Of a stretch of 64,000 nt of DNA, positions 1 through 64,000 are shown in pieces. Below the pieces are notes generated by a model. The model was not told where the DNA came from, ran no database searches, and saw nothing but the letters and a program-made list of their open reading frames with translations. The stretch comes from Phycobacter azelaicus. Lineage in GTDB: Bacteria; Pseudomonadota; Alphaproteobacteria; Rhodobacterales; Rhodobacteraceae. Location of the stretch: positions 3,256,001 through 3,320,000 of the forward strand of contig NZ_WKFH01000003.1 in NCBI RefSeq assembly GCF_014884385.1. The letters run 5' to 3'. The translations under genes were made by a program, and so were the position numbers. Position 1 is the first letter of the stretch. Each line of letters starts with the position of its first letter.

Positions 1-2
1 AG

Positions 3-599
3 CAGAACGCCTCAACCTCGACCGTGCGTTTGGCTTCTTCTTCGGGTGCCAACCCCTTCGCCTGTATCGCTGCCGGTATCGCCTGCCTTTGGGGTCCGGC
101 ACATGGCGGCGCCAACCAGGCGTGCCTCGAGATGCTGAAAGAAATCGGCACCGTCGATCGCATCCCAGAGTTCCTGGCCCGTGCCAAGGACAAGAACGAC
201 CCGTTCCGACTGATGGGCTTTGGTCACCGCGTCTACAAAAACACCGACCCGCGCGCCAAGGTGTTGAAGCAATCGGCTGACGAGGTGCTCGAGCTTCTGG
301 GCGTCGAGGACAATCCGCTCCTGCAGGTTGCCAAGGAGCTTGAACAGACCGCGCTCAACGATCCTTACTTCATCGAGAAGAAACTCTTCCCGAATGTGGA
401 CTTCTATTCGGGCATCATCCTTGAGGCGATGGGCTTCCCGACATCTATGTTCACGCCGATCTTTGCCCTGTCGCGCACCGTCGGCTGGATCTCCCAGTGG
501 AAAGAGATGATCGCAGACCCACAGAACAAGATCGGTCGTCCGCGTCAGCTCTACCTTGGCGAGACCGCGCGTAACTACGTCGACATCGAAAACCGCTGA
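3..599 (+). CDS. gltA: Citrate synthase, C-terminal part (5' end outside window)
   Basis: This is the C-terminal half of type II citrate synthase, which condenses oxaloacetate and acetyl-CoA into citrate at the entry of the TCA cycle in the cytoplasm. The frame is open from base 3 ([19 protein letters not shown]). It continues through the catalytic stretch [10 protein letters not shown] and [15 protein letters not shown], where the active-site histidines lie, and the late [14 protein letters not shown] segment, ending in ENR. The gene starts before base 1, so its promoter and start cannot be judged. A strong terminator follows 27 bases after the stop, so it is the last gene of its transcript. 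Confidence 0.97.
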
Positions 600-626
600 A
601 CCTGAGCAGACCTGACAAGGTTTTTG

Positions 627-659
627 GCCCCGCCGAATAGCTGTCGGCGGGGCTTTTTT
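627..659 (+). terminator. Rho-independent terminator of citrate synthase
   Basis: A perfect 10-bp stem pairs bases 627-636 (GCCCCGCCGA) with 644-653, around a 7-base loop, followed by six T. It lies 27 bases after the citrate synthase stop. This is a textbook intrinsic terminator. A short run of T also precedes the stem, but no gene arrives from the other side. Confidence 0.93.
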
Positions 660-855
660 ATCCGCCGGACCGGCACCCAGGTCAAAGCACGGCCCGCGTT
701 GTCGATAACGTATTCAGGCGCTATCCACGCATAATCCCGCTATCGTTTCCAAATAAGATACGGTCGCAGCATTTTGTTTTTGCTAAGACTTTGACTTGCC
801 CAGAAGATCACGTTAATTTTCCATAAGTTGTATTTTCTCATTCTGGACGCCCCTT

Positions 856-1716
856 ATGATTGCTATTGCCGCCCTCCTCTCCTTTGGTCTTTTGGCCGGG
901 CTTTTGATCGATTCATCTGACGACGATGATGTGGCTGCAACCGAAGATGACGCATCTTTGCCGGAACCTGGTGAAACAACGCCTCCAGGTGATCTCATCG
1001 AAGGCAGCCCCGCAAACGACACGCTCAACGGCACGAATGCAGGTGAATCCCTCGCCGGACGCTCGGGCAATGATGAAATCCGCGGACTGGCGGGCGACGA
1101 TCGAATCTTCGGCGATGGCGGGAACGACTCGCTCCTTGGCGGGTTCGGGAATGATCTTGTCTCGGGCGGAAACGGCAACGACCAGATGTCTGGCAGCGAA
1201 GGCAACGATACGATCCTTGGCGGTGACGGCAATGATCTGGTCATCGACGGGCTTGGCACCGATAGCATCAATGGCGGCGCGGGCGATGACGTGCTCTGGA
1301 CAAGCTTCTTTGAAGTGGACCCGATCGATGGCACGATACTGTCCGATACCGACACCGGCGCTGATGTGGTCAATGGCGGCGATGGTGACGATACCGTCCT
1401 CTTTGGTCGTGGAGATACCGTTACGGGCGGCAGCGGCGCGGATGAACTGTTTGCAGGTCACTGGCTAGAAACAACTGAACCTGCAACCATAACGGACTTC
1501 GAACGGAGCGAAGACCAGATCGTCTATGGCTACAACCCGGACGATGGACCGGCCCCGCGCCTGACGGTGGTGGATCGCGCAAATGAAGACGGCGGTAGTG
1601 ATGCCATCGTTTTTGCCGACGGCATCGAGGTGCTGCGTGTTCTCAACCAGGATGGCCAGTTCGACCCCACGCGTCACATCCGCCTGTTTGCAGATGGCGG
1701 TATCCCTGTCTCCTGA
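856..1716 (+). CDS. Small RTX (hemolysin-type calcium-binding repeat) protein with N-terminal membrane anchor
   Basis: The 286-residue product begins with a hydrophobic segment (residues 2-18, AIAALLSFGLLAGLLI) and an acidic linker (19-36). From about residue 50 to 150 it has RTX-like nonapeptides of the form GGxGNDxxx, for example GNDSLLGGFGNDLVSGG and SEGNDTILGGDGNDLV. In the RTX family such repeats bind calcium in a parallel beta-roll. The last 100 residues lack repeats and match nothing I recognise. The N-terminal segment suggests an inner-membrane anchor or uncleaved signal rather than type I secretion, but this is inference. No strong Shine-Dalgarno precedes the ATG at 856. It is monocistronic, followed by its own terminator. 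Confidence 0.8.
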   Translation: MIAIAALLSFGLLAGLLIDSSDDDDVAATEDDASLPEPGETTPPGDLIEGSPANDTLNGTNAGESLAGRSGNDEIRGLAGDDRIFGDGGNDSLLGGFGNDLVSGGNGNDQMSGSEGNDTILGGDGNDLVIDGLGTDSINGGAGDDVLWTSFFEVDPIDGTILSDTDTGADVVNGGDGDDTVLFGRGDTVTGGSGADELFAGHWLETTEPATITDFERSEDQIVYGYNPDDGPAPRLTVVDRANEDGGSDAIVFADGIEVLRVLNQDGQFDPTRHIRLFADGGIPVS

Positions 1717-1746
1717 GGCTCTGCCTCTCATTTACCGAACAAATGA

Positions 1747-1783
1747 GGCCCTGGCACGGAAACCGGCCAGGGCCTTCTTGTTT
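1747..1783 (+). terminator. Terminator of the small RTX gene
   Basis: A 9-bp perfect stem (GGCCCTGGC at 1747-1755 with 1766-1774) with a 10-base loop is followed by TTCTTGTTT. It sits 30 bases after the RTX stop and faces the convergent enoyl-CoA hydratase gene, whose stop is 24 bases further on. Confidence 0.85.
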
Positions 1784-1806
1784 CACCATGAATAGCGACG
1801 GCAGCC

Positions 1807-2583
1807 TTAGCGACCTTCGAACTTCGCGGGTCGTTTCTCCATGAAGGCGGTTACCCCTTCAAGGAAATCACGGGTCTTCCCGCATTGTCCTTGAAGATGT
1901 GCTTCAGAGGAAAGCTGTTCCGGCAGGCTGTTCTCGTAGCTTCCCCGGATTGCCGTCTTGATTGCTCCAAAGGCCTTGGTCGGGCCATTTGCGAGATAGG
2001 ACGCGCGGGCGCGCCAATGGGCGTCAAAGTCGGCGTCGGGCACGGCTTCCCAGATCATGCCCCAGTCGCTGGCCTGCTTGGCGGTGATCTTGTCGGCGAA
2101 GAGCGCAGCCCCCATCGCCTTGGCGAGGCCCATCTGGCGCGGCAGAAACCATGTGCCGCCGGCATCCGGCATAAGGCCAATCCGTGCAAAGGCCTGCAAG
2201 AAATAGGCGCTTTCGGTAGCGATCACCACATCCGCAGCCAGGGCAAGGTTGGCACCTGCGCCAGCCACCGGGCCATTGACAGCTGCCATAGTCGGCACCG
2301 GGCAGTCATAAAGCGCTTCCAGCATGGGAGTGTATTCATCACGCAGGGTCCGCTCCAGATCGAGGCTGCCAGAGCCGGATGCATCGCTCAGATCCTGACC
2401 GGAGCAGAAAGCCCCGCCTGCACCAGTCAGAACCACCGCCCGCGCTTGGCCTGCAGCCTGTTTCAGGGCGTGGGTGATTTCTGCCCGCATCTGGCCTGTC
2501 AGGGCGTTCATCTTGGATGGGCGATTGAGCGTCACGATCGCCAGACCGTCATCTAGTGAATAGAGGATATCTTTGTAGTCCAT
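1807..2583 (-). CDS. Enoyl-CoA hydratase/isomerase family protein, PaaG-like
   Basis: A crotonase-fold enzyme of 258 residues. The first oxyanion-hole motif is FCSGQDL and the second is the NGPVAGAGANLALAAD stretch. The following IGLMPDAGGTWFLPR resembles PaaG-type 1,2-epoxyphenylacetyl-CoA isomerases more than classical hydratases, which have a second Glu at that place. Members act on acyl-CoA thioesters in the cytoplasm; the exact substrate cannot be read from sequence. I chose the ATG at 2583 (MDYKDILYSL), behind GAGAGGCGAGG, rather than the longer frame start at 2670, because family members begin there. It lies downstream of ccmH in the same direction but 110 bases away, so co-transcription is uncertain. 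Confidence 0.88.
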   Translation of the reverse strand: MDYKDILYSLDDGLAIVTLNRPSKMNALTGQMRAEITHALKQAAGQARAVVLTGAGGAFCSGQDLSDASGSGSLDLERTLRDEYTPMLEALYDCPVPTMAAVNGPVAGAGANLALAADVVIATESAYFLQAFARIGLMPDAGGTWFLPRQMGLAKAMGAALFADKITAKQASDWGMIWEAVPDADFDAHWRARASYLANGPTKAFGAIKTAIRGSYENSLPEQLSSEAHLQGQCGKTRDFLEGVTAFMEKRPAKFEGR

Positions 2584-2694
2584 CGGAAGGCCTCGCCTCT
2601 CAGTATCGGGGTGCGCGGACCCATACAAAGGATGCGCGCAAGGATTTGCGACATGGTGACGCAAAGCCAAAAGCTGGAAAAGGTGGACCCGGCG

Positions 2695-3180
2695 TCACTC
2701 ATCAATAATTTGTTTGAGGCGCGCCTGCTCTTCCGGGCTGAGACCCACTTCAGCGGTGCGCGGTGCCCTTGCGCGACCCCGCAGGTAGGCAAACGCCAGA
2801 CCTAGTGCCATCGCCAGCATCAAAGGACCAGCTGCCCAAAGCATCCAGTTCGCGCCGCTCGCTGTTGGGCGCAGCAGCACGTACTCGCCGTAGCGATCGA
2901 CCACAAAGTCGATCACTTCGGTATCGCTGTCTCCGGCAACCAGACGTTCACGCACCAATAGACGCAGATCGCGAGCGAGGTCAGCATTGGATTCGTCGAT
3001 GTTTTCGTTGCGGCACACAAGGCAGCGCAAATCCTCTGACAGAGCACGCGCGCGCTGCTCCAACACCGGGTCTGCCAGCACTTCATCCGGCTGGACAGCG
3101 TAAGACGATCCTGGTGCAAAGCTCGAGACTGACAGCACAATCGCAGCGACATAACGCTTGAGGGAAACAAGGCCGATCAT
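2695..3180 (-). CDS. ccmH: Cytochrome c-type biogenesis protein CcmH
   Basis: CcmH is the thiol-redox component of System I cytochrome c maturation; it keeps apocytochrome CXXCH cysteines reduced for heme ligation in the periplasm. The 161-residue product has an N-terminal signal/anchor (residues 1-28), the LRCLVCRNENI motif with the redox pair Cys53/Cys56, a helical periplasmic domain, and a C-terminal membrane span (about 107-130). It lacks the TPR extension found in fused CcmH/CcmI proteins. Its start overlaps the ccmF stop by four bases (ATGA), so the two are translationally coupled. Confidence 0.95.
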   Translation of the reverse strand: MIGLVSLKRYVAAIVLSVSSFAPGSSYAVQPDEVLADPVLEQRARALSEDLRCLVCRNENIDESNADLARDLRLLVRERLVAGDSDTEVIDFVVDRYGEYVLLRPTASGANWMLWAAGPLMLAMALGLAFAYLRGRARAPRTAEVGLSPEEQARLKQIIDE

Positions 3181-5141
3181 TCTGCTGGTACCTTTGCTCC
3201 TGAGGTCTTGCGCGCGCCTGCGGCCACACGGAACCGGCGGTCACTGAGGCTCAGGAGCCCCCCCAGAGACATCAGGATGCATCCGCCCCAAATCCAGTTG
3301 GCGAGAGGTTTGATGTAGGTTCGAACGGTCCAGCCACCATCATCCTGCTGATCGCCAATGACGACGTAAATGTCGCGCAGAAGCTGATAGTCGATCGCCG
3401 CCTCGGTTGTCGGCATCTTGGCAACTGGATAATCACGCTTTTCCGGGTGTAGAACAGCGACATCGGAACCATCGCGGAACACGCTGATCGTCGCCATCGT
3501 GGTGAAATAGTTCGGCCCACGTGCACGCTCAACCGAGTCGAGTACCAATTCATAAGAGCCAACCGTGAAAGGTTCTCCAATCTGAGCGACGCGGATGTCT
3601 TCCTCTTCCCAAGCCATCAGACCTGCAATAGCAAACATAGTGACACCAAGGCCCGCATGAGCCACCGCCTTGCCCCAGTCAGCGCGCGGAAGCCGCATCA
3701 GACGTGACACCCGCCCGCTCTGCCCCGTGCGGGACCACAGATCAGCCGCAGCCCCGAAGACCAACCAAGAGCCAAGGAACAGACCAATCGGACCAAGGGC
3801 CGAGCGACCGGTCTGCATGGCCCAGGCCAGAACCGCAAGAGCGACTGACAGGATCAAGACGTAACGCAGGTACCAGACCGTCTGCCCAATCCTGCCCCGT
3901 TTCCAGGGCAAAATTGCGCCAATCGGCAGGATCGCGCCCAGAATCACCATGAACGGCGTGAAGGCCGCGTTGAAGAAGGGCGGACCCACGCTCAGCTTGC
4001 GATCAAATGCCATTTCCGCGACCACAGGCCACAGCGTGCCAAAGAAGACCACGAAGCAACTGACCGCGAGCAGGACATTGTTGGCCACGAGCGCGCCTTC
4101 ACGGCTGACCACACCAAAGACCCCCTTGGCCTGCATTTCCTGGGCGCGTGCCGCAAAAAGTGTAAGCGCGCCACCGGTGAAGAAGGCAAGGATCATCAAG
4201 ATGAACACGCCGCGCTCAGGGTCGTTTGCAAAGGCATGGACTGAGGTCAGAAGACCCGAGCGCACGATGAATGTCCCGATCAGCGAAAAGCCAAACGCCA
4301 AGATGGCCAGCAGGATCGTCCAGCTTTTCAGCGCCTCGCGCTTTTCCACCACAATGGCGGAGTGCAGAAGCGCTGCGGCCAGTAGCCACGGCATGAAAGA
4401 GGCATTCTCGACCGGATCCCAGAACCAGAAGCCACCCCAGCCAAGCTCGTAATAGGCCCACCAGGACCCCAGCGCGATGCCGATGGTCAGAAAAACCCAC
4501 GCAGCAAGCGTCCAGGGGCGCACCCAGCGTCCCCAGGCCGCATCGATCCTCCCTTCGATCAGGGCCGCCACCGCAAAGGAAAAAGCCATCGAGAGCCCCA
4601 CGTAGCCTAGATAGAGGAACGGCGGATGCAGCGCGAGGCCGGGATCCTGCAACAGCGGGTTGAGGTCCTGCCCGTCAAAGGGTGGCGTCGCAAGACGCAG
4701 AAACGGGTTCGAAGTAAACAGGATGAAGGCAAAGAAAGCCACGCCGATCGCAGCCTGAACGGCCAGAACACGGGCTTTCAGGGTTTGTGGCAACCCGCCG
4801 CCAAAAACCGAAGCCAGCGCGCCAAACAGGGTCACGATCAGCACCCACAGCAGCATTGAGCCTTCGTGGTTACCCCATGTACCCGAGATCTTGTAGATCA
4901 TCGGCTTGGCCGAATGGCTGTTCAATGTCACCAGCCTCAGCGAAAAATCTGAGGTGACAAAGGCCCAGACCAGGGCCGCAAAAGAAAAGGCAGTAAAAAA
5001 GAACTGCGCTTGCGCTGCGGGTTCGGCGACGGCCATCCAGCCGGGCCATCTTTTATGAGCACCCACCATGGGCACAACCATCTGCACGATGGCGACCATG
5101 AAGGCGAGGATGAGGGCGAAGTGACCGAGTTCTGTAATCAT
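3177..5141 (-). CDS. ccmF: Heme lyase CcmF
   Basis: CcmF is the large polytopic inner-membrane subunit of the cytochrome c heme lyase, accepting heme from holo-CcmE and attaching it to apocytochrome. The protein has about 654 residues, normal for the family, with many membrane spans and the tryptophan-rich WWD heme-handling domain (GSWWAYYELGWGGFWFWDPV). I use ATG 5141 (MITELGHFALILAF) instead of the frame start at 5207, which would add 22 unrelated residues. It couples to ccmH downstream. Upstream, where ccmE is often found, only 78 bases separate it from the holin gene; ccmE is not in this window. Confidence 0.95.
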   Translation of the reverse strand: MITELGHFALILAFMVAIVQMVVPMVGAHKRWPGWMAVAEPAAQAQFFFTAFSFAALVWAFVTSDFSLRLVTLNSHSAKPMIYKISGTWGNHEGSMLLWVLIVTLFGALASVFGGGLPQTLKARVLAVQAAIGVAFFAFILFTSNPFLRLATPPFDGQDLNPLLQDPGLALHPPFLYLGYVGLSMAFSFAVAALIEGRIDAAWGRWVRPWTLAAWVFLTIGIALGSWWAYYELGWGGFWFWDPVENASFMPWLLAAALLHSAIVVEKREALKSWTILLAILAFGFSLIGTFIVRSGLLTSVHAFANDPERGVFILMILAFFTGGALTLFAARAQEMQAKGVFGVVSREGALVANNVLLAVSCFVVFFGTLWPVVAEMAFDRKLSVGPPFFNAAFTPFMVILGAILPIGAILPWKRGRIGQTVWYLRYVLILSVALAVLAWAMQTGRSALGPIGLFLGSWLVFGAAADLWSRTGQSGRVSRLMRLPRADWGKAVAHAGLGVTMFAIAGLMAWEEEDIRVAQIGEPFTVGSYELVLDSVERARGPNYFTTMATISVFRDGSDVAVLHPEKRDYPVAKMPTTEAAIDYQLLRDIYVVIGDQQDDGGWTVRTYIKPLANWIWGGCILMSLGGLLSLSDRRFRVAAGARKTSGAKVPAE

Positions 5142-5219
5142 GCTGATGTTATAATCCGTCACCGAAGCCGCGCCAATGCCATTCGGCGCGTCCAGCCGCC
5201 GCAGCACACAGTTTCGTGA

Positions 5220-5798
5220 TCAATTCTGCAGCCTGTCGGCCCCCTTGTGTCTTTCGCTGTCTCGCCAGGCGTTGAGCGCCGCATTTTCAGTTTCCGCAAC
5301 ACGCCTTGCAGCCGTTGGAAGGGCGCTTTTTTCTATCGCGCTTTGTTGTGGCTGCGTTGATGCCGCTCCAGTCCTTTCTGGCAGCCGCGCCAGAGCCTCG
5401 GCAAGACTGCGTTGAAAGTCTTGGCTTTTGGCTTGATGACGCGCGCCAAAATAGAATGACACAATGACTCCCAATAGCCACCACAGCGGCTCCGGCACCA
5501 GAAGGAGTCCCTCCATGCGCTTTGCAAACCAGAACGGGTCCACCATTGCTGAGATCAGGAGAGCCAGGGTCGCAAAGGCCAGCAAGGGCCGTGGCAAGCG
5601 ATTTATTCCATCGATTGCCCGGTCAAACCCGCCACGCTCGGTCTGCGCGAATTCCGCCGCGAACTGTTCCAGAGCGGCGCTGCGATCATCATGCGCGCGG
5701 TTCGCGCCTGCCTCCGCGTTTTCACGAAAGACTTCAACTGTATCACGCAGAATATTGCGATCATTACCAAATAGCGACCTGATCAGAGCTGCAATCAT
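5220..5798 (-). CDS. Holin family protein, GTA lysis type
   Basis: A 192-residue protein with a polar N-terminal half (MIAALIRSLFGNDRNILRDT), two hydrophobic segments at about 71-91 (PLLAFATLALLISAMVDPFWF) and 102-120 (PEPLWWLLGVIVSFYFG), and a charged C-terminal tail of about 70 residues. This pattern and its place directly after a GH108 muramidase match the holin paired with such enzymes in Rhodobacterales, including the lysis pair of the R. capsulatus gene transfer agent. Its role would be to permeabilise the inner membrane so the endolysin reaches peptidoglycan. Start ATG 5798 has a good site (GGGAAGGGTG); the open frame extends further upstream but overlaps the endolysin gene. The endolysin stop lies four bases upstream, so they form one unit. 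Confidence 0.83.
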   Translation of the reverse strand: MIAALIRSLFGNDRNILRDTVEVFRENAEAGANRAHDDRSAALEQFAAEFAQTERGGFDRAIDGINRLPRPLLAFATLALLISAMVDPFWFAKRMEGLLLVPEPLWWLLGVIVSFYFGARHQAKSQDFQRSLAEALARLPERTGAASTQPQQSAIEKSALPTAARRVAETENAALNAWRDSERHKGADRLQN

Positions 5799-5802
5799 GG
5801 CT

Positions 5803-6426
5803 TCACCCTTCCCAGCCGGCCACGCGCTCGCGAAACTCTGCCGCGCCCATGTGGTATTCTTTTGACAGAAATTCTTCGGCCCTGCGTATCCAGCCACCTT
5901 TGTTCCCCGCACGTGTGAGCGCATATTTGCGACTGGCCGGTCGCCGATCAGCCAGATCGAAGTAGTAGCTCCGCCGGGCAATTCCGTAAGCATCCCTCAG
6001 ATTGGACGCGTCAACCTCGGCCGCACCATGAGCGGCGACTGCAGTTCGAGGCCCCATCACACCATCAACCGCAACGTCGTATCCCATCTGCACCAACAGC
6101 CGCTGAAGGATGCGGATCGCATTGCTGCCCGCATTGACATACATATCGAAAACCGTGGCCTGCAGGACCGACGGCAGGCGAACGAGCCCCGGACGGTTAA
6201 AGTACTCACGCACAAAGATTCCCACGGCCTGATCGGGTCTCAGCGCCTTGACGTCCCTTTCGTCCACTCCGCCATCCCCGGTGAGATCAAGCCCCAGGCG
6301 CCGAAGGGTATGAATTGTTACACCATGATTGGTAGCCCCGCCCGGATCGTCGGGATCATTCACGTAGCCGCCTTCACGTCTGACAATTTCCTTCGCGATA
6401 TCTTCGACTTCCATTGCGACGCTCAT
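5803..6426 (-). CDS. GH108 N-acetylmuramidase (holin-associated endolysin)
   Basis: A 207-residue peptidoglycan hydrolase of the GH108 (zliS-type) family. The catalytic signature EGGYVNDPDDPGGATNHGVT begins with the candidate catalytic Glu18. Residues 100-135 (ILQRLLVQMGYDVAVDGVMG) resemble the C-terminal peptidoglycan-binding part of the family. Residues 47-58 (DLTGDGGVDERD) form a good EF-hand-like calcium loop. No signal peptide is visible, so export should depend on the holin encoded four bases downstream. Start could be ATG 6426 or the in-frame ATG 6414; neither has a strong ribosome-binding site. No capsid, portal or terminase gene is nearby, which argues for a GTA-type lysis cassette rather than a prophage. 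Confidence 0.88.
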   Translation of the reverse strand: MSVAMEVEDIAKEIVRREGGYVNDPDDPGGATNHGVTIHTLRRLGLDLTGDGGVDERDVKALRPDQAVGIFVREYFNRPGLVRLPSVLQATVFDMYVNAGSNAIRILQRLLVQMGYDVAVDGVMGPRTAVAAHGAAEVDASNLRDAYGIARRSYYFDLADRRPASRKYALTRAGNKGGWIRRAEEFLSKEYHMGAAEFRERVAGWEG

Positions 6427-6571
6427 TTATTGCTGCATCGTCATGCTGCCAATAAAACCCTGACCATGCATTGCTGTACCGCGCGCAGCTTGAGCAACGG
6501 ACCAATCTACGCTTGTTTCTGCCGCCCCACGTCTGGTAGGCGCTTTCGCCAAAGCAAGCCAAGGCAAAGAC

Positions 6572-7462
6572 ATGACGCAGAACTCCATCCAGGTGGTAGA
6601 CCGGTCGACAGGCGAGACCTTTGACGAGGTAATCCTCGGCGAAAAATGGATACGCTGGGCCTATCAGGATTCCGGGTCAAGCTTGCTGGAGCGACTCTTG
6701 TTCCGCTCTTCGCTTGTGAGCCGACTGTTTGGGGCATGGTTCGACTCGCCCTTGTCGAAAGGCAAGATCAACTCCGTGGTTGAAGAGCTATCCATCGACA
6801 TGAAGGAAGCGCGTGACCCTGTTGAAAGTTTTGGATGTTTCAACGATTTCTTTATCCGCCATCTAAAACCTGAAACCCGCCCCTTTGACGAGGATCCAGG
6901 GCAGATCGTCTCCCCCGCCGACGGGCGTGTGCTGGTTTTCCCCAGACTGGACGCAGATGTCTTTGTGCCGGTCAAGGGGCACCCGATGTCGATCCGCACC
7001 ATGCTCCCGGGTCTGCATGAACGCTTTGTGGGCGGCGCGCTTGCCATCGTGCGCCTGTGTCCTGCGGATTATCATCGATATCACTTTCCAACCGCAGGCC
7101 GGATCCTGGAAAGCCACGACATTCCGGGCGCGCTGCATTCTGTGAACCCGATCGCGCTTGGGGCGGGACCGGATGTCTTTGGCGCCAACAAGCGCAGCCT
7201 GACCCTGATCGAAACCGAAAGCGCGGGCACGATGTGTTTCGTCGAAGTGGGCGCCTTTGGGGTCGGCACCATCGTCAACACGACGACCGAAGGGCATGTC
7301 GCCAAGATGCAGGAGAAGGGCTATTTCAAATTCGGAGGCTCGACCGTGGTTGTTGTCTTTGAACCTGGCGCGGTTCGTTTCTCGGACGATCTAATTGCCA
7401 ACAGTTACAAAGGCTTGGAAACCCTTGTCAAAGTTGGCGAACCTCTCGCAACGGCCCTGTAG
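6572..7462 (+). CDS. psd: Phosphatidylserine decarboxylase
   Basis: Converts phosphatidylserine to phosphatidylethanolamine at the inner membrane. The 296-residue proenzyme carries the self-cleavage motif FKFGGSTVVVVF; cleavage before Ser257 would create the pyruvoyl prosthetic group, leaving a short alpha subunit. GGST in place of LGST, and the overall length, are like the group with Clostridium-type enzymes. Other family signatures are FNDFFIRHLKPETRP and the ADYHRYHFP segment with the catalytic-triad His. It is divergent from the endolysin gene, with 145 bases between, and ends three bases before the convergent thioesterase gene. Confidence 0.95.
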   Translation: MTQNSIQVVDRSTGETFDEVILGEKWIRWAYQDSGSSLLERLLFRSSLVSRLFGAWFDSPLSKGKINSVVEELSIDMKEARDPVESFGCFNDFFIRHLKPETRPFDEDPGQIVSPADGRVLVFPRLDADVFVPVKGHPMSIRTMLPGLHERFVGGALAIVRLCPADYHRYHFPTAGRILESHDIPGALHSVNPIALGAGPDVFGANKRSLTLIETESAGTMCFVEVGAFGVGTIVNTTTEGHVAKMQEKGYFKFGGSTVVVVFEPGAVRFSDDLIANSYKGLETLVKVGEPLATAL

Positions 7463-7465
7463 GTA

Positions 7466-7888
7466 CTATTTCTCAGGCGGGATCGAATAGGTCATGGTAG
7501 AACGCGCCACCATTTTGTCCGACCCGTCCGAGAACATGTGCACATCCCCCACCGCAAGTGAGCGCCCAAGCTTCAGCAAGGTTCCCCTGGCGATGAGATC
7601 GACCCCCGCCTCCGGCTTGCGCATGAAATCCAACGAGCTGTTCGTCGTCACCGCGAGCGCCTTGCGCCCCAGCCGCGACAGAACCAGCCCGTAGACGGTC
7701 ACATCTGCCAGTGCAAACATGGAAGGGCCCGAGACAGTGCCACCAGGGCGCAGGTGCCGCTCGGCCGTCAGGAGGCGCATGGTGATCCCCGCCTCGGTCA
7801 ACTCATCTACCGCGAAATCACCCGCCACCTGCGGAAAGATTTCCCCAATATAGGCGGATAGCCCCGCCGCATCAAAAGCCAAGCCCAT
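7466..7888 (-). CDS. PaaI family hot-dog thioesterase
   Basis: A hot-dog-fold acyl-CoA thioesterase of 140 residues. Typical features are the RHLRPGGTVSGPSMFALAD helix region, where catalytic residues of PaaI-like enzymes lie (an HxxxGGxxxG... type motif degenerated to RPGGTVSGP), and the DFMRKPEAG stretch. I start at ATG 7888 behind GGGAGAAGGAAA; the longer frame to 7927 adds an unlikely basic leader. It is divergent from the following crotonase gene (58 bases apart), so the two may share a control region. The substrate is unknown; phenylacetyl-CoA-type or general housekeeping acyl-CoA hydrolysis are both possible. Confidence 0.85.
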   Translation of the reverse strand: MGLAFDAAGLSAYIGEIFPQVAGDFAVDELTEAGITMRLLTAERHLRPGGTVSGPSMFALADVTVYGLVLSRLGRKALAVTTNSSLDFMRKPEAGVDLIARGTLLKLGRSLAVGDVHMFSDGSDKMVARSTMTYSIPPEK

Positions 7889-7946
7889 GCTTTTCCTTCT
7901 CCCTTGTCCGCCATAGAGTTGCCCCAAACAGGGTCAGGAGGACAAG

Positions 7947-8735
7947 ATGACAATTCTGGAACGTCGCGACGCAAATGGGATCGCACATCTGCAAATGAAC
8001 GCACCCGAGCGGCTGAATGCGCTGTCGGATGAAATGCTCGCAGCGCTGCAAGGGCAGATCGATGCACTTCGGGGCGACAGCAGCATCAAGGCCGTTGTGC
8101 TGTCCGGCGCGGGCAAGGCCTTTTGCGCGGGCCACGACATCCGGCAGATGACCGCAGGTCGACAGGCTGATGATGGTGGCAAGGCCTATTTCCAGGATCT
8201 TTTTTCACGATGCACGTCGGTCATGCTGGGCCTGCAGCGCCTGCCCCAACCGGTGATCGCACAGGTGCATGGCATTGCAACGGCAGCGGGCTGTCAGCTT
8301 GTGGCCTCCTGCGATCTGGCAGTGGCCGCGGATGACACGCGGTTCGGGGTCAATGGCGTCAATATCGGGCTCTTCTGCTCGACCCCCATGGTAGCCCTGT
8401 CGCGCAACATCCCCCGCAAACACGCGTTCGAACTGCTGACGACCGGCGAGTTCATGTCTGCTGCGCGCGCGGCTGACCTTGGTCTGATCAACCGCGCCGT
8501 TTCGTCGGACGCTCTTGAGGCCGAAACACTGAAACTGGCAACGACCATCGCTTCCAAACTTGGTTCAGCGGTAAAGGTCGGCAAGGAGGCCTATTATCGC
8601 CAGCTCGAAATGCCGATCGAAGAAGCCTACGCCTACACCAGCGACGTCATCGTCGAAAATCTGATGAACCGCGACACCATCGAAGGGTTGAACGCTTTCA
8701 TCGAAAAGCGCCCTCCGAACTGGGAGAAAACCTGA
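7947..8735 (+). CDS. Crotonase-fold protein, ECHDC3-like enoyl-CoA hydratase family
   Basis: The 262-residue product has a normal first oxyanion-hole motif (FCAGHDI) and HGIATAAGCQLVASCDLAVA. At the place where true hydratases have a catalytic Glu in a PGAGGTQ context it reads NIGLFCSTPMVALSRNIPRK. This replacement is characteristic of the ECHDC3-like subgroup, so assignment as a hydratase rests on fold only. The start ATG 7947 follows CAGGAGGACAAG, a strong ribosome-binding site. The C-terminal NAFIEKRPPNW is the usual family ending. Confidence 0.88.
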   Translation: MTILERRDANGIAHLQMNAPERLNALSDEMLAALQGQIDALRGDSSIKAVVLSGAGKAFCAGHDIRQMTAGRQADDGGKAYFQDLFSRCTSVMLGLQRLPQPVIAQVHGIATAAGCQLVASCDLAVAADDTRFGVNGVNIGLFCSTPMVALSRNIPRKHAFELLTTGEFMSAARAADLGLINRAVSSDALEAETLKLATTIASKLGSAVKVGKEAYYRQLEMPIEEAYAYTSDVIVENLMNRDTIEGLNAFIEKRPPNWEKT

Positions 8736-8824
8736 TTTTTCCGAAAATTTAAGACAAGTTCAGCCTTTGTTTACGATTGACCGGTTATTGTTTCCATATC
8801 CGGTCTTTCAAAAAAGGCAGGATC

Positions 8825-8917
8825 ATGGCAAAGATTGGGCACTGGTCACAAGCCGGTCACAATTTTGGGTCGCTGCGCCGGAAGGTCCCTCCGATCCGGG
8901 TCTCTCTCCCCGGCTGA
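8825..8917 (+). CDS. Possible 30-residue peptide ORF in the trmFO leader
   Basis: An ATG with a good ribosome-binding site (AAAAAAGGCAGGATC) opens a 30-codon frame, MAKIGHWSQAGHNFGSLRRK then a short basic tail VPPIRVSLPG, ending TGA at 8915-8917. The peptide is basic and not hydrophobic. Its second half overlaps the left arm and loop of the inverted repeat at 8862-8943, so translation would reshape the hairpin. That makes a leader-peptide role possible. I do not recognise the sequence. No homologue or expression evidence can be had here. Confidence 0.42.
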   Translation: MAKIGHWSQAGHNFGSLRRKVPPIRVSLPG

Positions 8918-8943
8918 CATACCCGCCGCAGCGACCCCAAAAT
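8862..8943 (+). repeat. Long inverted repeat with inner hairpin
   Basis: ATTTTGGGTCGCTGCG (8862-8877) pairs with 8927-8943 over 16 bp with a single bulged base. Inside the 49-base loop CCGGG (8896-8900) pairs with CCCGG (8909-8913). A direct repeat GGTCACAA occurs just upstream at 8844-8851 and 8855-8862, eleven bases apart. There is no T run on either strand, so it is not a plain terminator. The rest of the 8736-9083 gap holds nothing else I can name. Confidence 0.8.
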
Positions 8944-9083
8944 CCCCCCCATAAAAAATCCTTCCCATACATCGCACCGGGTGCGCAGACCGACACTTGC
9001 TTTCATGGGCGCCGGATCATCGAACATGGCTGACCGCGCCTGTCGTATTGCGCAAGGGCCGAAGCTGCCCTATGTGGCACCTC

Positions 9084-10427
9084 ATGACACAGGAATTGCA
9101 TATCGTGGGCGGCGGCATGGCCGGGTCCGAAGCCGCCTGGCAGGCGGCAAACATGGGCGTGAAGGTCGTACTGCACGAGATGCGGCCCAAGGTGGAGACC
9201 TTTGCCCATCAGACCGGTAACCTTGGTGAGATGGTCTGCTCCAACTCCTTCCGCTCGGACGATGACGAGCAGAACGCCGTGGGTCTCTTGCATTGGGAAA
9301 TGCGCGCAGCAGATGGTCTGATCATGACCACTGCGGATAAGCATCGCCTGCCCGCTGGTGGCGCCCTCGCCGTGGACCGCGATCCCTTTGCCGAAACCAT
9401 CACGGCCAAGTTGAAGAGCCACCCGAATGTCACTGTTTCTTATGAGGAAGTCACCGACCTGCCCAGCGATGGGCACTGGATCTTTGCGACGGGCCCGCTG
9501 ACCTCGCCGTCACTGGGCAAGGCGATCCAGGCGGAAACCGGGGCCGAGGCGCTGGCGTTCTTCGATGCCATCGCCCCCATCGTCTATGCCGAGAGCATCG
9601 ATATGTCCAAGGCCTGGATGCAGTCGCGCTATGACAAGGGCGAAACCGAGGAAGAGCGCACAGCCTACCTCAACTGCCCGATGGACAAGGACCAATACGA
9701 GGCCTTCATCGATGCGCTGCTCGCCGCCGACAAGACCGAGTTCCACGAGGGCGAGACCGCAGGCTATTTTGACGGCTGCCTGCCGATCGAGGTGATGGCT
9801 GAGCGTGGCCGCGAAACCCTGCGCCATGGTCCGATGAAGCCCGTCGGCCTTACAAATCCGCATCAGCCCGATGTGAAGGCCCATGCGGTGGTGCAGCTGC
9901 GCCGCGACAATGCGCTGGGAACGCTGTTCAACATCGTCGGCTTTCAGACCAAGATGAAATACGGCGCCCAGACCGAGGTCTTCCGGATGATTCCGGGGTT
10001 AGAGAATGCCAGTTTTGCCCGTCTTGGCGGTATTCACCGCAATACATTCCTCAACTCCCCCACCTTGCTCGACAGCCAGATGCGGCTGAAATCCAAGCCC
10101 CATATCCGCTTTGCCGGGCAGATCACCGGAGTCGAAGGGTATGTGGAAAGTGCTGCCATGGGTCTTTTGGCCGGGCGCCTAGCCGCGGCGGAGATCCTTG
10201 GTCAGGATCTGAGCGAAGTGCCGCAAGACAGCGCCATGGGTGCGCTGATCCATCACATCACCGGCGGCGCCGAGGCCAAGACCTTTCAGCCGATGAACGT
10301 GAACTTCGGCCTGTTCCGCCCGGTGGACGGGCTCAAGGGCGGGCGGCGGGGCCGCAAGGACCGCTACAAGGCCTATACTGACCGCGCCAAGGCCGCCTGG
10401 AGTGACTGGCTGCAGCAGTTTGCGTGA
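9084..10427 (+). CDS. trmFO: tRNA (uracil-54-C5)-methyltransferase, folate/FAD type
   Basis: TrmFO methylates U54 in the T-loop of tRNA using methylene-tetrahydrofolate and FADH2. The 447-residue product starts with the FAD dinucleotide-binding motif [13 protein letters not shown]. It carries the catalytic-region [14 protein letters not shown] with a conserved Cys, and C-terminal family signatures [10 protein letters not shown] and [14 protein letters not shown] prefer ATG 9084 ([10 protein letters not shown]); upstream in-frame ATG 9069 is possible, and neither has a clear ribosome-binding site. The gluQ gene follows 15 bases downstream in the same direction, giving a two-gene tRNA-modification unit. 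Confidence 0.95.
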
Positions 10428-10442
10428 TATGCGAGGGGCGCA

Positions 10443-11285
10443 ATGACATTTCGGACCCGTTTTGCGCCCTCGCCCACCGGCCCCTTGCATCTGGGCCATG
10501 CCTATTCTGCCATTGTTGCCCATGATATGGCGCGCGCCGCCGGTGGTGAATTCCTGTTGCGGCTGGAAGACACCGACCTGCAACGGTCCAAGCCCGAATG
10601 GGATGCCGCCATCATAGAGGACCTCACCTGGCTCGGCCTCGGCTGGGATGGACCCATTCTGCGCCAGTCAGAACACCTGAGCGACTACAACAGATACCTC
10701 GAAACCTTTGAGAACATGGGACTGCTGTACCCCTGTTCCTGCAGCCGCGCCGATATCCGTGCCGCCCTATCCGCCCCGCAAGAGGGTGTGTCACACGACC
10801 TCTACCCCGGCACCTGCAAATCCCGCTCGATGGAAAGCCGGAAGCCCGGCGATGCGCTGCGGCTGCATCTGGACCGGGCCCTTGACTGCCTCGATGGGCA
10901 GAACGTGGTGTTTGAGGAAACCGGCCAGGCCCATAGGGGAACCCATCACCTGGACCCTCAGCGCGCCCTGCAGGAGATTGGCGATGTAGTGCTCTGCCGC
11001 AAGGGTGAAGAGATCATCGCCTATTTCCTCGCCTCGGCGCTGGACGACGTGCATCAGGGCATTACCCATGTGGTACGGGGAGAGGATCTGTTCGACTTCA
11101 CCCAGCTGCAGGTGCTGCTGCTCACGCTGTTGGGTATGCCGGTGCCCGTCTACCACCATCACCGGCTGATCCGGGATGATGCGGGTAAGCGGCTGGCCAA
11201 ACGAGACGATGCCCGCGCCATCTCAAAATACCGCGCCGAAGGGGCAACGCCGCAGGATATCCGCCGTATGGTGGGACTGTACTAA
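10443..11285 (+). CDS. gluQ: Glutamyl-Q tRNA(Asp) synthetase
   Basis: A truncated class I glutamyl-tRNA synthetase paralogue that attaches glutamate to queuosine at position 34 of tRNA(Asp). The 280 residues contain the catalytic core with the HIGH-like motif HLGH in FAPSPTGPLHLGHAYSA, the KMSKS-like KRLAKRD, and the zinc ligands CSCS...YPGTC. The anticodon-binding domain of full GltX is absent, as expected for this family. It lies 15 bases after trmFO, consistent with co-transcription. It converges on hisI with a 25-base gap. Confidence 0.95.
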   Translation: MTFRTRFAPSPTGPLHLGHAYSAIVAHDMARAAGGEFLLRLEDTDLQRSKPEWDAAIIEDLTWLGLGWDGPILRQSEHLSDYNRYLETFENMGLLYPCSCSRADIRAALSAPQEGVSHDLYPGTCKSRSMESRKPGDALRLHLDRALDCLDGQNVVFEETGQAHRGTHHLDPQRALQEIGDVVLCRKGEEIIAYFLASALDDVHQGITHVVRGEDLFDFTQLQVLLLTLLGMPVPVYHHHRLIRDDAGKRLAKRDDARAISKYRAEGATPQDIRRMVGLY

Positions 11286-11310
11286 GCGAGCGGAGCCGGC
11301 CTGAGACGCC

Positions 11311-11685
11311 TCAGACCATGGGCTTCATAAGCTCGACTTCTTCGCCTCCGCGGACGGCAGTGTAAAAACAGCTGCGGCGGTTGGTGTGGCAGGCCGGCCC
11401 TGTCTGGCGCACCACGGCCAGCAGGCAATCCCGGTCACAATCCAGCCTGAGATCAAGCAACTCCTGCAGGTGCCCCGAGCTTTCACCTTTGACCCAAAAG
11501 GACTGACGCGAGCGCGACCAATAGGTGACCTTGCCGGTCTCCAAGGTTCGGGCGACGCTTTCCGCATTCATCCAGGCCATCATCAACACCTCACCACTGT
11601 CATGGTCCTGGGCAATGCAAGGAATCAAACCATTGGAGTCGTAACGCAAGCTTTGAGGATCAAATGGCGAAGAGCTGACGGACAT
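11311..11685 (-). CDS. hisI: Phosphoribosyl-AMP cyclohydrolase
   Basis: Catalyses ring opening of phosphoribosyl-AMP, the third step of histidine synthesis, in the cytoplasm. The 124-residue protein has MAWMNAESVARTLETGKVTYWSRSR, the metal-binding DCDRDCLLA and the Cys-containing QTGPACHTNRRSCFY, which are the zinc and magnesium ligands of the family. Start ATG 11685 (MSVSSSPFDPQSL) fits the family; ATG 11703 adds six residues and is possible. No fused HisE domain is present. It is divergent from the NifU-like gene, with 76 bases between. Confidence 0.95.
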   Translation of the reverse strand: MSVSSSPFDPQSLRYDSNGLIPCIAQDHDSGEVLMMAWMNAESVARTLETGKVTYWSRSRQSFWVKGESSGHLQELLDLRLDCDRDCLLAVVRQTGPACHTNRRSCFYTAVRGGEEVELMKPMV

Positions 11686-11761
11686 GACAAAAACCTTTTG
11701 CATCTGAGACGTGGCTGCCTATGTATTGGGAAGTCATCCCAAGGGAAACCCCGAGGCCCGC

Positions 11762-12214
11762 ATGTCTAGTGAAACCGATCTGATCAAGCTCTATTCGTCG
11801 CGCATCCTTGCACTGGCAGCGGATATTCCACATCTGGAGCGGCTCGAGAACGCGGATGCCACAGTCAAAAAGCGCTCACCTCTTTGCGGTTCTACTGTGA
11901 CCGTCGATCTGAAAGTCGAGGATGGCAAGATCACTGACTTCGGTCAGGACGTTAAAGCATGTGCCTTGGGCCAGGCAGCCGCTGCGGTTGTTGGCGAGAA
12001 CATCATCGGATGCTCTTTGGACGATGTGCAAACGGCACGGGATCAACTGAAAGCGATGCTCACAGAAGGGGCGCCACCGCCCGCAGCTCCTTTTCAAGAA
12101 TTGGAAGTTCTTCTACCTGCGCGCGAGTTCAAGAACCGCCATGCGTCAATTATGCTTGCCCTCGACGCAACGCTTGAAGCGATGGAGCTTCAAGCAAAAG
12201 AAAACTGCGCTTAA
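11762..12214 (+). CDS. NifU/IscU-like iron-sulfur cluster assembly scaffold protein
   Basis: A 150-residue protein with the NifU N-terminal fold. Two cysteines sit where IscU ligands are expected: Cys42 in PLCGSTV and Cys67 in KACALGQ. The position of the third ligand is occupied by RHASIMLAL, with Ala in place of Cys; a Cys appears instead at the second-last residue. This two-cysteine form occurs in alphaproteobacteria, and its exact role in Fe-S assembly is not settled. I start at ATG 11762. It is adjacent to hisI (divergent) and 57 bases before the chemoreceptor. Confidence 0.85.
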   Translation: MSSETDLIKLYSSRILALAADIPHLERLENADATVKKRSPLCGSTVTVDLKVEDGKITDFGQDVKACALGQAAAAVVGENIIGCSLDDVQTARDQLKAMLTEGAPPPAAPFQELEVLLPAREFKNRHASIMLALDATLEAMELQAKENCA

Positions 12215-12271
12215 CGCAAAATTCACTGCATCTGCGCTAACCGTTTAGAATCTTGAGTAGGCGGATCCGAC

Positions 12272-13681
12272 ATGCAGAATGTGAATAGTGCGTCCCAGCC
12301 ATCCCCCCCAAAGGGAAGGGAAATAAACGAGTTGGCAGAAATCTCATCTCAGCTTGGCTTTGAGATTGTCGACGTTGCAGGCTTTCTCGACACGATTGAA
12401 AACAAGTCGCAAGGCCAGCTGAATGATCTAAAACAGCTGGATCGCGGCGCTGAACGGGTCGTCAAGGCAAATGCCCAGGTGATGGAAACCGTGGAAACGG
12501 TCACTAAATCTGCCCAACAGACCCTTGCCTCGGTTCAAAACTCGGTCACGCTTGTGCGCGAAAGCAGTGGCCACGGCCAGGAAGTTGCCGAGTGGGTGCA
12601 GGAGCTCAACAGCCGCACCGAGGCCGTTGCCGACACCGTTGACGCCATGCGTAAGGACAACGAAAAGATCACAGCGATCGCCGCGCAGGTGAATATTCTG
12701 GCAATCAATGCCAAGATCGAAGCCGGACGCGCCGGAGATGCGGGCCGCGGTTTTGCCGTCGTGGCTGAAGCGATCAACGACCTGTCGAAACGCACCACCG
12801 TCGCCGCCACCGAAATTAGCAAGAATATTGAGACGCTCTATGCCTGGATCAAGGATCTCGACCAGGAGACAGATACGATCTCCAAGTCCGCCAGCCGTAT
12901 TCTCGACCAAGCACGGGATACGGATGCTTCTTTGCTCGGCATCGAAAAGGACAGCCAACAAGTCAGCACTGGCACCGAACGCATTCTGAGCGACGCAACA
13001 ACAGTACGCGATGCCATGGAAGCGTGTTTTCCGAACATCGCGCGGATCAAGGCCTCTGTTGAAGAGACCACCTCCGGAATCCACAAAGCCCATGACCGGG
13101 TGGAAAGACTTGTTGCCTCGTCAGAACGCCTTGTGCAGGGCACCATCGCACTTGGCGGACAATCCGCCGACAAGAAATTCATTGCCTTTGTCACCGACAT
13201 GGCCGCCAATATCGGTAGCCAGTTCGAAAAGGCGCTGGAGAGCGGAGAGATCACCGAGGCCGAGCTCTTTGACCGCACTTATGTGCCGATCCCGAACACC
13301 AATCCACAACAAGTGATGACAGGGGTCACAAAATTCACCGACAAGGTGTTGCCGCCCCTTCTTGAAAGCGCGCTCGAGCTTGATCCCCGTGTCGTGTTTT
13401 CGGCCGCTGTGGATGTGAATGGTTATCTTCCGACCCACAACAAGAAGTTTTCGCATCCCCAGGGCCCCGATCCGGACTGGAACATGGCGAACTGCCGCAA
13501 CCGCCGCATTTTTGACGACCGTGTTGGCCTGAAGGCCGGACGCAACACCGGCCCCTTCCTGATGCAGGTCTATCGCCGCGATATGGGAGGCGGCGAGTTT
13601 GCGATGATGAAGGATCTGTCGGCCCCAATCACCGTGAACGGACGCCACTGGGGCGGGTTGCGCATGGCCTTCACCAGCTAG
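12272..13681 (+). CDS. Soluble methyl-accepting chemotaxis protein with C-terminal sensor-like domain
   Basis: A 469-residue receptor without any membrane span. Residues 60-310 are a long coiled coil. The conserved hairpin tip at about 133-169 includes [20 protein letters not shown] and [13 protein letters not shown], the surface that contacts CheA and CheW. Residues about 330-469 form a globular domain ([36 protein letters not shown]) that I read as a PAS/Cache-like sensory module placed after the signalling domain, the reverse of the usual order. No methylation-site consensus was verified. The start ATG 12272 has only a weak ribosome-binding site. No other che gene is near. Confidence 0.88.
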
Positions 13682-13700
13682 CCATCCGTACCGACACGTC

Positions 13701-13742
13701 AGCATAAAAAGGCCGCCGCACATCCGGGCAGATGGCGGCGGC
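13701..13742 (-). terminator. Terminator on the minus strand downstream of the 40-residue peptide gene
   Basis: GCCGCCGC at 13712-13719 pairs perfectly with 13735-13742 around a 15-base loop. Read on the minus strand the stem is followed by five T (13706-13710). It would end transcripts coming from the small membrane-peptide gene at 13893-14015. It lies 31 bases beyond the chemoreceptor stop and may also slow transcripts from that side, although no T run follows on the plus strand. Confidence 0.82.
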
Positions 13743-13892
13743 AAAAGGGCTCTTCATGCGGGATGTGATGCGCTTTCCGGCAATCGGGATGGGCCGGAAG
13801 GGATCTCGGTACAGGCGGATGTTCCCCTCATCAAATCGGGACAGGATGCAAGCGCAGTCACCATAAAGAGCCAAGGCAGGCAAAATTTCGAG

Positions 13893-14015
13893 TCAGAACA
13901 GTCCGGGCAGGTGCAGGCCGGCAATCAGCATCACCATCAGGGCGCACGCGCCGATGGCATCCTGCAGAAGGGTTGATTGGGCGTTTTGCAGCGTCGATTT
14001 CAGCTGTGCGATCAT
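13893..14015 (-). CDS. 40-residue single-span membrane peptide, possibly SOS-controlled
   Basis: The frame reads MIAQLKSTLQNAQSTLLQDA, then a hydrophobic half IGACALMVMLIAGLHLPGLF, and stops with TGA. The first 19 residues form an amphipathic, slightly basic stretch; the rest is one membrane span. The start is fixed by an excellent site (GGAGG, seven bases before ATG). The region 80-120 bases upstream holds GAAC repeats that include one exact alphaproteobacterial LexA-type box, and a terminator lies 150 bases downstream, so it is a complete stand-alone unit. Small SOS-induced inner-membrane peptides such as Caulobacter SidA share this layout but I see no sequence likeness I can vouch for. Function unknown. 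Confidence 0.78.
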   Translation of the reverse strand: MIAQLKSTLQNAQSTLLQDAIGACALMVMLIAGLHLPGLF

Positions 14016-14097
14016 CTCTCGTCCTCCGGGTCAGTTGATTGCGTGTTGCTCACGCTTTTGTTGCCCCTTTGTTCTCACAAGAGCCGCATCGAGTAAA

Positions 14098-14132
14098 GAA
14101 CTTTTTGAGAACATTTGAGAACAAATGGGAAC
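14098..14132 (-). promoter_or_regulatory. Candidate LexA box and GAAC repeat array
   Basis: GAAC at 14098-14101 and 14109-14112 are separated by exactly seven bases; on the minus strand this reads GTTCTCAAAAAGTTC, matching the GTTC-N7-GTTC LexA operator of Rhodobacterales. Two further GAAC copies at 14119-14122 and 14129-14132 follow at 10-base spacing (six bases between), giving near-tandem TTTGAGAACA units. The array lies between recG and the 40-residue peptide gene, upstream of the latter. Promoter hexamers could not be placed with confidence. Confidence 0.6.
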
Positions 14133-14162
14133 GCCCATCCGACACATTTGTTGCCCTGACAG

Positions 14163-16253
14163 TTAACCAACTGAAATCAAACGGAAAGCTTGATCTTGCT
14201 TCATCAGCCACAACAGAACACGCGCGGCCTGACCACGCGGCGAGCTTAAGCCGGGATCGGTCGAGAGCAGGGTACGAGCATCGCTTTGAGCGACAGCCAT
14301 CAAGGACGCCTGCCGTTCAAGATCAGCGATTCTGAACCGGGGCAAACCAGACTGTGCCGTCCCGATCATATCCCCGGCGCCGCGCATCTGCAGGTCGGTC
14401 TCAGCGATGCGAAAGCCATCTTCCGACTCTCTAAGCACTTCCAGACGCCGACGCCCCCCGTCACTGAGCGGCGGTTGATACATCAAGAGGCAAGTCGATT
14501 GAGCGCTACCGCGCCCCACTCGTCCTCGCAACTGATGAAGCTGCGCTAGACCAAAGATTTCTGCCCGCTCGATCACCATGATCGTCGCATTTGGCACGTT
14601 GACGCCCACCTCGATCACCGTAGTGGCCACGAGAACCTTGGTCCGACCATCCTGAAAGGCGGCCATCGCCGCGTCCTTCTCCGCCGGTGGCATCTGCCCA
14701 TGCACGAGACCCACGGTTTCATCGCCGAGGATCGCGCGCAACCGCTTGAACCGTTCTTCGGCGGCGGTCAAATCCATTACCTCGGATTCACCCACCAAAG
14801 GACACACCCAATAGCACTGACGCCCGTCCTCTATCGCCTGCCGCAGGTGGCTGATGACCTCCTCCATCCGTTCTGTGCTGATCACCGCAGTCTTGACCGG
14901 TTTTCGCCCAGGCGGTTTTTCATCAAGCACCGAAACATCCATGTCGCCGTATTGCGCCAGCGCCAAAGAGCGCGGAATCGGCGTGGCGGTCATCACCAGA
15001 ACATCGGCGCCGATTCCCTTTTCGGCCAGTTCCATACGCTGACGCACGCCAAAGCGATGCTGTTCATCGACGATTGCCAACCGCAAATCTGCAAAATGGA
15101 CGTCTTTTTGGAACACAGCATGAGTCCCAACCAGGATCTGGATATCACCCTTGGCAAGCGCAGCCAGTTTCGCCTTGCGTTCTGAACCCTTGTCGCGCCC
15201 CGTGAGGAGTTCCAGCACCACACCCGCCTCTTCCGCGAGGGGACGAAGGCCCTCATGGTGTTGCTGGGCCAGAATGCTGGTCGGGGCCATCATCACCCCC
15301 TGCCCGCCTGCCTCGACAGCCACCAACAACGCCATCAAGGCCACAAGTGTCTTTCCTGCCCCCACATCGCCCTGCAAAAGGCGGTTCATCCGTTCGTTTG
15401 ACGCCATATCGGCCGAGATTTCCTCGATCGCGCGTTGTTGCGCGCCGGTTGGCCTGTATGGCAGTGCTTCAAGAACACGGGACTGCAACTTACCGGAGGC
15501 CACGCTTTGGATGCCGCGGGATTTGCGCTCTGACTGGCGGGCCAGCGCAAGGGTCAGCTGGTGCGCCAGCAACTCGTCATAGGCAAGCCGGGCGCGCGCT
15601 GGCGCTTCCGGCGAGAGATCCTCAAGTCCTTTGGGTTCATGAGCCTGCGCGATGGCAGAATGCCAGGATGGCCAGGCCTCGCGCTTGATCTGGCCCGGGT
15701 CAATCCATTCCGGCAGCTCAGGCAGCAAACCAACGGCGCCGCGCAGCGCCTTGAACATGGTCTTTTGCGTCACGCCATGGGTCAGGTGATAGACCGGTTC
15801 AAACTCGGGAATATCCGCAGCTTCCTCCACGGGAAGCATGTGGTCCGGATGAACCATCTGGGCGATCCCATCAAAGAGCTCCAACTTCCCGGACACCAGG
15901 CGCCGGGCGCCTTCCGGACACTGAGCCAAAAGATAACGACTGCGCCCATGGAAGAACACCAGTTGAAAGTCCGTCTCGGCATCGCTGACCGTAATTCGAT
16001 AGGCCCCGCCCCGGTTGCGCGGCGGTCTGTGGGCGCCGATCGTGACTTCAACCGTTGCCACAGCAGGCAGCTCAAGCCCCTTTATGGTATCACGTCGCCT
16101 CCGATCCTGAACGGAATAAGGTAGCGAAAACAAAAGGTCACGCGGCGTCTCTATCTGAATCTGCTCAAGATGTTGCGCCGTTTTGGGGCCAATACCCGGC
16201 AGGCTGTCCAGCCGGGAAAACAATGGAAACAGGATTTCCGGGCGCCCACTCAT
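14163..16253 (-). CDS. recG: ATP-dependent DNA helicase RecG
   Basis: RecG reverses stalled replication forks and branch-migrates Holliday junctions. The 696-residue protein starts with the wedge/OB domain (SRLDSLPGIGPKTAQHLEQI), followed by two RecA-like helicase lobes. The Walker A motif is LLQGDVGAGKTLVALMAL, the DEQH box is IVDEQHRFGVRQR, motif VI lies in HQLRGRVGRGSAQS, and the RecG-specific C-terminal region includes DLQMRGAGDMIGTAQSG. Its start is two bases after the ligA stop, so it is translated from the same message as ligA. Confidence 0.96.
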   Translation of the reverse strand: MSGRPEILFPLFSRLDSLPGIGPKTAQHLEQIQIETPRDLLFSLPYSVQDRRRRDTIKGLELPAVATVEVTIGAHRPPRNRGGAYRITVSDAETDFQLVFFHGRSRYLLAQCPEGARRLVSGKLELFDGIAQMVHPDHMLPVEEAADIPEFEPVYHLTHGVTQKTMFKALRGAVGLLPELPEWIDPGQIKREAWPSWHSAIAQAHEPKGLEDLSPEAPARARLAYDELLAHQLTLALARQSERKSRGIQSVASGKLQSRVLEALPYRPTGAQQRAIEEISADMASNERMNRLLQGDVGAGKTLVALMALLVAVEAGGQGVMMAPTSILAQQHHEGLRPLAEEAGVVLELLTGRDKGSERKAKLAALAKGDIQILVGTHAVFQKDVHFADLRLAIVDEQHRFGVRQRMELAEKGIGADVLVMTATPIPRSLALAQYGDMDVSVLDEKPPGRKPVKTAVISTERMEEVISHLRQAIEDGRQCYWVCPLVGESEVMDLTAAEERFKRLRAILGDETVGLVHGQMPPAEKDAAMAAFQDGRTKVLVATTVIEVGVNVPNATIMVIERAEIFGLAQLHQLRGRVGRGSAQSTCLLMYQPPLSDGGRRRLEVLRESEDGFRIAETDLQMRGAGDMIGTAQSGLPRFRIADLERQASLMAVAQSDARTLLSTDPGLSSPRGQAARVLLWLMKQDQAFRLISVG

Positions 16254-16255
16254 GA

Positions 16256-18523
<2,268 letters not shown>

Positions 18524-18592
18524 TCATAGGTCATAGGACGGGGCCGCCGCGACGTCCAGTCGAGCCAGGATCACGCAACGCATTAAACGCAG

Positions 18593-18614
18593 AAAAACCC
18601 GCCGAAGCGGGTTT
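18593..18614 (-). terminator. Terminator of ctrA
   Basis: AAACCCGC (18595-18602) pairs with GCGGGTTT (18607-18614) around a CGAA loop. Read on the minus strand the stem ends in a run of five T followed by CTG. It is 85 bases past the ctrA stop and before the ligA start, which separates the two transcripts. Confidence 0.85.
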
Positions 18615-18698
18615 CCAAAATGCGACGCTAGCGTTCCCAGCAAACGGTCACACCGTCAGCGTGACAAAATGCAGAACTGTCCGCGTTGCTATGCCGGG

Positions 18699-19424
18699 TC
18701 AGGCGCCAACAGCGAGGCGTTGCTCGCTACCGTTGCCCAGCTGGTCATCCTGCGGATCACGCAGAACATACCCGCGGCCCCAGACGGTTTCGATGTAGTT
18801 CTCGCCACCGGTTGCGGTGCTGAGTTTCTTTCTCAGCTTACAGATGAATACGTCGATGATTTTGAGCTCAGGCTCGTCCATGCCACCATATAGATGGTTC
18901 AGGAACATCTCTTTGGTCAAAGTGGTGCCCTTACGCAGACTTAGCAGTTCGAGCATCTGATACTCTTTGCCGGTTAGATGCACAGCCTTGCCTTCCACCT
19001 CGACGGTCTTGGCATCAAGGTTGACCGAAATCTTGCCGGTCTTGATGATTGACTGTGAATGCCCCTTGGAACGGCGAATGATCGCGTGAATACGGGCCAC
19101 CAGCTCTTCGCGGTGGAACGGTTTTGTCAGATAATCGTCTGCCCCAAAACCGAAGCCCTTGATTTTGTTGTCGGTGTCATCAGCTCCGGACAGGATCAAG
19201 ATGGGTGTCTCGATACGTGCCATGCGCAATTGGCGCAGCACTTCGTGCCCATTCATGTCAGGAAGGCCCAGATCCAGAAGGATCAGATCGTAATCATAAA
19301 GTTTCGCAAGATCGATGCCCTCTTCGCCCAAATCCGTCGTGTAGACGTTCAGATTTGCATGGGTCAGCATCAACTCAATGCTTTTCGCAGTAGTAGGATC
19401 ATCCTCGACAAGAAGAATGCGCAT
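18699..19424 (-). CDS. ctrA: Cell-cycle response regulator CtrA
   Basis: An OmpR-family response regulator of 241 residues. Its receiver domain has the acidic pocket (VEDDP) and phospho-acceptor Asp51 in [20 protein letters not shown]. The winged-helix DNA-binding domain contains [20 protein letters not shown] and [14 protein letters not shown], nearly identical to the Caulobacter protein. In Rhodobacterales CtrA is usually not essential and controls motility, chemotaxis and gene-transfer-agent production and release. It is transcribed downstream of sciP with 173 bases between; that gap is AT-rich with several TTAA motifs that could be self-binding sites. Confidence 0.97.
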
Positions 19425-19464
19425 GTTTTTTTCTCCGCCTGTATCCTGTTTCCCTCAGGTCGCG

Positions 19465-19538
19465 TTAACCTTGCTGGAAAATAGTTAATGGCCCGTTACC
19501 ATAATCGTTAAATCTCAACTACAAAGCAACCTGGTTAA
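19465..19538 (-). promoter_or_regulatory. ctrA upstream region with TTAA motifs (candidate CtrA boxes)
   Basis: Four TTAA tetranucleotides at 19465, 19485, 19508 and 19535 occur in 75 bases of otherwise GC-rich DNA. One, TTAATGGCCCGTTAC (19485-19499), has TTAA and TTAC exactly seven bases apart, one mismatch from the CtrA consensus TTAA-N7-TTAA. CtrA autoregulation is known in alphaproteobacteria. Assignment of any one site is inference. Confidence 0.4.
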
Positions 19539-19597
19539 CACACATTACCACAGGATGCGTCCAAAAGGGAGGAGGATCAAAAGGATAGTACGGTTCA

Positions 19598-19876
19598 CTA
19601 AGGCTTACGAAACTTCTTCAATTGGGTTGTTTTCAGGGCTTCTTCACCGTGATCGGCCACCGCAGCAACCCAGCTTCGGAACTCTTCTTCGCTCAAGCCA
19701 TAGGTCCGCAGGGCTTCGCTTTGGGGAATCAGACCGTAGAGCACGCCGCGTACGACCGAGGCCTTACGGGAAGCGACCCATCGCTTGGTTGTCTTTGGCG
19801 GCAGGTCCGCTCGCGTCATCACCGTGCCATCAGGCAGGGTTACGGCGCGCGGTCCATCAACTTTCTTCAAGAACAT
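19598..19876 (-). CDS. sciP: CtrA inhibitor SciP (DUF1153 family)
   Basis: A 92-residue helix-turn-helix protein. MFLKKVDGPRAVTLPDGTVM and the DLPPKTTKRWVASRKASVV stretch are the hallmarks of the DUF1153 family, whose Caulobacter member SciP binds CtrA and blocks its activation of transcription. I start at the second Met (19876); 19879 is equally possible. Its direct neighbourhood to ctrA, in the same direction, supports the assignment. A CtrA-like half site pair lies upstream at 19937-19952. Confidence 0.9.
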   Translation of the reverse strand: MFLKKVDGPRAVTLPDGTVMTRADLPPKTTKRWVASRKASVVRGVLYGLIPQSEALRTYGLSEEEFRSWVAAVADHGEEALKTTQLKKFRKP

Positions 19877-19936
19877 CACTTTATCCCTGTGCGGATTTGC
19901 GTATTTAAGTGCACAAGCAGATTTGGCCGATTGTCC

Positions 19937-19952
19937 TTAACGGCACGTGAAC
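19937..19952 (-). promoter_or_regulatory. Candidate CtrA box upstream of sciP
   Basis: TTAAC and TGAAC are separated by six bases (TTAACGGCACGTGAAC), one mismatch from TTAAC-N6-TTAAC. It lies 60 bases before the sciP start and 70 bases before mnmA, which is divergent. Motif match only. Confidence 0.3.
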
Positions 19953-20023
19953 CACGCCCTTGAGGATCGTTAGCATTTTCCTATATTCTGCAACGCCTTT
20001 TCCTTGATTTGAGGAGTCGCCCC

Positions 20024-21169
20024 ATGGCGCTGGATACGAATGTACCGCTGAACTCGCTTGGCTTTGCCAAACCGCCGTCCGAAACGCGGGTGGTTGTGGC
20101 CATGTCTGGCGGCGTCGACAGCTCTGTTGTTGCAGCGTATCTCGCCGATCAGGGCTATGATGTCGTCGGTGTGACGCTGCAGCTTTATGACCATGGGGCC
20201 GCACTGGCGAAAAAGGGGGCCTGTTGTGCCGGGATCGATATTCATGATGCCCGCCGCGTCGCAGAGGAGCGCGGCTTCCCGCATTATGTCCTCGATTATG
20301 AGAACATTTTTAAGGATGCTGTTATCGATGAATTTGCCGACAGCTATCTTGCCGGGGCAACGCCGGTACCCTGCATTCGATGCAATGAGAGGGTAAAGTT
20401 CAAGGACCTTCTGGAAACCGCAAAGGATCTGGAGGCCGACTGCATGGCCACCGGCCACTACATCCAGCGCAAGATGGGCCCCAACGGGCCAGAGCTGCAT
20501 TGCGCCGAGGATGCAAACCGTGACCAGAGCTATTTCCTTTTCTCAACAACGCCCGAGCAGTTGGAGTTCTTGCGGTTTCCGCTAGGACACCTGCCGTCCA
20601 AGGACGCAACGCGGGACATGGCAGCCCAATACGGGCTAGCAGTGGCGGACAAGCCCGACAGCCAGGACATCTGCTTTGTGCCCAACGGCGATTACGCAAG
20701 CGTGATCGAAAAACTGCGCCCGGGCGCAGCCGATCCAGGCGAGATCGTGCACGCGGATGGCCGCGTTCTGGGCCAGCACACCGGCGTGATCCATTACACC
20801 ATCGGCCAACGGCGCGGCCTGGGCATTGGCGGGCTCAGCGAACCTCTTTATGTCGTGCGCCTCGACGTTGAAAAGAAACAGGTGGTTGTCGGCCCCAAGG
20901 AGATGCTCGCAACGCGAACCATTCCGGTGCGCGAAATTAACTGGCTGGGCGATTCGCCCTTCACCAGCCAGAAGGAATGGCATGTCTCGGTGAAGGTGCG
21001 TTCGACCCGCCCCCCACGAGAGGCAATTATTCGTCCCTTGTCGGAGAACATGGCAGAAGTGGAATTGCTGACGCCCGAGGAAGGTGTCTCGCCTGGTCAG
21101 GCCTGCGTTTTTTATGACACGAACAGCAGCCGGATTTTTGGCGGCGGCTGGATCTGGCGTGGTTACTGA
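20024..21169 (+). CDS. mnmA: tRNA-specific 2-thiouridylase MnmA
   Basis: Adds the 2-thio group to the wobble uridine of tRNA Lys, Glu and Gln using sulfur relayed from cysteine desulfurase. The 381-residue protein has the PP-loop [20 protein letters not shown]. The catalytic cysteines are in [15 protein letters not shown] and [15 protein letters not shown], and the C-terminal beta-barrel carries [10 protein letters not shown]. Start ATG 20024 follows GAGGAG at the right distance; a TTG five codons upstream is in frame but less likely. Its 3' end overlaps the end of the convergent lpxB gene by seven bases. Confidence 0.95.
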
Positions 21170-22323
21170 AGCCGCGCCAATACCGCTCGGGCAGCGCGCA
21201 GACCGGGCGCTTCGCCCCCTTCGCCCAATCGCTCCATCGTCAGCGCCATCGCTGCTGCCTGCGCCTCGGGTTTGGCACGCACATCAGCCAAAGCACTGGC
21301 AATGCGGGACGGGGTGCAGTCAGGGCCAAGGCACTCTGGCACGACGCGGGTATCGCTGACCAGATTGACCAATGTCACCGTGTCAATCAGCGCCATACGC
21401 TTCATGATCTGCCAGGTCAGCCACTGGAACTTGTAGGCAATTACCATTGGTGTGCGCGCGGCCGCCAGTTCGAGCGAGACCGTGCCAGACGCCGCAAGCG
21501 CCAGACTGGCCGCGGAAAAGGCTGCGCGTTTGCGGGCCTCGGCATGCGCAGGCTGCAGCCCTGTTGGATCCAGCAGGATGGTGTCTTTGGGCCATGTCGC
21601 GACCTGCTCACGCACAAGGTCGGTGACGGCTCCAGCCGTGGGCACAACAATCCGATACTCGGGGTGCGCGCTGACAAAATCGGTCAAAGCCGCCCCAAAC
21701 ACCGGAGCAAGGCGCGACACCTCCGAGCGGCGCGACCCCGGCAAAGCAAGCACCACCGGCGCATCCCCAATACCGAGGTCTGCACGCAGCTTTGATGTCT
21801 CCTCGGGTGTCGCATGTGGTTCACCCACGACAGGGTGCCCCACAAAATCACACTCCATGCCCGCAGCCTCCATATAAGGAGGCTCAAACGGAAGCAGGGC
21901 GAGAACATGGTCAATGCATGTCGCCATCTTCTGCGCGCGCCCCGGCCGCCAAGCCCAGACCGACGGCGCAACATAGTGCACCGTGCGGATCGCGCTATGC
22001 TCCTTGACCAGACGGGCAACCCGTAAAGAGAAATCCGGGCTGTCGATGGTGATCAGCACATCGGGCTGCATCGCAAGAATGGCATCGGCGGTTTCGTGGA
22101 TGCGGCGTTTCAAATGTCGGTACTTCGGCAGCACCTCGGCAAGGCCCATCACCGAAAGCTCGGACATGGGAAAGCGGGACGACAGCCCCTGAGCGGTCAT
22201 CAGCGAACCGCCGACCCCTTCGAACGTGACACCGGGGTCGAGGCTCTTGAGGCCCTCCATCAGGGCTGCGCCCAGCCGATCGCCAGAAGGCTCACCCGCC
22301 AGAATAAAGACCCTGAGGCTCAT
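21163..22323 (-). CDS. lpxB: Lipid-A-disaccharide synthase
   Basis: A GT19 glycosyltransferase that joins lipid X to UDP-2,3-diacylglucosamine, forming the lipid A disaccharide at the inner membrane. The 386-residue product begins [19 protein letters not shown] and has [17 protein letters not shown] and [13 protein letters not shown], all family signatures. Start ATG 22323 overlaps the lpxI stop (ATGA), so the genes are translationally coupled; the longer frame to 22341 is not needed. It is the last gene of the bamA-lpxB block and overlaps the tail of mnmA on the other strand. Confidence 0.96.
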
Positions 22324-23111
22324 GCCCCGTCCCGCAACCACAGAAAAAGGCCCAGATCATCACAGGCGGCGATCACCGCGTCCTGATCCAGAACGATCAC
22401 GCCGCCCGCCTCTAGAACTATACCGGACAGCCCTGCGGCCGCAGCCTTCCTGACCGTTGATGGCCCGATTGTCGGCAGGTCAGCACGGCGATCCTGTCCA
22501 AGCTTGGGAGCCTTGACCATTACACCACCCTGCCCGTCCGGGCGGCGGATCAGTGTTTCCAGCATCCAGTCCGTGCCATAGATCGTTTCGATCGCGATCG
22601 CCTGCTGCGCGCGCACTGCGCAGGACTGACCGATATCGGCGGCGCTCATGGCCGCAACGACTTGGGCGCCGCGCGCGGCATCGGCCTTGTCCAACTCACC
22701 GGGCTTCACCCGCGTTGGCACACCTGGCGCCATCAAAAGATCCGGGGCAACCTCATGCGCGGCGCGCACGGTGAAACCGGCAGCCTCGATCAAGTGCATG
22801 ACAGCGCGCAGGGCCCCATCATCGCCCGAGGTCAGGGCGCCTTGAAGCACCGGCACCATGGGCAGGGTCGCCGCATCAATAGCCGACGGATCAATCGTCG
22901 GGCGCCTCACAGCTCCGGCAAGACAAATCTCTGACACCCCAGCAGATTTCAGCCGTTCAAGAAAACTGCCAAACTGTTCCAGCCTAAAGGTGAGCTCTGC
23001 ATCCAGCGCATCCGGTTCGGAACCCATCATCGCGCAGACCAAGGGGCGCTCTGGCAGGCGTTGGCAGATTTCTGCAGGCAAGGCCCCCTGCCCCGCGATC
23101 AATGCAATCAT
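22320..23111 (-). CDS. lpxI: UDP-2,3-diacylglucosamine pyrophosphatase LpxI
   Basis: Hydrolyses UDP-2,3-diacylglucosamine to lipid X, the step done by LpxH in enterics. The 263-residue protein is of the LpxI (DUF1009) type typical of alphaproteobacteria: N-terminal MIALIAGQGALPAEICQRL, the central GAVRRPTIDP and the C-terminal KAPKLGQDRRADLPTIGPST where the catalytic Asp lies. Position between lpxA and lpxB, with a 3-base and a 4-base junction, confirms the pathway role. Ribosome-binding site GGGAGG precedes the start. Confidence 0.95.
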   Translation of the reverse strand: MIALIAGQGALPAEICQRLPERPLVCAMMGSEPDALDAELTFRLEQFGSFLERLKSAGVSEICLAGAVRRPTIDPSAIDAATLPMVPVLQGALTSGDDGALRAVMHLIEAAGFTVRAAHEVAPDLLMAPGVPTRVKPGELDKADAARGAQVVAAMSAADIGQSCAVRAQQAIAIETIYGTDWMLETLIRRPDGQGGVMVKAPKLGQDRRADLPTIGPSTVRKAAAAGLSGIVLEAGGVIVLDQDAVIAACDDLGLFLWLRDGA

Positions 23112-23114
23112 GGA

Positions 23115-23900
23115 TCAGCCTCCCGGTGTCAGGAAGGACCGGTCACTGGCCCCGGTAATAAACGCAACAATCTCTTCCACATAGGCGCTGTCAGTTTCCT
23201 CGCCCAAGCGTCGGGCGCGTTCCTGAAATGGACCTTCTCCCTGCGCCAGCATCTGAAAGGCCGCGCGCAGCGCGGTGATGTCAGCGCGCGCAACCCCCCG
23301 CCGCTTGAGACCGACAAGATTGAGGCCATCCAATTCTCCACGCGGAGCCTGCACCAGGCCGTAGGGGATGACATCATTGGTGACCATGGTGACAGCCCCG
23401 ATAATGGCGCCGCGCCCGATCCGCACCCATTGATGAATGCCGGAAAGGCCACCGATGATCACATCATCCTCAAGAATGCAGTGGCCCGCCACCGCGGCAG
23501 AGTTCACCACGATCACCCGGTCCCCGATCTGAGCGTCATGGGCAATATGACAACCAGCCATGAACAGGCCGTCATCGCCGATGCGTGTCACACCGCCGCC
23601 GCCTTCGGTTCCGGCATTGACCGTCACATGCTCACGGATGCGGTTGCGCTTGCCGATAATCGTGCGGCTCTTTTCGCCCTTGAACTTCAGATCCTGCGGA
23701 ATTTCGCCAATAACGGCGAAGGAAAAGATAGTTGTGTCTTCTCCGACCTCTGTATCCCCTGTGACAACGACATGAGACTTCAGCACCACCCGGTCCGCCA
23801 GGGTCACCCCGGCGCCGACAACGCAGAACGGCCCGATTTCGCAGTCAGTGCCAATCGTGGCGCCGTCTTCAATCACTGCGGAAGGATGGATCACGCTCAT
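23115..23900 (-). CDS. lpxA: UDP-N-acetylglucosamine acyltransferase
   Basis: The first enzyme of lipid A synthesis, transferring a 3-hydroxyacyl chain from ACP to the 3-OH of UDP-GlcNAc. The 261 residues show left-handed beta-helix hexapeptide repeats (IHPSAVIEDGATIGTDCEIGP), the catalytic-His region CHIAHDAQIGDRVIV, and a helical C-terminal domain (ADITALRAAFQMLAQGEG). It is five bases after fabZ and three before lpxI. Confidence 0.97.
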   Translation of the reverse strand: MSVIHPSAVIEDGATIGTDCEIGPFCVVGAGVTLADRVVLKSHVVVTGDTEVGEDTTIFSFAVIGEIPQDLKFKGEKSRTIIGKRNRIREHVTVNAGTEGGGGVTRIGDDGLFMAGCHIAHDAQIGDRVIVVNSAAVAGHCILEDDVIIGGLSGIHQWVRIGRGAIIGAVTMVTNDVIPYGLVQAPRGELDGLNLVGLKRRGVARADITALRAAFQMLAQGEGPFQERARRLGEETDSAYVEEIVAFITGASDRSFLTPGG

Positions 23901-23905
23901 CCGGA

Positions 23906-24370
23906 TCAGTCCTTTTGAAGATCGACCATTGCCGAGAATTCGGCTTCGGCAGCGGTTTCGCCTTCGACCGTGGCAACACCCTTGAACTTGAAGATCTTGC
24001 CACCTTTCTTGCCGCGCAGTGTTTCGACATTCATCTCGAGCACGTCACCGGGGATCACCTTGCGGCGGAATTTACACTTGTCGATGTTCATGAAGTAGAT
24101 CAGCAGATCAGTGTCCACCATGTCCATGCCAACGCCTAGCATAACGCCTGCAGTCTGCGCCATGGCTTCAACAATGGTCACCCCGGGCATGATCGGCGTT
24201 CCGGGAAAATGCCCTTGGAAATGCGGCTCGTTCATGGTGACATTCTTGATGCCGCGCGCCGACGCATAGCCATCGATATCAACCACTTTATCAACCAGCA
24301 AGAACGGGTAGCGGTGCGGCAAAATCCGCTGGATCAAGTGAATATCAGCGCTTTTGAGATCGGCTGTCAT
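23906..24370 (-). CDS. fabZ: 3-hydroxyacyl-[ACP] dehydratase FabZ
   Basis: A hot-dog-fold dehydratase of fatty-acid elongation; by competing with LpxA for 3-hydroxyacyl-ACP it balances phospholipid and lipid A supply. The 154 residues contain [18 protein letters not shown] and the catalytic [19 protein letters not shown] with His and Glu. I start at ATG 24370 ([14 protein letters not shown]); the frame extends to 24517 but would overlap the preceding gene's end by a non-conserved leader. Sits between skp-like and lpxA in the usual order. Confidence 0.96.
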
Positions 24371-24446
24371 GGCATATGTCCCGTTTGTTGTGCATTGCGC
24401 GTCCCTAGCAACCTTGGCATCGCTGGGCAAGCGCGGGGCTGAGCTG

Positions 24447-25082
24447 TCAGGGTTCGTTTGTGGGATCGCCCGCTTGCGATCCGTCCCCGAGAACAGCATC
24501 GATTCTCGTGATTGCAAGTTCTGTCACATCTGCCGCCTCAGAGCTTAGGAATACAGAAGAGTGGTCCAGAATGGCTCCTGCACCACTGTCGCGCAGTATC
24601 CCCTGAAGGACGGGCAGAGAGGCGACAAAGAACTCTCGCCGGGCCGCTTCACCCATCTCGCTTATTTCGCGAAGCTTGCGATCCTGTTCACGGCGGGTTT
24701 CCTGCACCTTTTCGTCAAAGGCATCTGCCAGGGCCCGAAATGCTTCCGCCTCCATTTCTCCTCGGCGCCGAGTCAGGTCCTTTTCCTCGGCGCGCAACTC
24801 CGCCTCGATACGGCGATTCTCGGCCGTCAGTACGGCGCCTTCGGCTTCCAGTTCCCGGGCAACCCGCTGACCAAAAGCGCTTTCGGAAAACAACCGTTCA
24901 GGCTGAATGGTCAGAATGCCGCTAAGCGGCACCCCGATCTGCCCTCCCTGTATCCGAAGCGGATCAAAAGGCGCACCGAGTACAGGCTGATTGCTTTGAG
25001 CGAAGGCCTGCGGATGCGGAAGGAGCACTGCCAAAGCGGCTGCGAACCCATAGACCACGAATATGTGCACCCTATGCCTCAT
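24447..25082 (-). CDS. OmpH/Skp-family periplasmic chaperone
   Basis: A 211-residue secreted protein with a signal peptide ([20 protein letters not shown], cleavage probably after AFA), and a long charged coiled coil ([20 protein letters not shown] and further). This matches the Skp/OmpH tentacle architecture that holds unfolded outer-membrane proteins in the periplasm. Sequence identity to enteric Skp looks low, so the name rests on architecture and on its place between bamA and fabZ. Ribosome-binding site GAGGGG precedes the start by four bases. Confidence 0.85.
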
Positions 25083-25158
25083 ATCCCCTCACGGAAACCA
25101 AGATAGAACGAGGCCCTGCTCCTGTCGCGCGCCTCGCCTTTCCAACCCTGCACCCGGC

Positions 25159-27570
25159 TCAGAACCTTGCCTGCAAAGTCAGATCGAAGCTTTGCTCCTT
25201 GTCAAAGTCTTCCTTCTTGATCGCATTAGAGAAGTTGAAGCGCAAAGGTCCAAACGCGGTGGTCCAAAGCACGGACACACCAATCACATGCCGGAAGGAC
25301 CCATTGCGCCCCTGAATGTTGCCGCCAGCTGCGGCAGTATTCACATTCTGCAAGCCCCAGAGGTTCCCGACATCGTAGAACAGGCCACCGCGCAGGCCCA
25401 GTTCTTCGGGCAAGCCGAGTGGGAATTCAGCATCAAAGCGGGCCACTGCGTAGATGTTGCCACCAAGGAAGTCATCATAGGACCCGCCAACGCCCGCCGG
25501 ACGCGGAGATGTATCCCGCGGGCCGATACCACCCGGCTCGAAACCGCGCATGATGCTGGGAGACAGGACAAAGCGGTCGATTGACCGGCTGTTGTCGTTG
25601 CCCATCCAATGCAAAGAGCCGGTCTCAAGAGTTGCCCGCAGCGTGACTTCTTCATTCAAGATCTGGCGCTGCGCGACGACCTTCGCCGTGGAACGCAGGT
25701 ACTCATTGTCTCCACCCAGCCCTGCATAATCCGCACTTACCTGAACCGTGAAGCCACGATTGGGATCAAGGCCAGTCAGACGGCTGTCGTAGGTATAGGT
25801 CAGACCGATCGAGCTTGTGGACCTTTCCCCCTGAGCAATCTCGCTTTGAATAACCGGACCGGCAACGGGGTATGTCACACCAGAGGCCGTGGCGTCGTCC
25901 CGCTTGATCATTTCACTTTTTGACCACTCATAGCGCACCTGCAGCGTCGTATCTTCGCGCAGGTTGAACGTTAAGGCCGGACGGAAGAACGCACGGGACG
26001 TGTCGTATTCCGCGAAGCTGGAATCGGTTTCCGAAACACCAAGATCCAAATCGAACGTCAGGTCGCGCCCCAGAAGGTGTGGTTCGGTAAAGCCCAGGAC
26101 ATATTCTTCGGATTCCTGCGCTGTCGCGATAGAGAAGGACAGGCGCTGACCGCGGCCAAGGAAGTTGTTCTCCGTCAGACCGATATTGATACCAAAGCCA
26201 TCGTTGACCGAGTAGGCACCACCAAGACTAAGAGAGCCAGTCGGTTGTTCCTCGACATCGACATCCACGATGACCTGATCCTGGGCGCTGCCTTCGCGCA
26301 CCTCAACATCAGAGGTCGCAAAGAAGCCCAACGCACGGATGCGCTCACCTGCTTCCCGGATTTCGCGCGGGTTAAAGGGGTCGCCCTCCACGGTTCTGAA
26401 CTTCTGACGGATCACACGATCCAGGGTCGTCGTATTACCCTCGATATCGATTCTTTCAACGAACACGCGGGGGCCGCGGACCAGTGCGAACTCGACATCA
26501 AGCGTCAGATCACGATCATTTCTCGTAACGCGCGGCTCCACACGAAGGAAGTCCACCCCCTGGCGCACAGCAAGTGTTTCCAGCTTTTCGACTGCACGCT
26601 CCACATGAAGTGGCGAGTAGACGACACCGGGTTTAACCTCCAGCGCTGAGAAATAAAGATCCGCGTCTGCCTCGGCGATCTCGCTGGTCACGGAGACCTC
26701 ACCGAATGTGAATTGCTGGCCTTCAGTAACGTCAACGACCAGATACACCGCATCTCGTTCCCGAGTGACCTCGGCGTTTGTGCTGTTCACCCGGAAGTCG
26801 ACATACCCGCGCGACAGGTAGAAGTCTCGCAGCACCTGCCTGTCGAACTGCAGACGATCCTCGATCAGCGTATCCTTGTTGATAAAGGCCCGCAGAAGCC
26901 CGGCCTGCTTGGTCTCAAGAACACGGCGAAGTCTGCGATCGGAATAGACGGTGTTGCCAACAAAGGAGACACGCTCCACCTCGATTGTGTCGCCCTCGAC
27001 GATTTCAAAGACAAGGTCCACACGATTGTCGCTGCGACGGATAATGCGCGGCGTCACGCGAGAGGCCAGACGCCCTTGGGCTCCATAGGCCGCCGCGATC
27101 GTTTCGGCATCCCGTTCGGCCTGCGCGGCGCTGAAGACGCGGCGCGGAGTGGATTCGATCAGTTCGGCAAGCTTGTCATCCTTGATCCGACGGTTGCCTT
27201 CGAAATTGATCCGGCTGATGGTCGGGAACTCAGTGACCTTGATAATCAGCGTGTTGCCGCTGGGAACCAGCTCAACGGTTTCGAACACGCCGCTGGCAAG
27301 GATGCGCTGATAAGCATCATTCAGTTGCCCCGCGCTAACGGCTTTGCCGCGTTCAAGCCCGGCGTAGGACACGATCGTGTTGGATTGAATGCGCTGATTG
27401 CCTTCGACCTGAACCGCATTGAAGCGATAGCTCTGGGCGTTCGCAGCCAGTGGTGTAAATGCAAATCCAAGAGCAACCGCCAAAACGGCTGCAGATGCGC
27501 TTCTATACAAAATATTGGTGCGTTTTTCACGCAGAACGCAGGATGTACCCGCGAAATTCCCCCGAACCAT
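25159..27570 (-). CDS. bamA: Outer membrane protein assembly factor BamA
   Basis: The central Omp85 component that inserts beta-barrels into the outer membrane. The 803-residue product has a signal peptide (cleavage near ANAQS), five POTRA repeats (YRFNAVQVEGNQRIQSNTIV at the first), and a 16-strand C-terminal barrel. The barrel has the lid-loop motif SIMRGFEPGGIGPRD and ends in LTLQARF, with the terminal aromatic expected of outer-membrane proteins. Strong family match throughout. It is followed by the Skp-like gene after 76 bases. No strong ribosome-binding site precedes ATG 27570. Confidence 0.97.
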   Translation of the reverse strand: MVRGNFAGTSCVLREKRTNILYRSASAAVLAVALGFAFTPLAANAQSYRFNAVQVEGNQRIQSNTIVSYAGLERGKAVSAGQLNDAYQRILASGVFETVELVPSGNTLIIKVTEFPTISRINFEGNRRIKDDKLAELIESTPRRVFSAAQAERDAETIAAAYGAQGRLASRVTPRIIRRSDNRVDLVFEIVEGDTIEVERVSFVGNTVYSDRRLRRVLETKQAGLLRAFINKDTLIEDRLQFDRQVLRDFYLSRGYVDFRVNSTNAEVTRERDAVYLVVDVTEGQQFTFGEVSVTSEIAEADADLYFSALEVKPGVVYSPLHVERAVEKLETLAVRQGVDFLRVEPRVTRNDRDLTLDVEFALVRGPRVFVERIDIEGNTTTLDRVIRQKFRTVEGDPFNPREIREAGERIRALGFFATSDVEVREGSAQDQVIVDVDVEEQPTGSLSLGGAYSVNDGFGINIGLTENNFLGRGQRLSFSIATAQESEEYVLGFTEPHLLGRDLTFDLDLGVSETDSSFAEYDTSRAFFRPALTFNLREDTTLQVRYEWSKSEMIKRDDATASGVTYPVAGPVIQSEIAQGERSTSSIGLTYTYDSRLTGLDPNRGFTVQVSADYAGLGGDNEYLRSTAKVVAQRQILNEEVTLRATLETGSLHWMGNDNSRSIDRFVLSPSIMRGFEPGGIGPRDTSPRPAGVGGSYDDFLGGNIYAVARFDAEFPLGLPEELGLRGGLFYDVGNLWGLQNVNTAAAGGNIQGRNGSFRHVIGVSVLWTTAFGPLRFNFSNAIKKEDFDKEQSFDLTLQARF

Positions 27571-27741
27571 CAGTCTAAACCCGATTTTTTTAGCAGCTTT
27601 TAATCGTGCTATCGGGTTTAAACTCCGTTGTCAAAACCAAGAACGCAATGGCTGAAACTTAGATGCTCGACCGCGCACCGGAAGAAGAGGCAGCCCATTC
27701 CCTTCCCCTGTGCGAAAACGCTACTGTTCCTCAGAGGGGAG

Positions 27742-27870
27742 CTAGAAAATCGAGGCCAGCCATGCACCCGTGCTCAAACTGACAAAAACGGCCAGAACGG
27801 CCAGCATTCGGTCCCAGTTGATACGCATCAACAGACCCAGACCTCGATCCATGTTTGCCAAACGATCCAA
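27742..27870 (-). CDS. Possible 42-residue membrane peptide upstream of bamA
   Basis: A TTG start behind GGAGGG (four bases away) opens MDRLANMDRGLGLLMRINWD, followed by a hydrophobic span RMLAVLAVFVSLSTGAWLAS and a stop. An internal ATG at codon 7 is an alternative start without a clear site. The good ribosome-binding site and a sensible membrane span argue it is real; its short length and lack of known homologues argue caution. The rest of the 27571-28013 gap holds no other feature I can support, apart from the presumed bamA promoter. Confidence 0.5.
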   Translation of the reverse strand: MDRLANMDRGLGLLMRINWDRMLAVLAVFVSLSTGAWLASIF

Positions 27871-28013
27871 TTGACCCTCCAATTCTCAGCCAGAGCACAG
27901 AAGGGGTAGGCCACTGCCGACAGCGCACACCTACCCACGCGCTGCAAGCTTAGGTCGGGAATATGGCCACAGTTTGGCAGTGCCGCTGCATCACCACACT
28001 GCTTACTGAAAAT

Positions 28014-29363
28014 TTAACAGAAAATGTCGTTCCCCAAGGCAAAGAGCATCAAGGACAGAATGACAGCAATTCCCAGTGTCATCAGGATGCGCATCACCGC
28101 GTCACTGGGCGGGCGGCCAGATACTGCCTCATAGGCATAGAACACAAGGTGCCCCCCATCCAGCGCCGGCACGGGGAAAAGGTTCAGAAGGCCCACCGCC
28201 GTCGACAGGACAGCGATGAAGCGAATAAAGCTGTCGAGCCCCTGACTGGCCATCGCCCCGGAAGTTTCGGCAATGCCGATCGGACCGGACAGATTGCAGG
28301 TGCTGATGGCACCGGTAATCATATGTGTCAGTCCAGAGATCGACATATCGATCACAGCCCAGACCTGAGCCACGCCAGCGCTGATCGATTCGCCAAGGCC
28401 CGCTGCCTCGGTCGCAGGCTCAAAAGCCTGGCCGCCGATAACCCCAATACGCCAATGAGTCGCAAAGCTTCCATCGGCCTGCGGTTCATCCGTACGACGC
28501 GGTGCAAGCGTCAGATCGAGAACAGCTCCATCGCGCCAGATCTTCAATGCAAGCGCGCGCCCATCGGCATCTTCCACAGCAGACTTCAGCTGGTCGAAAG
28601 CAAAGATCTCCTGGCCGTCTACTGCAGTGATGACATCGCCCGGCTCAAGCCCGGCATCCGCGGCAGCGCTGCGCGGCGCAACACCGCGCACGTAAGGCGG
28701 CGACAGGAAGGGGCCGTCCACGCTGACTATGGCCCCGTCACGACGCACTTCATATTGCATCGGCTGCACCATGGGCAGAGCATCGCGGAAGGTAGTCCAT
28801 TCTGTCCCGTTGCTCTCTTGCGGAACGGCCACGCCTTCGACCGAGACCAACTCGTCCCCCGCGCGAAGACCGGTTTCCACGCCCGGAAGAGGCAACAGTT
28901 CCCCAACGGTTAAGGGCTCACGCACGTTGCCTTGCGTCAGGGCCAAAGCCGAGAAAATGATCGCGGACATCACGAAATTGAACACGGGTCCCGCTGCAAC
29001 AGTTGCACTGCGCGCCCACAAAGGCGCCCCATGCATCGTCTTGCGCAGACGGGACGGATCTTGCGCCGCAGCTTCCATAGCCTCCGCATCCTTGCCCGAA
29101 GCCGCGTCCGCATCGCCAAGGAATTTGACATAGCCGCCAAACGGCAAAAGGGCGATCTGCCAGCGCGTGCCCCGTTTATCGACACGGCTCCAGATCACAG
29201 GACCAAAACCGAGCGAGAACACCTCCGGATGAATGCCGGACCAGCGCCCGACAATGTAGTGACCGTACTCATGAACGGCCACGATCACCGAGAGCGCCAC
29301 GACGAAACTGGCAATCACGTAGAGAAAACCGCCAAACTGCGGGAGAAGAGATACGATATCCAA
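28014..29363 (-). CDS. rseP: RIP metalloprotease RseP (site-2 protease)
   Basis: An intramembrane zinc protease, which in enterics cleaves the anti-sigma factor RseA. The 449 residues contain the HEYGH active site (residues 31-35) in the first span and a PDZ domain (GLEPGDVITAVDGQEIFAFD). The downstream LFPVPALDGGHLVFYAYEA supplies the third zinc ligand Asp. Substrate in this organism is unknown. It lies nine bases downstream of dxr, in the classic dxr-rseP-bamA order. Confidence 0.96.
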   Translation of the reverse strand: MDIVSLLPQFGGFLYVIASFVVALSVIVAVHEYGHYIVGRWSGIHPEVFSLGFGPVIWSRVDKRGTRWQIALLPFGGYVKFLGDADAASGKDAEAMEAAAQDPSRLRKTMHGAPLWARSATVAAGPVFNFVMSAIIFSALALTQGNVREPLTVGELLPLPGVETGLRAGDELVSVEGVAVPQESNGTEWTTFRDALPMVQPMQYEVRRDGAIVSVDGPFLSPPYVRGVAPRSAAADAGLEPGDVITAVDGQEIFAFDQLKSAVEDADGRALALKIWRDGAVLDLTLAPRRTDEPQADGSFATHWRIGVIGGQAFEPATEAAGLGESISAGVAQVWAVIDMSISGLTHMITGAISTCNLSGPIGIAETSGAMASQGLDSFIRFIAVLSTAVGLLNLFPVPALDGGHLVFYAYEAVSGRPPSDAVMRILMTLGIAVILSLMLFALGNDIFC

Positions 29364-29372
29364 GTTCTTACC

Positions 29373-30542
29373 TTATTGACGTTCTGCTGCGGCGCGTGCT
29401 GCCTCTTGCCGAGCGAGATGGTCCGTTTCGGTGACGTTATCAAGGGTCATTGCGGAATCAATGAGGCCAGATTGTGCCTCCATCCGTTCAAGAACGGTCG
29501 CGGTGATGTCCGCCATGTCGGTAAAACCGATCCGCCCTTCGATAAACAGATCCAGCGCCCGTTCCTTGGCGCCATTGAAAGCGGCCCCCATAAGCCCACC
29601 GCGCTCCATCACGTCGAAGGCCTGCGTGAGTGCGGGGTAACGCGCCGGGTCCGGCTTGCGGAAGTTGAGCTGGCCAATATCCGCAAGATCAAGGCGATCC
29701 ACCGGCAGATCCTTGCGATCAGGCCAATGCAGCGCATAGCCGATGGCATGACGCATATCTGGTGCGCCCAGATGGGCCATCAGCGCACCATCCTTGAAAC
29801 CAACGAGCGCATGCACCAGCGACTCCGGGTGGACCAAAACCTCGATCTGATCAGGAGTGACGCCGAAGAACTCTTTTACCTCAATCACTTCAAGGGCCTT
29901 GTTGAACATGGATGCACTGTCGATCGTGATCCGTTGCCCCATGTCCCAGTTTGGATGAGAAGAGGCCTCTTCCAATGAAGCCCGTTCCAGATCTTCAATC
30001 GGCCAATCGCGGAAAGCCCCGCCTGACGCGGTAATGATAATCCGCTCTACCGCAGCGATTTCTTCGCCGACAAGCCCTTGAAAAATGGCCGAATGCTCAC
30101 TGTCTACAGGCAACAGGCGGGCGCCATGCTTGAGCGCAGTCCGCATCAGCAACTCGCCTGCGCAAACCAACGACTCCTTGTTAGCAAGAGCCAGTGTGGC
30201 GCCTTGCTCCAAAGCCTTAAGCCCCGGCGCCAGACCAGCAGCCCCCACGATGGCGGACATCACCCAGTCGGCGGGGCGGGCCGCCGCCTCGATCAGGGCT
30301 TCCTGGCCTGCTGCCGCTTCGACCTCACTGCCCTCAAGGGCCGCGCGCAGATCCTCAAGCTTGTCATCATAGGCAGTGACGGCCACGTCGGCCTTCAGCG
30401 CAACGGCGTCCTTGGCAAGTTGTGCGATGTTCGCCCCGCCGGTCAGGGCCACCACGTCATAGGCACGCGAATTTCTGCGGATCAGATCGATGGTATTCTG
30501 ACCAATGGAGCCGGTGGCCCCGAAGATTGAGATCTTGCGCAT
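29373..30542 (-). CDS. dxr: 1-deoxy-D-xylulose 5-phosphate reductoisomerase
   Basis: Second step of the MEP isoprenoid pathway, making MEP with NADPH. The 389-residue enzyme starts RKISIFGATGSIGQNTIDLI (NADPH-binding). It has LLPVDSEHSAIFQ (metal ligands Asp and Glu), TASGGAFRDWP, and the C-terminal FNAANE equivalent here read as AAFNGAKERALDLF. I start at ATG 30542 so that AAGGCAGG is three bases upstream; ATG 30545 is adjacent. The product feeds uppS upstream in the same operon. Confidence 0.95.
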   Translation of the reverse strand: MRKISIFGATGSIGQNTIDLIRRNSRAYDVVALTGGANIAQLAKDAVALKADVAVTAYDDKLEDLRAALEGSEVEAAAGQEALIEAAARPADWVMSAIVGAAGLAPGLKALEQGATLALANKESLVCAGELLMRTALKHGARLLPVDSEHSAIFQGLVGEEIAAVERIIITASGGAFRDWPIEDLERASLEEASSHPNWDMGQRITIDSASMFNKALEVIEVKEFFGVTPDQIEVLVHPESLVHALVGFKDGALMAHLGAPDMRHAIGYALHWPDRKDLPVDRLDLADIGQLNFRKPDPARYPALTQAFDVMERGGLMGAAFNGAKERALDLFIEGRIGFTDMADITATVLERMEAQSGLIDSAMTLDNVTETDHLARQEAARAAAERQ

Positions 30543-30562
30543 CATCCTGCCTTTCAAGGCTA

Positions 30563-31333
30563 TCAGAAAAACATCACGAAAATCAGGAAGGCGGCGGCTG
30601 CGCCAAGCATCCCGTCAAACCGGTCCAAAAGCCCGCCATGACCGGGAATGAGCGCGCTCGAGTCCTTGACACCCATGCGTCGCTTCAGGGCACTTTCGGC
30701 GATATCCCCGGCCTGACTGGCCATGGAGATCACCACAGACAGAGGCACCGCCCAAAGCCCAAGGCCCGAGGGTTCGGCAAAGGCCAGCCCCACACCGGCC
30801 GCCGCAAGCCAGCCGGCTGAGCTGCCGGACCAGGTTTTCTTGGGGCTGATACGCGGCCAAAGCTTTGGCCCGCCGATGATTTTTCCTGCAAAATACCCCG
30901 CAACATCGGTGACGACGACGACACCAATCAGCCACAAAAGCCACAGCACGCCCATTTCATTTCGCAGCCAGACAAAGGCAAAGCCTGCGCAGACGATCCA
31001 TAGCCCGAACAGACCGAACCTGACTCTAGAAGCAGTCGGCATCTGAAAGATTCCAGCCATGACAGGCGCGACCAGCAGCGACATACCCCAAGTTGCCGGC
31101 AACAAAGTGGACCCAAGAACGGCCGCAGCGGTCATACCGCCCAGCTGCAGCGCCTGCCCCTTTTGCGCTGGAGCCACCATTCGCACCAATTCCCAGACCA
31201 TGCCCCCGCAGGCCGCAGCGATCAGAAGGGCGAACCAGATTCCGCCAAGCCAGATCTCCAGCGAGCCAACCACAACCATCACGACCGCCGAGAGGATCCG
31301 CGGTATCAGATCGGACCAGCGCCCCGCACTCAT
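30563..31333 (-). CDS. cdsA: Phosphatidate cytidylyltransferase
   Basis: Makes CDP-diacylglycerol, the common phospholipid precursor, in the inner membrane. The 256-residue polytopic protein ends with the CDP-alcohol signature SALKRRMGVKDSSALIPGHGGLLDRFD, including the metal-binding aspartates. Its start overlaps the uppS stop (ATGA), indicating coupled translation; dxr follows 20 bases later. Confidence 0.95.
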   Translation of the reverse strand: MSAGRWSDLIPRILSAVVMVVVGSLEIWLGGIWFALLIAAACGGMVWELVRMVAPAQKGQALQLGGMTAAAVLGSTLLPATWGMSLLVAPVMAGIFQMPTASRVRFGLFGLWIVCAGFAFVWLRNEMGVLWLLWLIGVVVVTDVAGYFAGKIIGGPKLWPRISPKKTWSGSSAGWLAAAGVGLAFAEPSGLGLWAVPLSVVISMASQAGDIAESALKRRMGVKDSSALIPGHGGLLDRFDGMLGAAAAFLIFVMFF

Positions 31334-32088
31334 GTCTTGACCGCTCCAAATCGGCGATCCCGCGCACCATAATCACGGCACAGCCTGCCCAGTTCCTCAG
31401 CCGAGAAATCCGGCCAGAGCGTGTCGATGAACTCGTACTCCGCATAGGCGGACTGCCACAGCAAAAAGTTCGATATCCGCGCTTCGCCGCTGGTCCGGAT
31501 CACCAGATCCGGATCAGGCAAAACGTGTGTATCCAGGTACTTAGGCAGGGTTTCTTCATCCACATCCTCGGGACAAAGCTTTCCAGCAGCCACATCCTGC
31601 GCCAAGCGTTTGGTGGCCCGAGCCACCTCGTCGCGCCCACCATAGTTCAGCGCGATCGTCAGATGGGTGCCGTCATTGCCCTGGGTTTCGATCTCAAGCT
31701 GATCCATCAACTGGATCAGCTTTGCATCAAGCCGTACCCGGTCCCCGATGAAACGCACGCGCACATTCTTGGCAGCAAGGGCTTTCATCTCTTTCGAGAT
31801 ATACCTGCGAAACAGGCTCATCAGGCCAGCGACCTCAACCTGTGTTCGCTTCCAGTTCTCTGTCGAGAAGGCAAAGATTGTCAGATACTTGATGCCAAGC
31901 GATTGGCAGCATTCGACGATCTCACGCACGCGTTTGGCGCCGGCATGGTGACCGAACAGTCGCGGACGCCCACGGGATTGCGCCCAGCGTCCGTTGCCAT
32001 CCATGATGATGGCAACATGGCATGGCCCCTGCGGGATGCCTGATTGCGGGGCGTCTGTCCGCAGCGCCGTGTCGGTCTGTTGGGACAT
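31330..32088 (-). CDS. uppS: Undecaprenyl diphosphate synthase
   Basis: A cis-prenyltransferase that makes the C55 carrier lipid for peptidoglycan and O-antigen. The 252-residue product has the catalytic IIMDGNGRWAQSRGRPRLFG with Asp, the IFAFSTENWKRT region, and the C-terminal DLVIRTSGEARISNFLLWQ with the RxSxE substrate-binding motif. It is nine bases after frr and overlaps cdsA by four bases. Confidence 0.97.
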   Translation of the reverse strand: MSQQTDTALRTDAPQSGIPQGPCHVAIIMDGNGRWAQSRGRPRLFGHHAGAKRVREIVECCQSLGIKYLTIFAFSTENWKRTQVEVAGLMSLFRRYISKEMKALAAKNVRVRFIGDRVRLDAKLIQLMDQLEIETQGNDGTHLTIALNYGGRDEVARATKRLAQDVAAGKLCPEDVDEETLPKYLDTHVLPDPDLVIRTSGEARISNFLLWQSAYAEYEFIDTLWPDFSAEELGRLCRDYGARDRRFGAVKT

Positions 32089-32097
32089 GGCCGGAGA

Positions 32098-32661
32098 TCA
32101 GACCTGCATGATTTCAGCTTGCTTCGTCTCCAGTGCTTCGTCGACTGCCTTGATCATCTTGTCGGTCAGGTCCTGCACCTCGCTTTCCCAGAACTTTTGA
32201 TCGTCCTCGGACATGCCATCGGCCTTTGCTTTCTTGATCTGGTCCATGCCGTCGCGGCGCACGTTGCGCACCGAGACACGGGCATGTTCGGCATATTGGC
32301 CGGCCACCTTGCTCAACTCGCGGCGGCGTTCCTCATTCAGCTCGGGGATCGGCAGCATGATGATGGTGCCGTTGAGCTGCGGGTTGATGCCAAGGCCGGA
32401 TTCGCGGATCGCCTTTTCCACCTTACCGACGAGGGACTTATCCCAGACATTGATGGTCACCATGCGCGGCTCGGGCACGTTGACGGTGCCGACCTGGTTG
32501 ATCGGTGTCATCGATCCATAGGCATCAACCATCACCGGGTCCAGCATCGAGGCCGAGCCACGCCCGGTACGCAAGGATGCAAACTCCGACCGCAGGTTGG
32601 CCATTGCGCCGTCCATGCGGCGTTTCAGATCGTCGGTATCCAGTTCAAATTCATCAGACAT
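32098..32661 (-). CDS. frr: Ribosome recycling factor
   Basis: Splits post-termination ribosomes together with EF-G. The 187 residues match the family over its full length, from the helical [20 protein letters not shown] to the conserved [20 protein letters not shown]. Ribosome-binding site GGGGAGAG precedes the start. Unlike the classic pyrH-frr pair, a secreted hypothetical gene lies between it and pyrH. Confidence 0.97.
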
Positions 32662-32808
32662 TCTGCTCTCTCCCCTGACTTGAGGCGGTCTTTACACCGC
32701 TCATAAGCGATTGGCGCAAGATTGTATAGCAATGTTGCGCAGGTTTGGTGGCCTTGGACGCGCGTCGCCCTTTCTGGTTTCCGGCTGGCTGTCAGAGCTT
32801 TTGGCCAC

Positions 32809-33606
32809 CTAGCCGGCCTTGGGATAGTGACACAGCGGAGGTCGCCCGTCGCTTACATGCGCGCCTTCATACCACCCAGCAGCTCGCACAATCATTTCGT
32901 ATTCAAAAAAGAGCCAAGCATTCTTGTTGTCATCGTCGATTTCCCACTGCGCATGCAAACTCTCGGTCCCGTTTCCCCCGCATTTTGCGTTTTCAAACAG
33001 GTAGCGCATGAACCAATCGAAGTACTTTTTCTTGACGGAGAAACCTTCCCGCACATCCCTCGCCGCCGGAAGGGCCGCGCAATCTTCATTGTGAATAACG
33101 GTGAATCCAGGCGGTGCGCGCAGCGGCGTGTTTTCAAAGAAGGCAAGCTGACCGGAAACAAGGCCAGAGCCGAGAAGCTTCAGATGCGCGTAACCAGCAT
33201 CCTCGGCAGACATCCCCGGAATAGCTTCCAGCGCCTTTATGGCGTCGTTGAGATAGCAGCCCTGTTGCGCGCCATCGCCTTCGGGGTCTTCGACCGCGAT
33301 ATATGGCGCAAAGACAGCATCGCCGATACTGAAGTCCGATTGGATAATCGGCAGCTTCATTTCGCACAGGCTGCGATCCAGAACCACACAGGCGCCTTCC
33401 TGTTTGGCCTGCCCATCGTCCAGCGCATCCTGTGCAAGGCGGTTCAGCGCATCCTGCGAAAATCCGCGTGCCGTGGCTTTTTCGATCACCGCTGGCCCGA
33501 TGGTGCAGCCTTCATGCTGCAGAAAGGAGATCAGCTCTGCCTCCCCGGCTGCTGCGGCACCCGGGAAAGAGAACGCCAACACAATGGCGAAGAGGCGTTT
33601 CATCAT
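32809..33606 (-). CDS. Secreted hypothetical protein between pyrH and frr
   Basis: A 265-residue product with a signal peptide ([20 protein letters not shown], cleavage after GAAAA). The mature part is acidic with several cysteines ([55 protein letters not shown]) that could form disulfides in the periplasm. I do not recognise a domain. The start overlaps the pyrH stop (ATGATG, so either Met at 33606 or 33603), which places it firmly in the pyrH-frr operon. It is an insertion relative to the usual order. Confidence 0.82.
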
Positions 33607-34346
33607 CCGACCTTGGTGTAGGTGCCCTCGCCCGCCAGGATGCCCCGGAACCCGCCCGGCTCGTCCAGGGAGAAGACGATGATGGGCAGGCTATTGTCGC
33701 GCGCCAGCGCAATCGCCGAGGCATCCATCACGCCCAGGCGTTTGGCCAGCACATCATCATAGCTCACGGTGTCATAGCGCTTGGCATCATCAAATTTGAC
33801 CGGGTCCTTGTCATAGACGCCATCCACCTTGGTACCCTTGAAAATCGCTTCGCAGCCCATTTCATTAGCCCGCAGTGTCGCCGCCGTATCGGTGGTGAAA
33901 TAAGGGTTGCCGGTGCCTGCGGCGAAGATGCAGACCCGCTTCTTCTCAAGGTGGCGCACCGCGCGGCGGCGGATGTAGGGCTCGCAGACCTGATCCATCG
34001 GAATGGCCGAGATCACCCGTGTGTAAACCCCCAACCCTTCGAGTGCGGCCTGCATGCCGAGGGCGTTCATCACCGTGGCCAGCATCCCCATATAGTCCGC
34101 TGTGGTGCGCTCCATCCCCTGCGCGGCGCCGGACAGGCCGCGGAAGATATTGCCACCGCCGATGACCATGCAGATCTCGACGCCCATATCATGCACCGAT
34201 TTCACTTCCTGCGCAACACGCTGAACGGTCGGCGGGTGCAGGCCAAACCCCTGATCCCCCATCAGGGCTTCACCCGAGATTTTCAGCATCACACGTTTAT
34301 AGGCGGCGGCCGATGAGGCGGCCGGTGTATCGATTTCTTGGGGCAT
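33603..34346 (-). CDS. pyrH: Uridylate kinase
   Basis: Phosphorylates UMP to UDP, an essential step regulated by GTP and UTP. The 247 residues have [20 protein letters not shown], the [10 protein letters not shown] glycine-rich loop, and the [18 protein letters not shown] region. Ribosome-binding site GGAG is six bases before ATG 34346. First gene of the pyrH-to-lpxB block in this window; tsf and rpsB, often upstream, are not here. Divergent miaA starts 132 bases away. Confidence 0.97.
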
Positions 34347-34478
34347 GTTGCGCTCCGGAATATGACGGGGTTACTTTGCGCCGCAAAATGGAGCAAATCG
34401 CAGCCGGGATCAATGCAGGCCGGACGCCTTTTATGTCCCAATTCAGCCAAATTCTGTTACTTACAGGTCCGCATAGAA

Positions 34479-35348
34479 ATGACACTTCCAGACATCGATC
34501 CGGACAAACCGGTGCTGATCGCCGGTCCAACCGCCTCCGGCAAATCGGCATTTGCGCTCCAGATCGCCGAAACCCAGGGCGGCGTGATCGTCAACGCCGA
34601 TGCCAGCCAGGTCTACGACTGTTGGCGCGTGGTCACGGCCCGCCCCTCGGTCGAAGAAGAAGCCCGCGCACCGCATCGCCTCTATGGCCATATCCGCTTT
34701 GACGAAACCTATTCGGCCGGTCACTGGCTGCGAGAGGTTCTTCCCCTCCTCAATGGTTCTGAGCGCCCCATAATTGTCGGCGGAACCGGTCTCTATTTCA
34801 GCGCCCTGACCGAAGGCATGGCCGATATTCCAGCAACGCCTCCAGAGGTGCGCGCAAAAGGAGATCGCCTATCGCACCAGGATCTGCTCACTCAGCTGGA
34901 TGCGGAAACCGCATCGCGCATAGACGTCAAGAACCGTGCACGCGTCCAGCGCGCCTGGGAGGTTCTGACCGCCACCGGGCGCCCACTGGCAGACTGGCAG
35001 GATGCCACCCCGGCGCCTGCGTTGCCACTCTCTAATAGCACTGCATTTGTCATAAGCAGTTCGAAAGAGTGGCTTGAGGCCCGCATCCGAAAGCGTTTCC
35101 GTAAAATGATCGAAGCCGGCGCCCTTGATGAGATAGAGGCCATGCGAGACCTCTATGATCCGGCGCTGCCCTCTTGCAAGGCAATCGGCGTTCCTGAGCT
35201 TATGCGCTATGTCGCCGGGCAAACTACCCTGGAAGAGGCCGAAGAAGCCGCTGCAATCTCAACCCGCCAGTTCGCCAAAAGACAACGCACCTGGTTTCGG
35301 GCCAGAATGAAAGCCTGGCATGAAATTCTGCCAGAACGCGACGTTTAG
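34479..35348 (+). CDS. miaA: tRNA dimethylallyltransferase
   Basis: Transfers a dimethylallyl group to A37 of tRNAs reading U-starting codons. The 289-residue product has the P-loop [18 protein letters not shown], the substrate-binding [18 protein letters not shown], and the C-terminal [15 protein letters not shown] motif that contacts tRNA. I start at ATG 34479 ([11 protein letters not shown]); the open frame reaches back to 34338 but its first 47 residues are unlike the family. Confidence 0.95.
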
Positions 35349-35481
35349 GTTCTAACTCTCGAAAACCTCGCCTTAGGGCGTATTGCAAGGTATCTGCACG
35401 CCTCAAGGCAGAGCGTGTGCTTGCAAGAATCATATTTTCGTGGACACTCATATTCAATTTTACGGAATATGATGACCACTC

Positions 35482-36303
35482 ATGCCATTTGACCCGAAAC
35501 CAACCGAAGATCTGTGCGTTCTGCCGCTTTCGCGTTTTACGCCTGGCGGTCCCTGGCAGACAGAACTTGCGCATGACCGAAAGGAACATGTCCTGATCTG
35601 GATCACGCGCGGACAGGGCCGCTGTCTGATGGATGGACACCAAAAAGGGTTTGGAACGCACAACGCTCTTTTTTTTCCCGCAGGCCATCTTTGGTCGGCA
35701 GAATTCGGACGACAGTGTTTGGGCCAGGTTCTCGTAGTACCCGCCAGCGCACCGGTGTCCATGCCCGATGCGCCGCTTCACCTCAAAGTCCAGGACATTC
35801 GAGAGCAGGCCCGGCTGAACAGCCTGCTTGAAGAAATCGCAAATGAGCAAAGCACCCACCCTGCCCTATGGCGACGTGCAATACAGTCCTATTCGGATCT
35901 GGTCAGCGTTCATCTGCGCAGGCAGATCCCGTCCGGACCTCTGCCTCCGCCCAAACCAAGTGCAGCGCGGCGCTTGTCCCAGGCGTATTGCCAACGCGTT
36001 GTCGAATGTTTCGACCAACAGGCCAACATGGCCGATCACGCTGCAGCCTTGCGGGTCACGCCAACACACCTGACACGCGTCTGCAAAGCCGAAACCGGCA
36101 AAACCGCAGCAACGCTCCTTACAGAGCGGCAGCTATATGCCGCTCGCAGCCTTCTCATTTCCAGCGATTTGCCAATGCGAGATATTGCCTCGCTTCTCGG
36201 ATTTGGCAGCGCCGCCTACTTCACCCGCTTCATCACACAGCACACAGGTGAAACACCCAGCAGCCTGCGCAAGAAAGCCCGGCTTAGCGCGGTTGCGCTT
36301 TAA
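35482..36303 (+). CDS. AraC-family transcriptional regulator
   Basis: A 273-residue regulator with an N-terminal cupin-like sensing half (VLIWITRGQGRCLMDGHQKG, NALFFPAGHLWSAEFG) and a C-terminal pair of helix-turn-helix motifs. These are NMADHAAALRVTPTHLTRVC and DIASLLGFGSAAYFTRFITQ, followed by HTGETPSSLRK, the classical AraC C-terminus. It lies 329 bases upstream of a four-gene ABC importer transcribed the same way, so it is the likely but unproven local regulator. A short GC hairpin without a T run follows its stop (36306-36321). Confidence 0.9.
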   Translation: MPFDPKPTEDLCVLPLSRFTPGGPWQTELAHDRKEHVLIWITRGQGRCLMDGHQKGFGTHNALFFPAGHLWSAEFGRQCLGQVLVVPASAPVSMPDAPLHLKVQDIREQARLNSLLEEIANEQSTHPALWRRAIQSYSDLVSVHLRRQIPSGPLPPPKPSAARRLSQAYCQRVVECFDQQANMADHAAALRVTPTHLTRVCKAETGKTAATLLTERQLYAARSLLISSDLPMRDIASLLGFGSAAYFTRFITQHTGETPSSLRKKARLSAVAL

Positions 36304-36459
36304 GCGCGCCGCTTCCGGCGCAGGCTACAGAGGTGATTCCCCAGACAAACCTTGAGATCGGCCATGACGGCCGACCACTAGGCACATATGCCCAGTTCCG
36401 ACCGCAGCCATAGGATCATTTTGACACACAATTCAAAACCGACGTTCAAAAGGTCGCTT

Positions 36460-36487
36460 TTGACACCCGATCTGCCGAAACTATGCA
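36460..36487 (+). promoter_or_regulatory. Candidate promoter and repeat in the gap before the ABC operon
   Basis: The 36304-36632 gap has no ORF I trust. It holds two copies of TTTTGACAC (36419-36427 and 36458-36466), 39 bases apart. The second gives a perfect -35 (TTGACA, 36460-36465) with TATGCA 16 bases on as a weak -10. Spaced repeats are a common pattern for AraC-family operators, so the copies are candidate binding sites of the upstream regulator. Confidence 0.35.
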
Positions 36488-36632
36488 TTGACGTGCAGCG
36501 GCTAATCAGGCCGAATGGGCTGGTGAGACGGCGAAAAAACAACCAAAGCACCTATGAGGCCAGCTATTCGGCCCTATATCGCCACACGACACGGGGCGCT
36601 AAAGACCCTGCCGGTGCACTAGGGAGATCCAC

Positions 36633-38303
36633 ATGAAGATTAGAACCACCACAGCAACGCCGATCCATTGGGCGGCTAAAATGCATGCTGAGGAAGTCAA
36701 ACAGGGCAAGCTGGACCGACGCGAGTTTCTGGCCCGCTCGACCGCGTTGGGCGTCAGCGCTGCGGCTGCCTACGGGCTGATCGGTATGTCCGCCCCAGCG
36801 CAAGCCGCGGCGCATGCGCAAAAGGGCGGCACCCTGCGCATGCAGATGGAAGTGCGCGCGCTGAAGGATCCGCGCACCTTTGACTGGACCCAGATCGCGA
36901 CCTTCACTGCTGGCTGGCTGGAGTATCTTGTTGAGTACAACAGCGACGGCTCTTTCGGCCCGATGCTGCTGGAAAGCTGGAGCGCAAATGACGATGCCAC
37001 TGAATACACGCTTAACGTTCGCAAGGGCGTGAAGTGGAACAACGGCGATGACTTCACTGCCGAAGATGTGGCGCGAAACATCACTGGCTGGTGCGACAGC
37101 TCGGTCGAGGGCAACTCCATGGCAGCCCGCATGGGTTCGCTGATTGACGCGGAAACCGGCAAGGCCGCCGAGGGTGCGATCACCGTGGTGGACAGCCACA
37201 CCGTGAAGCTGAAAGCCAACACCCCTGACATCACCATCATCCCCGGCATGGCAGACTATCCGGCAGCGATCACCCACGCAAGCTTTGATGCCGCAACCAT
37301 GCTGGAGAACCCGATCGGGACCGGCTACATGCTGCCCGAAAGCATGGAAGTAGGCGTCAAGGGCGTGCTGGTCCGCAACGAAGGTCACGACTGGTGGGGC
37401 TATGCCGCAGGCAAGGGCGGGCACCTGGACCGGATCGAGTTCATCGACTACGGCACCGACCCGGCCGCCTTCCTGGCCGCTTTCGAGGCGGAAGAGATCG
37501 ACATGAACTGGGAATCGGTCGGTGAATACGTCGACATCTTCGACGGTATCGGCCTCACCCGGTCGGAAATTCCCTCGGGCTTTACCATTGTGATCCGCCC
37601 CAACCAGCAGGCCGAAGTGAACGGCATGAAGCCCTACGCCGACAAGCGTGTGCGCCAGGCGCTGGCCATGGCCGTGGACAACAATGTCTGCCTCGAACTG
37701 GGCATGTCGGGCTACGGGATCCCCGCCGACAACTGCCATGTTGGCCCGATGCATCCCGAGCATGACCCGAGCGTCACCCGTATCCCGTTTGATCCAGCCA
37801 AGGCCAAGGCTTTGATGGACGAAGCGGGCATGGGCGATTACGAGCACGAGCTACTGTCGATCGACGATGACTGGCGCCGCAACACCACCGATGCAGTGGC
37901 CGCTCAGCTGCGCGATGCCGGCATCAACGTCAAGCGAACCATTTTGCCGGGTTCCACCTTCTGGAACGACTGGGCGAAGTATCCGTTCTCCTCGACCAAC
38001 TGGAACCACCGCCCGCTGGGCACCCAGGTTCTGGCACTGGCCTACCGGTCGGGCGAAGCCTGGAACGAAAGCGGGTTTGCCAATGCCGAATTCGACGCGC
38101 TTTTGGCCGAAGCCAACGCGATCGCCGATGCGGACAAGCGCCGCGAAGTGATGGCTAAGCTGCAGGCCATCATGATCGACGAAGGCGTCACTATCCAGCC
38201 CTACTGGCGCACGGCGATGCGTCACCACAGGGACAATCTGGTGGGTGTGGACAAGCATATCGCGGACCTGCCGCAGATCTACAAATGGGCGCTTAAGGCC
38301 TAA
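36633..38303 (+). CDS. ABC transporter substrate-binding protein, oligopeptide/dipeptide family
   Basis: A 556-residue periplasmic binding protein of the SBP_bac_5 cluster. The N-terminus has a long polar region and a Tat-like signal with twin arginine DRREFLARS at about residues 29-37, then a hydrophobic stretch ending SAPAQAAA. Family signature [20 protein letters not shown] is intact. Peptides, nickel, opines or other small ligands are all bound by this family, so the substrate is not known. Start ATG 36633 follows AGGGAG. A hairpin terminator-like element after the stop may lower expression of the downstream permeases. Confidence 0.93.
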
Positions 38304-38315
38304 GCTTACCCTATC

Positions 38316-38344
38316 GGGCCGCGCTAGACAGGCGCGGCCCGTTT
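38316..38344 (+). terminator. Intra-operon stem-loop after the binding-protein gene
   Basis: GGGCCGCGC (38316-38324) pairs perfectly with 38332-38340 around a 7-base loop and is followed by GTTTC. The weak T run suggests partial termination or 3'-end protection. Such elements are usual between binding-protein and permease genes, where the binding protein is needed in excess. Confidence 0.65.
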
Positions 38345-38443
38345 CTGCTGGACCCGAACCACAGCCAAAGACCGGGCGCAGCCGCGCCCTACCAAAAGCG
38401 CAGCGGCAAAGCACCGTGCGCATAGCCACCAACGGGGGCATTC

Positions 38444-39490
38444 ATGGGACTGTTTATCCTCAGACGTGTCGGGGTCATGATCCTGACCGCTCTGTGTCTG
38501 ACATTCGTCGTGTTCTTCATGACGAATCTTTATCCGAACCTTGAAAAACTCGCCAAAACGCAAGGCAACTTCCGCATGTCGGACGAGGCCGTCGCAAGCT
38601 GGCTCGAAAAGGGCGGCTACCTGCAATCGACGCCCAAGAAATACCTCGAATGGGTAGGCCTGGCGCCCTCCTATCAGCATGTGGCCGAGGACGGCACCAT
38701 CACCGGGCGCTGCATCACACCGGGCATGGACCCCGCCGAGGCGCCACGGTTCTGCGGGATCCTGCAGGGCTACTGGGGCTATTCCACCGTTTTCAAGGAT
38801 GAGGTCAGTTCCATCATCGCAACGCGCCTGTCTCTGACCGGGACGCTTATGTTCTGGGTGATGATCGTCATGGTGCCATCCGCGCTGATCCTTGGCGTTC
38901 TGGCGGGAATGAAGGAAGGCTCAGCCACGGACAGGACGCTCTCGACCTTTGCCATCACCACCACGGCGACACCTGAATATGTCTCTGGCGTCTTGTTCAT
39001 CGCGATCTTTTCCTCATCTGCGGTGGGCCTCAAATGGTTCAAGGGCACCGCAACCAGCGCCATGGAAAGCCCGAATATCGAGAATTTCCTGCTGCCGGTA
39101 CTGACAATCGCCCTTTACGGCATGGGCTATATCGCCCGGATGACCCGCGCCTCGATGACCGAGGTGATGACGGCGCAGTATATCCGAACCGCGCGCCTGA
39201 AAGGCGTGAGTTTTCCAAACATCGTCATGAAACACGCTCTACGCAACGCGCTGATCGCGCCCTTCACGGTGATCATGCTGCAGTTTCCCTGGCTTCTGAA
39301 CGGCGTCGTGATCGTCGAGACCCTGTTCAATTACAAGGGCTTTGGCTGGACGCTGGTGCAGGCGGCGGGCAACAACGATATCGAACTCCTCCTGGGGGTT
39401 TCGGTCGTCTCCGTCCTCGTGGTGCTGATCACGCAGCTGATTTCCGACATCGGCTATGTGTACCTCAACCCGCGCATTCGCATTTCCTGA
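38444..39490 (+). CDS. ABC transporter permease, DppB-like
   Basis: A 348-residue inner-membrane permease of the oligopeptide family. An N-terminal span (GLFILRRVGVMILTALCLTF) is followed by a periplasmic loop of about 100 residues, then five spans. The EAA loop reads YIRTARLKGVSFPNIVMKHA, the ATPase contact site. It is 15 bases upstream of the second permease gene. Confidence 0.93.
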   Translation: MGLFILRRVGVMILTALCLTFVVFFMTNLYPNLEKLAKTQGNFRMSDEAVASWLEKGGYLQSTPKKYLEWVGLAPSYQHVAEDGTITGRCITPGMDPAEAPRFCGILQGYWGYSTVFKDEVSSIIATRLSLTGTLMFWVMIVMVPSALILGVLAGMKEGSATDRTLSTFAITTTATPEYVSGVLFIAIFSSSAVGLKWFKGTATSAMESPNIENFLLPVLTIALYGMGYIARMTRASMTEVMTAQYIRTARLKGVSFPNIVMKHALRNALIAPFTVIMLQFPWLLNGVVIVETLFNYKGFGWTLVQAAGNNDIELLLGVSVVSVLVVLITQLISDIGYVYLNPRIRIS

Positions 39491-39505
39491 AGACGGAGAA
39501 AGACA

Positions 39506-40942
39506 ATGGAACCACTTAGCTGGACCGGATCAATCGCCTTTCTCAACCCGCTTTTGTTTGCGGCTTTGGGACTTCTGGCGATTTCAATCCTTCTTTGGAT
39601 CCTCATAGGTGCGGTAACGCCCGAGGATCGCACCATCACCAATGCCGGCGGCACGCTCAGCCTGTCGGCTGGCCCGCAAGGGCTGGCGGCGCTCGCGGTG
39701 CGCATCACTTTCCTGGCCTCAGCCGTGATCCTGCTGGCCTATATCGTGCTGGGTCTTTTCATGGGCACGGATGCCGGCATCATCGGCGCACTGTCGCAGC
39801 GAATGCTCCCTGTCTGGGCTGCGCTGATCGTCCTATTCACCCTGTCGATCGCCTTCAAACGGCGCATTGGCCTTTATGGCAAGCTCTTCGACAGCCCCAT
39901 CGGCATGATCGGTTTCGGCCTTGTCATGTTCTGGGTGTTCACAGGCATCTTTGGGGCCTTTGACCTGATCGTCACACATGACTCCCTGTCGCAGGCCTCG
40001 GGGATGAAGAACAAGGCCCCCGGAACACCGCTGCGCGGCGCCGAGGAAGGGGATTTTGCCTGGTATCTGTTAGGCGGGGATAACCTCGCGCGCGATGTGT
40101 TCAGCCGCATGGTCAAAGGGGCATGGGAGGTGGTGAAGATCGCACCATTGGCCACGATATTCGCCTTCATGGTCGGGATCACCCTTGGCCTGCCTGCCGG
40201 GTACTACGGCGGCAAACTCGACACCTTCCTGTCCTTCCTTGCCAACCTGATTCTGGCCTTCCCGGTAATCCTGTTATTCTACCTGTTGGTGACGCCGGAA
40301 ATCGTGGCAACCGGCCTGCCGCAATACATGGGCGTGGTCCTGTTCGCCTTTCCGATGGTGTTCTTTGGCGTGCTACTGAACGCCCGCTATCGAACACAGC
40401 CACAAAAGAACCTGATTATCCTTGCCGTGGTCCTGGTGCCGCTGTTTCTGATGTATATGTCGCTGATCAACGCGGCGGGCTCCAAGATCGACTTCTGGCC
40501 GCTGGATTTCTTTGACGTGCCCGGCGGGATCCTTGTGGTTTTTGTCTCGGTGGTCTTTGTTAACTCCCCCACCGTGTTCCGCATCGTGCGGGGGCTGACC
40601 ATGGACATCAAGACGCGCGATTACGTCGCCGCCGCCCAGACACGCGGAGAGCGCCCCTGGTACATCATGCTCTGGGAGGTTCTGCCCAACGCACGTGGCC
40701 CGCTGATCGTCGATTTCTGCCTGCGTATCGGCTACACCACTATCCTGCTTGGAACCTTGGGCTTCTTCGGCCTTGGCCTGCCGCCCGAAAGCCCCGACTG
40801 GGGGTCGACCATCAACGAGGGGCGCAAGCTTCTGTCGGTCTACCTGCACCCCGCACTACCGCCCGCCATTGCCCTGCTCAGCCTCGTTCTGGGGCTGAAC
40901 CTGCTGGCCGACGGGCTGCGTGAAGAAAGCCTGAGGGATTGA
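39506..40942 (+). CDS. ABC transporter permease, DppC-like with extended N-terminus and central insertion
   Basis: A 478-residue permease, whereas typical DppC proteins have about 300. The extra length lies in two places: about 115 residues with three hydrophobic segments at the N-terminus (SIAFLNPLLFAALGLLAIS onward), and an insertion between the usual spans that includes the polar RYRTQPQKN and a further span. The core keeps the GGDNLARDVFSRMVKGAWEV signature and the EAA loop DYVAAAQTRGERPWYIMLWE. It pairs with the DppB-like gene upstream and is four bases before the ATPase gene. Confidence 0.92.
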   Translation: MEPLSWTGSIAFLNPLLFAALGLLAISILLWILIGAVTPEDRTITNAGGTLSLSAGPQGLAALAVRITFLASAVILLAYIVLGLFMGTDAGIIGALSQRMLPVWAALIVLFTLSIAFKRRIGLYGKLFDSPIGMIGFGLVMFWVFTGIFGAFDLIVTHDSLSQASGMKNKAPGTPLRGAEEGDFAWYLLGGDNLARDVFSRMVKGAWEVVKIAPLATIFAFMVGITLGLPAGYYGGKLDTFLSFLANLILAFPVILLFYLLVTPEIVATGLPQYMGVVLFAFPMVFFGVLLNARYRTQPQKNLIILAVVLVPLFLMYMSLINAAGSKIDFWPLDFFDVPGGILVVFVSVVFVNSPTVFRIVRGLTMDIKTRDYVAAAQTRGERPWYIMLWEVLPNARGPLIVDFCLRIGYTTILLGTLGFFGLGLPPESPDWGSTINEGRKLLSVYLHPALPPAIALLSLVLGLNLLADGLREESLRD

Positions 40943-40946
40943 TGAC

Positions 40947-43034
40947 ATGAGCAAGCTTGACTACACCGACGGCCCAATCCTGGAAATCGACCGCCTGTCG
41001 ATCTCCTTCTTCACGCGGCTACGCGAAATCCCGGCGGTGATGGATTTTTCCGTCTCCGTCATGCCCGGCGAGGCGGTTGGCCTTGTGGGCGAGAGCGGCT
41101 GCGGCAAATCCACCGTCGCCCTTGGGGTGATGCAGGATCTGGGCAAGAACGGCCGCATCGTGGGCGGTTCGATCAAGTTCAAGGGCCGCGACCTGGGCGA
41201 AATGAGCGTCGAGGAGCTGCGCGACATTCGCGGCAATGAGATCGCGATGATCTACCAGGAGCCGATGGCGAGCCTCAACCCGGCGATGAAGATCGGCAAG
41301 CAGCTCATGGAAGTGCCGATGATCCACGAGGGCGTCAGCGAGGGTGAAGCCTATAAGCGCGCCCTTGAAGTGGTGACCGATGTGCGCCTGCCCGACCCCG
41401 AGCGTATGCTGAACAGCTATCCGCACCAACTGTCGGGCGGCCAGCAGCAGCGGATCGTGATCGCCATGGCGCTGATGTCGAAACCGGCGCTGTTGATCCT
41501 GGATGAGCCGACCACGGCGCTGGATGTGACGGTGGAGGCTGCTGTAGTTGAACTGGTCAAGGATCTGGGCAAAAAATACGGCACCTCGATGCTGTTCATC
41601 TCGCACAACCTTGGCCTTGTGCTGGAAACCTGCGACCGGCTTTGTGTGATGTACTCGGGCGAAGCGGTTGAGCGCGGCAGTATCGAGGATGTCTTTGACG
41701 AGATGCAGCATCCCTATACGCAAGCGCTGTTCCGCTCGATCCCGCTGCCGGGTGCTGACAAGAACGCACGCCCCCTGGTGGCCATTCCCGGCAACTTCCC
41801 CCTGCCCCACGAACGCCCGCCGGGCTGCAACTTCGGACCGCGCTGCGATTACTTCGAGGCAGGGCGCTGCGATGCAGGCGATATCCCGATGGCCGATGTG
41901 CCCGGCAATGATCGCCATGCCACCCGCTGCCTTAAGTTCCAAGAGATCGACTGGAACGCGCCGATCACCGTCGGGGAGCAGAAGGAAAAGACCGCGCCCG
42001 GCAAGGTGGTCCTGAAGATGGACCAGTTGAAGAAATACTACGAGGTGGCGGCGAACGCCCTCTTCGGTGGCGGCGCCAAAAAGGTCGTGAAGGCGAACGA
42101 GACCCTGTCGTTCGAGGCCCGCGAATCCGAAACACTGGCCATCGTGGGCGAATCCGGTTGCGGCAAATCCACCTTTGCCAAGGTTCTGATGGGGCTGGAA
42201 ACGGCGACGGATGGCGAAATCCTGCTCGACAATCAAAACATCGAACAGACCCCCATCGAGGCGCGCGACACCAAGACCATTTCCGACGTGCAGATGGTGT
42301 TCCAGAATCCCTTTGATACGCTGAACCCATCAATGACCGTAGGGCGGCAGATCACCCGCGCGCTGGAGATTTTCGGGATCGGCGACAGCGACGCAGAGCG
42401 TAAACAGCGCATGCTGGAACTGCTGGACCTGGTGAAACTACCCCGCGCCTTTGCCGACCGCATGCCGAGGCAGCTCTCGGGCGGGCAGAAACAGCGGGTG
42501 GGCATTGCCCGTGCATTCGCGGGCGGTGCGCGCATCGTGGTGGCGGACGAGCCGGTTTCAGCACTCGATGTCTCGGTTCAGGCGGCGGTGACGGATCTGT
42601 TGATGGAGATTCAGCGCAACGAAAAGACCACGCTTCTTTTCATCAGCCACGATCTGTCGATCGTGCGATACCTCTCCGACCGGGTGATGGTCATGTACCT
42701 CGGCCATGTGGTGGAACTGGGGGATACCGACCAGGTCTTCTCGCCGCCCTATCACCCCTACACCGAAGCCCTGCTCAGCGCGGTGCCCATCGCCGATACC
42801 TCGGTCGAGAAGGAGCATATCGTGCTGGAGGGCGACATTCCTTCGGCGATGAATCCGCCCCCCGGCTGCCCGTTCCAGACGCGCTGCCGCTGGAAATCCG
42901 AAGTCCCCGGCGGCCTGTGCGAACGCGAGGTTCCCCCGGTACGACAGTTGGAGGCTGGCCATCAGATTAAATGTCACCTCAGCGATGAGGTGCTTGAGCG
43001 GATGAGCCCGGTTATCAAGATCGCAGCAGAGTGA
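40947..43034 (+). CDS. Fused double ABC ATPase (DppD-DppF-like)
   Basis: A 695-residue protein with two complete oligopeptide-type ATPase domains in one chain. The first has Walker A GESGCGKST (48-56), the signature LSGGQQQR and Walker B LLILDEPT. The second has Walker A from about residue 401, LSGGQKQR and IVVADEPVSALD. Each half ends in the cysteine-rich tail of Dpp/Opp ATPases (PPGCNFGPRCDYFEAGRCDA; PPGCPFQTRCRW), which in relatives binds a 4Fe-4S cluster. The operon ends in an inverted repeat before a convergent gene. Confidence 0.95.
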   Translation: MSKLDYTDGPILEIDRLSISFFTRLREIPAVMDFSVSVMPGEAVGLVGESGCGKSTVALGVMQDLGKNGRIVGGSIKFKGRDLGEMSVEELRDIRGNEIAMIYQEPMASLNPAMKIGKQLMEVPMIHEGVSEGEAYKRALEVVTDVRLPDPERMLNSYPHQLSGGQQQRIVIAMALMSKPALLILDEPTTALDVTVEAAVVELVKDLGKKYGTSMLFISHNLGLVLETCDRLCVMYSGEAVERGSIEDVFDEMQHPYTQALFRSIPLPGADKNARPLVAIPGNFPLPHERPPGCNFGPRCDYFEAGRCDAGDIPMADVPGNDRHATRCLKFQEIDWNAPITVGEQKEKTAPGKVVLKMDQLKKYYEVAANALFGGGAKKVVKANETLSFEARESETLAIVGESGCGKSTFAKVLMGLETATDGEILLDNQNIEQTPIEARDTKTISDVQMVFQNPFDTLNPSMTVGRQITRALEIFGIGDSDAERKQRMLELLDLVKLPRAFADRMPRQLSGGQKQRVGIARAFAGGARIVVADEPVSALDVSVQAAVTDLLMEIQRNEKTTLLFISHDLSIVRYLSDRVMVMYLGHVVELGDTDQVFSPPYHPYTEALLSAVPIADTSVEKEHIVLEGDIPSAMNPPPGCPFQTRCRWKSEVPGGLCEREVPPVRQLEAGHQIKCHLSDEVLERMSPVIKIAAE

Positions 43035-43051
43035 AGCACACAAGGACCGGG

Positions 43052-43097
43052 ATGTAAGAACCGGCCAGCGCAAAGCCCGGTCGGCCGGTTCTTACAT
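43052..43097 (+). repeat. 15-bp perfect inverted repeat after the ABC operon
   Basis: ATGTAAGAACCGGCC (43052-43066) pairs perfectly with 43083-43097 around a 16-base loop. No T run follows on either strand. Lying 18 bases after the ATPase stop and 22 bases before the stop of the convergent peroxidase gene, it is well placed to stop both transcripts or to stabilise 3' ends. Confidence 0.8.
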
Positions 43098-43118
43098 GTC
43101 TTGAATCCAAGAAGCCCT

Positions 43119-44300
43119 CTATGGTTCCAGATAGACCTCATAACGCTGATCCGTCAGCGTTTTCAGAAAGGCCACAAGCGCATCGATACGGCGGGCATCC
43201 AGCGCCGGACCATGTGTCAGCTCAGTCTGAGAAACTGTCTCTGGAACAGGGATATCGCCCCAGGTTTTCCCTGTTTCCGGGTTGATCTGCGCCGCCTCCG
43301 ATTTGCTGTTGTAGCGATTGTAAAAGGCGATGACAGTGCGCAGCTCCTGAAACACACCGTTGTGCATATAGGGACCTGTCACAGCCACATTGCGAAGGGT
43401 CGGCGTTTTGAACTTACCTCTTGCGCCTGGATCCGAAACCGCAGGGTTCGCGAATAGACCCTCATCTACCGTGCCGAGGGCAACGCCGTTCTCGGCCCGT
43501 CCCAGACCATTCTCTGGCACGCCGATATTGTGATAGCTGTAATCGGTAAAGGTCTCCTGAGGATCAATCGCGCTGCGTTTGAGTTGATGGCACTGATTGC
43601 AGTTGGTGAACTGCTCAGAGAAGAACAGAACCCGGCCTAGCTCTTCTTCTTTGGAGAGCTCGACTTCGCCGCGCAGAAAGCGGTCGTATTTGCTGTCAAA
43701 GGGGGAAAAGGCGCTGCTGCGTTCAAAGGCGGCAATCGCCTTTGTCATCGCCTCAAAACCGAGATTCGCATTCTCCAGCACGGATACGCCGAAATGCGCC
43801 TGAAAGGCCGTGACATAGTCTGGGTTCTCTCTCAGGCGGGTGACAGCCTGTTCCTTGCTGGCCAGCCCCATTTCCATTGGATTGAGCGGCGGTCCGCCCG
43901 CCTGTTCCTCTAGGCCCGCAGCGCGCCCGTCCCAGAACATGCCACCGGCCCAAGTTCCGTCGTCTTTCCGGTGAAATCGCGGTGCAAATGCCGCATATGA
44001 GGCGGTCGGCGCATTCCGGTCCCCCAGGGATTTCCCGTCGTCGCCAAGCGAAAACGCCCCATCCGCTGAACGGCGCGGATCTGCAAACCCATACTCCGGA
44101 TCATGGCAACTGGCGCAGGATTGGGTGCGGTTTGCAGAAAGGTTCGGATCGTGAAACAGGGCTTCGCCGAGGTCTTCAAGCGTCGAAAAAACAGAAGCGG
44201 CCGCCTCGCCACCCTGGGCAATTTGACCCCAAAGGCCAAAGCAGAGAAATAGCAGTGCAACGGCAGGTCGCGCTAAAAGATTTTGCGTCGGGAAAGGCAT
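43119..44300 (-). CDS. Di-heme cytochrome c peroxidase family protein
   Basis: A 393-residue periplasmic protein with signal peptide (MPFPTQNLLARPAVALLFLC...) and two heme c sites: CASCH at residues 62-66 and CNQCH at 234-238. The MauG/CcpA-type signatures GLFANPAVSDPGARGKFKTP, LRNVAVTGPYMHNGVFQ and LDARRIDALVAFLKTL are present. Family members reduce hydrogen peroxide with electrons from cytochrome c, or oxidise protein residues as MauG and MbnH do. I start at ATG 44300; its ribosome-binding site is weak, and 28 residues upstream in frame look non-coding. Its maturation would need the Ccm system encoded at 2.7-5.1 kb. Confidence 0.92.
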   Translation of the reverse strand: MPFPTQNLLARPAVALLFLCFGLWGQIAQGGEAAASVFSTLEDLGEALFHDPNLSANRTQSCASCHDPEYGFADPRRSADGAFSLGDDGKSLGDRNAPTASYAAFAPRFHRKDDGTWAGGMFWDGRAAGLEEQAGGPPLNPMEMGLASKEQAVTRLRENPDYVTAFQAHFGVSVLENANLGFEAMTKAIAAFERSSAFSPFDSKYDRFLRGEVELSKEEELGRVLFFSEQFTNCNQCHQLKRSAIDPQETFTDYSYHNIGVPENGLGRAENGVALGTVDEGLFANPAVSDPGARGKFKTPTLRNVAVTGPYMHNGVFQELRTVIAFYNRYNSKSEAAQINPETGKTWGDIPVPETVSQTELTHGPALDARRIDALVAFLKTLTDQRYEVYLEP

Positions 44301-44426
44301 CAAGAGACTTTCGATTCTGGGCCATTTCCTGGACCGTCTTGCAGATCCATAGGCCAGACCTTGATCGAGCGCAATTCCCGACAATAAAGATCAACTACCG
44401 GTCGCAGCTGACACAGCCTACACGCT

Positions 44427-44801
44427 TCAACTCAATAGCAAGACTACAATCATCAGCAAATTCATTGAGGAAAACTGCATCAATCGAGGTCGTTTGGCAC
44501 TGTGAACTGCGGCAAACACTGCGAGGCAAACCGATAGCAACAGCCCCAGTAGCGAAAGAGACCCCAAAATCAGCCCGGTGGTGCCGCTTCCAGGTCCCCA
44601 GGGAGAATGCTGGAAGGACATTCCAAGAAGTCCAAAGCCGATCAAGATGCCAAGGATCGCACCTGCAAGCGTTGTAGCCACACTGCGCGTTCTTTCTTTA
44701 TGGCGCGCCCCAAGAACGCTATCCACGATTTCCCGAGACGGGACAGCGGACGGGGTCCACTGCAGGCGATCAAGACGTTCATCAAAACTGTAGGCTGTCA
44801 C
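44427..44801 (-). CDS. Small hydrophobic membrane protein, function unknown
   Basis: A 124-residue product, polar for the first 40 residues (TAYSFDERLDRLQWTPSAVP) and then three hydrophobic segments (VATTLAGAILGILIGFGLLG, TGLILGSLSLLGLLLSVCLA, MNLLMIVVLLLS). I take the GTG at 44801 as start because GGAGG is seven bases before it; a TTG 20 codons upstream has no such site. No recognised domain. It is separate from its neighbours on both sides. Confidence 0.7.
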   Translation of the reverse strand: MTAYSFDERLDRLQWTPSAVPSREIVDSVLGARHKERTRSVATTLAGAILGILIGFGLLGMSFQHSPWGPGSGTTGLILGSLSLLGLLLSVCLAVFAAVHSAKRPRLMQFSSMNLLMIVVLLLS

Positions 44802-44954
44802 GGCAATTCCTCCTGAAACTGACGCGGTTTTCCGCTCCAAATCAGGCAAGATCGTGACCAAGAATCGAAGTTAACGCGGCATTTACAATTATTACGAAAT
44901 TATGAACCCTCAGGCGGCGGGAAGCGCTTTCAAGACCGCCACAGCGCGACCCTC

Positions 44955-45632
44955 CTAGCTGCCCCAGATCTTGAGCACATAGGCCTGAGTTTCCTTGTAA
45001 GGCGGTACACCACCGTGTTTTTCTACCGCTTCTGGGCCTGCATTGTATGCCGCGAGCGCCAAACGCCAAGAGCCGAATTTACGAAACTGCCGCGCCAGAT
45101 ACCGCGCGCCTCCTTCCAGGTTTTCGACCGGCACGGTTGGATCCACGCCAAGAGACTTCGCCGTTTGCGGCATCAGTTGCGCCAGACCCAGCGCGCCCTT
45201 GTGGGATTTAGCCTTCGGGTTCCAGTTGCTCTCTTGTTGCACTAGGCGCAGAAACAGGTCTTCGGGAACGCCGTGTTTGCGTGCCGCTGCCCTGGCCATG
45301 GGCAGGAACTCACCCCGGTACTTTCCTGTATAAACCAGCGCCCCAGCAGCGTCCGAGCCATAGGCAGACGGGGGTTTGAGCCGTGCGGAATGTTCGTATT
45401 GCTTTGCCGCGCGACTATCGAGAACCCGAGTGTGGGCCGCAAAAAGGCTGCGCTGGTTCTTGGTGGAGAACATGTCGGCGCTAGCGGGGTGACCCAAGGC
45501 CAACAAAGCAACAAGCGTGCACGAAAAAGCGGAGGGCGCCGCAAATGCACCGATGGGCTGCTTGGACCGCACAAAGCGCTGTTTGGAAGGCAGGCCCTCT
45601 GGTGCCTTGCCGGTCGATAACTGGCTGAACAT
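44955..45632 (-). CDS. Lytic transglycosylase (SLT domain)
   Basis: A 225-residue secreted muramidase-type enzyme. The signal region is unusually long (about 50 residues, ending LGHPASA). The catalytic domain has Glu in [16 protein letters not shown], then [20 protein letters not shown] and [21 protein letters not shown], the three classical SLT motifs. It cleaves peptidoglycan glycan strands between MurNAc and GlcNAc, forming anhydro-MurNAc. Start ATG 45632 is uncertain; ATG 45647 is possible. Confidence 0.92.
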
Positions 45633-45884
45633 CCGCGCCCCTCGCACCTGTCGTGAATTCGGAACTTATGCTGGCGCTGGACTATACCCAATCTTGATTG
45701 AATTGGAACCTTTCACTGCTCATCGGCAGATCCCTGCCAGCATCCGCGCGCCCAGCCTGCCTAGAAGCTTGCTTTCATCGCGGGCTGGGGGCCTGTAGGG
45801 TGTCGCTAACGCGCTGCAGGCCAGATTCGTTCGGGTCCGGCCGCGCAATCAAACAAGAACTGACAAGAACAAGGACAGGACCCA

Positions 45885-46400
45885 ATGGCCGGCTCAGTCA
45901 ACAAAGTCATCCTCATCGGCAATCTGGGCCGCGACCCGGAAGTGCGGACCTTTCAGAACGGTGGCAAGGTGTGCAACCTTCGGATCGCCACGTCGGAAAC
46001 CTGGAAAGACCGCAACACCGGGGAGCGTCGCGAAAAGACGGAATGGCACAGCGTAGCCGTCTTCAACGAGGGGCTGGTCCGAGTTTGCGAGCAGTATCTC
46101 CGTAAGGGTTCTAAGGTCTATATCGAAGGCCAGCTGCAAACCCGCAAATGGCAGGATCAGAACGGTCAGGACCGTTATTCCACCGAAGTGGTCCTGCAGG
46201 GCTTTGGCTCGACCCTGACAATGCTGGACGGCCGCGGCGAAGGTGGCGGCGGTCAGAGTGGCGGCGGCTACGGCGGTGGCAGCGCAGGCGGAGGCTACGG
46301 CGGCGGTGGCTATGACAGCGGGCCTCAGGGTGGCGGCGGCTTCGGCGGCGGTCAGGGTGGCCCCTCGCACAATATCGATGACGACGAGATTCCCTTCTAG
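45885..46400 (+). CDS. ssb: Single-stranded DNA-binding protein
   Basis: The OB-fold protein that coats single-stranded DNA in replication and repair. Residues 1-110 contain [20 protein letters not shown] and [20 protein letters not shown]; a glycine-rich linker follows; the acidic tip DDDEIPF at the C-terminus is the interaction tail for partner proteins. Length 171 is normal. ATG 45885 follows AAGGACAGGA. Its terminator lies at 46439. Confidence 0.97.
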
Positions 46401-46438
46401 CCAAGGGAACACGCCCTCCAGTTCACCGACGATGTCTC

Positions 46439-46467
46439 AAAAGGGCTGACAGCAGTCGGCCCTTTTT
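46439..46467 (+). terminator. Terminator of ssb
   Basis: AAAAGGGCTGAC pairs with GTCGGCCCTTTT around an AGCA loop, with one G-U pair, and the right arm runs into five T. It lies 38 bases after the ssb stop. Confidence 0.88.
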
Positions 46468-46657
46468 GCGTTCTGACAGTAGCCTTCCAAACGCAAAAGG
46501 GCTTGGTTATGAGAGTTTTGGCTAGCCTCCAGTTTGACAAACCGCATGAGGTTGGCGGCCAAAATTGCTTTGGTTTCTATACTTTCGGACACTAACAATG
46601 CCCTTTGCGTTAATATATTGTTAATCTCATGAAGTGCTCGGAAAAGGTTTGGTAGCA

Positions 46658-47365
46658 ATGGCAAGATTCGCATTAACGGCTCCGATTCTCATGACAGCAA
46701 CAGTCATCCCGATGACTGCAAATGCCGCCACCCTTTTCTCCCAGACCTACACAGGTGCAGAGTTTGCAGCTCAGGCAACCCTGGGGAGTAACGCAACACA
46801 AAGCGTCTCAGGCAACTCTGTTACCTACAGCCCAAGTGCGAGATATGCGACACTGGCACAGCTGTTCCCGCTCAGCCCCGGTCCGCGGGGCGCGATTTCC
46901 TTTTCCGTCACAATCAACTACGACGCCCTCACCAACGACAACGACCTTGCATTCGGCTTCACCGATGGGTCAGGGATTGTCGGCGCGATGCAGGCCGACA
47001 ATGCTGGCGGGTCTTTGTACCTGCTGAACGGGGCTGCCAATGATCTGACTTTGCAGCAAAGCCATATCGGATTTTCAAACGAGATCTCGGCGACCTTTAC
47101 CGTCGCGGATGGAAGCGGTCCCGCATCCCTGTCCTATTCCAACGGTAGCTACAGCGCCAACAACGTGCCGCTGTCTTCAACCCTTGATACCGACGGCGTG
47201 CTTGGTTTTGCACTTTACGGTAACAACACCAATGAATCCTACCGGATCAATTCCGTTGCCCTTGAGTTCGCAACAATCGCAGCCGTTCCGCTGCCAGCGG
47301 GAGGAATGCTCTTGCTGTCAGGTCTGCTCGGCGCTGCCGCGGTGCGCCGCCGCCGTCGAAGCTAA
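46658..47365 (+). CDS. VPLPA-CTERM surface or secreted protein
   Basis: A 235-residue protein with a signal peptide (MARFALTAPILMTATVIPMT ANA) and the C-terminal sorting tag VPLPAGGMLLLSGLLGAAAV followed by RRRRRS. This is the VPLPA variant of the PEP-CTERM/exosortase system found in Rhodobacterales; the tag is removed by an exosortase-like enzyme when the protein reaches the cell surface. The middle part (ISFSVTINYDALTNDNDLAF, LAFGFTDGSG) looks like a beta-sandwich, function unknown. I use ATG 46658. Region 46468-46657 holds nothing I can name. Confidence 0.88.
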   Translation: MARFALTAPILMTATVIPMTANAATLFSQTYTGAEFAAQATLGSNATQSVSGNSVTYSPSARYATLAQLFPLSPGPRGAISFSVTINYDALTNDNDLAFGFTDGSGIVGAMQADNAGGSLYLLNGAANDLTLQQSHIGFSNEISATFTVADGSGPASLSYSNGSYSANNVPLSSTLDTDGVLGFALYGNNTNESYRINSVALEFATIAAVPLPAGGMLLLSGLLGAAAVRRRRRS

Positions 47366-47436
47366 TCCGGCCATTTGCGCAAAGCCATTGTCCGCAGACG
47401 GGCTCCGCCTTCGGTTTTGCACCAAAACGAGAAAGC

Positions 47437-47466
47437 AAACCCGCCTGCGTCAACGGTGCGGGTTTC
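47437..47466 (+). terminator. Terminator of the VPLPA-CTERM gene
   Basis: AAACCCGC (47437-47444) pairs with GCGGGTTT (47458-47465) around a 13-base loop, followed by CTTC. The T run is short, so strength is moderate. It is 72 bases after the stop. Confidence 0.65.
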
Positions 47467-47567
47467 TTCGGTTCCGGCCCAGAAGTGTTTCGCGTTATAC
47501 CAGAGGCAAGAATGGATACTTCGCCTGACCGACAGGCGAGTCGCTTCAGACGCAAGGAACACTGCAC

Positions 47568-48647
47568 ATGACATGGTCTTTCTCTCTTGGCCGCCTACTG
47601 GGTTCAGATGTGAGGGTCCATGTGACTTTCTTTCTCCTGCTGGGGTGGATCGGTCTCTCGGCCTATGCGGACCAGGGCCTGCCAGGCGCGATCGAGAATA
47701 CCGCCTTTGTTCTGGCCTTGTTTGCCTGCGTTCTCGCGCATGAATTCGGTCACGCGCTGATGGCGCGGCGCTATGGGATTGCGACGCCGGACATCACCCT
47801 TTTGCCAATTGGCGGACTGGCCCGGCTTGAGCGGATGCCCACCAATCCGCTGCAAGAGATCGCAGTGGCGCTGGCAGGCCCAGCCGTCAACGTCGTGATC
47901 TGGGCTATTCTCGTCCTCATCGGCGCCGGTCACTGGACACTGGAAAGCCTGACCGATCCTGGACAGCAGTTTTCGATCTGGACCTTCCTTGGCCGTCTTG
48001 CAGCCGTGAACCTGATTCTGGCTGTGTTCAACCTGATCCCGGCATTTCCGATGGATGGAGGCCGCGTGCTGCGCGCTGCCCTGTGCCTTGGAATGGACCG
48101 GGTCAAGGCAACCCGCGTCGCAGCGCTTGCCGGGCAGATCTGCGCTGTCGGTCTTGCCTATATCGGCCTTACATCCGGCAATCCCATCCTTGTTCTAGTG
48201 GCTGGCTTTGTATTCATTGCCGCCAACGCGGAAAATCAGGATGTTGCCATGCGCGACGTCTCCCGCCAATTCATGGCCCGTGATGCGATGATTACCAGCT
48301 TCGAGGCTCTCCGTCCCGAGGACACGCTTGAGACAGCCTCGGCTGCGGTGATCCGTACCACTCAGCACGAGTTTCCTGTTCTTGATCCCGCGGGCCATCC
48401 TTTGGGATTTCTCACCCGTGCAAGCCTGTTCACCGCCCTTGCCGCGAACCGCCCTCGACTGACCGAAATATCTGCGATCATGCAGACTGATATACCCACC
48501 GTTTCGATGACCGCCGGGCTCGAAGCCATTCTCGACAGCCTGCATCAGGGCGCGCCGGCGGTTGTCGTGACAACCAAAGCAGGCGCCATCGCAGGCTATA
48601 TCACCGCAGAAAACATCGGCGAGTTAATGGTCGTCCAGGGGCGCTGA
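47568..48647 (+). CDS. Site-2 protease family (M50) with C-terminal CBS pair
   Basis: A 359-residue intramembrane metalloprotease of the SpoIVFB-like group. HEFGH (residues 58-62) and the third ligand in FPMDGGRVLRA (Asp163) form the zinc site. Several membrane spans fill residues 1-220. Residues about 235-355 are two CBS domains, a nucleotide-sensing module that in SpoIVFB binds ATP and gates the protease. This is separate in type from rseP at 28.0 kb, which has PDZ instead. Substrate unknown. Monocistronic; its end converges on aroB with 24 bases between. Confidence 0.92.
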   Translation: MTWSFSLGRLLGSDVRVHVTFFLLLGWIGLSAYADQGLPGAIENTAFVLALFACVLAHEFGHALMARRYGIATPDITLLPIGGLARLERMPTNPLQEIAVALAGPAVNVVIWAILVLIGAGHWTLESLTDPGQQFSIWTFLGRLAAVNLILAVFNLIPAFPMDGGRVLRAALCLGMDRVKATRVAALAGQICAVGLAYIGLTSGNPILVLVAGFVFIAANAENQDVAMRDVSRQFMARDAMITSFEALRPEDTLETASAAVIRTTQHEFPVLDPAGHPLGFLTRASLFTALAANRPRLTEISAIMQTDIPTVSMTAGLEAILDSLHQGAPAVVVTTKAGAIAGYITAENIGELMVVQGR

Positions 48648-48671
48648 CAAGCGCCACCGTCAGACACCGGC

Positions 48672-49790
48672 TCAGGCCGTGCGCTGCAACAGCCCGTCCT
48701 CAAGAACCTTCAATACCGCCTCGCGCGGCACATCCGAGGTCACAAAGGCAGAGCCGATCCCACGCGCAAGGATGAACCGCAGCTGGCCATCCACAACCTT
48801 CTTGTCCTGTGCCATCAAATCCAGCAGCCCGGTAGCATCGGGCAGATCTCCCGGGATATCGGCGAGGTCCGCCTTCATGCCCATCGCTTTCAGATGCGCG
48901 CGCACCCGGCTTGGGTCTTCCTGGCTGCACAGCCCCAACCGCGAGGATAGCTCAAAGGCCATGGCACAGCCAATGGCAACCCCTTCCCCATGCAACAGCC
49001 GGTCCGAATAGCCGGTCGCCGCCTCGAACGCGTGGCAAAAGGTATGTCCAAGGTTCAAGAGTGCGCGATCCCCCTGTTCGGTTTCATCACGCACCACAAT
49101 ATCTGCCTTCATCTGAACAGATCGCGCCACCGCCTCGACCCGGGTAGCCATGTCACCGGCCGCCAGTTTCGGGCCCTGTTTTTCAAGCCAGTCGAAGAAT
49201 GCCGCATCTCCCAGCAGGCCGTATTTTACCACCTCTCCATAGCCGGCGAGGAAATCGCGCGCGCTCAGCGTACCCAGCACCTCGGTATCGGCGAGCACCA
49301 GCGAGGGCTGATGAAAGGCGCCAATCAGGTTCTTGCCCTGCGGGGCATTGATGCCTGTCTTGCCGCCCACCGAGCTGTCCACCTGCGCCAGCAGCGAGGT
49401 CGGGATCTGCACGAAACGCACACCACGGCGCAAGACGGCGGCGGCAAAACCTGCAAGATCACCGACCACTCCACCACCAAAGGCCACCACAACGTCAGAG
49501 CGTTCGATCCGTTTGTCCAGCAGCCACTCCACCGCACGGGTAAACTGTGGCCAGGCCTTGGTGCTCTCACCGGGCGGCAGCGCTAGGGCGTCCATCTCAA
49601 TACCCTCAAGGGCAAGTCCGGCGCGCAAGCTATCTAGATGAAGGCCCGCGACGGTCTCGTCGGTCAAAACCGCAACACGCTGGCGTTTCAGCAAGGGCTT
49701 GATCCGCTTGCCTGCCTCCATCAGCAGCCCCGGGCCGATCACCACGTCATAGCCGCGCTCCCCAAGGGGCACATGTACGATGCGTTCCAT
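48672..49790 (-). CDS. aroB: 3-dehydroquinate synthase
   Basis: Second step of the shikimate pathway, cyclising DAHP with NAD+ and zinc. The 372-residue enzyme has YDVVIGPGLL, ALPPGESTKAW, the NAD-binding VVAFGGGVVGDLAGFAAAVL and the metal-binding NLGHTFCHAFE / LLHGEGVAIG. Its ATG directly follows the aroK stop, so the two are co-translated. Confidence 0.97.
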   Translation of the reverse strand: MERIVHVPLGERGYDVVIGPGLLMEAGKRIKPLLKRQRVAVLTDETVAGLHLDSLRAGLALEGIEMDALALPPGESTKAWPQFTRAVEWLLDKRIERSDVVVAFGGGVVGDLAGFAAAVLRRGVRFVQIPTSLLAQVDSSVGGKTGINAPQGKNLIGAFHQPSLVLADTEVLGTLSARDFLAGYGEVVKYGLLGDAAFFDWLEKQGPKLAAGDMATRVEAVARSVQMKADIVVRDETEQGDRALLNLGHTFCHAFEAATGYSDRLLHGEGVAIGCAMAFELSSRLGLCSQEDPSRVRAHLKAMGMKADLADIPGDLPDATGLLDLMAQDKKVVDGQLRFILARGIGSAFVTSDVPREAVLKVLEDGLLQRTA

Positions 49791-50381
49791 CTAGTTCCAT
49801 TCCAATACGTCAGGACGCGTTCTGAGCGCTTCCAGCACCCGATCGACCATTTCCTCGATCGAGGCCTGCCCATCCGATTTCACAGTAAGATCCGCCTTGG
49901 CATAAAGCGGCACCCGCGCCTCATAAAGGCCGCGCAGGGTGCCCTTAGGATCGGGCGTGCGAAGCAGCGGGCGCGTGTCGCGGTGACGCACCCGATTCCA
50001 CAACACTTCAAGGTCGGCATTTAGCCAGACAGAGATGCCTCCGTTCGAAATAAGCTCCCGGTTTTCCTTTGCGAGAAAGGCGCCGCCACCGGTTGACAGG
50101 ATGCCACGTTCTTCGTCCAGCAGCCGCGAGATCACCTGACGTTCCTTGAGGCGAAAGAACGCCTCGCCATCACGGGCAAATATCTCAGGGATCGACATAT
50201 TGGCCGCAGCTTCGATTTCATGATCACTGTCGAGAAACGGAACACCAAGACGGGCAGCCAAAGCGCGCCCGACGGCCGTTTTACCAGCCCCCATCATCCC
50301 CACCATGACGACAGTCTTCTTGAGCCGCATCGGCGCGACCTCTTCCATCACGGTTTCGTCTGTTTGCTCTTTTTCGCTCAT
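49791..50381 (-). CDS. aroK: Shikimate kinase
   Basis: Phosphorylates shikimate, two steps after AroB. The 196-residue protein has Walker A VMVGMMGAGKTAVGRALA, the shikimate-binding FLDSDHEIE and the LSTGGGAFL region. The N-terminal 18 residues before MRLKKTVVMV are charged and variable in the family; ATG 50328 is a possible shorter start. It forms the usual aroK-aroB pair and is divergent from the small gene at 50463. Confidence 0.96.
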   Translation of the reverse strand: MSEKEQTDETVMEEVAPMRLKKTVVMVGMMGAGKTAVGRALAARLGVPFLDSDHEIEAAANMSIPEIFARDGEAFFRLKERQVISRLLDEERGILSTGGGAFLAKENRELISNGGISVWLNADLEVLWNRVRHRDTRPLLRTPDPKGTLRGLYEARVPLYAKADLTVKSDGQASIEEMVDRVLEALRTRPDVLEWN

Positions 50382-50462
50382 TCTTCAGTGAATGACGTGA
50401 TATTGCCAAAAAGGCCATATATAACTTGAACAAAAGATAAAGAAGCAGGCAGCAGGGACCTC

Positions 50463-50612
50463 ATGGCGCGCTTGATCAAATACTTGTTTTACATCGTCAT
50501 CCTGGCCGCGATCGGGCTGGTTGGGTATGCCTACGTCGGCCCGTGGTTCGGCGCTGATTTCAGCGCTCCGACAGAGGAGATCCGCAAGCCGGTGGTGCTC
50601 AATGCCGACTAG
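50463..50612 (+). CDS. 49-residue single-span membrane protein
   Basis: The frame reads MARLIKYLFYIVILAAIGLV then GYAYVGPWFGADFSAPTEEI and RKPVVLNAD. One N-terminal membrane span is followed by a periplasmic-looking tail. A ribosome-binding site AGCAGGGACC precedes the ATG. It overlaps the next gene by 11 bases. Nothing is known of its function; the gene order aroK / small ORF / unknown / xerD looks like a conserved Rhodobacterales arrangement to me, a memory-based statement. Confidence 0.8.
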   Translation: MARLIKYLFYIVILAAIGLVGYAYVGPWFGADFSAPTEEIRKPVVLNAD

Positions 50613-52158
50613 GCTGTCGCAGTTACATGCAGCTGCGGTCTGCACCGCACTGCTGGCAGGCGCATCACTTGCAGAAGAGCCGTTGACCGTTATCGACTGG
50701 CTTGGCCAGCCTACGTCGCAGGACATTCCAGACACCATCCTGATGGAGCCTGCTGTCACCGGCAGCGCAGCGCGCCCCGAGATCACCGTGACCCAGCTGG
50801 AAGCTCTGCTCCCACCCATCGGCCTTGTGGCGCCCTCCGCAACAGGGCTGCCGGTCGATCTTTGGCGCGGCAGTGACCCGGATGACATCGCCCGACTGAT
50901 CCGCGAAGTCCCAGTCCAAGGCAACCCTGCGATGCAATCGCTGCTGTTTACCTTGCTGTTGTCCGAAAGCAGGCCGACGCCTGGGGGAAAGGATGCAATC
51001 CTGCTGGCCCGGCTCGACCGCCTCATGTCACTGGGTGCAATCGATCCCGCCCAGGCCTTGGCAGAGCAGGCTGGCCCAACGAGCTCTCGTGCACGGTTTG
51101 CACGCTGGTTCAATGCAACGCTTTTGACTGGAGACGAAGATCGCGCTTGCGCGGCGCTGACCGCCGCACCCCATCTGGCGCAGGACTACAGCGCGAGGAT
51201 CTTTTGTGCCGCAAGACGCGGCGACTGGCCCACCGCCGCCCTGATGCTGGAAACAGCTCATGCGCTGGATCTTTTGTCCTCGGAGCAGCTCGCCGTCCTC
51301 GATCGCTTTCTGAATCCCGACATCTTCGAGGGTGCACCGCCCCTGCCCGCCCCCGATACGATGGACCCGCTCACATTCCGTCTTTTTGAAACCATTGGTG
51401 AGCGCCTGCCGACCGCGCCTCTTCCGCGTGCCTACGCCGCGGCAGACCTGCGCGACATTGCCGGCTGGAAAGCACAGCTTGAAGCAGCCGAGCGGCTGAC
51501 ACGTGTTGGGGCGCTGAATCCCAACCAGCTTTTGGGCCTGTTCACCGAGCGCAAACCCGCTGCGTCAGGCGGCATATGGGACCGGGTGCGGGCTTTGCAG
51601 GACTTTGAAACGGCTGTTCACGGGAATCCCACACAAGGCACGCCCCAAGCGACCGCTGACCACCTTGCCCAAGCGCTGACAGCCGCGTGGGCCGCCGCAC
51701 AAGCGGCCCGCACCGAAGTCGCTTTTGCTGATCTTTTTGCCGACGATCTGGCGCGGGCGCAACTGCCCCTGGAGGCCGAGGAACTGTCATGGCGCATTCG
51801 CCTTCTGGCGCCCAGCTACGAGCTTTCGGCACGCGCAGCGCCGTCCGACAGCGCGGAGGATCTGTTCCTTGCCGCGCTTGCCCAGGGGCGGCCTCAGGAT
51901 GCACAGGCTCCTTCCGAGCTGGCCCTCAGCATTGCCGCCGGGTTCAGAGATCAGGCGGAGCTGCCAACGCCCGTGCGCCGTCATCTGGATCAGGGACACT
52001 TGGGCGAAGCGATCCTGACCAGCATGTCCCTGTTCGCACGTGGCGCGGCTGGAAACCTCGGTGACCTCACAGGCGCCTTGGTCGCTTTTCGCGCCATGGG
52101 TCTGGAGGACACGGCACGGCGCGCATCGCTGCAGTTGATGCTGCTGGACCGTCACTGA
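50602..52158 (+). CDS. Hypothetical secreted helical-repeat protein
   Basis: A 518-residue product with a signal peptide (SQLHAAAVCTALLAGASLAE) and then an alanine- and leucine-rich sequence without recognised domain. The composition and repeated Ala-rich helices (DEDRACAALTAAPHLAQDY, RRGDWPTAALMLETAHALD) suggest TPR/SEL1-like helical repeats. I start at ATG 50602, which overlaps the preceding stop and gives the signal peptide; the frame start at 50521 would not. Two bases before xerD in the same direction, so the three are one unit. Confidence 0.85.
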   Translation: MPTRLSQLHAAAVCTALLAGASLAEEPLTVIDWLGQPTSQDIPDTILMEPAVTGSAARPEITVTQLEALLPPIGLVAPSATGLPVDLWRGSDPDDIARLIREVPVQGNPAMQSLLFTLLLSESRPTPGGKDAILLARLDRLMSLGAIDPAQALAEQAGPTSSRARFARWFNATLLTGDEDRACAALTAAPHLAQDYSARIFCAARRGDWPTAALMLETAHALDLLSSEQLAVLDRFLNPDIFEGAPPLPAPDTMDPLTFRLFETIGERLPTAPLPRAYAAADLRDIAGWKAQLEAAERLTRVGALNPNQLLGLFTERKPAASGGIWDRVRALQDFETAVHGNPTQGTPQATADHLAQALTAAWAAAQAARTEVAFADLFADDLARAQLPLEAEELSWRIRLLAPSYELSARAAPSDSAEDLFLAALAQGRPQDAQAPSELALSIAAGFRDQAELPTPVRRHLDQGHLGEAILTSMSLFARGAAGNLGDLTGALVAFRAMGLEDTARRASLQLMLLDRH

Positions 52159-52159
52159 C

Positions 52160-53119
52160 ATGGTGGGGCCGAAGGACGATCACCTTTGGATTTCGACCTT
52201 TCTGGAGGCGCAGGCTGCCGATCTTGGCGCTTCGCGCAACACCCTCTTGGCATATGGTCGGGATTTGAAGGATTTCGCCGGTTGGGTCGCGCGCAAGGGG
52301 GCTGAATTCAACAATCTCACGCAGGAACAGATCGAAGCATACCTAGTGGCCTGTGACGCCGAAGGGCTGTCCCGCGCCACACGGGCGCGCCGCCTTTCGG
52401 CGATCCGCCAGCTCTACCGCTTTGCCTTTGAGGAAGGCTGGCGCCGGGACAACCCGGCCATTCAGATCAGAGGTCCTGCGCGCAGCAAGGCCTTGCCAAA
52501 GACGCTGGAGGTGATCGAGGTCGACCGACTGCTGGATGCGGCACGTTCCAGTGGGCGCACGCCTTTTGATCGCCTGCGCAACACCTGCCTGATGGAGTTG
52601 CTATATGCCACCGGCATGAGGGTGAGCGAGCTCGTTTCCCTGCCCGTGGCCGCCGCCCGGGGGGATCCCCGTATGTTGCTCGTTGCGGGCAAGGGCGGCA
52701 AGGAACGTATGGTCCCACTATCCCCGCCCGCCCGTGAGGCTTTAGCGGCCTGGCTGAAGGCCCGCGATGGCGCCGAAGCTGAGGCCGAGGCGGAGGGTCG
52801 GCCCGCATCCCGGTTCCTGTTCCCCTCCCGTGGGAAGGCAGGTCACCTTACACGGCAAAGATTCTTTCTGCTCATCAAGGAATTTGCTGTCAGCGGCGGC
52901 GTTGCCCCTGAAAAGGTCACGCCTCATACCCTGCGCCATGCCTTCGCCACTCATCTTCTGGCCAATGGAGCCGACCTGCGGGCCATTCAAGCGCTTCTGG
53001 GTCACGCCGACATCGCAACGACAGAAATCTATACACATGTGCTTGATGCGCGTCTGAGCGAGCTGGTACTGGACCATCATCCGCTCTCTCGCAGCAAAAC
53101 AAGCTCAGAGCGCGACTAG
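52160..53119 (+). CDS. xerD: Tyrosine recombinase XerD
   Basis: Resolves chromosome dimers at dif together with XerC. In the 319-residue protein an N-terminal SAM-like domain (LGASRNTLLAYGRDLKDFAG) precedes the catalytic domain. Catalytic residues are Arg154 (TGMRVSEL), Lys178 (GKGGKER), His256 and Arg259 (PHTLRHAF), His282 (GHADIATT) and nucleophile Tyr291 (EIYTHV). No mobile element surrounds it, so it is the chromosomal type. XerD is preferred over XerC from overall likeness and its place beside the aroK region. Confidence 0.9.
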   Translation: MVGPKDDHLWISTFLEAQAADLGASRNTLLAYGRDLKDFAGWVARKGAEFNNLTQEQIEAYLVACDAEGLSRATRARRLSAIRQLYRFAFEEGWRRDNPAIQIRGPARSKALPKTLEVIEVDRLLDAARSSGRTPFDRLRNTCLMELLYATGMRVSELVSLPVAAARGDPRMLLVAGKGGKERMVPLSPPAREALAAWLKARDGAEAEAEAEGRPASRFLFPSRGKAGHLTRQRFFLLIKEFAVSGGVAPEKVTPHTLRHAFATHLLANGADLRAIQALLGHADIATTEIYTHVLDARLSELVLDHHPLSRSKTSSERD

Positions 53120-53213
53120 ATTGCTTCCTGCCGTGATGAGCGGCCCTCCCCCCTTGAACCAAACCGATACCGACCCCATAACCGAGAAAACCCTTTGAAA
53201 AACGGAACCTGAC

Positions 53214-54524
53214 ATGGAAACCGAACTTGCGACCCTGGACAGTGCCTTTTGGTTCACAGCGGGATCAATCGTCCTGCTGCTTGTCCTTTCGGGGTTCTTT
53301 TCCGGCTCTGAGACGGCGCTGACAGCCGCCTCGCGCGGGAAACTCCGCAGCCAGGCCGACAAGGGGTCGCGGGGGGCACAGCGCGCCCTGGCCGTCACCG
53401 AAGACAGCGAGCGGCTGATCGGTTCGGTCCTTCTTGGCAACAACCTCGTGAACATCCTCGCGACATCGCTCGCAACTGCCCTCTTCACCCGTGCCTTCGG
53501 GGAAAGCGGTGTGGCAATGGCCACCCTGGTCATGACCCTCCTGGTCCTGATCTTTGCCGAGGTTCTGCCCAAGACGTACGCCATTTCGAATGCCGAAAAA
53601 GCAGCCTCTGCCGTGGCGCCCATCATCGCAATACTGGTCACCGTGCTGGCCCCCATCGTCGGGGCTGTGCGCCTTCTGGTGCGCACCGTTCTGCGTGTTT
53701 TCGGCGTGCAGATCGACCCCGACAGTCACATCATGGCGGTGCGTGAGGAGATTGCAGGCGCCCTGCATCTGGGCCACTCCGAAGGCGTTGTTGAAAAGGA
53801 AGATCGGGATCGGATCCTTGGTGCTCTGGACCTTTCGGACCGCTTCGTAGAAGAGATCATGCTGCACCGCTCCCATATCGAGATGATCGATGCCAATTCC
53901 GACCCGCAGGCCATCCTGGAGCAATGTCTGACTTCGCCCCATACGCGCCTGCCCGTGTTCAAGGATGAACCCGAAAACATCGTCGGCGTGGTCCACGCCA
54001 AGGACCTGTTGCGCGACATGTATGCCCAGATTGGCGGACCGGACGGCGATGCGGCAGCCTTGCGCAATTTCCAGATCACCTCGGTGGCCAAGCCGCCCTA
54101 CTTCGTGCCGGAAACCACCACGCTGGACGAGCAGATGCGACAGTTCCTTCGCATGCGCAGCCATTTTGCCCTTGTCGTGGATGAGTACGGCGCACTGCAG
54201 GGCTTGATCACGCTTGAGGACATCCTCGAGGAGATCGTGGGCGAGATCACAGACGAATTCGATCCGGCAGAACAGTCGCCCGCCAAGAAAACCCAAGACG
54301 GTCACTTCATGGTCGATGGCGCCACCACAATTCGTGACCTGAACCGTGCGACCGAATGGAACCTGCCCGATGATGAAGCCAACACCATTGCCGGCCTTGT
54401 GATCCACGAAGCACAGATGATACCGACCGTGGGACAGGTGTTCTCCTTCCACGGGTTCCGCTTTGAGGTGACCTCCCGGGAAGGGAACCGCGTCACGGGC
54501 CTCAAGATTCGCCCGCTGACTTAG
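53214..54524 (+). CDS. CNNM/CorC/HlyC family membrane protein with CBS domains
   Basis: The 436-residue product has an N-terminal CNNM domain with several membrane spans (LLVLSGFFSGSETALTAASR is its signature), a CBS pair (HRSHIEMIDANSDPQAILEQ, DEYGALQGLITLEDILEEIV), and the C-terminal CorC_HlyC domain (GHFMVDGATTIRDLNRATEW). Members are linked to magnesium or cobalt efflux; the label hemolysin is historical. Same direction as xerD but 94 bases away. Confidence 0.93.
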   Translation: METELATLDSAFWFTAGSIVLLLVLSGFFSGSETALTAASRGKLRSQADKGSRGAQRALAVTEDSERLIGSVLLGNNLVNILATSLATALFTRAFGESGVAMATLVMTLLVLIFAEVLPKTYAISNAEKAASAVAPIIAILVTVLAPIVGAVRLLVRTVLRVFGVQIDPDSHIMAVREEIAGALHLGHSEGVVEKEDRDRILGALDLSDRFVEEIMLHRSHIEMIDANSDPQAILEQCLTSPHTRLPVFKDEPENIVGVVHAKDLLRDMYAQIGGPDGDAAALRNFQITSVAKPPYFVPETTTLDEQMRQFLRMRSHFALVVDEYGALQGLITLEDILEEIVGEITDEFDPAEQSPAKKTQDGHFMVDGATTIRDLNRATEWNLPDDEANTIAGLVIHEAQMIPTVGQVFSFHGFRFEVTSREGNRVTGLKIRPLT

Positions 54525-54564
54525 GTCGGAATAAAAACGGCACAGACAGGAGAGAGGTACGCAT

Positions 54565-56187
54565 ATGACACGCGCCTGGCGGTGGATCGACAGCATCTTC
54601 GTTGATTTGTCGCGTCAATTGCGCTGGTCTTTCCTGCCGCCGCTGTTGATCTATTTTGCCTACGGCGCGCAGGGCATCACCTCGGTTGCTGGGGCCTTTT
54701 ATGTCAAGGAGTACCTGGACCTTCCTGCAGCCTTTCTGGCGGGCCTCAGCTTTTGGGTGGGCATTCCCTGGGCTTTGAAAATGCCGATCGGCCATCTGGT
54801 CGATCTGATCTGGCGCTGGAAGTACCTTCTGATCCTTTTGGGGGCTGCATTGATGGCGATGAGCTATTCCATCATCGTAGCCCTGCTGACGCTGCCGGAG
54901 ACCATGCAGGCGATCATGCCGGTGAACGCCTGGTATGTGACCTCCATCATCCTCGCCCCTTGCGGGTTTGTGCTGCAGGATGTGGTGGCAGACGCAATGT
55001 CGGTCGAGGCCGTGCCACACAGGGACGCCAATGGCGTTGAGCTCCCCACCGAGGCAACCCGCGCGCTGCACACCACGATGCAGACCTTTGGCCGGATCGC
55101 CCTCATTGCAGGATCCAGCGCGGCGGCGGCTCTCAACGTGGTGATCTTTGAAGGCGCCGAGACCCTGCCTCAACCGGAAAAAGGCGCGCTTTACGCCCAT
55201 GTCTACATGCTGGCACTTCTGGTGCCTGTCCTGTCCCTCTCAGGCGTGGTACTGGCCCTGGTGCAACGACTCCGCAAGACAGCAAATCTGCGGGGCAACG
55301 GACTGTCGGTAACAGAGATCATGGCCAGGCTGGACCCGCCGCGCGATCCCGTCGATGTAAACTGGTGGTATTTCATCGGTGGTGGCGCCTTTGTGACTCT
55401 GTCTTTAAGCGTCGGCCTCAGCGATCTTGCCTATGGGCAAGAGATCATCTTTGCCGGATCCATGGGCATTGTCCTGTTCCTCATGCGCCAGCTTATTGCC
55501 GTACTGACACCCGCCCAAGCACGCGCGCTGATCGGAACTGCGATAATCATTTTCGTCTACCGCGCCAAACCACTGAGCGGCCCCGGGACCACCTGGTTCG
55601 AAATCGATGTTCTTGGCTTCGATCCACAGTTCCTGTCGGTGCTATCGCTGATCGCATCCCTGCTGACCCTGGTCGGTATGATCGTGCTGCGTCCGATGAT
55701 GGCCAACAACTCGATCACCTGGATCGTGATCTTCCTGACCATCAGCGAAGCCATCCTCAGCCTACCCAATCTTGCCCTCTACTATGGGGTGCATGAATGG
55801 ACCTCTGCGATGACGAATGGCGTCGTCGATGCCCGTTTTATCGCGCTGGTGGACACTGCGGTGGAATCGCCCCTCGGGCAGGTTTCGATGATTCCCATGT
55901 TGGCCTGGATTGCCCGCAACGCACCCTCGAACCTAAAGGCGACCTTCTTTGCCGTGATGGCCTCTTTCACCAATCTGGCTCTTTCCGCCTCAAGCCTTGG
56001 AACGAAATACCTCAACCAGATCTTTGTGGTCACCCGCGAGGTGAAGGTCGACACCGGTGCGATCGTCACAGCGGCCGATTACACACAGCTGGGTCCACTT
56101 CTGATCACGGTCACAGTCCTGACCTTGTTTGCGCCCTTGCTGGCCATCCTGATCGTGCAAAACAGCCGGTTCCGCACCGAAGACTGA
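54565..56187 (+). CDS. Major facilitator, BT1 (folate-biopterin)-like
   Basis: A 540-residue polytopic membrane protein with about 12-14 spans. The N-terminal region (FLPPLLIYFAYGAQGITSVA, and GIPWALKMPIGHLVDLIWRW) resembles the BT1/FBT branch of the major facilitator superfamily, some members of which carry folates or pterins. The substrate is not known. It lies 40 bases after the CorC-like gene. A folate-type transporter next to a tetrahydrofolate-dependent dehydrogenase would make sense but is inference. Confidence 0.75.
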   Translation: MTRAWRWIDSIFVDLSRQLRWSFLPPLLIYFAYGAQGITSVAGAFYVKEYLDLPAAFLAGLSFWVGIPWALKMPIGHLVDLIWRWKYLLILLGAALMAMSYSIIVALLTLPETMQAIMPVNAWYVTSIILAPCGFVLQDVVADAMSVEAVPHRDANGVELPTEATRALHTTMQTFGRIALIAGSSAAAALNVVIFEGAETLPQPEKGALYAHVYMLALLVPVLSLSGVVLALVQRLRKTANLRGNGLSVTEIMARLDPPRDPVDVNWWYFIGGGAFVTLSLSVGLSDLAYGQEIIFAGSMGIVLFLMRQLIAVLTPAQARALIGTAIIIFVYRAKPLSGPGTTWFEIDVLGFDPQFLSVLSLIASLLTLVGMIVLRPMMANNSITWIVIFLTISEAILSLPNLALYYGVHEWTSAMTNGVVDARFIALVDTAVESPLGQVSMIPMLAWIARNAPSNLKATFFAVMASFTNLALSASSLGTKYLNQIFVVTREVKVDTGAIVTAADYTQLGPLLITVTVLTLFAPLLAILIVQNSRFRTED

Positions 56188-56299
56188 TACCCGCAAGCTC
56201 GTTGCCGCCAGCGAGCGACACGGTATGTCGCTTTTTCACTGGATTACTGTTCACATATGTCCAGAATGAGGAAAACACGACACGCCAGGGAGCACAGTC

Positions 56300-58717
56300 A
56301 TGAAAACCACAACCCGCGTAGCGGTCATCGGCGGCGGTGTCGTCGGCTGTTCGGTCCTTTACCACCTGACCAAACTGGGCTGGTCAGATGTGATGCTTAT
56401 CGAGCGTTCCGAGCTGACTTCTGGCTCCACCTGGCATGCTGCGGGCGGGTTTCACACTCTCAACGGCGATACCAACATGGCGGCCCTACAGGGCTACACC
56501 ATTAAGCTGTATCGCGAGCTGGAAGAGATCACCGGCATGTCCTGCGGACTTCACCACGTGGGCGGTATTACCCTTGCCGACAACCAGGAACGTTTTGACA
56601 TGCTCAAAGCCGAGCGGGCCAAGCATCGCTTCATGGGGCTTGAGACCGACATCATCGGCCCTGAAGAGGTGAAGAAACTCTCAGAAATCACCAATACAGA
56701 CGGCATCTTGGGTGCGCTTTACGATCCCTTGGATGGGCATCTTGATCCCTCGGGCACCACCCACGCCTATGCCAAGGCCGCGCGCATGGGCGGGGCGACA
56801 ATCGAAACACACTGCAAGGTGGTGGAAACAAACCAACGCCCCGATGGCACCTGGGATGTGGTCACCGAAAAGGGCACCATCCACGCCGAGCATGTGGTCA
56901 ATGCAGGCGGGCTTTGGGCGCGCGAAGTGGGGGCGATGGCAGGTGTCTATTTCCCACTGCACCCGATGGAGCACCAGTATATCGTCACCGACGAAGTCCC
57001 TGAAATCGCCGCCATCATCGATGCGGGCGGCGAGCACCCCCACGTGATGGACCCCGCCGGTGAAAGCTATCTGCGCCAAGAAGGGCGCGGCCTTTGCATT
57101 GGCTTCTACGAACAGCCCTGCAAACCCTGGGCGGTGGATGGCACGCCCTGGACCTTCGGGCACGAGTTGCTGCCCGATGATTTTGACAAGATCGAGGACA
57201 GCATTGCCTTTGCCTATCGCCGTTTCCCGGCGCTGGAGCGCGCAGGGGTGAAATCCGTGATCCATGGCCCCTTCACATTTGCCCCGGATGGCAACCCTCT
57301 GGTCGGCCCGGTGCCCGGCATGCGCAACTACTGGTCGGCTTGTGCTGTGATGGCAGGCTTCTCCCAAGGGGGCGGTGTGGGATTGATGCTGGCGCAATGG
57401 ATGGTTGAGGGCGAATGCGAACGCGACACTTTTGCCATGGACTGCGCTCGCTTTGGCGACTGGATCACGCCGGGCTATACCCGCCCCAAGGTGATCGAGA
57501 ACTACCAGACGCGCTTCTCCGTCTCCTACCCGAACGAGGAACTGCCCGCCGCGCGCCCCTTCCGCACCACGCCGATGTACGACATCTTCGACGGCATGGG
57601 CGCGGTCTGGGGCCAGCAGTATGGCATGGAAGTGGTGAATTACTTCGCAGCAGCAGGTGAGCCGCGCTACGAGACGCCCTCTTTCCGGCGCTCCAACGCC
57701 TTTGACGCCACCGCGCGCGAGGTTAAGGCCGTACGAGAGGCCGTCGGCATCAACGAAGTCCATAACTTCGGCAAATACCGTGTCACTGGCAAGAACGCCC
57801 GCGCCTGGCTGGACCGGATCATGGCAGGCCGGGTACCGCAGCCGGGGCGCATCAGCCTGACGCCGATGCTATCCCACAAGGGCCGCCTGATTGGCGATTT
57901 CACTATCTCCTGCCTCGATGAGGAAACCTATCAGCTGACCGCCTCATACGGCGCACAGGCCTATCACATGCGCTGGTTCCAGCAGAACGCAGAGGATGGC
58001 GTCGCGGTCGAGAACATCTCGGACAAGATCAACGGCTTCCAGATCGCCGGCCCCAAGGCGCGCGAGGTGCTGCAAGCCTGCACGCGTCAGGACATTTCTG
58101 AAATGAAGTTCCTCGACGTGCGCCGCATGAGCGTTGGCATGGCCAACTGCATCGTGCAACGGGTCAGCTACACCGGCGATCTGGGATATGAGATCTACTG
58201 CGATCTGCCCAGCCAGCGCGCCCTGTGGAATGTGCTCTGGGAGGCAGGCCAGCCGCACGGTATGAAACCCTTTGGCATGCGGGCAATGATGTCGCTGCGG
58301 CTCGACAAGTTCTTTGGTGCATGGCTGCGGGAATTCTCACCCGATTACACCGCCGCCGAGACGGGCCTTGATCGCTTCATCTCCTTCAAGAAGAATGTCG
58401 ACTTCATAGGCCGCGCACCGGCCGAAGCAGAGCGTGAAGCAGGCCCTGCCCGCAAGCTCTGTGCCTTTGAGGTCGATGCCGATGATGCCGATGTCACCGC
58501 CTATGAGCCGATCTGGCTGGATGGCAAGGTTGTGGGCTTCTGTACCTCAGGTGGCTACTCGCACTATGCCCAAAAATCGATTGCCCAAGGGTTTGTGCCC
58601 ACCGAAAAGATGGCAGACGGGCTGGAGGTTGAGATTGAGATCCTTGGCAAGATGCACAAGGCGCGGATGATCACCACGCCCTTGTTCGATGCGGATGGTG
58701 CCCGGATGCGCGGCTAA
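56300..58717 (+). CDS. Dimethylglycine/sarcosine dehydrogenase-like flavoprotein with GcvT domain
   Basis: An 805-residue enzyme with an N-terminal FAD-dependent oxidase domain (DAO family) and a C-terminal aminomethyltransferase (GcvT) domain. VIGGGVVGCSVLYHL binds FAD; GSTWHAAGG with His46 matches the covalent FAD attachment site of mammalian dimethylglycine dehydrogenase. The GcvT part has YRVTGKNARAWLDRIMAG and FSYTGDLGYEIY-like VSYTGDLGYEIYCD. Such enzymes demethylate N-methylglycines from glycine betaine and pass the methylene group to tetrahydrofolate. No betaine operon genes are next to it. ATG 56300 follows GGGAGCACA. Confidence 0.93.
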   Translation: MKTTTRVAVIGGGVVGCSVLYHLTKLGWSDVMLIERSELTSGSTWHAAGGFHTLNGDTNMAALQGYTIKLYRELEEITGMSCGLHHVGGITLADNQERFDMLKAERAKHRFMGLETDIIGPEEVKKLSEITNTDGILGALYDPLDGHLDPSGTTHAYAKAARMGGATIETHCKVVETNQRPDGTWDVVTEKGTIHAEHVVNAGGLWAREVGAMAGVYFPLHPMEHQYIVTDEVPEIAAIIDAGGEHPHVMDPAGESYLRQEGRGLCIGFYEQPCKPWAVDGTPWTFGHELLPDDFDKIEDSIAFAYRRFPALERAGVKSVIHGPFTFAPDGNPLVGPVPGMRNYWSACAVMAGFSQGGGVGLMLAQWMVEGECERDTFAMDCARFGDWITPGYTRPKVIENYQTRFSVSYPNEELPAARPFRTTPMYDIFDGMGAVWGQQYGMEVVNYFAAAGEPRYETPSFRRSNAFDATAREVKAVREAVGINEVHNFGKYRVTGKNARAWLDRIMAGRVPQPGRISLTPMLSHKGRLIGDFTISCLDEETYQLTASYGAQAYHMRWFQQNAEDGVAVENISDKINGFQIAGPKAREVLQACTRQDISEMKFLDVRRMSVGMANCIVQRVSYTGDLGYEIYCDLPSQRALWNVLWEAGQPHGMKPFGMRAMMSLRLDKFFGAWLREFSPDYTAAETGLDRFISFKKNVDFIGRAPAEAEREAGPARKLCAFEVDADDADVTAYEPIWLDGKVVGFCTSGGYSHYAQKSIAQGFVPTEKMADGLEVEIEILGKMHKARMITTPLFDADGARMRG

Positions 58718-58815
58718 TCTCGGCGCCTGCGGCGAAAAATCTCTGGCTTTGCAAGCAGCCCTCCCCCAAGATCACGGCAGATGTGCAGTGAATGTGCCAT
58801 GAAAAGGGGGAGGTC

Positions 58816-59400
58816 ATGTCGGGTCTTGCCATCTTGCTCCTTGCAGCAGGCGCCTCATCCCGCATGGCGGGTCGCGACAAACTCAGCGAAGAGGTCGACG
58901 GACAGCCGCTTCTGTCCCTGATGTGCCGCCGTGCGGCGCTGACCGGGCTGCCGGTCTACGTCACCGTGCCAAGCGATGCCCACCCCCGTACCGGCCTGAC
59001 CGGAACAGCAACAACGGTGCCGGTCCCGGATGCCGCAGAGGGCATGGCCGCCTCGATCCGCAGGGGCATCGCAGCCCTTCCTGCAAATACCGAAGGGGTG
59101 ATGATCGTACCGGCAGACATGCCAGATCTTGAAACTCAGGATCTGATGCATGTGGCGGCGCATTTTCACGGAGGAGACGGCCCGATCCTGCGGGCCACCT
59201 CCGAAAATGGCCAGGCAGGCCACCCGGTGCTGTTTCCAAAACGCAGTTTCGATGACCTTTGCGAGCTTTCGGGGGATCAGGGAGCACGCGCTCTGCTGAA
59301 ACGCGACAAAGTGCAATACATCGCCCTGCCCGCACGCCATGCCATCACCGATCTCGACACCCCCGAAGCCTGGGCCGCCTGGCGCGCAGCAAATGGCTGA
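58816..59400 (+). CDS. MobA/MocA-like nucleotidyltransferase
   Basis: A 194-residue nucleotidyltransferase. The N-terminal GLAILLLAAGASSRMAGRDK is the NTP-binding loop of molybdopterin nucleotidyltransferases, and VMIVPADMPDLETQDL has the metal-binding aspartate. This shape fits MocA-type cytidylyltransferases that prepare molybdopterin cytosine dinucleotide for xanthine/CO dehydrogenase-type enzymes, but no such enzyme is in the window, so the substrate is open. Start ATG 58816 has a strong site (GGGGGAGG). Confidence 0.85.
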   Translation: MSGLAILLLAAGASSRMAGRDKLSEEVDGQPLLSLMCRRAALTGLPVYVTVPSDAHPRTGLTGTATTVPVPDAAEGMAASIRRGIAALPANTEGVMIVPADMPDLETQDLMHVAAHFHGGDGPILRATSENGQAGHPVLFPKRSFDDLCELSGDQGARALLKRDKVQYIALPARHAITDLDTPEAWAAWRAANG

Positions 59401-59618
59401 GCCTGCCCGGTTGAGAACGGAATTCGACGTTGCCTATTGGCTACCATTTTAGGGTGCGCGCTATTCCTGGCCTTGACAGGCATGCCGGTATTTCAGCCTG
59501 AAGCGATCACTTGTTGGCTGCGCAGCGAACGTCTGTTCAGAGCCGTGATTACTGGATGCTGCACTTTGCACGAATGACAGCTTTGGAGTACCCTAGCAGA
59601 ACACACCGGACATAGCCC

Positions 59619-60812
59619 ATGGCCCAAACTCAGACCTCACCTCTTGCTCAACCAATGACTTTGCCCTGCGGCGTGACGCTCAAAAACCGCATCGCGAAAT
59701 CCGCAATGTCTGACTCTCTGGGCGATGGCGCAGGCAATCCTACCGAAGACCAGATCAAGCTCTACAAACGCTGGGCCAAAGGTGGTCTTGGTCTGTCGAT
59801 TATTGGTGAGGTTCAGGCCACGCCCCACTATGCTGAAAAACCCGGCAACCTCATCATGAGCGATCACTCAGATCGTAATAATCTAATGCACCTTGCACAG
59901 GCAGGTGCAGCGGATGGCGCGCAACTTTGGCTGCAACTGGGTCACGCAGGTGCAATGGCCGACGGGCAGATTAGCAGCCCCAAAGGGCCGAGCGCGCTTG
60001 ACCTTCCAGGCCTAACCTGTGGCGCTCTATCGCTAGAAGAAATAGAAGCATTGCCCATCGACTTTGCCCGCACGGCCGTTCTTGCCAAAGAGCTTGGATT
60101 TGGAGGTGTGGAAATTCATGCAGCCCACGGCTTCCTCCTGAACCAGTTTCTTTCCCCGTTGTTCAATAAACGCAATGATGCCTACGGCGGCTCCTTGCAA
60201 AACCGCATGCGGCTGTTGCTCGAGATTATCAGCGCGGTACGGGATGCTGTTGGGTCGGCGTTTCCGCTGGGGATCAAACTTAATGCCACCGATCAGCTTG
60301 AGGGTGGCTTTGACGAGAACCAAGCCCTTGATGTTATTGCAGCTGTTGACCATTTGGCGGTTGACCTCATTGACATCAGCGGCGGCACATATTTCCCCGG
60401 TGTCGCCTCCTCATCGGATCGGGTTGGCCCGGGTCCATATTTCGTGGATTTCGCGGGACGTGCCCGTGAAAAGACAAACCTACCTTTGATGGTAACAGGC
60501 GGTATTAAAACGCTCGCACAAGCCGAAAGTGCTGTTGCGGAAGGCAAGACCGATCTGGTTGGATTGGCGCGAGCGTTGGTCGTCGACCCCGAACTCCCAT
60601 CATATTGGCTGTCAGGTCAGCGTGATACACCACAGTTTCCGCGCTTCAAGAATCCACCCGCAGGCGGAGTGACAGCGTGGTACACGATGCAGATCACTCG
60701 GCTGGCAAATTACAAAGAGCCACTCTCTCCCGAAGATTTGGAAAGCGCTATCGAGGCATACGAAAACCGAGACGAAGCGCGGCGGAAGATTTGGAATTCA
60801 AGATTTAGGTGA
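59619..60812 (+). CDS. Old Yellow Enzyme-type NADH:flavin oxidoreductase
   Basis: A 397-residue FMN-dependent TIM-barrel enzyme. GVTLKNRIAKSAMSD, the active-site ELGFGGVEIHAAHGFLLNQF and YGGSLQNRMRLLLEI (phosphate-binding), and VTGGIKTLAQAESAV are family signatures. It reduces activated double bonds with NAD(P)H; the natural substrate is unknown. Its codon use looks less GC-rich than that of its neighbours (many T/A third positions, e.g. in the 60280-60480 stretch), which might reflect transfer; this is by eye only. Region 59401-59618 holds nothing I can name. Confidence 0.9.
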   Translation: MAQTQTSPLAQPMTLPCGVTLKNRIAKSAMSDSLGDGAGNPTEDQIKLYKRWAKGGLGLSIIGEVQATPHYAEKPGNLIMSDHSDRNNLMHLAQAGAADGAQLWLQLGHAGAMADGQISSPKGPSALDLPGLTCGALSLEEIEALPIDFARTAVLAKELGFGGVEIHAAHGFLLNQFLSPLFNKRNDAYGGSLQNRMRLLLEIISAVRDAVGSAFPLGIKLNATDQLEGGFDENQALDVIAAVDHLAVDLIDISGGTYFPGVASSSDRVGPGPYFVDFAGRAREKTNLPLMVTGGIKTLAQAESAVAEGKTDLVGLARALVVDPELPSYWLSGQRDTPQFPRFKNPPAGGVTAWYTMQITRLANYKEPLSPEDLESAIEAYENRDEARRKIWNSRFR

Positions 60813-60949
60813 CGTTCTTGCACCCGCAGCGAATTCACACTTCGTCCCGCAAAGCTGTCTATCGGCTGCGACTCTGCAAAGAGCACTATCTACGGATAGG
60901 GGCGCAGGCTCGTGACGCCGCGAGGGCCACAAACACAGCGACACGCTCC

Positions 60950-60986
60950 ACAAAGACAAAGAGCAGGGCCATCACAGCCCTGCTCT
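60950..60986 (-). terminator. Terminator of the RTX-Hint gene
   Basis: AGAGCAGGGC (60960-60969) pairs perfectly with 60977-60986 around a 7-base loop. On the minus strand the stem is followed by TTGTCTTTG. It is 73 bases past the stop of the RTX-Hint gene. Bases 60813-60949 hold nothing else. Confidence 0.78.
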
Positions 60987-61059
60987 CCATGTGTGCCGAT
61001 GCTCTTTCACCGCGCGGCTCTTTCCTGTCGTTCCTCCCCAGGCGACAGGGTGACCCAGA

Positions 61060-63999
61060 TCAGTGCACCAACAGCTGGGCTTCGTGTTTCTTGAGCGAGC
61101 GGCGCGCCGAGGTATAGGCTTCACGCCCTTCGGCTGTTTTCAGCTCGGGGAACAGTTCAAGCACCTCGTTGCGCTGGTCCGTGTCGAGGCCGCGCAGGGT
61201 CAGATCGCCAGGCTGGAAGCTTTCGGTCCAGGCCCCGTCTGACAGCACCACCTCGTGCTGATCGAACATGAAGTGGATGTAGGTGACAGCCGTGGTTTCG
61301 ACCGCGTCGATGCCCTCAAGTCCGGTCAGATGCTTGGCTGCAACCAGAACCTCGCGATCTTCGAAGTAGAGTGCCGTCTTGTCATTGGCGACCAAGACCC
61401 GGTGGTTCGGGCTGACCATCATGTCGCGTTCCGGTAGACCGTTGCCCAAGGCCCCTTTGCGGATAAGGACCGGTTGCAGATGCGCGGCATGTGCCAGGTC
61501 TTGATCTGTCAGGCTGCGCGTTCCGATCCAGCGGATTTCCTGAATACCGTTGTCGCGGGTAATGACGCGGTCGCCCGCCTTCAGCTCTTCGACCTTCCGC
61601 TCTCCGTTTGGAGTGGCAATCAGGGTGCCCGGCGTGAAACAGGGAATGATCCGCTCGATCTCGCGGTAGGTCATAGTCCCGATGACCGAATCCGAACCGT
61701 CAAGCAGATCGATGCTTCCCGAATAGCTGTTGCCATCTGCATCCAGAGTGCGGGACGTGATCACGAAGTTCTGCCCGGTCAGGTCCAGAGTATCGTAATC
61801 GTCCCCACCCGAGCCGCCATCAACTGTATCTCCGTCGGTGCCGCCAATAAAGGTATCCCGATCCGCACCGCCGCTGAGCGAGTCCGTGCCATGCCCCCCG
61901 GTGATCACATCGTTTCCGGCGCCACCGGCCACGGTGTCGTCGTCGATGCCCGCGTCGATCGTATCGTCGCCATCACCGCCCGAAATCAGGTCGTCATCGT
62001 CCTGACCGAAGATCAGATCGTTGCCGGCGCCCCCTTCGATCGTGTCCATACCGTTGGTGATGTCAGGATCAACCGGGCGGCCGTCGGCGCCATCGTCCAT
62101 GATGTTGAGACCATCCGGGAAAGCCGGGTCGAGGCCCCCATAGAGCGTGTCGTCACCCGCACCACCCAAAAGCACGTCGGCACCTTCGCCCCCGGTGATC
62201 ACATCATTGTCAGCACCACCATCGACCGTGTCATCGTCGATACCGGCATTAATCACATCATCGCCAGTTCCACCCGAAATAAGATCCGCGTCATCTCCGG
62301 TGAAGATGGTGTCATTTCCCGCGCCACCTGCCACGGTGTCCATGTCATCGGTCGGATCCGGATCGGCCGGGATCGGCGGGATGGGCGGCGTTGTACCCGT
62401 ATATCCCGGAAAGCCACGATCAGGTAGCGGAGTAGGCTCATTGCCGGAGGTATCGATGAAATCGTCGCCTTCGCCGCCGTCGACACTGTCGGAGCCATCG
62501 CCACCGATCAGACTGTCATCGCCGCCGTTGCCGAAGATCGCGTCATCTCCGTCACCGCCATCAATGGTGTCATTGCCGGGTACAATCGGCGCGGTCGGGT
62601 CGGTGGCGTCAAAATAGACATCCGTGACATCGATCTCGCTGTTGTTGGTTCCGTCCTGACTATGTTCGATCACGATCCTTGAAACAGGACCTGGAATTGT
62701 CACCAGCAACGAATGATCTGGATTGTCGTCGCTGACATAGGTTCCCGAAACGGTTACCCCGGCGTTGTCAAATCCCGGCACAGCGTCCGTATCCGACAGG
62801 GTAAGAGCAGGGCCGCCCGCCAGGTTTACCACAACAGGGTTCCCTGCAGCGTCATAGGCGGTGATATGGACGTTGCTGTCACCATCGATGTCGTTAACCC
62901 GGAAAGACACGTTGCCCACCGAGTCCGAGAATTCAAGCTGGTAAGCGGCGCTGTTTCCATCCCCGTTCATGTCCGATGCCAGACCGCTATTGGCATCAGC
63001 AGCGTTCCCACCGGTGTCAATGTTACCAGTGAACTGCGTCACATCACCAAACTCTGTATCCGCATCCGGGGACTGCGACAGCACAGAGAAGTCGACCGTG
63101 ACTGATCCAGTGTCCTGGCTGAAGCCTCCGCTCAGATCATCGCCGTCATCGACGGCGCTGGCATCATCCGGGTCCGGCGCGAGATCCCACTGGAACACTT
63201 CACGGGTGCTGCTGCCCGCTCCGGGCGCATCGGTATCGCCTTCGAAGACGTCATTGCCCGCACCGCCGCTCAGGCTGTCGGCCCCTGCCCCACCATGGAT
63301 GGTGTCGTCAGAATCACCCGCCAGAACCGTGTCATCTCCTGCTCCGGCACTGACCAGATCAGCATCGGGATCGACAGATGGGTTGATTGCATCGCTGGCG
63401 TCGATCCGGTCGCCCTCGGGATCACCGGTGTAGCCGAGATCAATCAGATCGTCCGTGGCGCCACCTTCGACAATGCCGTCAAGCCCGCCAGCGATGACGT
63501 CCTCATCCAGCACGGCAACGTAGTCGATCATCCCGTCAAAGGACTGCGTGCCATCCCCGGCGGCGCCGATGGAAAAGCTGTCGTCGCCCGCGCCAACAAG
63601 ATCGAGGGTCAGGCCCGACACATCGTCACCAGCCGTTGCAACGGTGCCTTGGGTAATATTCTCCACGACCATCGTCTGACCACCATCGGTCCAGCTGTAC
63701 TTGACGTTCAATACATCGCCAAAGGTGAAGAAACCGGGATCCGTCGACAGCAGCACAGAGGCACCGCCATCTGCATGAACAATCTCAACCGCGCCCGCAG
63801 ATGTCGTGCGAATTTCGAAAAGCTCCCCATCACTGTCGCCTTCTTCGTCAAGACCGCGGCTCACGACAGTCTGGTGCCCTGCATCCGGAGGGCTGTTGGG
63901 GCGGAAGGTCGTGATGACGGTGCCTTCGGTCAGATCGAACGGATCATCCTGACTGCCGTCGACGGTGAACTGGCTGTCGCTGCCATTCCCCATCATCCA
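61060..63999 (-). CDS. RTX-repeat exoprotein with C-terminal Hint domain (N-terminus outside window)
   Basis: At least 978 residues; the frame is open at the window edge, so the protein is longer. Order from the N-terminal side seen here: a LamG/concanavalin-like domain (to about 165), RTX repeats (GAGADSLSGGAGNDVFEGD), an unassigned beta-rich domain (about 270-475), a second large RTX block with an internal duplication, and a Hint (Hedgehog/intein) domain starting at Cys786 (IPCFTPGTLIATPNGERKVE) with MMVSPNHRVLV. Hint domains in such proteins may self-cleave or anchor; the C-terminal 50 residues (RGLDTDQRNEVLELFPELKT) recur in roseobacter exoproteins. Probably type I secreted; no secretion genes are in the window. 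Confidence 0.93.
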   Translation of the reverse strand, partial: WMMGNGSDSQFTVDGSQDDPFDLTEGTVITTFRPNSPPDAGHQTVVSRGLDEEGDSDGELFEIRTTSAGAVEIVHADGGASVLLSTDPGFFTFGDVLNVKYSWTDGGQTMVVENITQGTVATAGDDVSGLTLDLVGAGDDSFSIGAAGDGTQSFDGMIDYVAVLDEDVIAGGLDGIVEGGATDDLIDLGYTGDPEGDRIDASDAINPSVDPDADLVSAGAGDDTVLAGDSDDTIHGGAGADSLSGGAGNDVFEGDTDAPGAGSSTREVFQWDLAPDPDDASAVDDGDDLSGGFSQDTGSVTVDFSVLSQSPDADTEFGDVTQFTGNIDTGGNAADANSGLASDMNGDGNSAAYQLEFSDSVGNVSFRVNDIDGDSNVHITAYDAAGNPVVVNLAGGPALTLSDTDAVPGFDNAGVTVSGTYVSDDNPDHSLLVTIPGPVSRIVIEHSQDGTNNSEIDVTDVYFDATDPTAPIVPGNDTIDGGDGDDAIFGNGGDDSLIGGDGSDSVDGGEGDDFIDTSGNEPTPLPDRGFPGYTGTTPPIPPIPADPDPTDDMDTVAGGAGNDTIFTGDDADLISGGTGDDVINAGIDDDTVDGGADNDVITGGEGADVLLGGAGDDTLYGGLDPAFPDGLNIMDDGADGRPVDPDITNGMDTIEGGAGNDLIFGQDDDDLISGGDGDDTIDAGIDDDTVAGGAGNDVITGGHGTDSLSGGADRDTFIGGTDGDTVDGGSGGDDYDTLDLTGQNFVITSRTLDADGNSYSGSIDLLDGSDSVIGTMTYREIERIIPCFTPGTLIATPNGERKVEELKAGDRVITRDNGIQEIRWIGTRSLTDQDLAHAAHLQPVLIRKGALGNGLPERDMMVSPNHRVLVANDKTALYFEDREVLVAAKHLTGLEGIDAVETTAVTYIHFMFDQHEVVLSDGAWTESFQPGDLTLRGLDTDQRNEVLELFPELKTAEGREAYTSARRSLKKHEAQLLVH
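61843..62330 (-). repeat. Two-copy duplication in the RTX block
   Basis: Bases 62137-62330 and 61843-62036 encode two copies of about 64 residues with shared frames such as DLISGG.GDD...AGIDDDTV.GGA.NDVITGG. They are separated by a 33-residue linker that is not a nonapeptide repeat. The copies differ at many positions, so this is an old duplication. The region explains several long shadow frames on the other strand. Confidence 0.85.
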
Positions 64000-64000
64000 A

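Follow-up and report, generated by a model that had tools for sequence, protein, structure and literature searches.

The stretch between the stop codon of a small membrane-peptide gene and its intrinsic terminator is, on comparative sequence evidence, a conserved structured RNA in which compensatory changes support one fold. We found no earlier description of this RNA and it has no Rfam match, and we regard it as the main new result of our analysis of a 64,000-nucleotide stretch of the Phycobacter azelaicus genome (the window). The locus had originally been predicted to encode a 40-residue SOS-induced membrane peptide; with the conserved structured RNA, the candidate small SOS peptide becomes a candidate dual-function SOS transcript. 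We consider it reasonably probable that the unit is a LexA-controlled, possibly dual-function transcript that combines an inner-membrane peptide with an RNA module. Its features in the window are as follows.

16256-18502, minus strand: ligA, the next frame beyond recG, assigned by reading of its sequence rather than by a family search
14163..16253, minus strand: recG, the directly upstream neighbour, assigned by its RecG domains
14129-14132, minus strand: fourth GTTC, 10 nt further out than the tripartite operator
14098..14122, minus strand: tripartite LexA-like operator GTTC-N6-GTTC-N7-GTTC, with the N7 pair at 14098-14112
14093..14097, minus strand: TTTAC directly 3' of the operator, a possible -35 element (near-invariant columns in 100 deduplicated loci)
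14060..14074, minus strand: second LexA-like box, inverted and imperfect, GAAC-N7-CAAC
14023..14027, minus strand: GGAGG ribosome-binding site (RBS-like motif in 171 of 179 loci)
13893..14015, minus strand: 40-codon open reading frame with an N-terminal helix and a single membrane span
13740..13879, minus strand: conserved structured RNA, in which an outer stem bearing a C-rich bulge encloses hairpins with C-rich loops
about 13743-13706, minus strand: GC-rich intrinsic terminator hairpin and U-run, found by folding

On the plus strand, GAAC occurs at 14098, 14109, 14119 and 14129, so that the minus strand reads GTTC-N6-GTTC-N6-GTTC-N7-GTTC from 14132 to 14098. The GTTC array starts 30 nt beyond the recG stop codon, and the order on the minus strand is the GTTC array, TTTAC and then GTGAGAAC, which holds the GAAC-N7-CAAC box. 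TTTAC may be the -35 promoter element; no -10 element could be assigned convincingly, no standard -10 was recognised and a sigma-70 scan of the locus returned no promoter. The terminator, absent from the output of a simple terminator scan, was seen on folding. The original prediction had described a GAAC-N7-GAAC pair with two extra GAACs, a GGAGG site, a 40-codon frame with one membrane span and an intrinsic terminator, all beside recG and ligA. Each of these is present at the coordinates given, and the peptide has a best 19-residue hydropathy of 1.99 and one predicted span. Of the interpretation built on them, LexA-type control and a membrane peptide gained comparative support, and a role in blocking division is plausible by analogy; what had been overlooked is the inverted imperfect box and the structured RNA from stop codon to terminator, which accounts for roughly half of the putative transcript.

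Adjoining ligA and recG is a gene that reads as a CtrA-like response regulator (18699-19424, minus strand), so that in this genome the peptide gene closes a cluster of cell-cycle and repair genes. On the other side, a gene whose product has a methyl-accepting chemotaxis signalling domain (12272-13681, plus strand) lies between the peptide gene and a NifU-like gene. The sole lexA match of the genome (G000:C3:3250773-3251480) is about 4.5 kb outside the window and about 18 kb from the peptide gene.

Fifteen close proteins were found and aligned, and the resulting profile was used for genome searches. Our family survey took one genome per genus from the window's family, 295 in total, the named relatives being Rhodobacteraceae. 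The profile matched the peptide in 232 of these genomes, with one match per genome among those listed, and located 205 encoding stretches in the species collection, 80 of which we retained as loci. With a broader profile, 655 proteins were matched at E<=0.001; among the 120 listed, names are hypothetical or uncharacterized and the organisms recognised are Rhodobacterales. Of 179 loci in which the frame is clear, 168 encode a peptide of exactly 40 residues. Among the 159 unique sequences of this length, D19 is retained in 158 and so is G22; L34 and P37 are also near-invariant, and the conserved motif reads TLxQDxxG...LxxPG. The median pairwise dN/dS is 0.31, and codon positions 1, 2 and 3 carry 1.15, 1.58 and 0.64 bits (40 aligned loci). 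Judged by these measures, the peptide is the product of a real, selected gene. AlphaFold models it as a single helix (residues 2-39, mean pLDDT 85). Searches with the peptide against Pfam and PDB sequences returned no match, and those against NCBIfam and PHROG weak noise only (best E 0.017 in NCBIfam, 4/16 members; 0.11 in PHROG). Phage records gave no match, and a plasmid search gave one weak match, in a Pseudorhodobacter.

On the upstream side the gene neighbourhood is constant. A recG match precedes the peptide in all 80 loci and ends at most 210 nt before the start codon in 77; the exceptions are L048 and L059, where it lies about 620 nt away, and L030, where the recG match is partial. A NifU-like gene follows downstream in 78 of the 80, the contigs of the remaining two ending early, and the chemoreceptor-like neighbour of the window is matched in just 17. 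One locus (L027, JAHVJD010000001.1) is titled Nocardioides marinus and carries a Rhodobacteraceae-type recG and peptide locus, so that the label looks wrong.

Downstream of the frame, the stretch from stop codon to terminator (about 190 nt) can be aligned across distant genera. In 108 of 110 loci a terminator follows the stop codon at 163-382 nt (median 191), and in the remaining two the contig is cut. None of 712 control windows shows the same GC-rich terminator pattern. The RNA folds into an outer stem with a C-rich bulge that encloses hairpins with loops such as CUGUCCC, CUGCCUGUCC and UGCCUC. C-rich motifs, a class chosen after the alignment was seen, number 3.62 per UTR compared to 1.46 in shuffles, and they are unpaired more than average (0.66 vs 0.44). 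The 3' part folds better than shuffles (z -3.73); folding of the whole 359-nt transcript is no better than that of shuffles (z -1.25).

To assess the individual stems, we exchanged stem arms between species on unaligned sequences, with identical flanks merged beforehand. Among 98 unique UTRs, anchors were found for hairpin H1 in 77, H2 in 78, H3 in 22 and the outer stem in 79. For the outer stem, a sequence's own partner pairs better than exchanged ones in 74 of 77 cases (p 2e-13); the counts are 56 of 69 for H1 and 20 of 22 for H3, and the result for H2 is weak (40 of 71, p 0.027).

A covariance model built from six Ruegeria-type sequences, which does not include H1, was run on 75 of the 110 loci. 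It matched 46 of them at E<=1 (three of these being seeds) and missed 29, and every match fell in this 3' UTR, with none in the remainder of the 503,116 bases searched. The match in the window covers 13740-13879 on the minus strand (E 1.2e-4). In a second search the model matched one of 14 diverged loci (L325), some of which are too short to hold the RNA, and it found nothing in 33 lexA, recA and uvrA loci. The model-fitted alignment contains double changes at 35 of 36 modelled pairs, with 315 such cells compared to 82 in shuffles, and sliding the partners along this alignment destroys the covariation signal. Since the model-fitted alignment leans to structure and lacks H1, the arm-swap test matters for the argument. 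RNAalifold on a MAFFT alignment of 46 UTRs recovered the terminator only, because the inner hairpins are misaligned; the arm swaps and the covariance model took its place. An Rfam 15 search of positions 13600-14400 yielded four weak matches of eukaryotic or archaeal type, far below gathering and none plausible, and a search of four whole loci yielded no family for the 3' RNA and one weak match elsewhere. The structured 3' RNA would represent a new RNA family; should it prove active, it would be a regulatory RNA induced by damage and joined to a membrane peptide.

Turning to the operator, the bare motif GTTC-N7-GTTC is not enriched in the window (3 found vs 1.84 expected), and genome-wide it occurs at chance level (121 vs 110 for a reversed control). 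The bare box is no rarer than chance, and the evidence that this box is real comes from conservation. We collected 190 loci (80 from the species collection, 30 from family genomes and 80 distant ones, L224-L303, picked among the matches listed rather than from all 232), of which 181 have unique upstream sequence. In 178 of the 181, GTTC-N7-GTTC occurs no more than 170 nt before the peptide frame. L065 and L068 have N6 pairs only, and L270 is without any box, the sole such locus; it comes from G157, a genome 80% complete and with no lexA match. Frame and box, whose loss in relatives would have spoken against the original prediction, are by these counts widely kept. The pattern GTTC-N7-GTTCTTTAC occurs in 202 of the 295 family genomes compared to 24 for the reversed pattern (counted by hand). 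At its site in 11 genomes without a peptide match (L318-L328), a diverged small membrane peptide, with the frame picked by eye, comes next in nine; in L326 and L327 no small membrane peptide follows. A third half-site, GTTC at N6, is present in 154 of the 178 loci, and the inverted box has CAAC at its place in 160 of 177 and GAAC in three. We also considered a regulon sharing the whole block, and found no other copy in the genome at up to 3 mismatches.

As an SOS reference we used 29 genomes, in which GTTC-N7-GTTC occurs in 27 of 29 lexA promoters, 29 of 29 recA promoters and 29 of 29 uvrA promoters; the two lexA loci left out (L124, L138) are cut or partial. A position weight matrix (PWM) built from the 85 boxes, all picked as strict GTTC-N7-GTTC, gives the gene's box a mean score of 15.9 over 110 loci (lowest 5.0, window 16.4). 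The leave-gene-out means are 17.7 for lexA, 22.1 for recA and 10.5 for uvrA, and 701 random 300-bp windows score at most 13.3, with 89% of loci above that value. By this sequence measure, the gene's box scores within the range of lexA, recA and uvrA boxes. As the training boxes are strict by selection, other strict boxes are the fairer control: the six found elsewhere in the 80 loci, a small set of chance boxes, have a mean of 10.6 and a maximum of 14.2, and the gene's 108 strict boxes have a mean of 16.1. The inverted box scores 16.7 on average over 110 loci (18.7 in the window; minimum -30.5), and at least one locus is without it.

The half-site layout points the same way. Of 27 lexA operators, 20 carry GTTN at the corresponding N6 position, compared to 9 of 243 at nine other offsets, a difference for which the Fisher test ignores relatedness, and a third half-site at N6 occurs in 1 of 29 recA and 0 of 29 uvrA operators. 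In lexA the tripartite layout runs the opposite way relative to the gene, so promoter geometry is not the explanation. Among lexA promoters (L111-L139) the third half-site is mostly GTTT, with GTTC in three, and the lexA of the window's own genome has GCTT, not GTTN, at the N6 place. The recA promoters (L141-L169) show a conserved imperfect box upstream of the perfect one, mostly GTTC-N7-GATC or GTTC-N7-GGTC. A box conserved across the family, its LexA-like score and a half-site layout in common with the lexA operator together support the LexA-type control that had been predicted, and the common layout hints at a way in which LexA may recognise direct repeats in these bacteria.

Some details do not fit a standard SOS box. 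Immediately before the second GTTC, 174 of 178 loci have an A, compared to T in 73, C in 11 and A in one of the 85 SOS boxes; relative to the half-site TGTTC of lexA, recA and uvrA, the first half matches and the second is AGTTC in those 174. The operator spacer carries 1.57 bits, compared to 0.53 for uvrA, 1.15 for recA and 1.22 for lexA. This higher conservation implies that something beyond LexA also constrains the spacer.

Fifteen genomes have no lexA match (13) or a weak one (2), and recA was found in 13 of the fifteen. G157 keeps the peptide, whereas the box upstream of it and the strict box of recA are both lost. In G029, G167 and G059 the recA box, a peptide match and the box pattern are all absent. 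G150 and G028 keep the gene's box without a recA box. The sole lexA match of G150 (L317, L333-L392), a genome rated 100% complete and with no full LexA match, resembles a phage-type C-terminal domain; its uvrA box is kept too, which weakens G150 as a counter-example to LexA. Its 3' stretch is reduced to little more than the terminator. G158, G160, G196 and G033 keep the recA box, and the first three of these the gene's box as well; lexA is probably just unassembled in these four. G069 and G159 keep the gene's box and have no recA match; like the four just named, they speak neither for nor against LexA. We drew nothing from G147 and G195, where the recA upstream region is not reliably anchored, or from G008. 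The evidence from genomes lacking lexA is mixed, and taking it together with the operator comparisons we regard LexA control of the peptide gene as likely.

Several other explanations bear on this locus. One is a SidA-like SOS division inhibitor, in which the peptide would be the sole product, binding late divisome proteins of the FtsW/FtsN type and delaying septation, and the 3' structure would merely stabilise the mRNA. The size, single span and LexA-type box fit this, as do the Caulobacter precedent and the constant recG neighbour, and near-invariant D19, G22, L34 and P37 suggest a specific partner. Against it, RNA structure and loop sequence are conserved beyond what stability needs, and we judge it unlikely, though the strongest of the rivals. 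A type I toxin of the TisB kind, an SOS-induced peptide that depolarises the membrane and is restrained by structure or antisense RNA, would likewise account for a small hydrophobic peptide, LexA-type control and a structured transcript. Toxin modules are patchy, whereas this gene is widespread, syntenic, fixed in length, under purifying selection and present as one match per listed genome; phage and plasmid records yielded just the weak Pseudorhodobacter match, and viewing the reverse strand by eye for a conserved promoter revealed none that convinced us. We therefore consider a toxin improbable.

The control element itself could belong to another regulator that binds direct repeats, such as an OmpR-family response regulator or a non-LexA damage sensor, with the resemblance to a LexA box partly coincidence. 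A GTTC on each helical turn, three or four in all and 10-11 bp apart, would suit such a protein, and so would the A before the last GTTC, the imperfect inverted box, the over-conserved spacer, the two loci with N6 pairs only and the box kept without a full lexA in G150 and G028. On the other hand, the block is unique in the genome, and the tripartite layout recurs in lexA operators, though not in those of recA or uvrA. Of the named candidates, CenR has a TGA-N8-TGA motif that was not seen by eye in the conserved block (motif from the accessible part of PMC9275681), and the ChvI motifs reported in the accessible part of PMC9731502 do not fit by eye either; for GafA, the available parts of its description contained no site motif that we could find. 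We rate a different regulator as rather doubtful, less so than a toxin. A chance box upstream of a spurious small frame would be in keeping with the chance frequency of the bare box in window and genome. It is refuted by the comparative data, in which frame, length, box, spacing and RNA fold are conserved across the family, and we give it practically no weight.

Under the LexA-controlled, dual-function reading, the locus would form a transcription unit of its own, SOS-type and about 350 nt long, that is widespread in Rhodobacteraceae. Binding of LexA to the GTTC half-sites around the promoter would keep the unit off, and LexA cleavage upon DNA damage would release it. From the single transcript two products would then arise: an inner-membrane peptide of 40 residues with one span, and a structured RNA domain at the 3' end, whose C-rich loops and bulge would be well suited to pair with other mRNAs at Shine-Dalgarno-like or purine-rich sites. 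As the most likely outcome, division or envelope growth would slow temporarily during DNA repair, and division delay is favoured because of SidA in Caulobacter. The parts of this scheme differ in strength. The selected peptide, the box with its spacing and the RNA fold are established by comparison across genomes. The transcript start, LexA binding and damage induction are all quite probable; that the RNA acts in trans has slightly less than even chances, and action of the peptide on the divisome is a more tentative suggestion by analogy, with division arrest a plausible consequence. The fullest version, a family-wide SOS dual-function RNA with an envelope or divisome peptide and C-rich loops regulating other mRNAs, is possible and rather speculative. 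If true, one small gene, which in this genome is a neighbour of ctrA, ligA and recG, would tie DNA damage to both division and translation.

We found no earlier description of the gene or the RNA in the literature searched, which mostly excluded subscription papers and included the accessible part of PMC3323433. The original prediction knew of no described peptide of this kind in Rhodobacterales. The LexA targets of D. shibae named in the accessible part of PMC6473078 include no such gene. As far as the available portions of PMC4211646, PMC12700426 and PMC9578287 describe it, an SOS-induced division inhibitor of alphaproteobacteria is known for Caulobacter only. Rhodobacteraceae are a large marine and photosynthetic family that includes tractable strains, and a candidate so widespread among them opens the division-inhibitor question to experiment in this group.

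Compared to the family's own LexA operators at lexA, recA and uvrA, the operator of the peptide gene is alike in GTTC-N7-GTTC and in PWM scores, and in tripartite layout to lexA only; it differs in the A before the second GTTC, the imperfect second box and the more conserved spacer. SidA of Caulobacter crescentus is a 29-residue SOS-induced inner-membrane division inhibitor that acts on FtsW (PMC4211646, as far as accessible). Set beside SidA by its properties rather than by sequence comparison, the present gene likewise belongs to an alphaproteobacterium, has probable LexA-type control and encodes a very small predicted membrane peptide; it differs in its 40 residues, recG synteny, family-wide spread and structured 3' RNA. 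For the RNA, EcpR1 of Sinorhizobium is a stress RNA with C-rich loops that acts on cell-cycle genes (accessible part of PMC4414408). Like the 3' RNA described here, EcpR1 combines hairpins presenting C-rich loops with an intrinsic terminator. The CcsR 'cuckoo' RNAs are also alphaproteobacterial stress sRNAs with C-rich loops. EcpR1 and CcsR have another structure and locus, whereas the present RNA lies 3' of a coding frame, has a LexA-type box and matches no Rfam family. The arrangement as a whole resembles SgrS/SgrT and RNAIII, dual-function transcripts that hold a small peptide frame and a structured RNA in one molecule; the combination of peptide and RNA is alike, and the peptide, the fold and the control at this locus differ from both.
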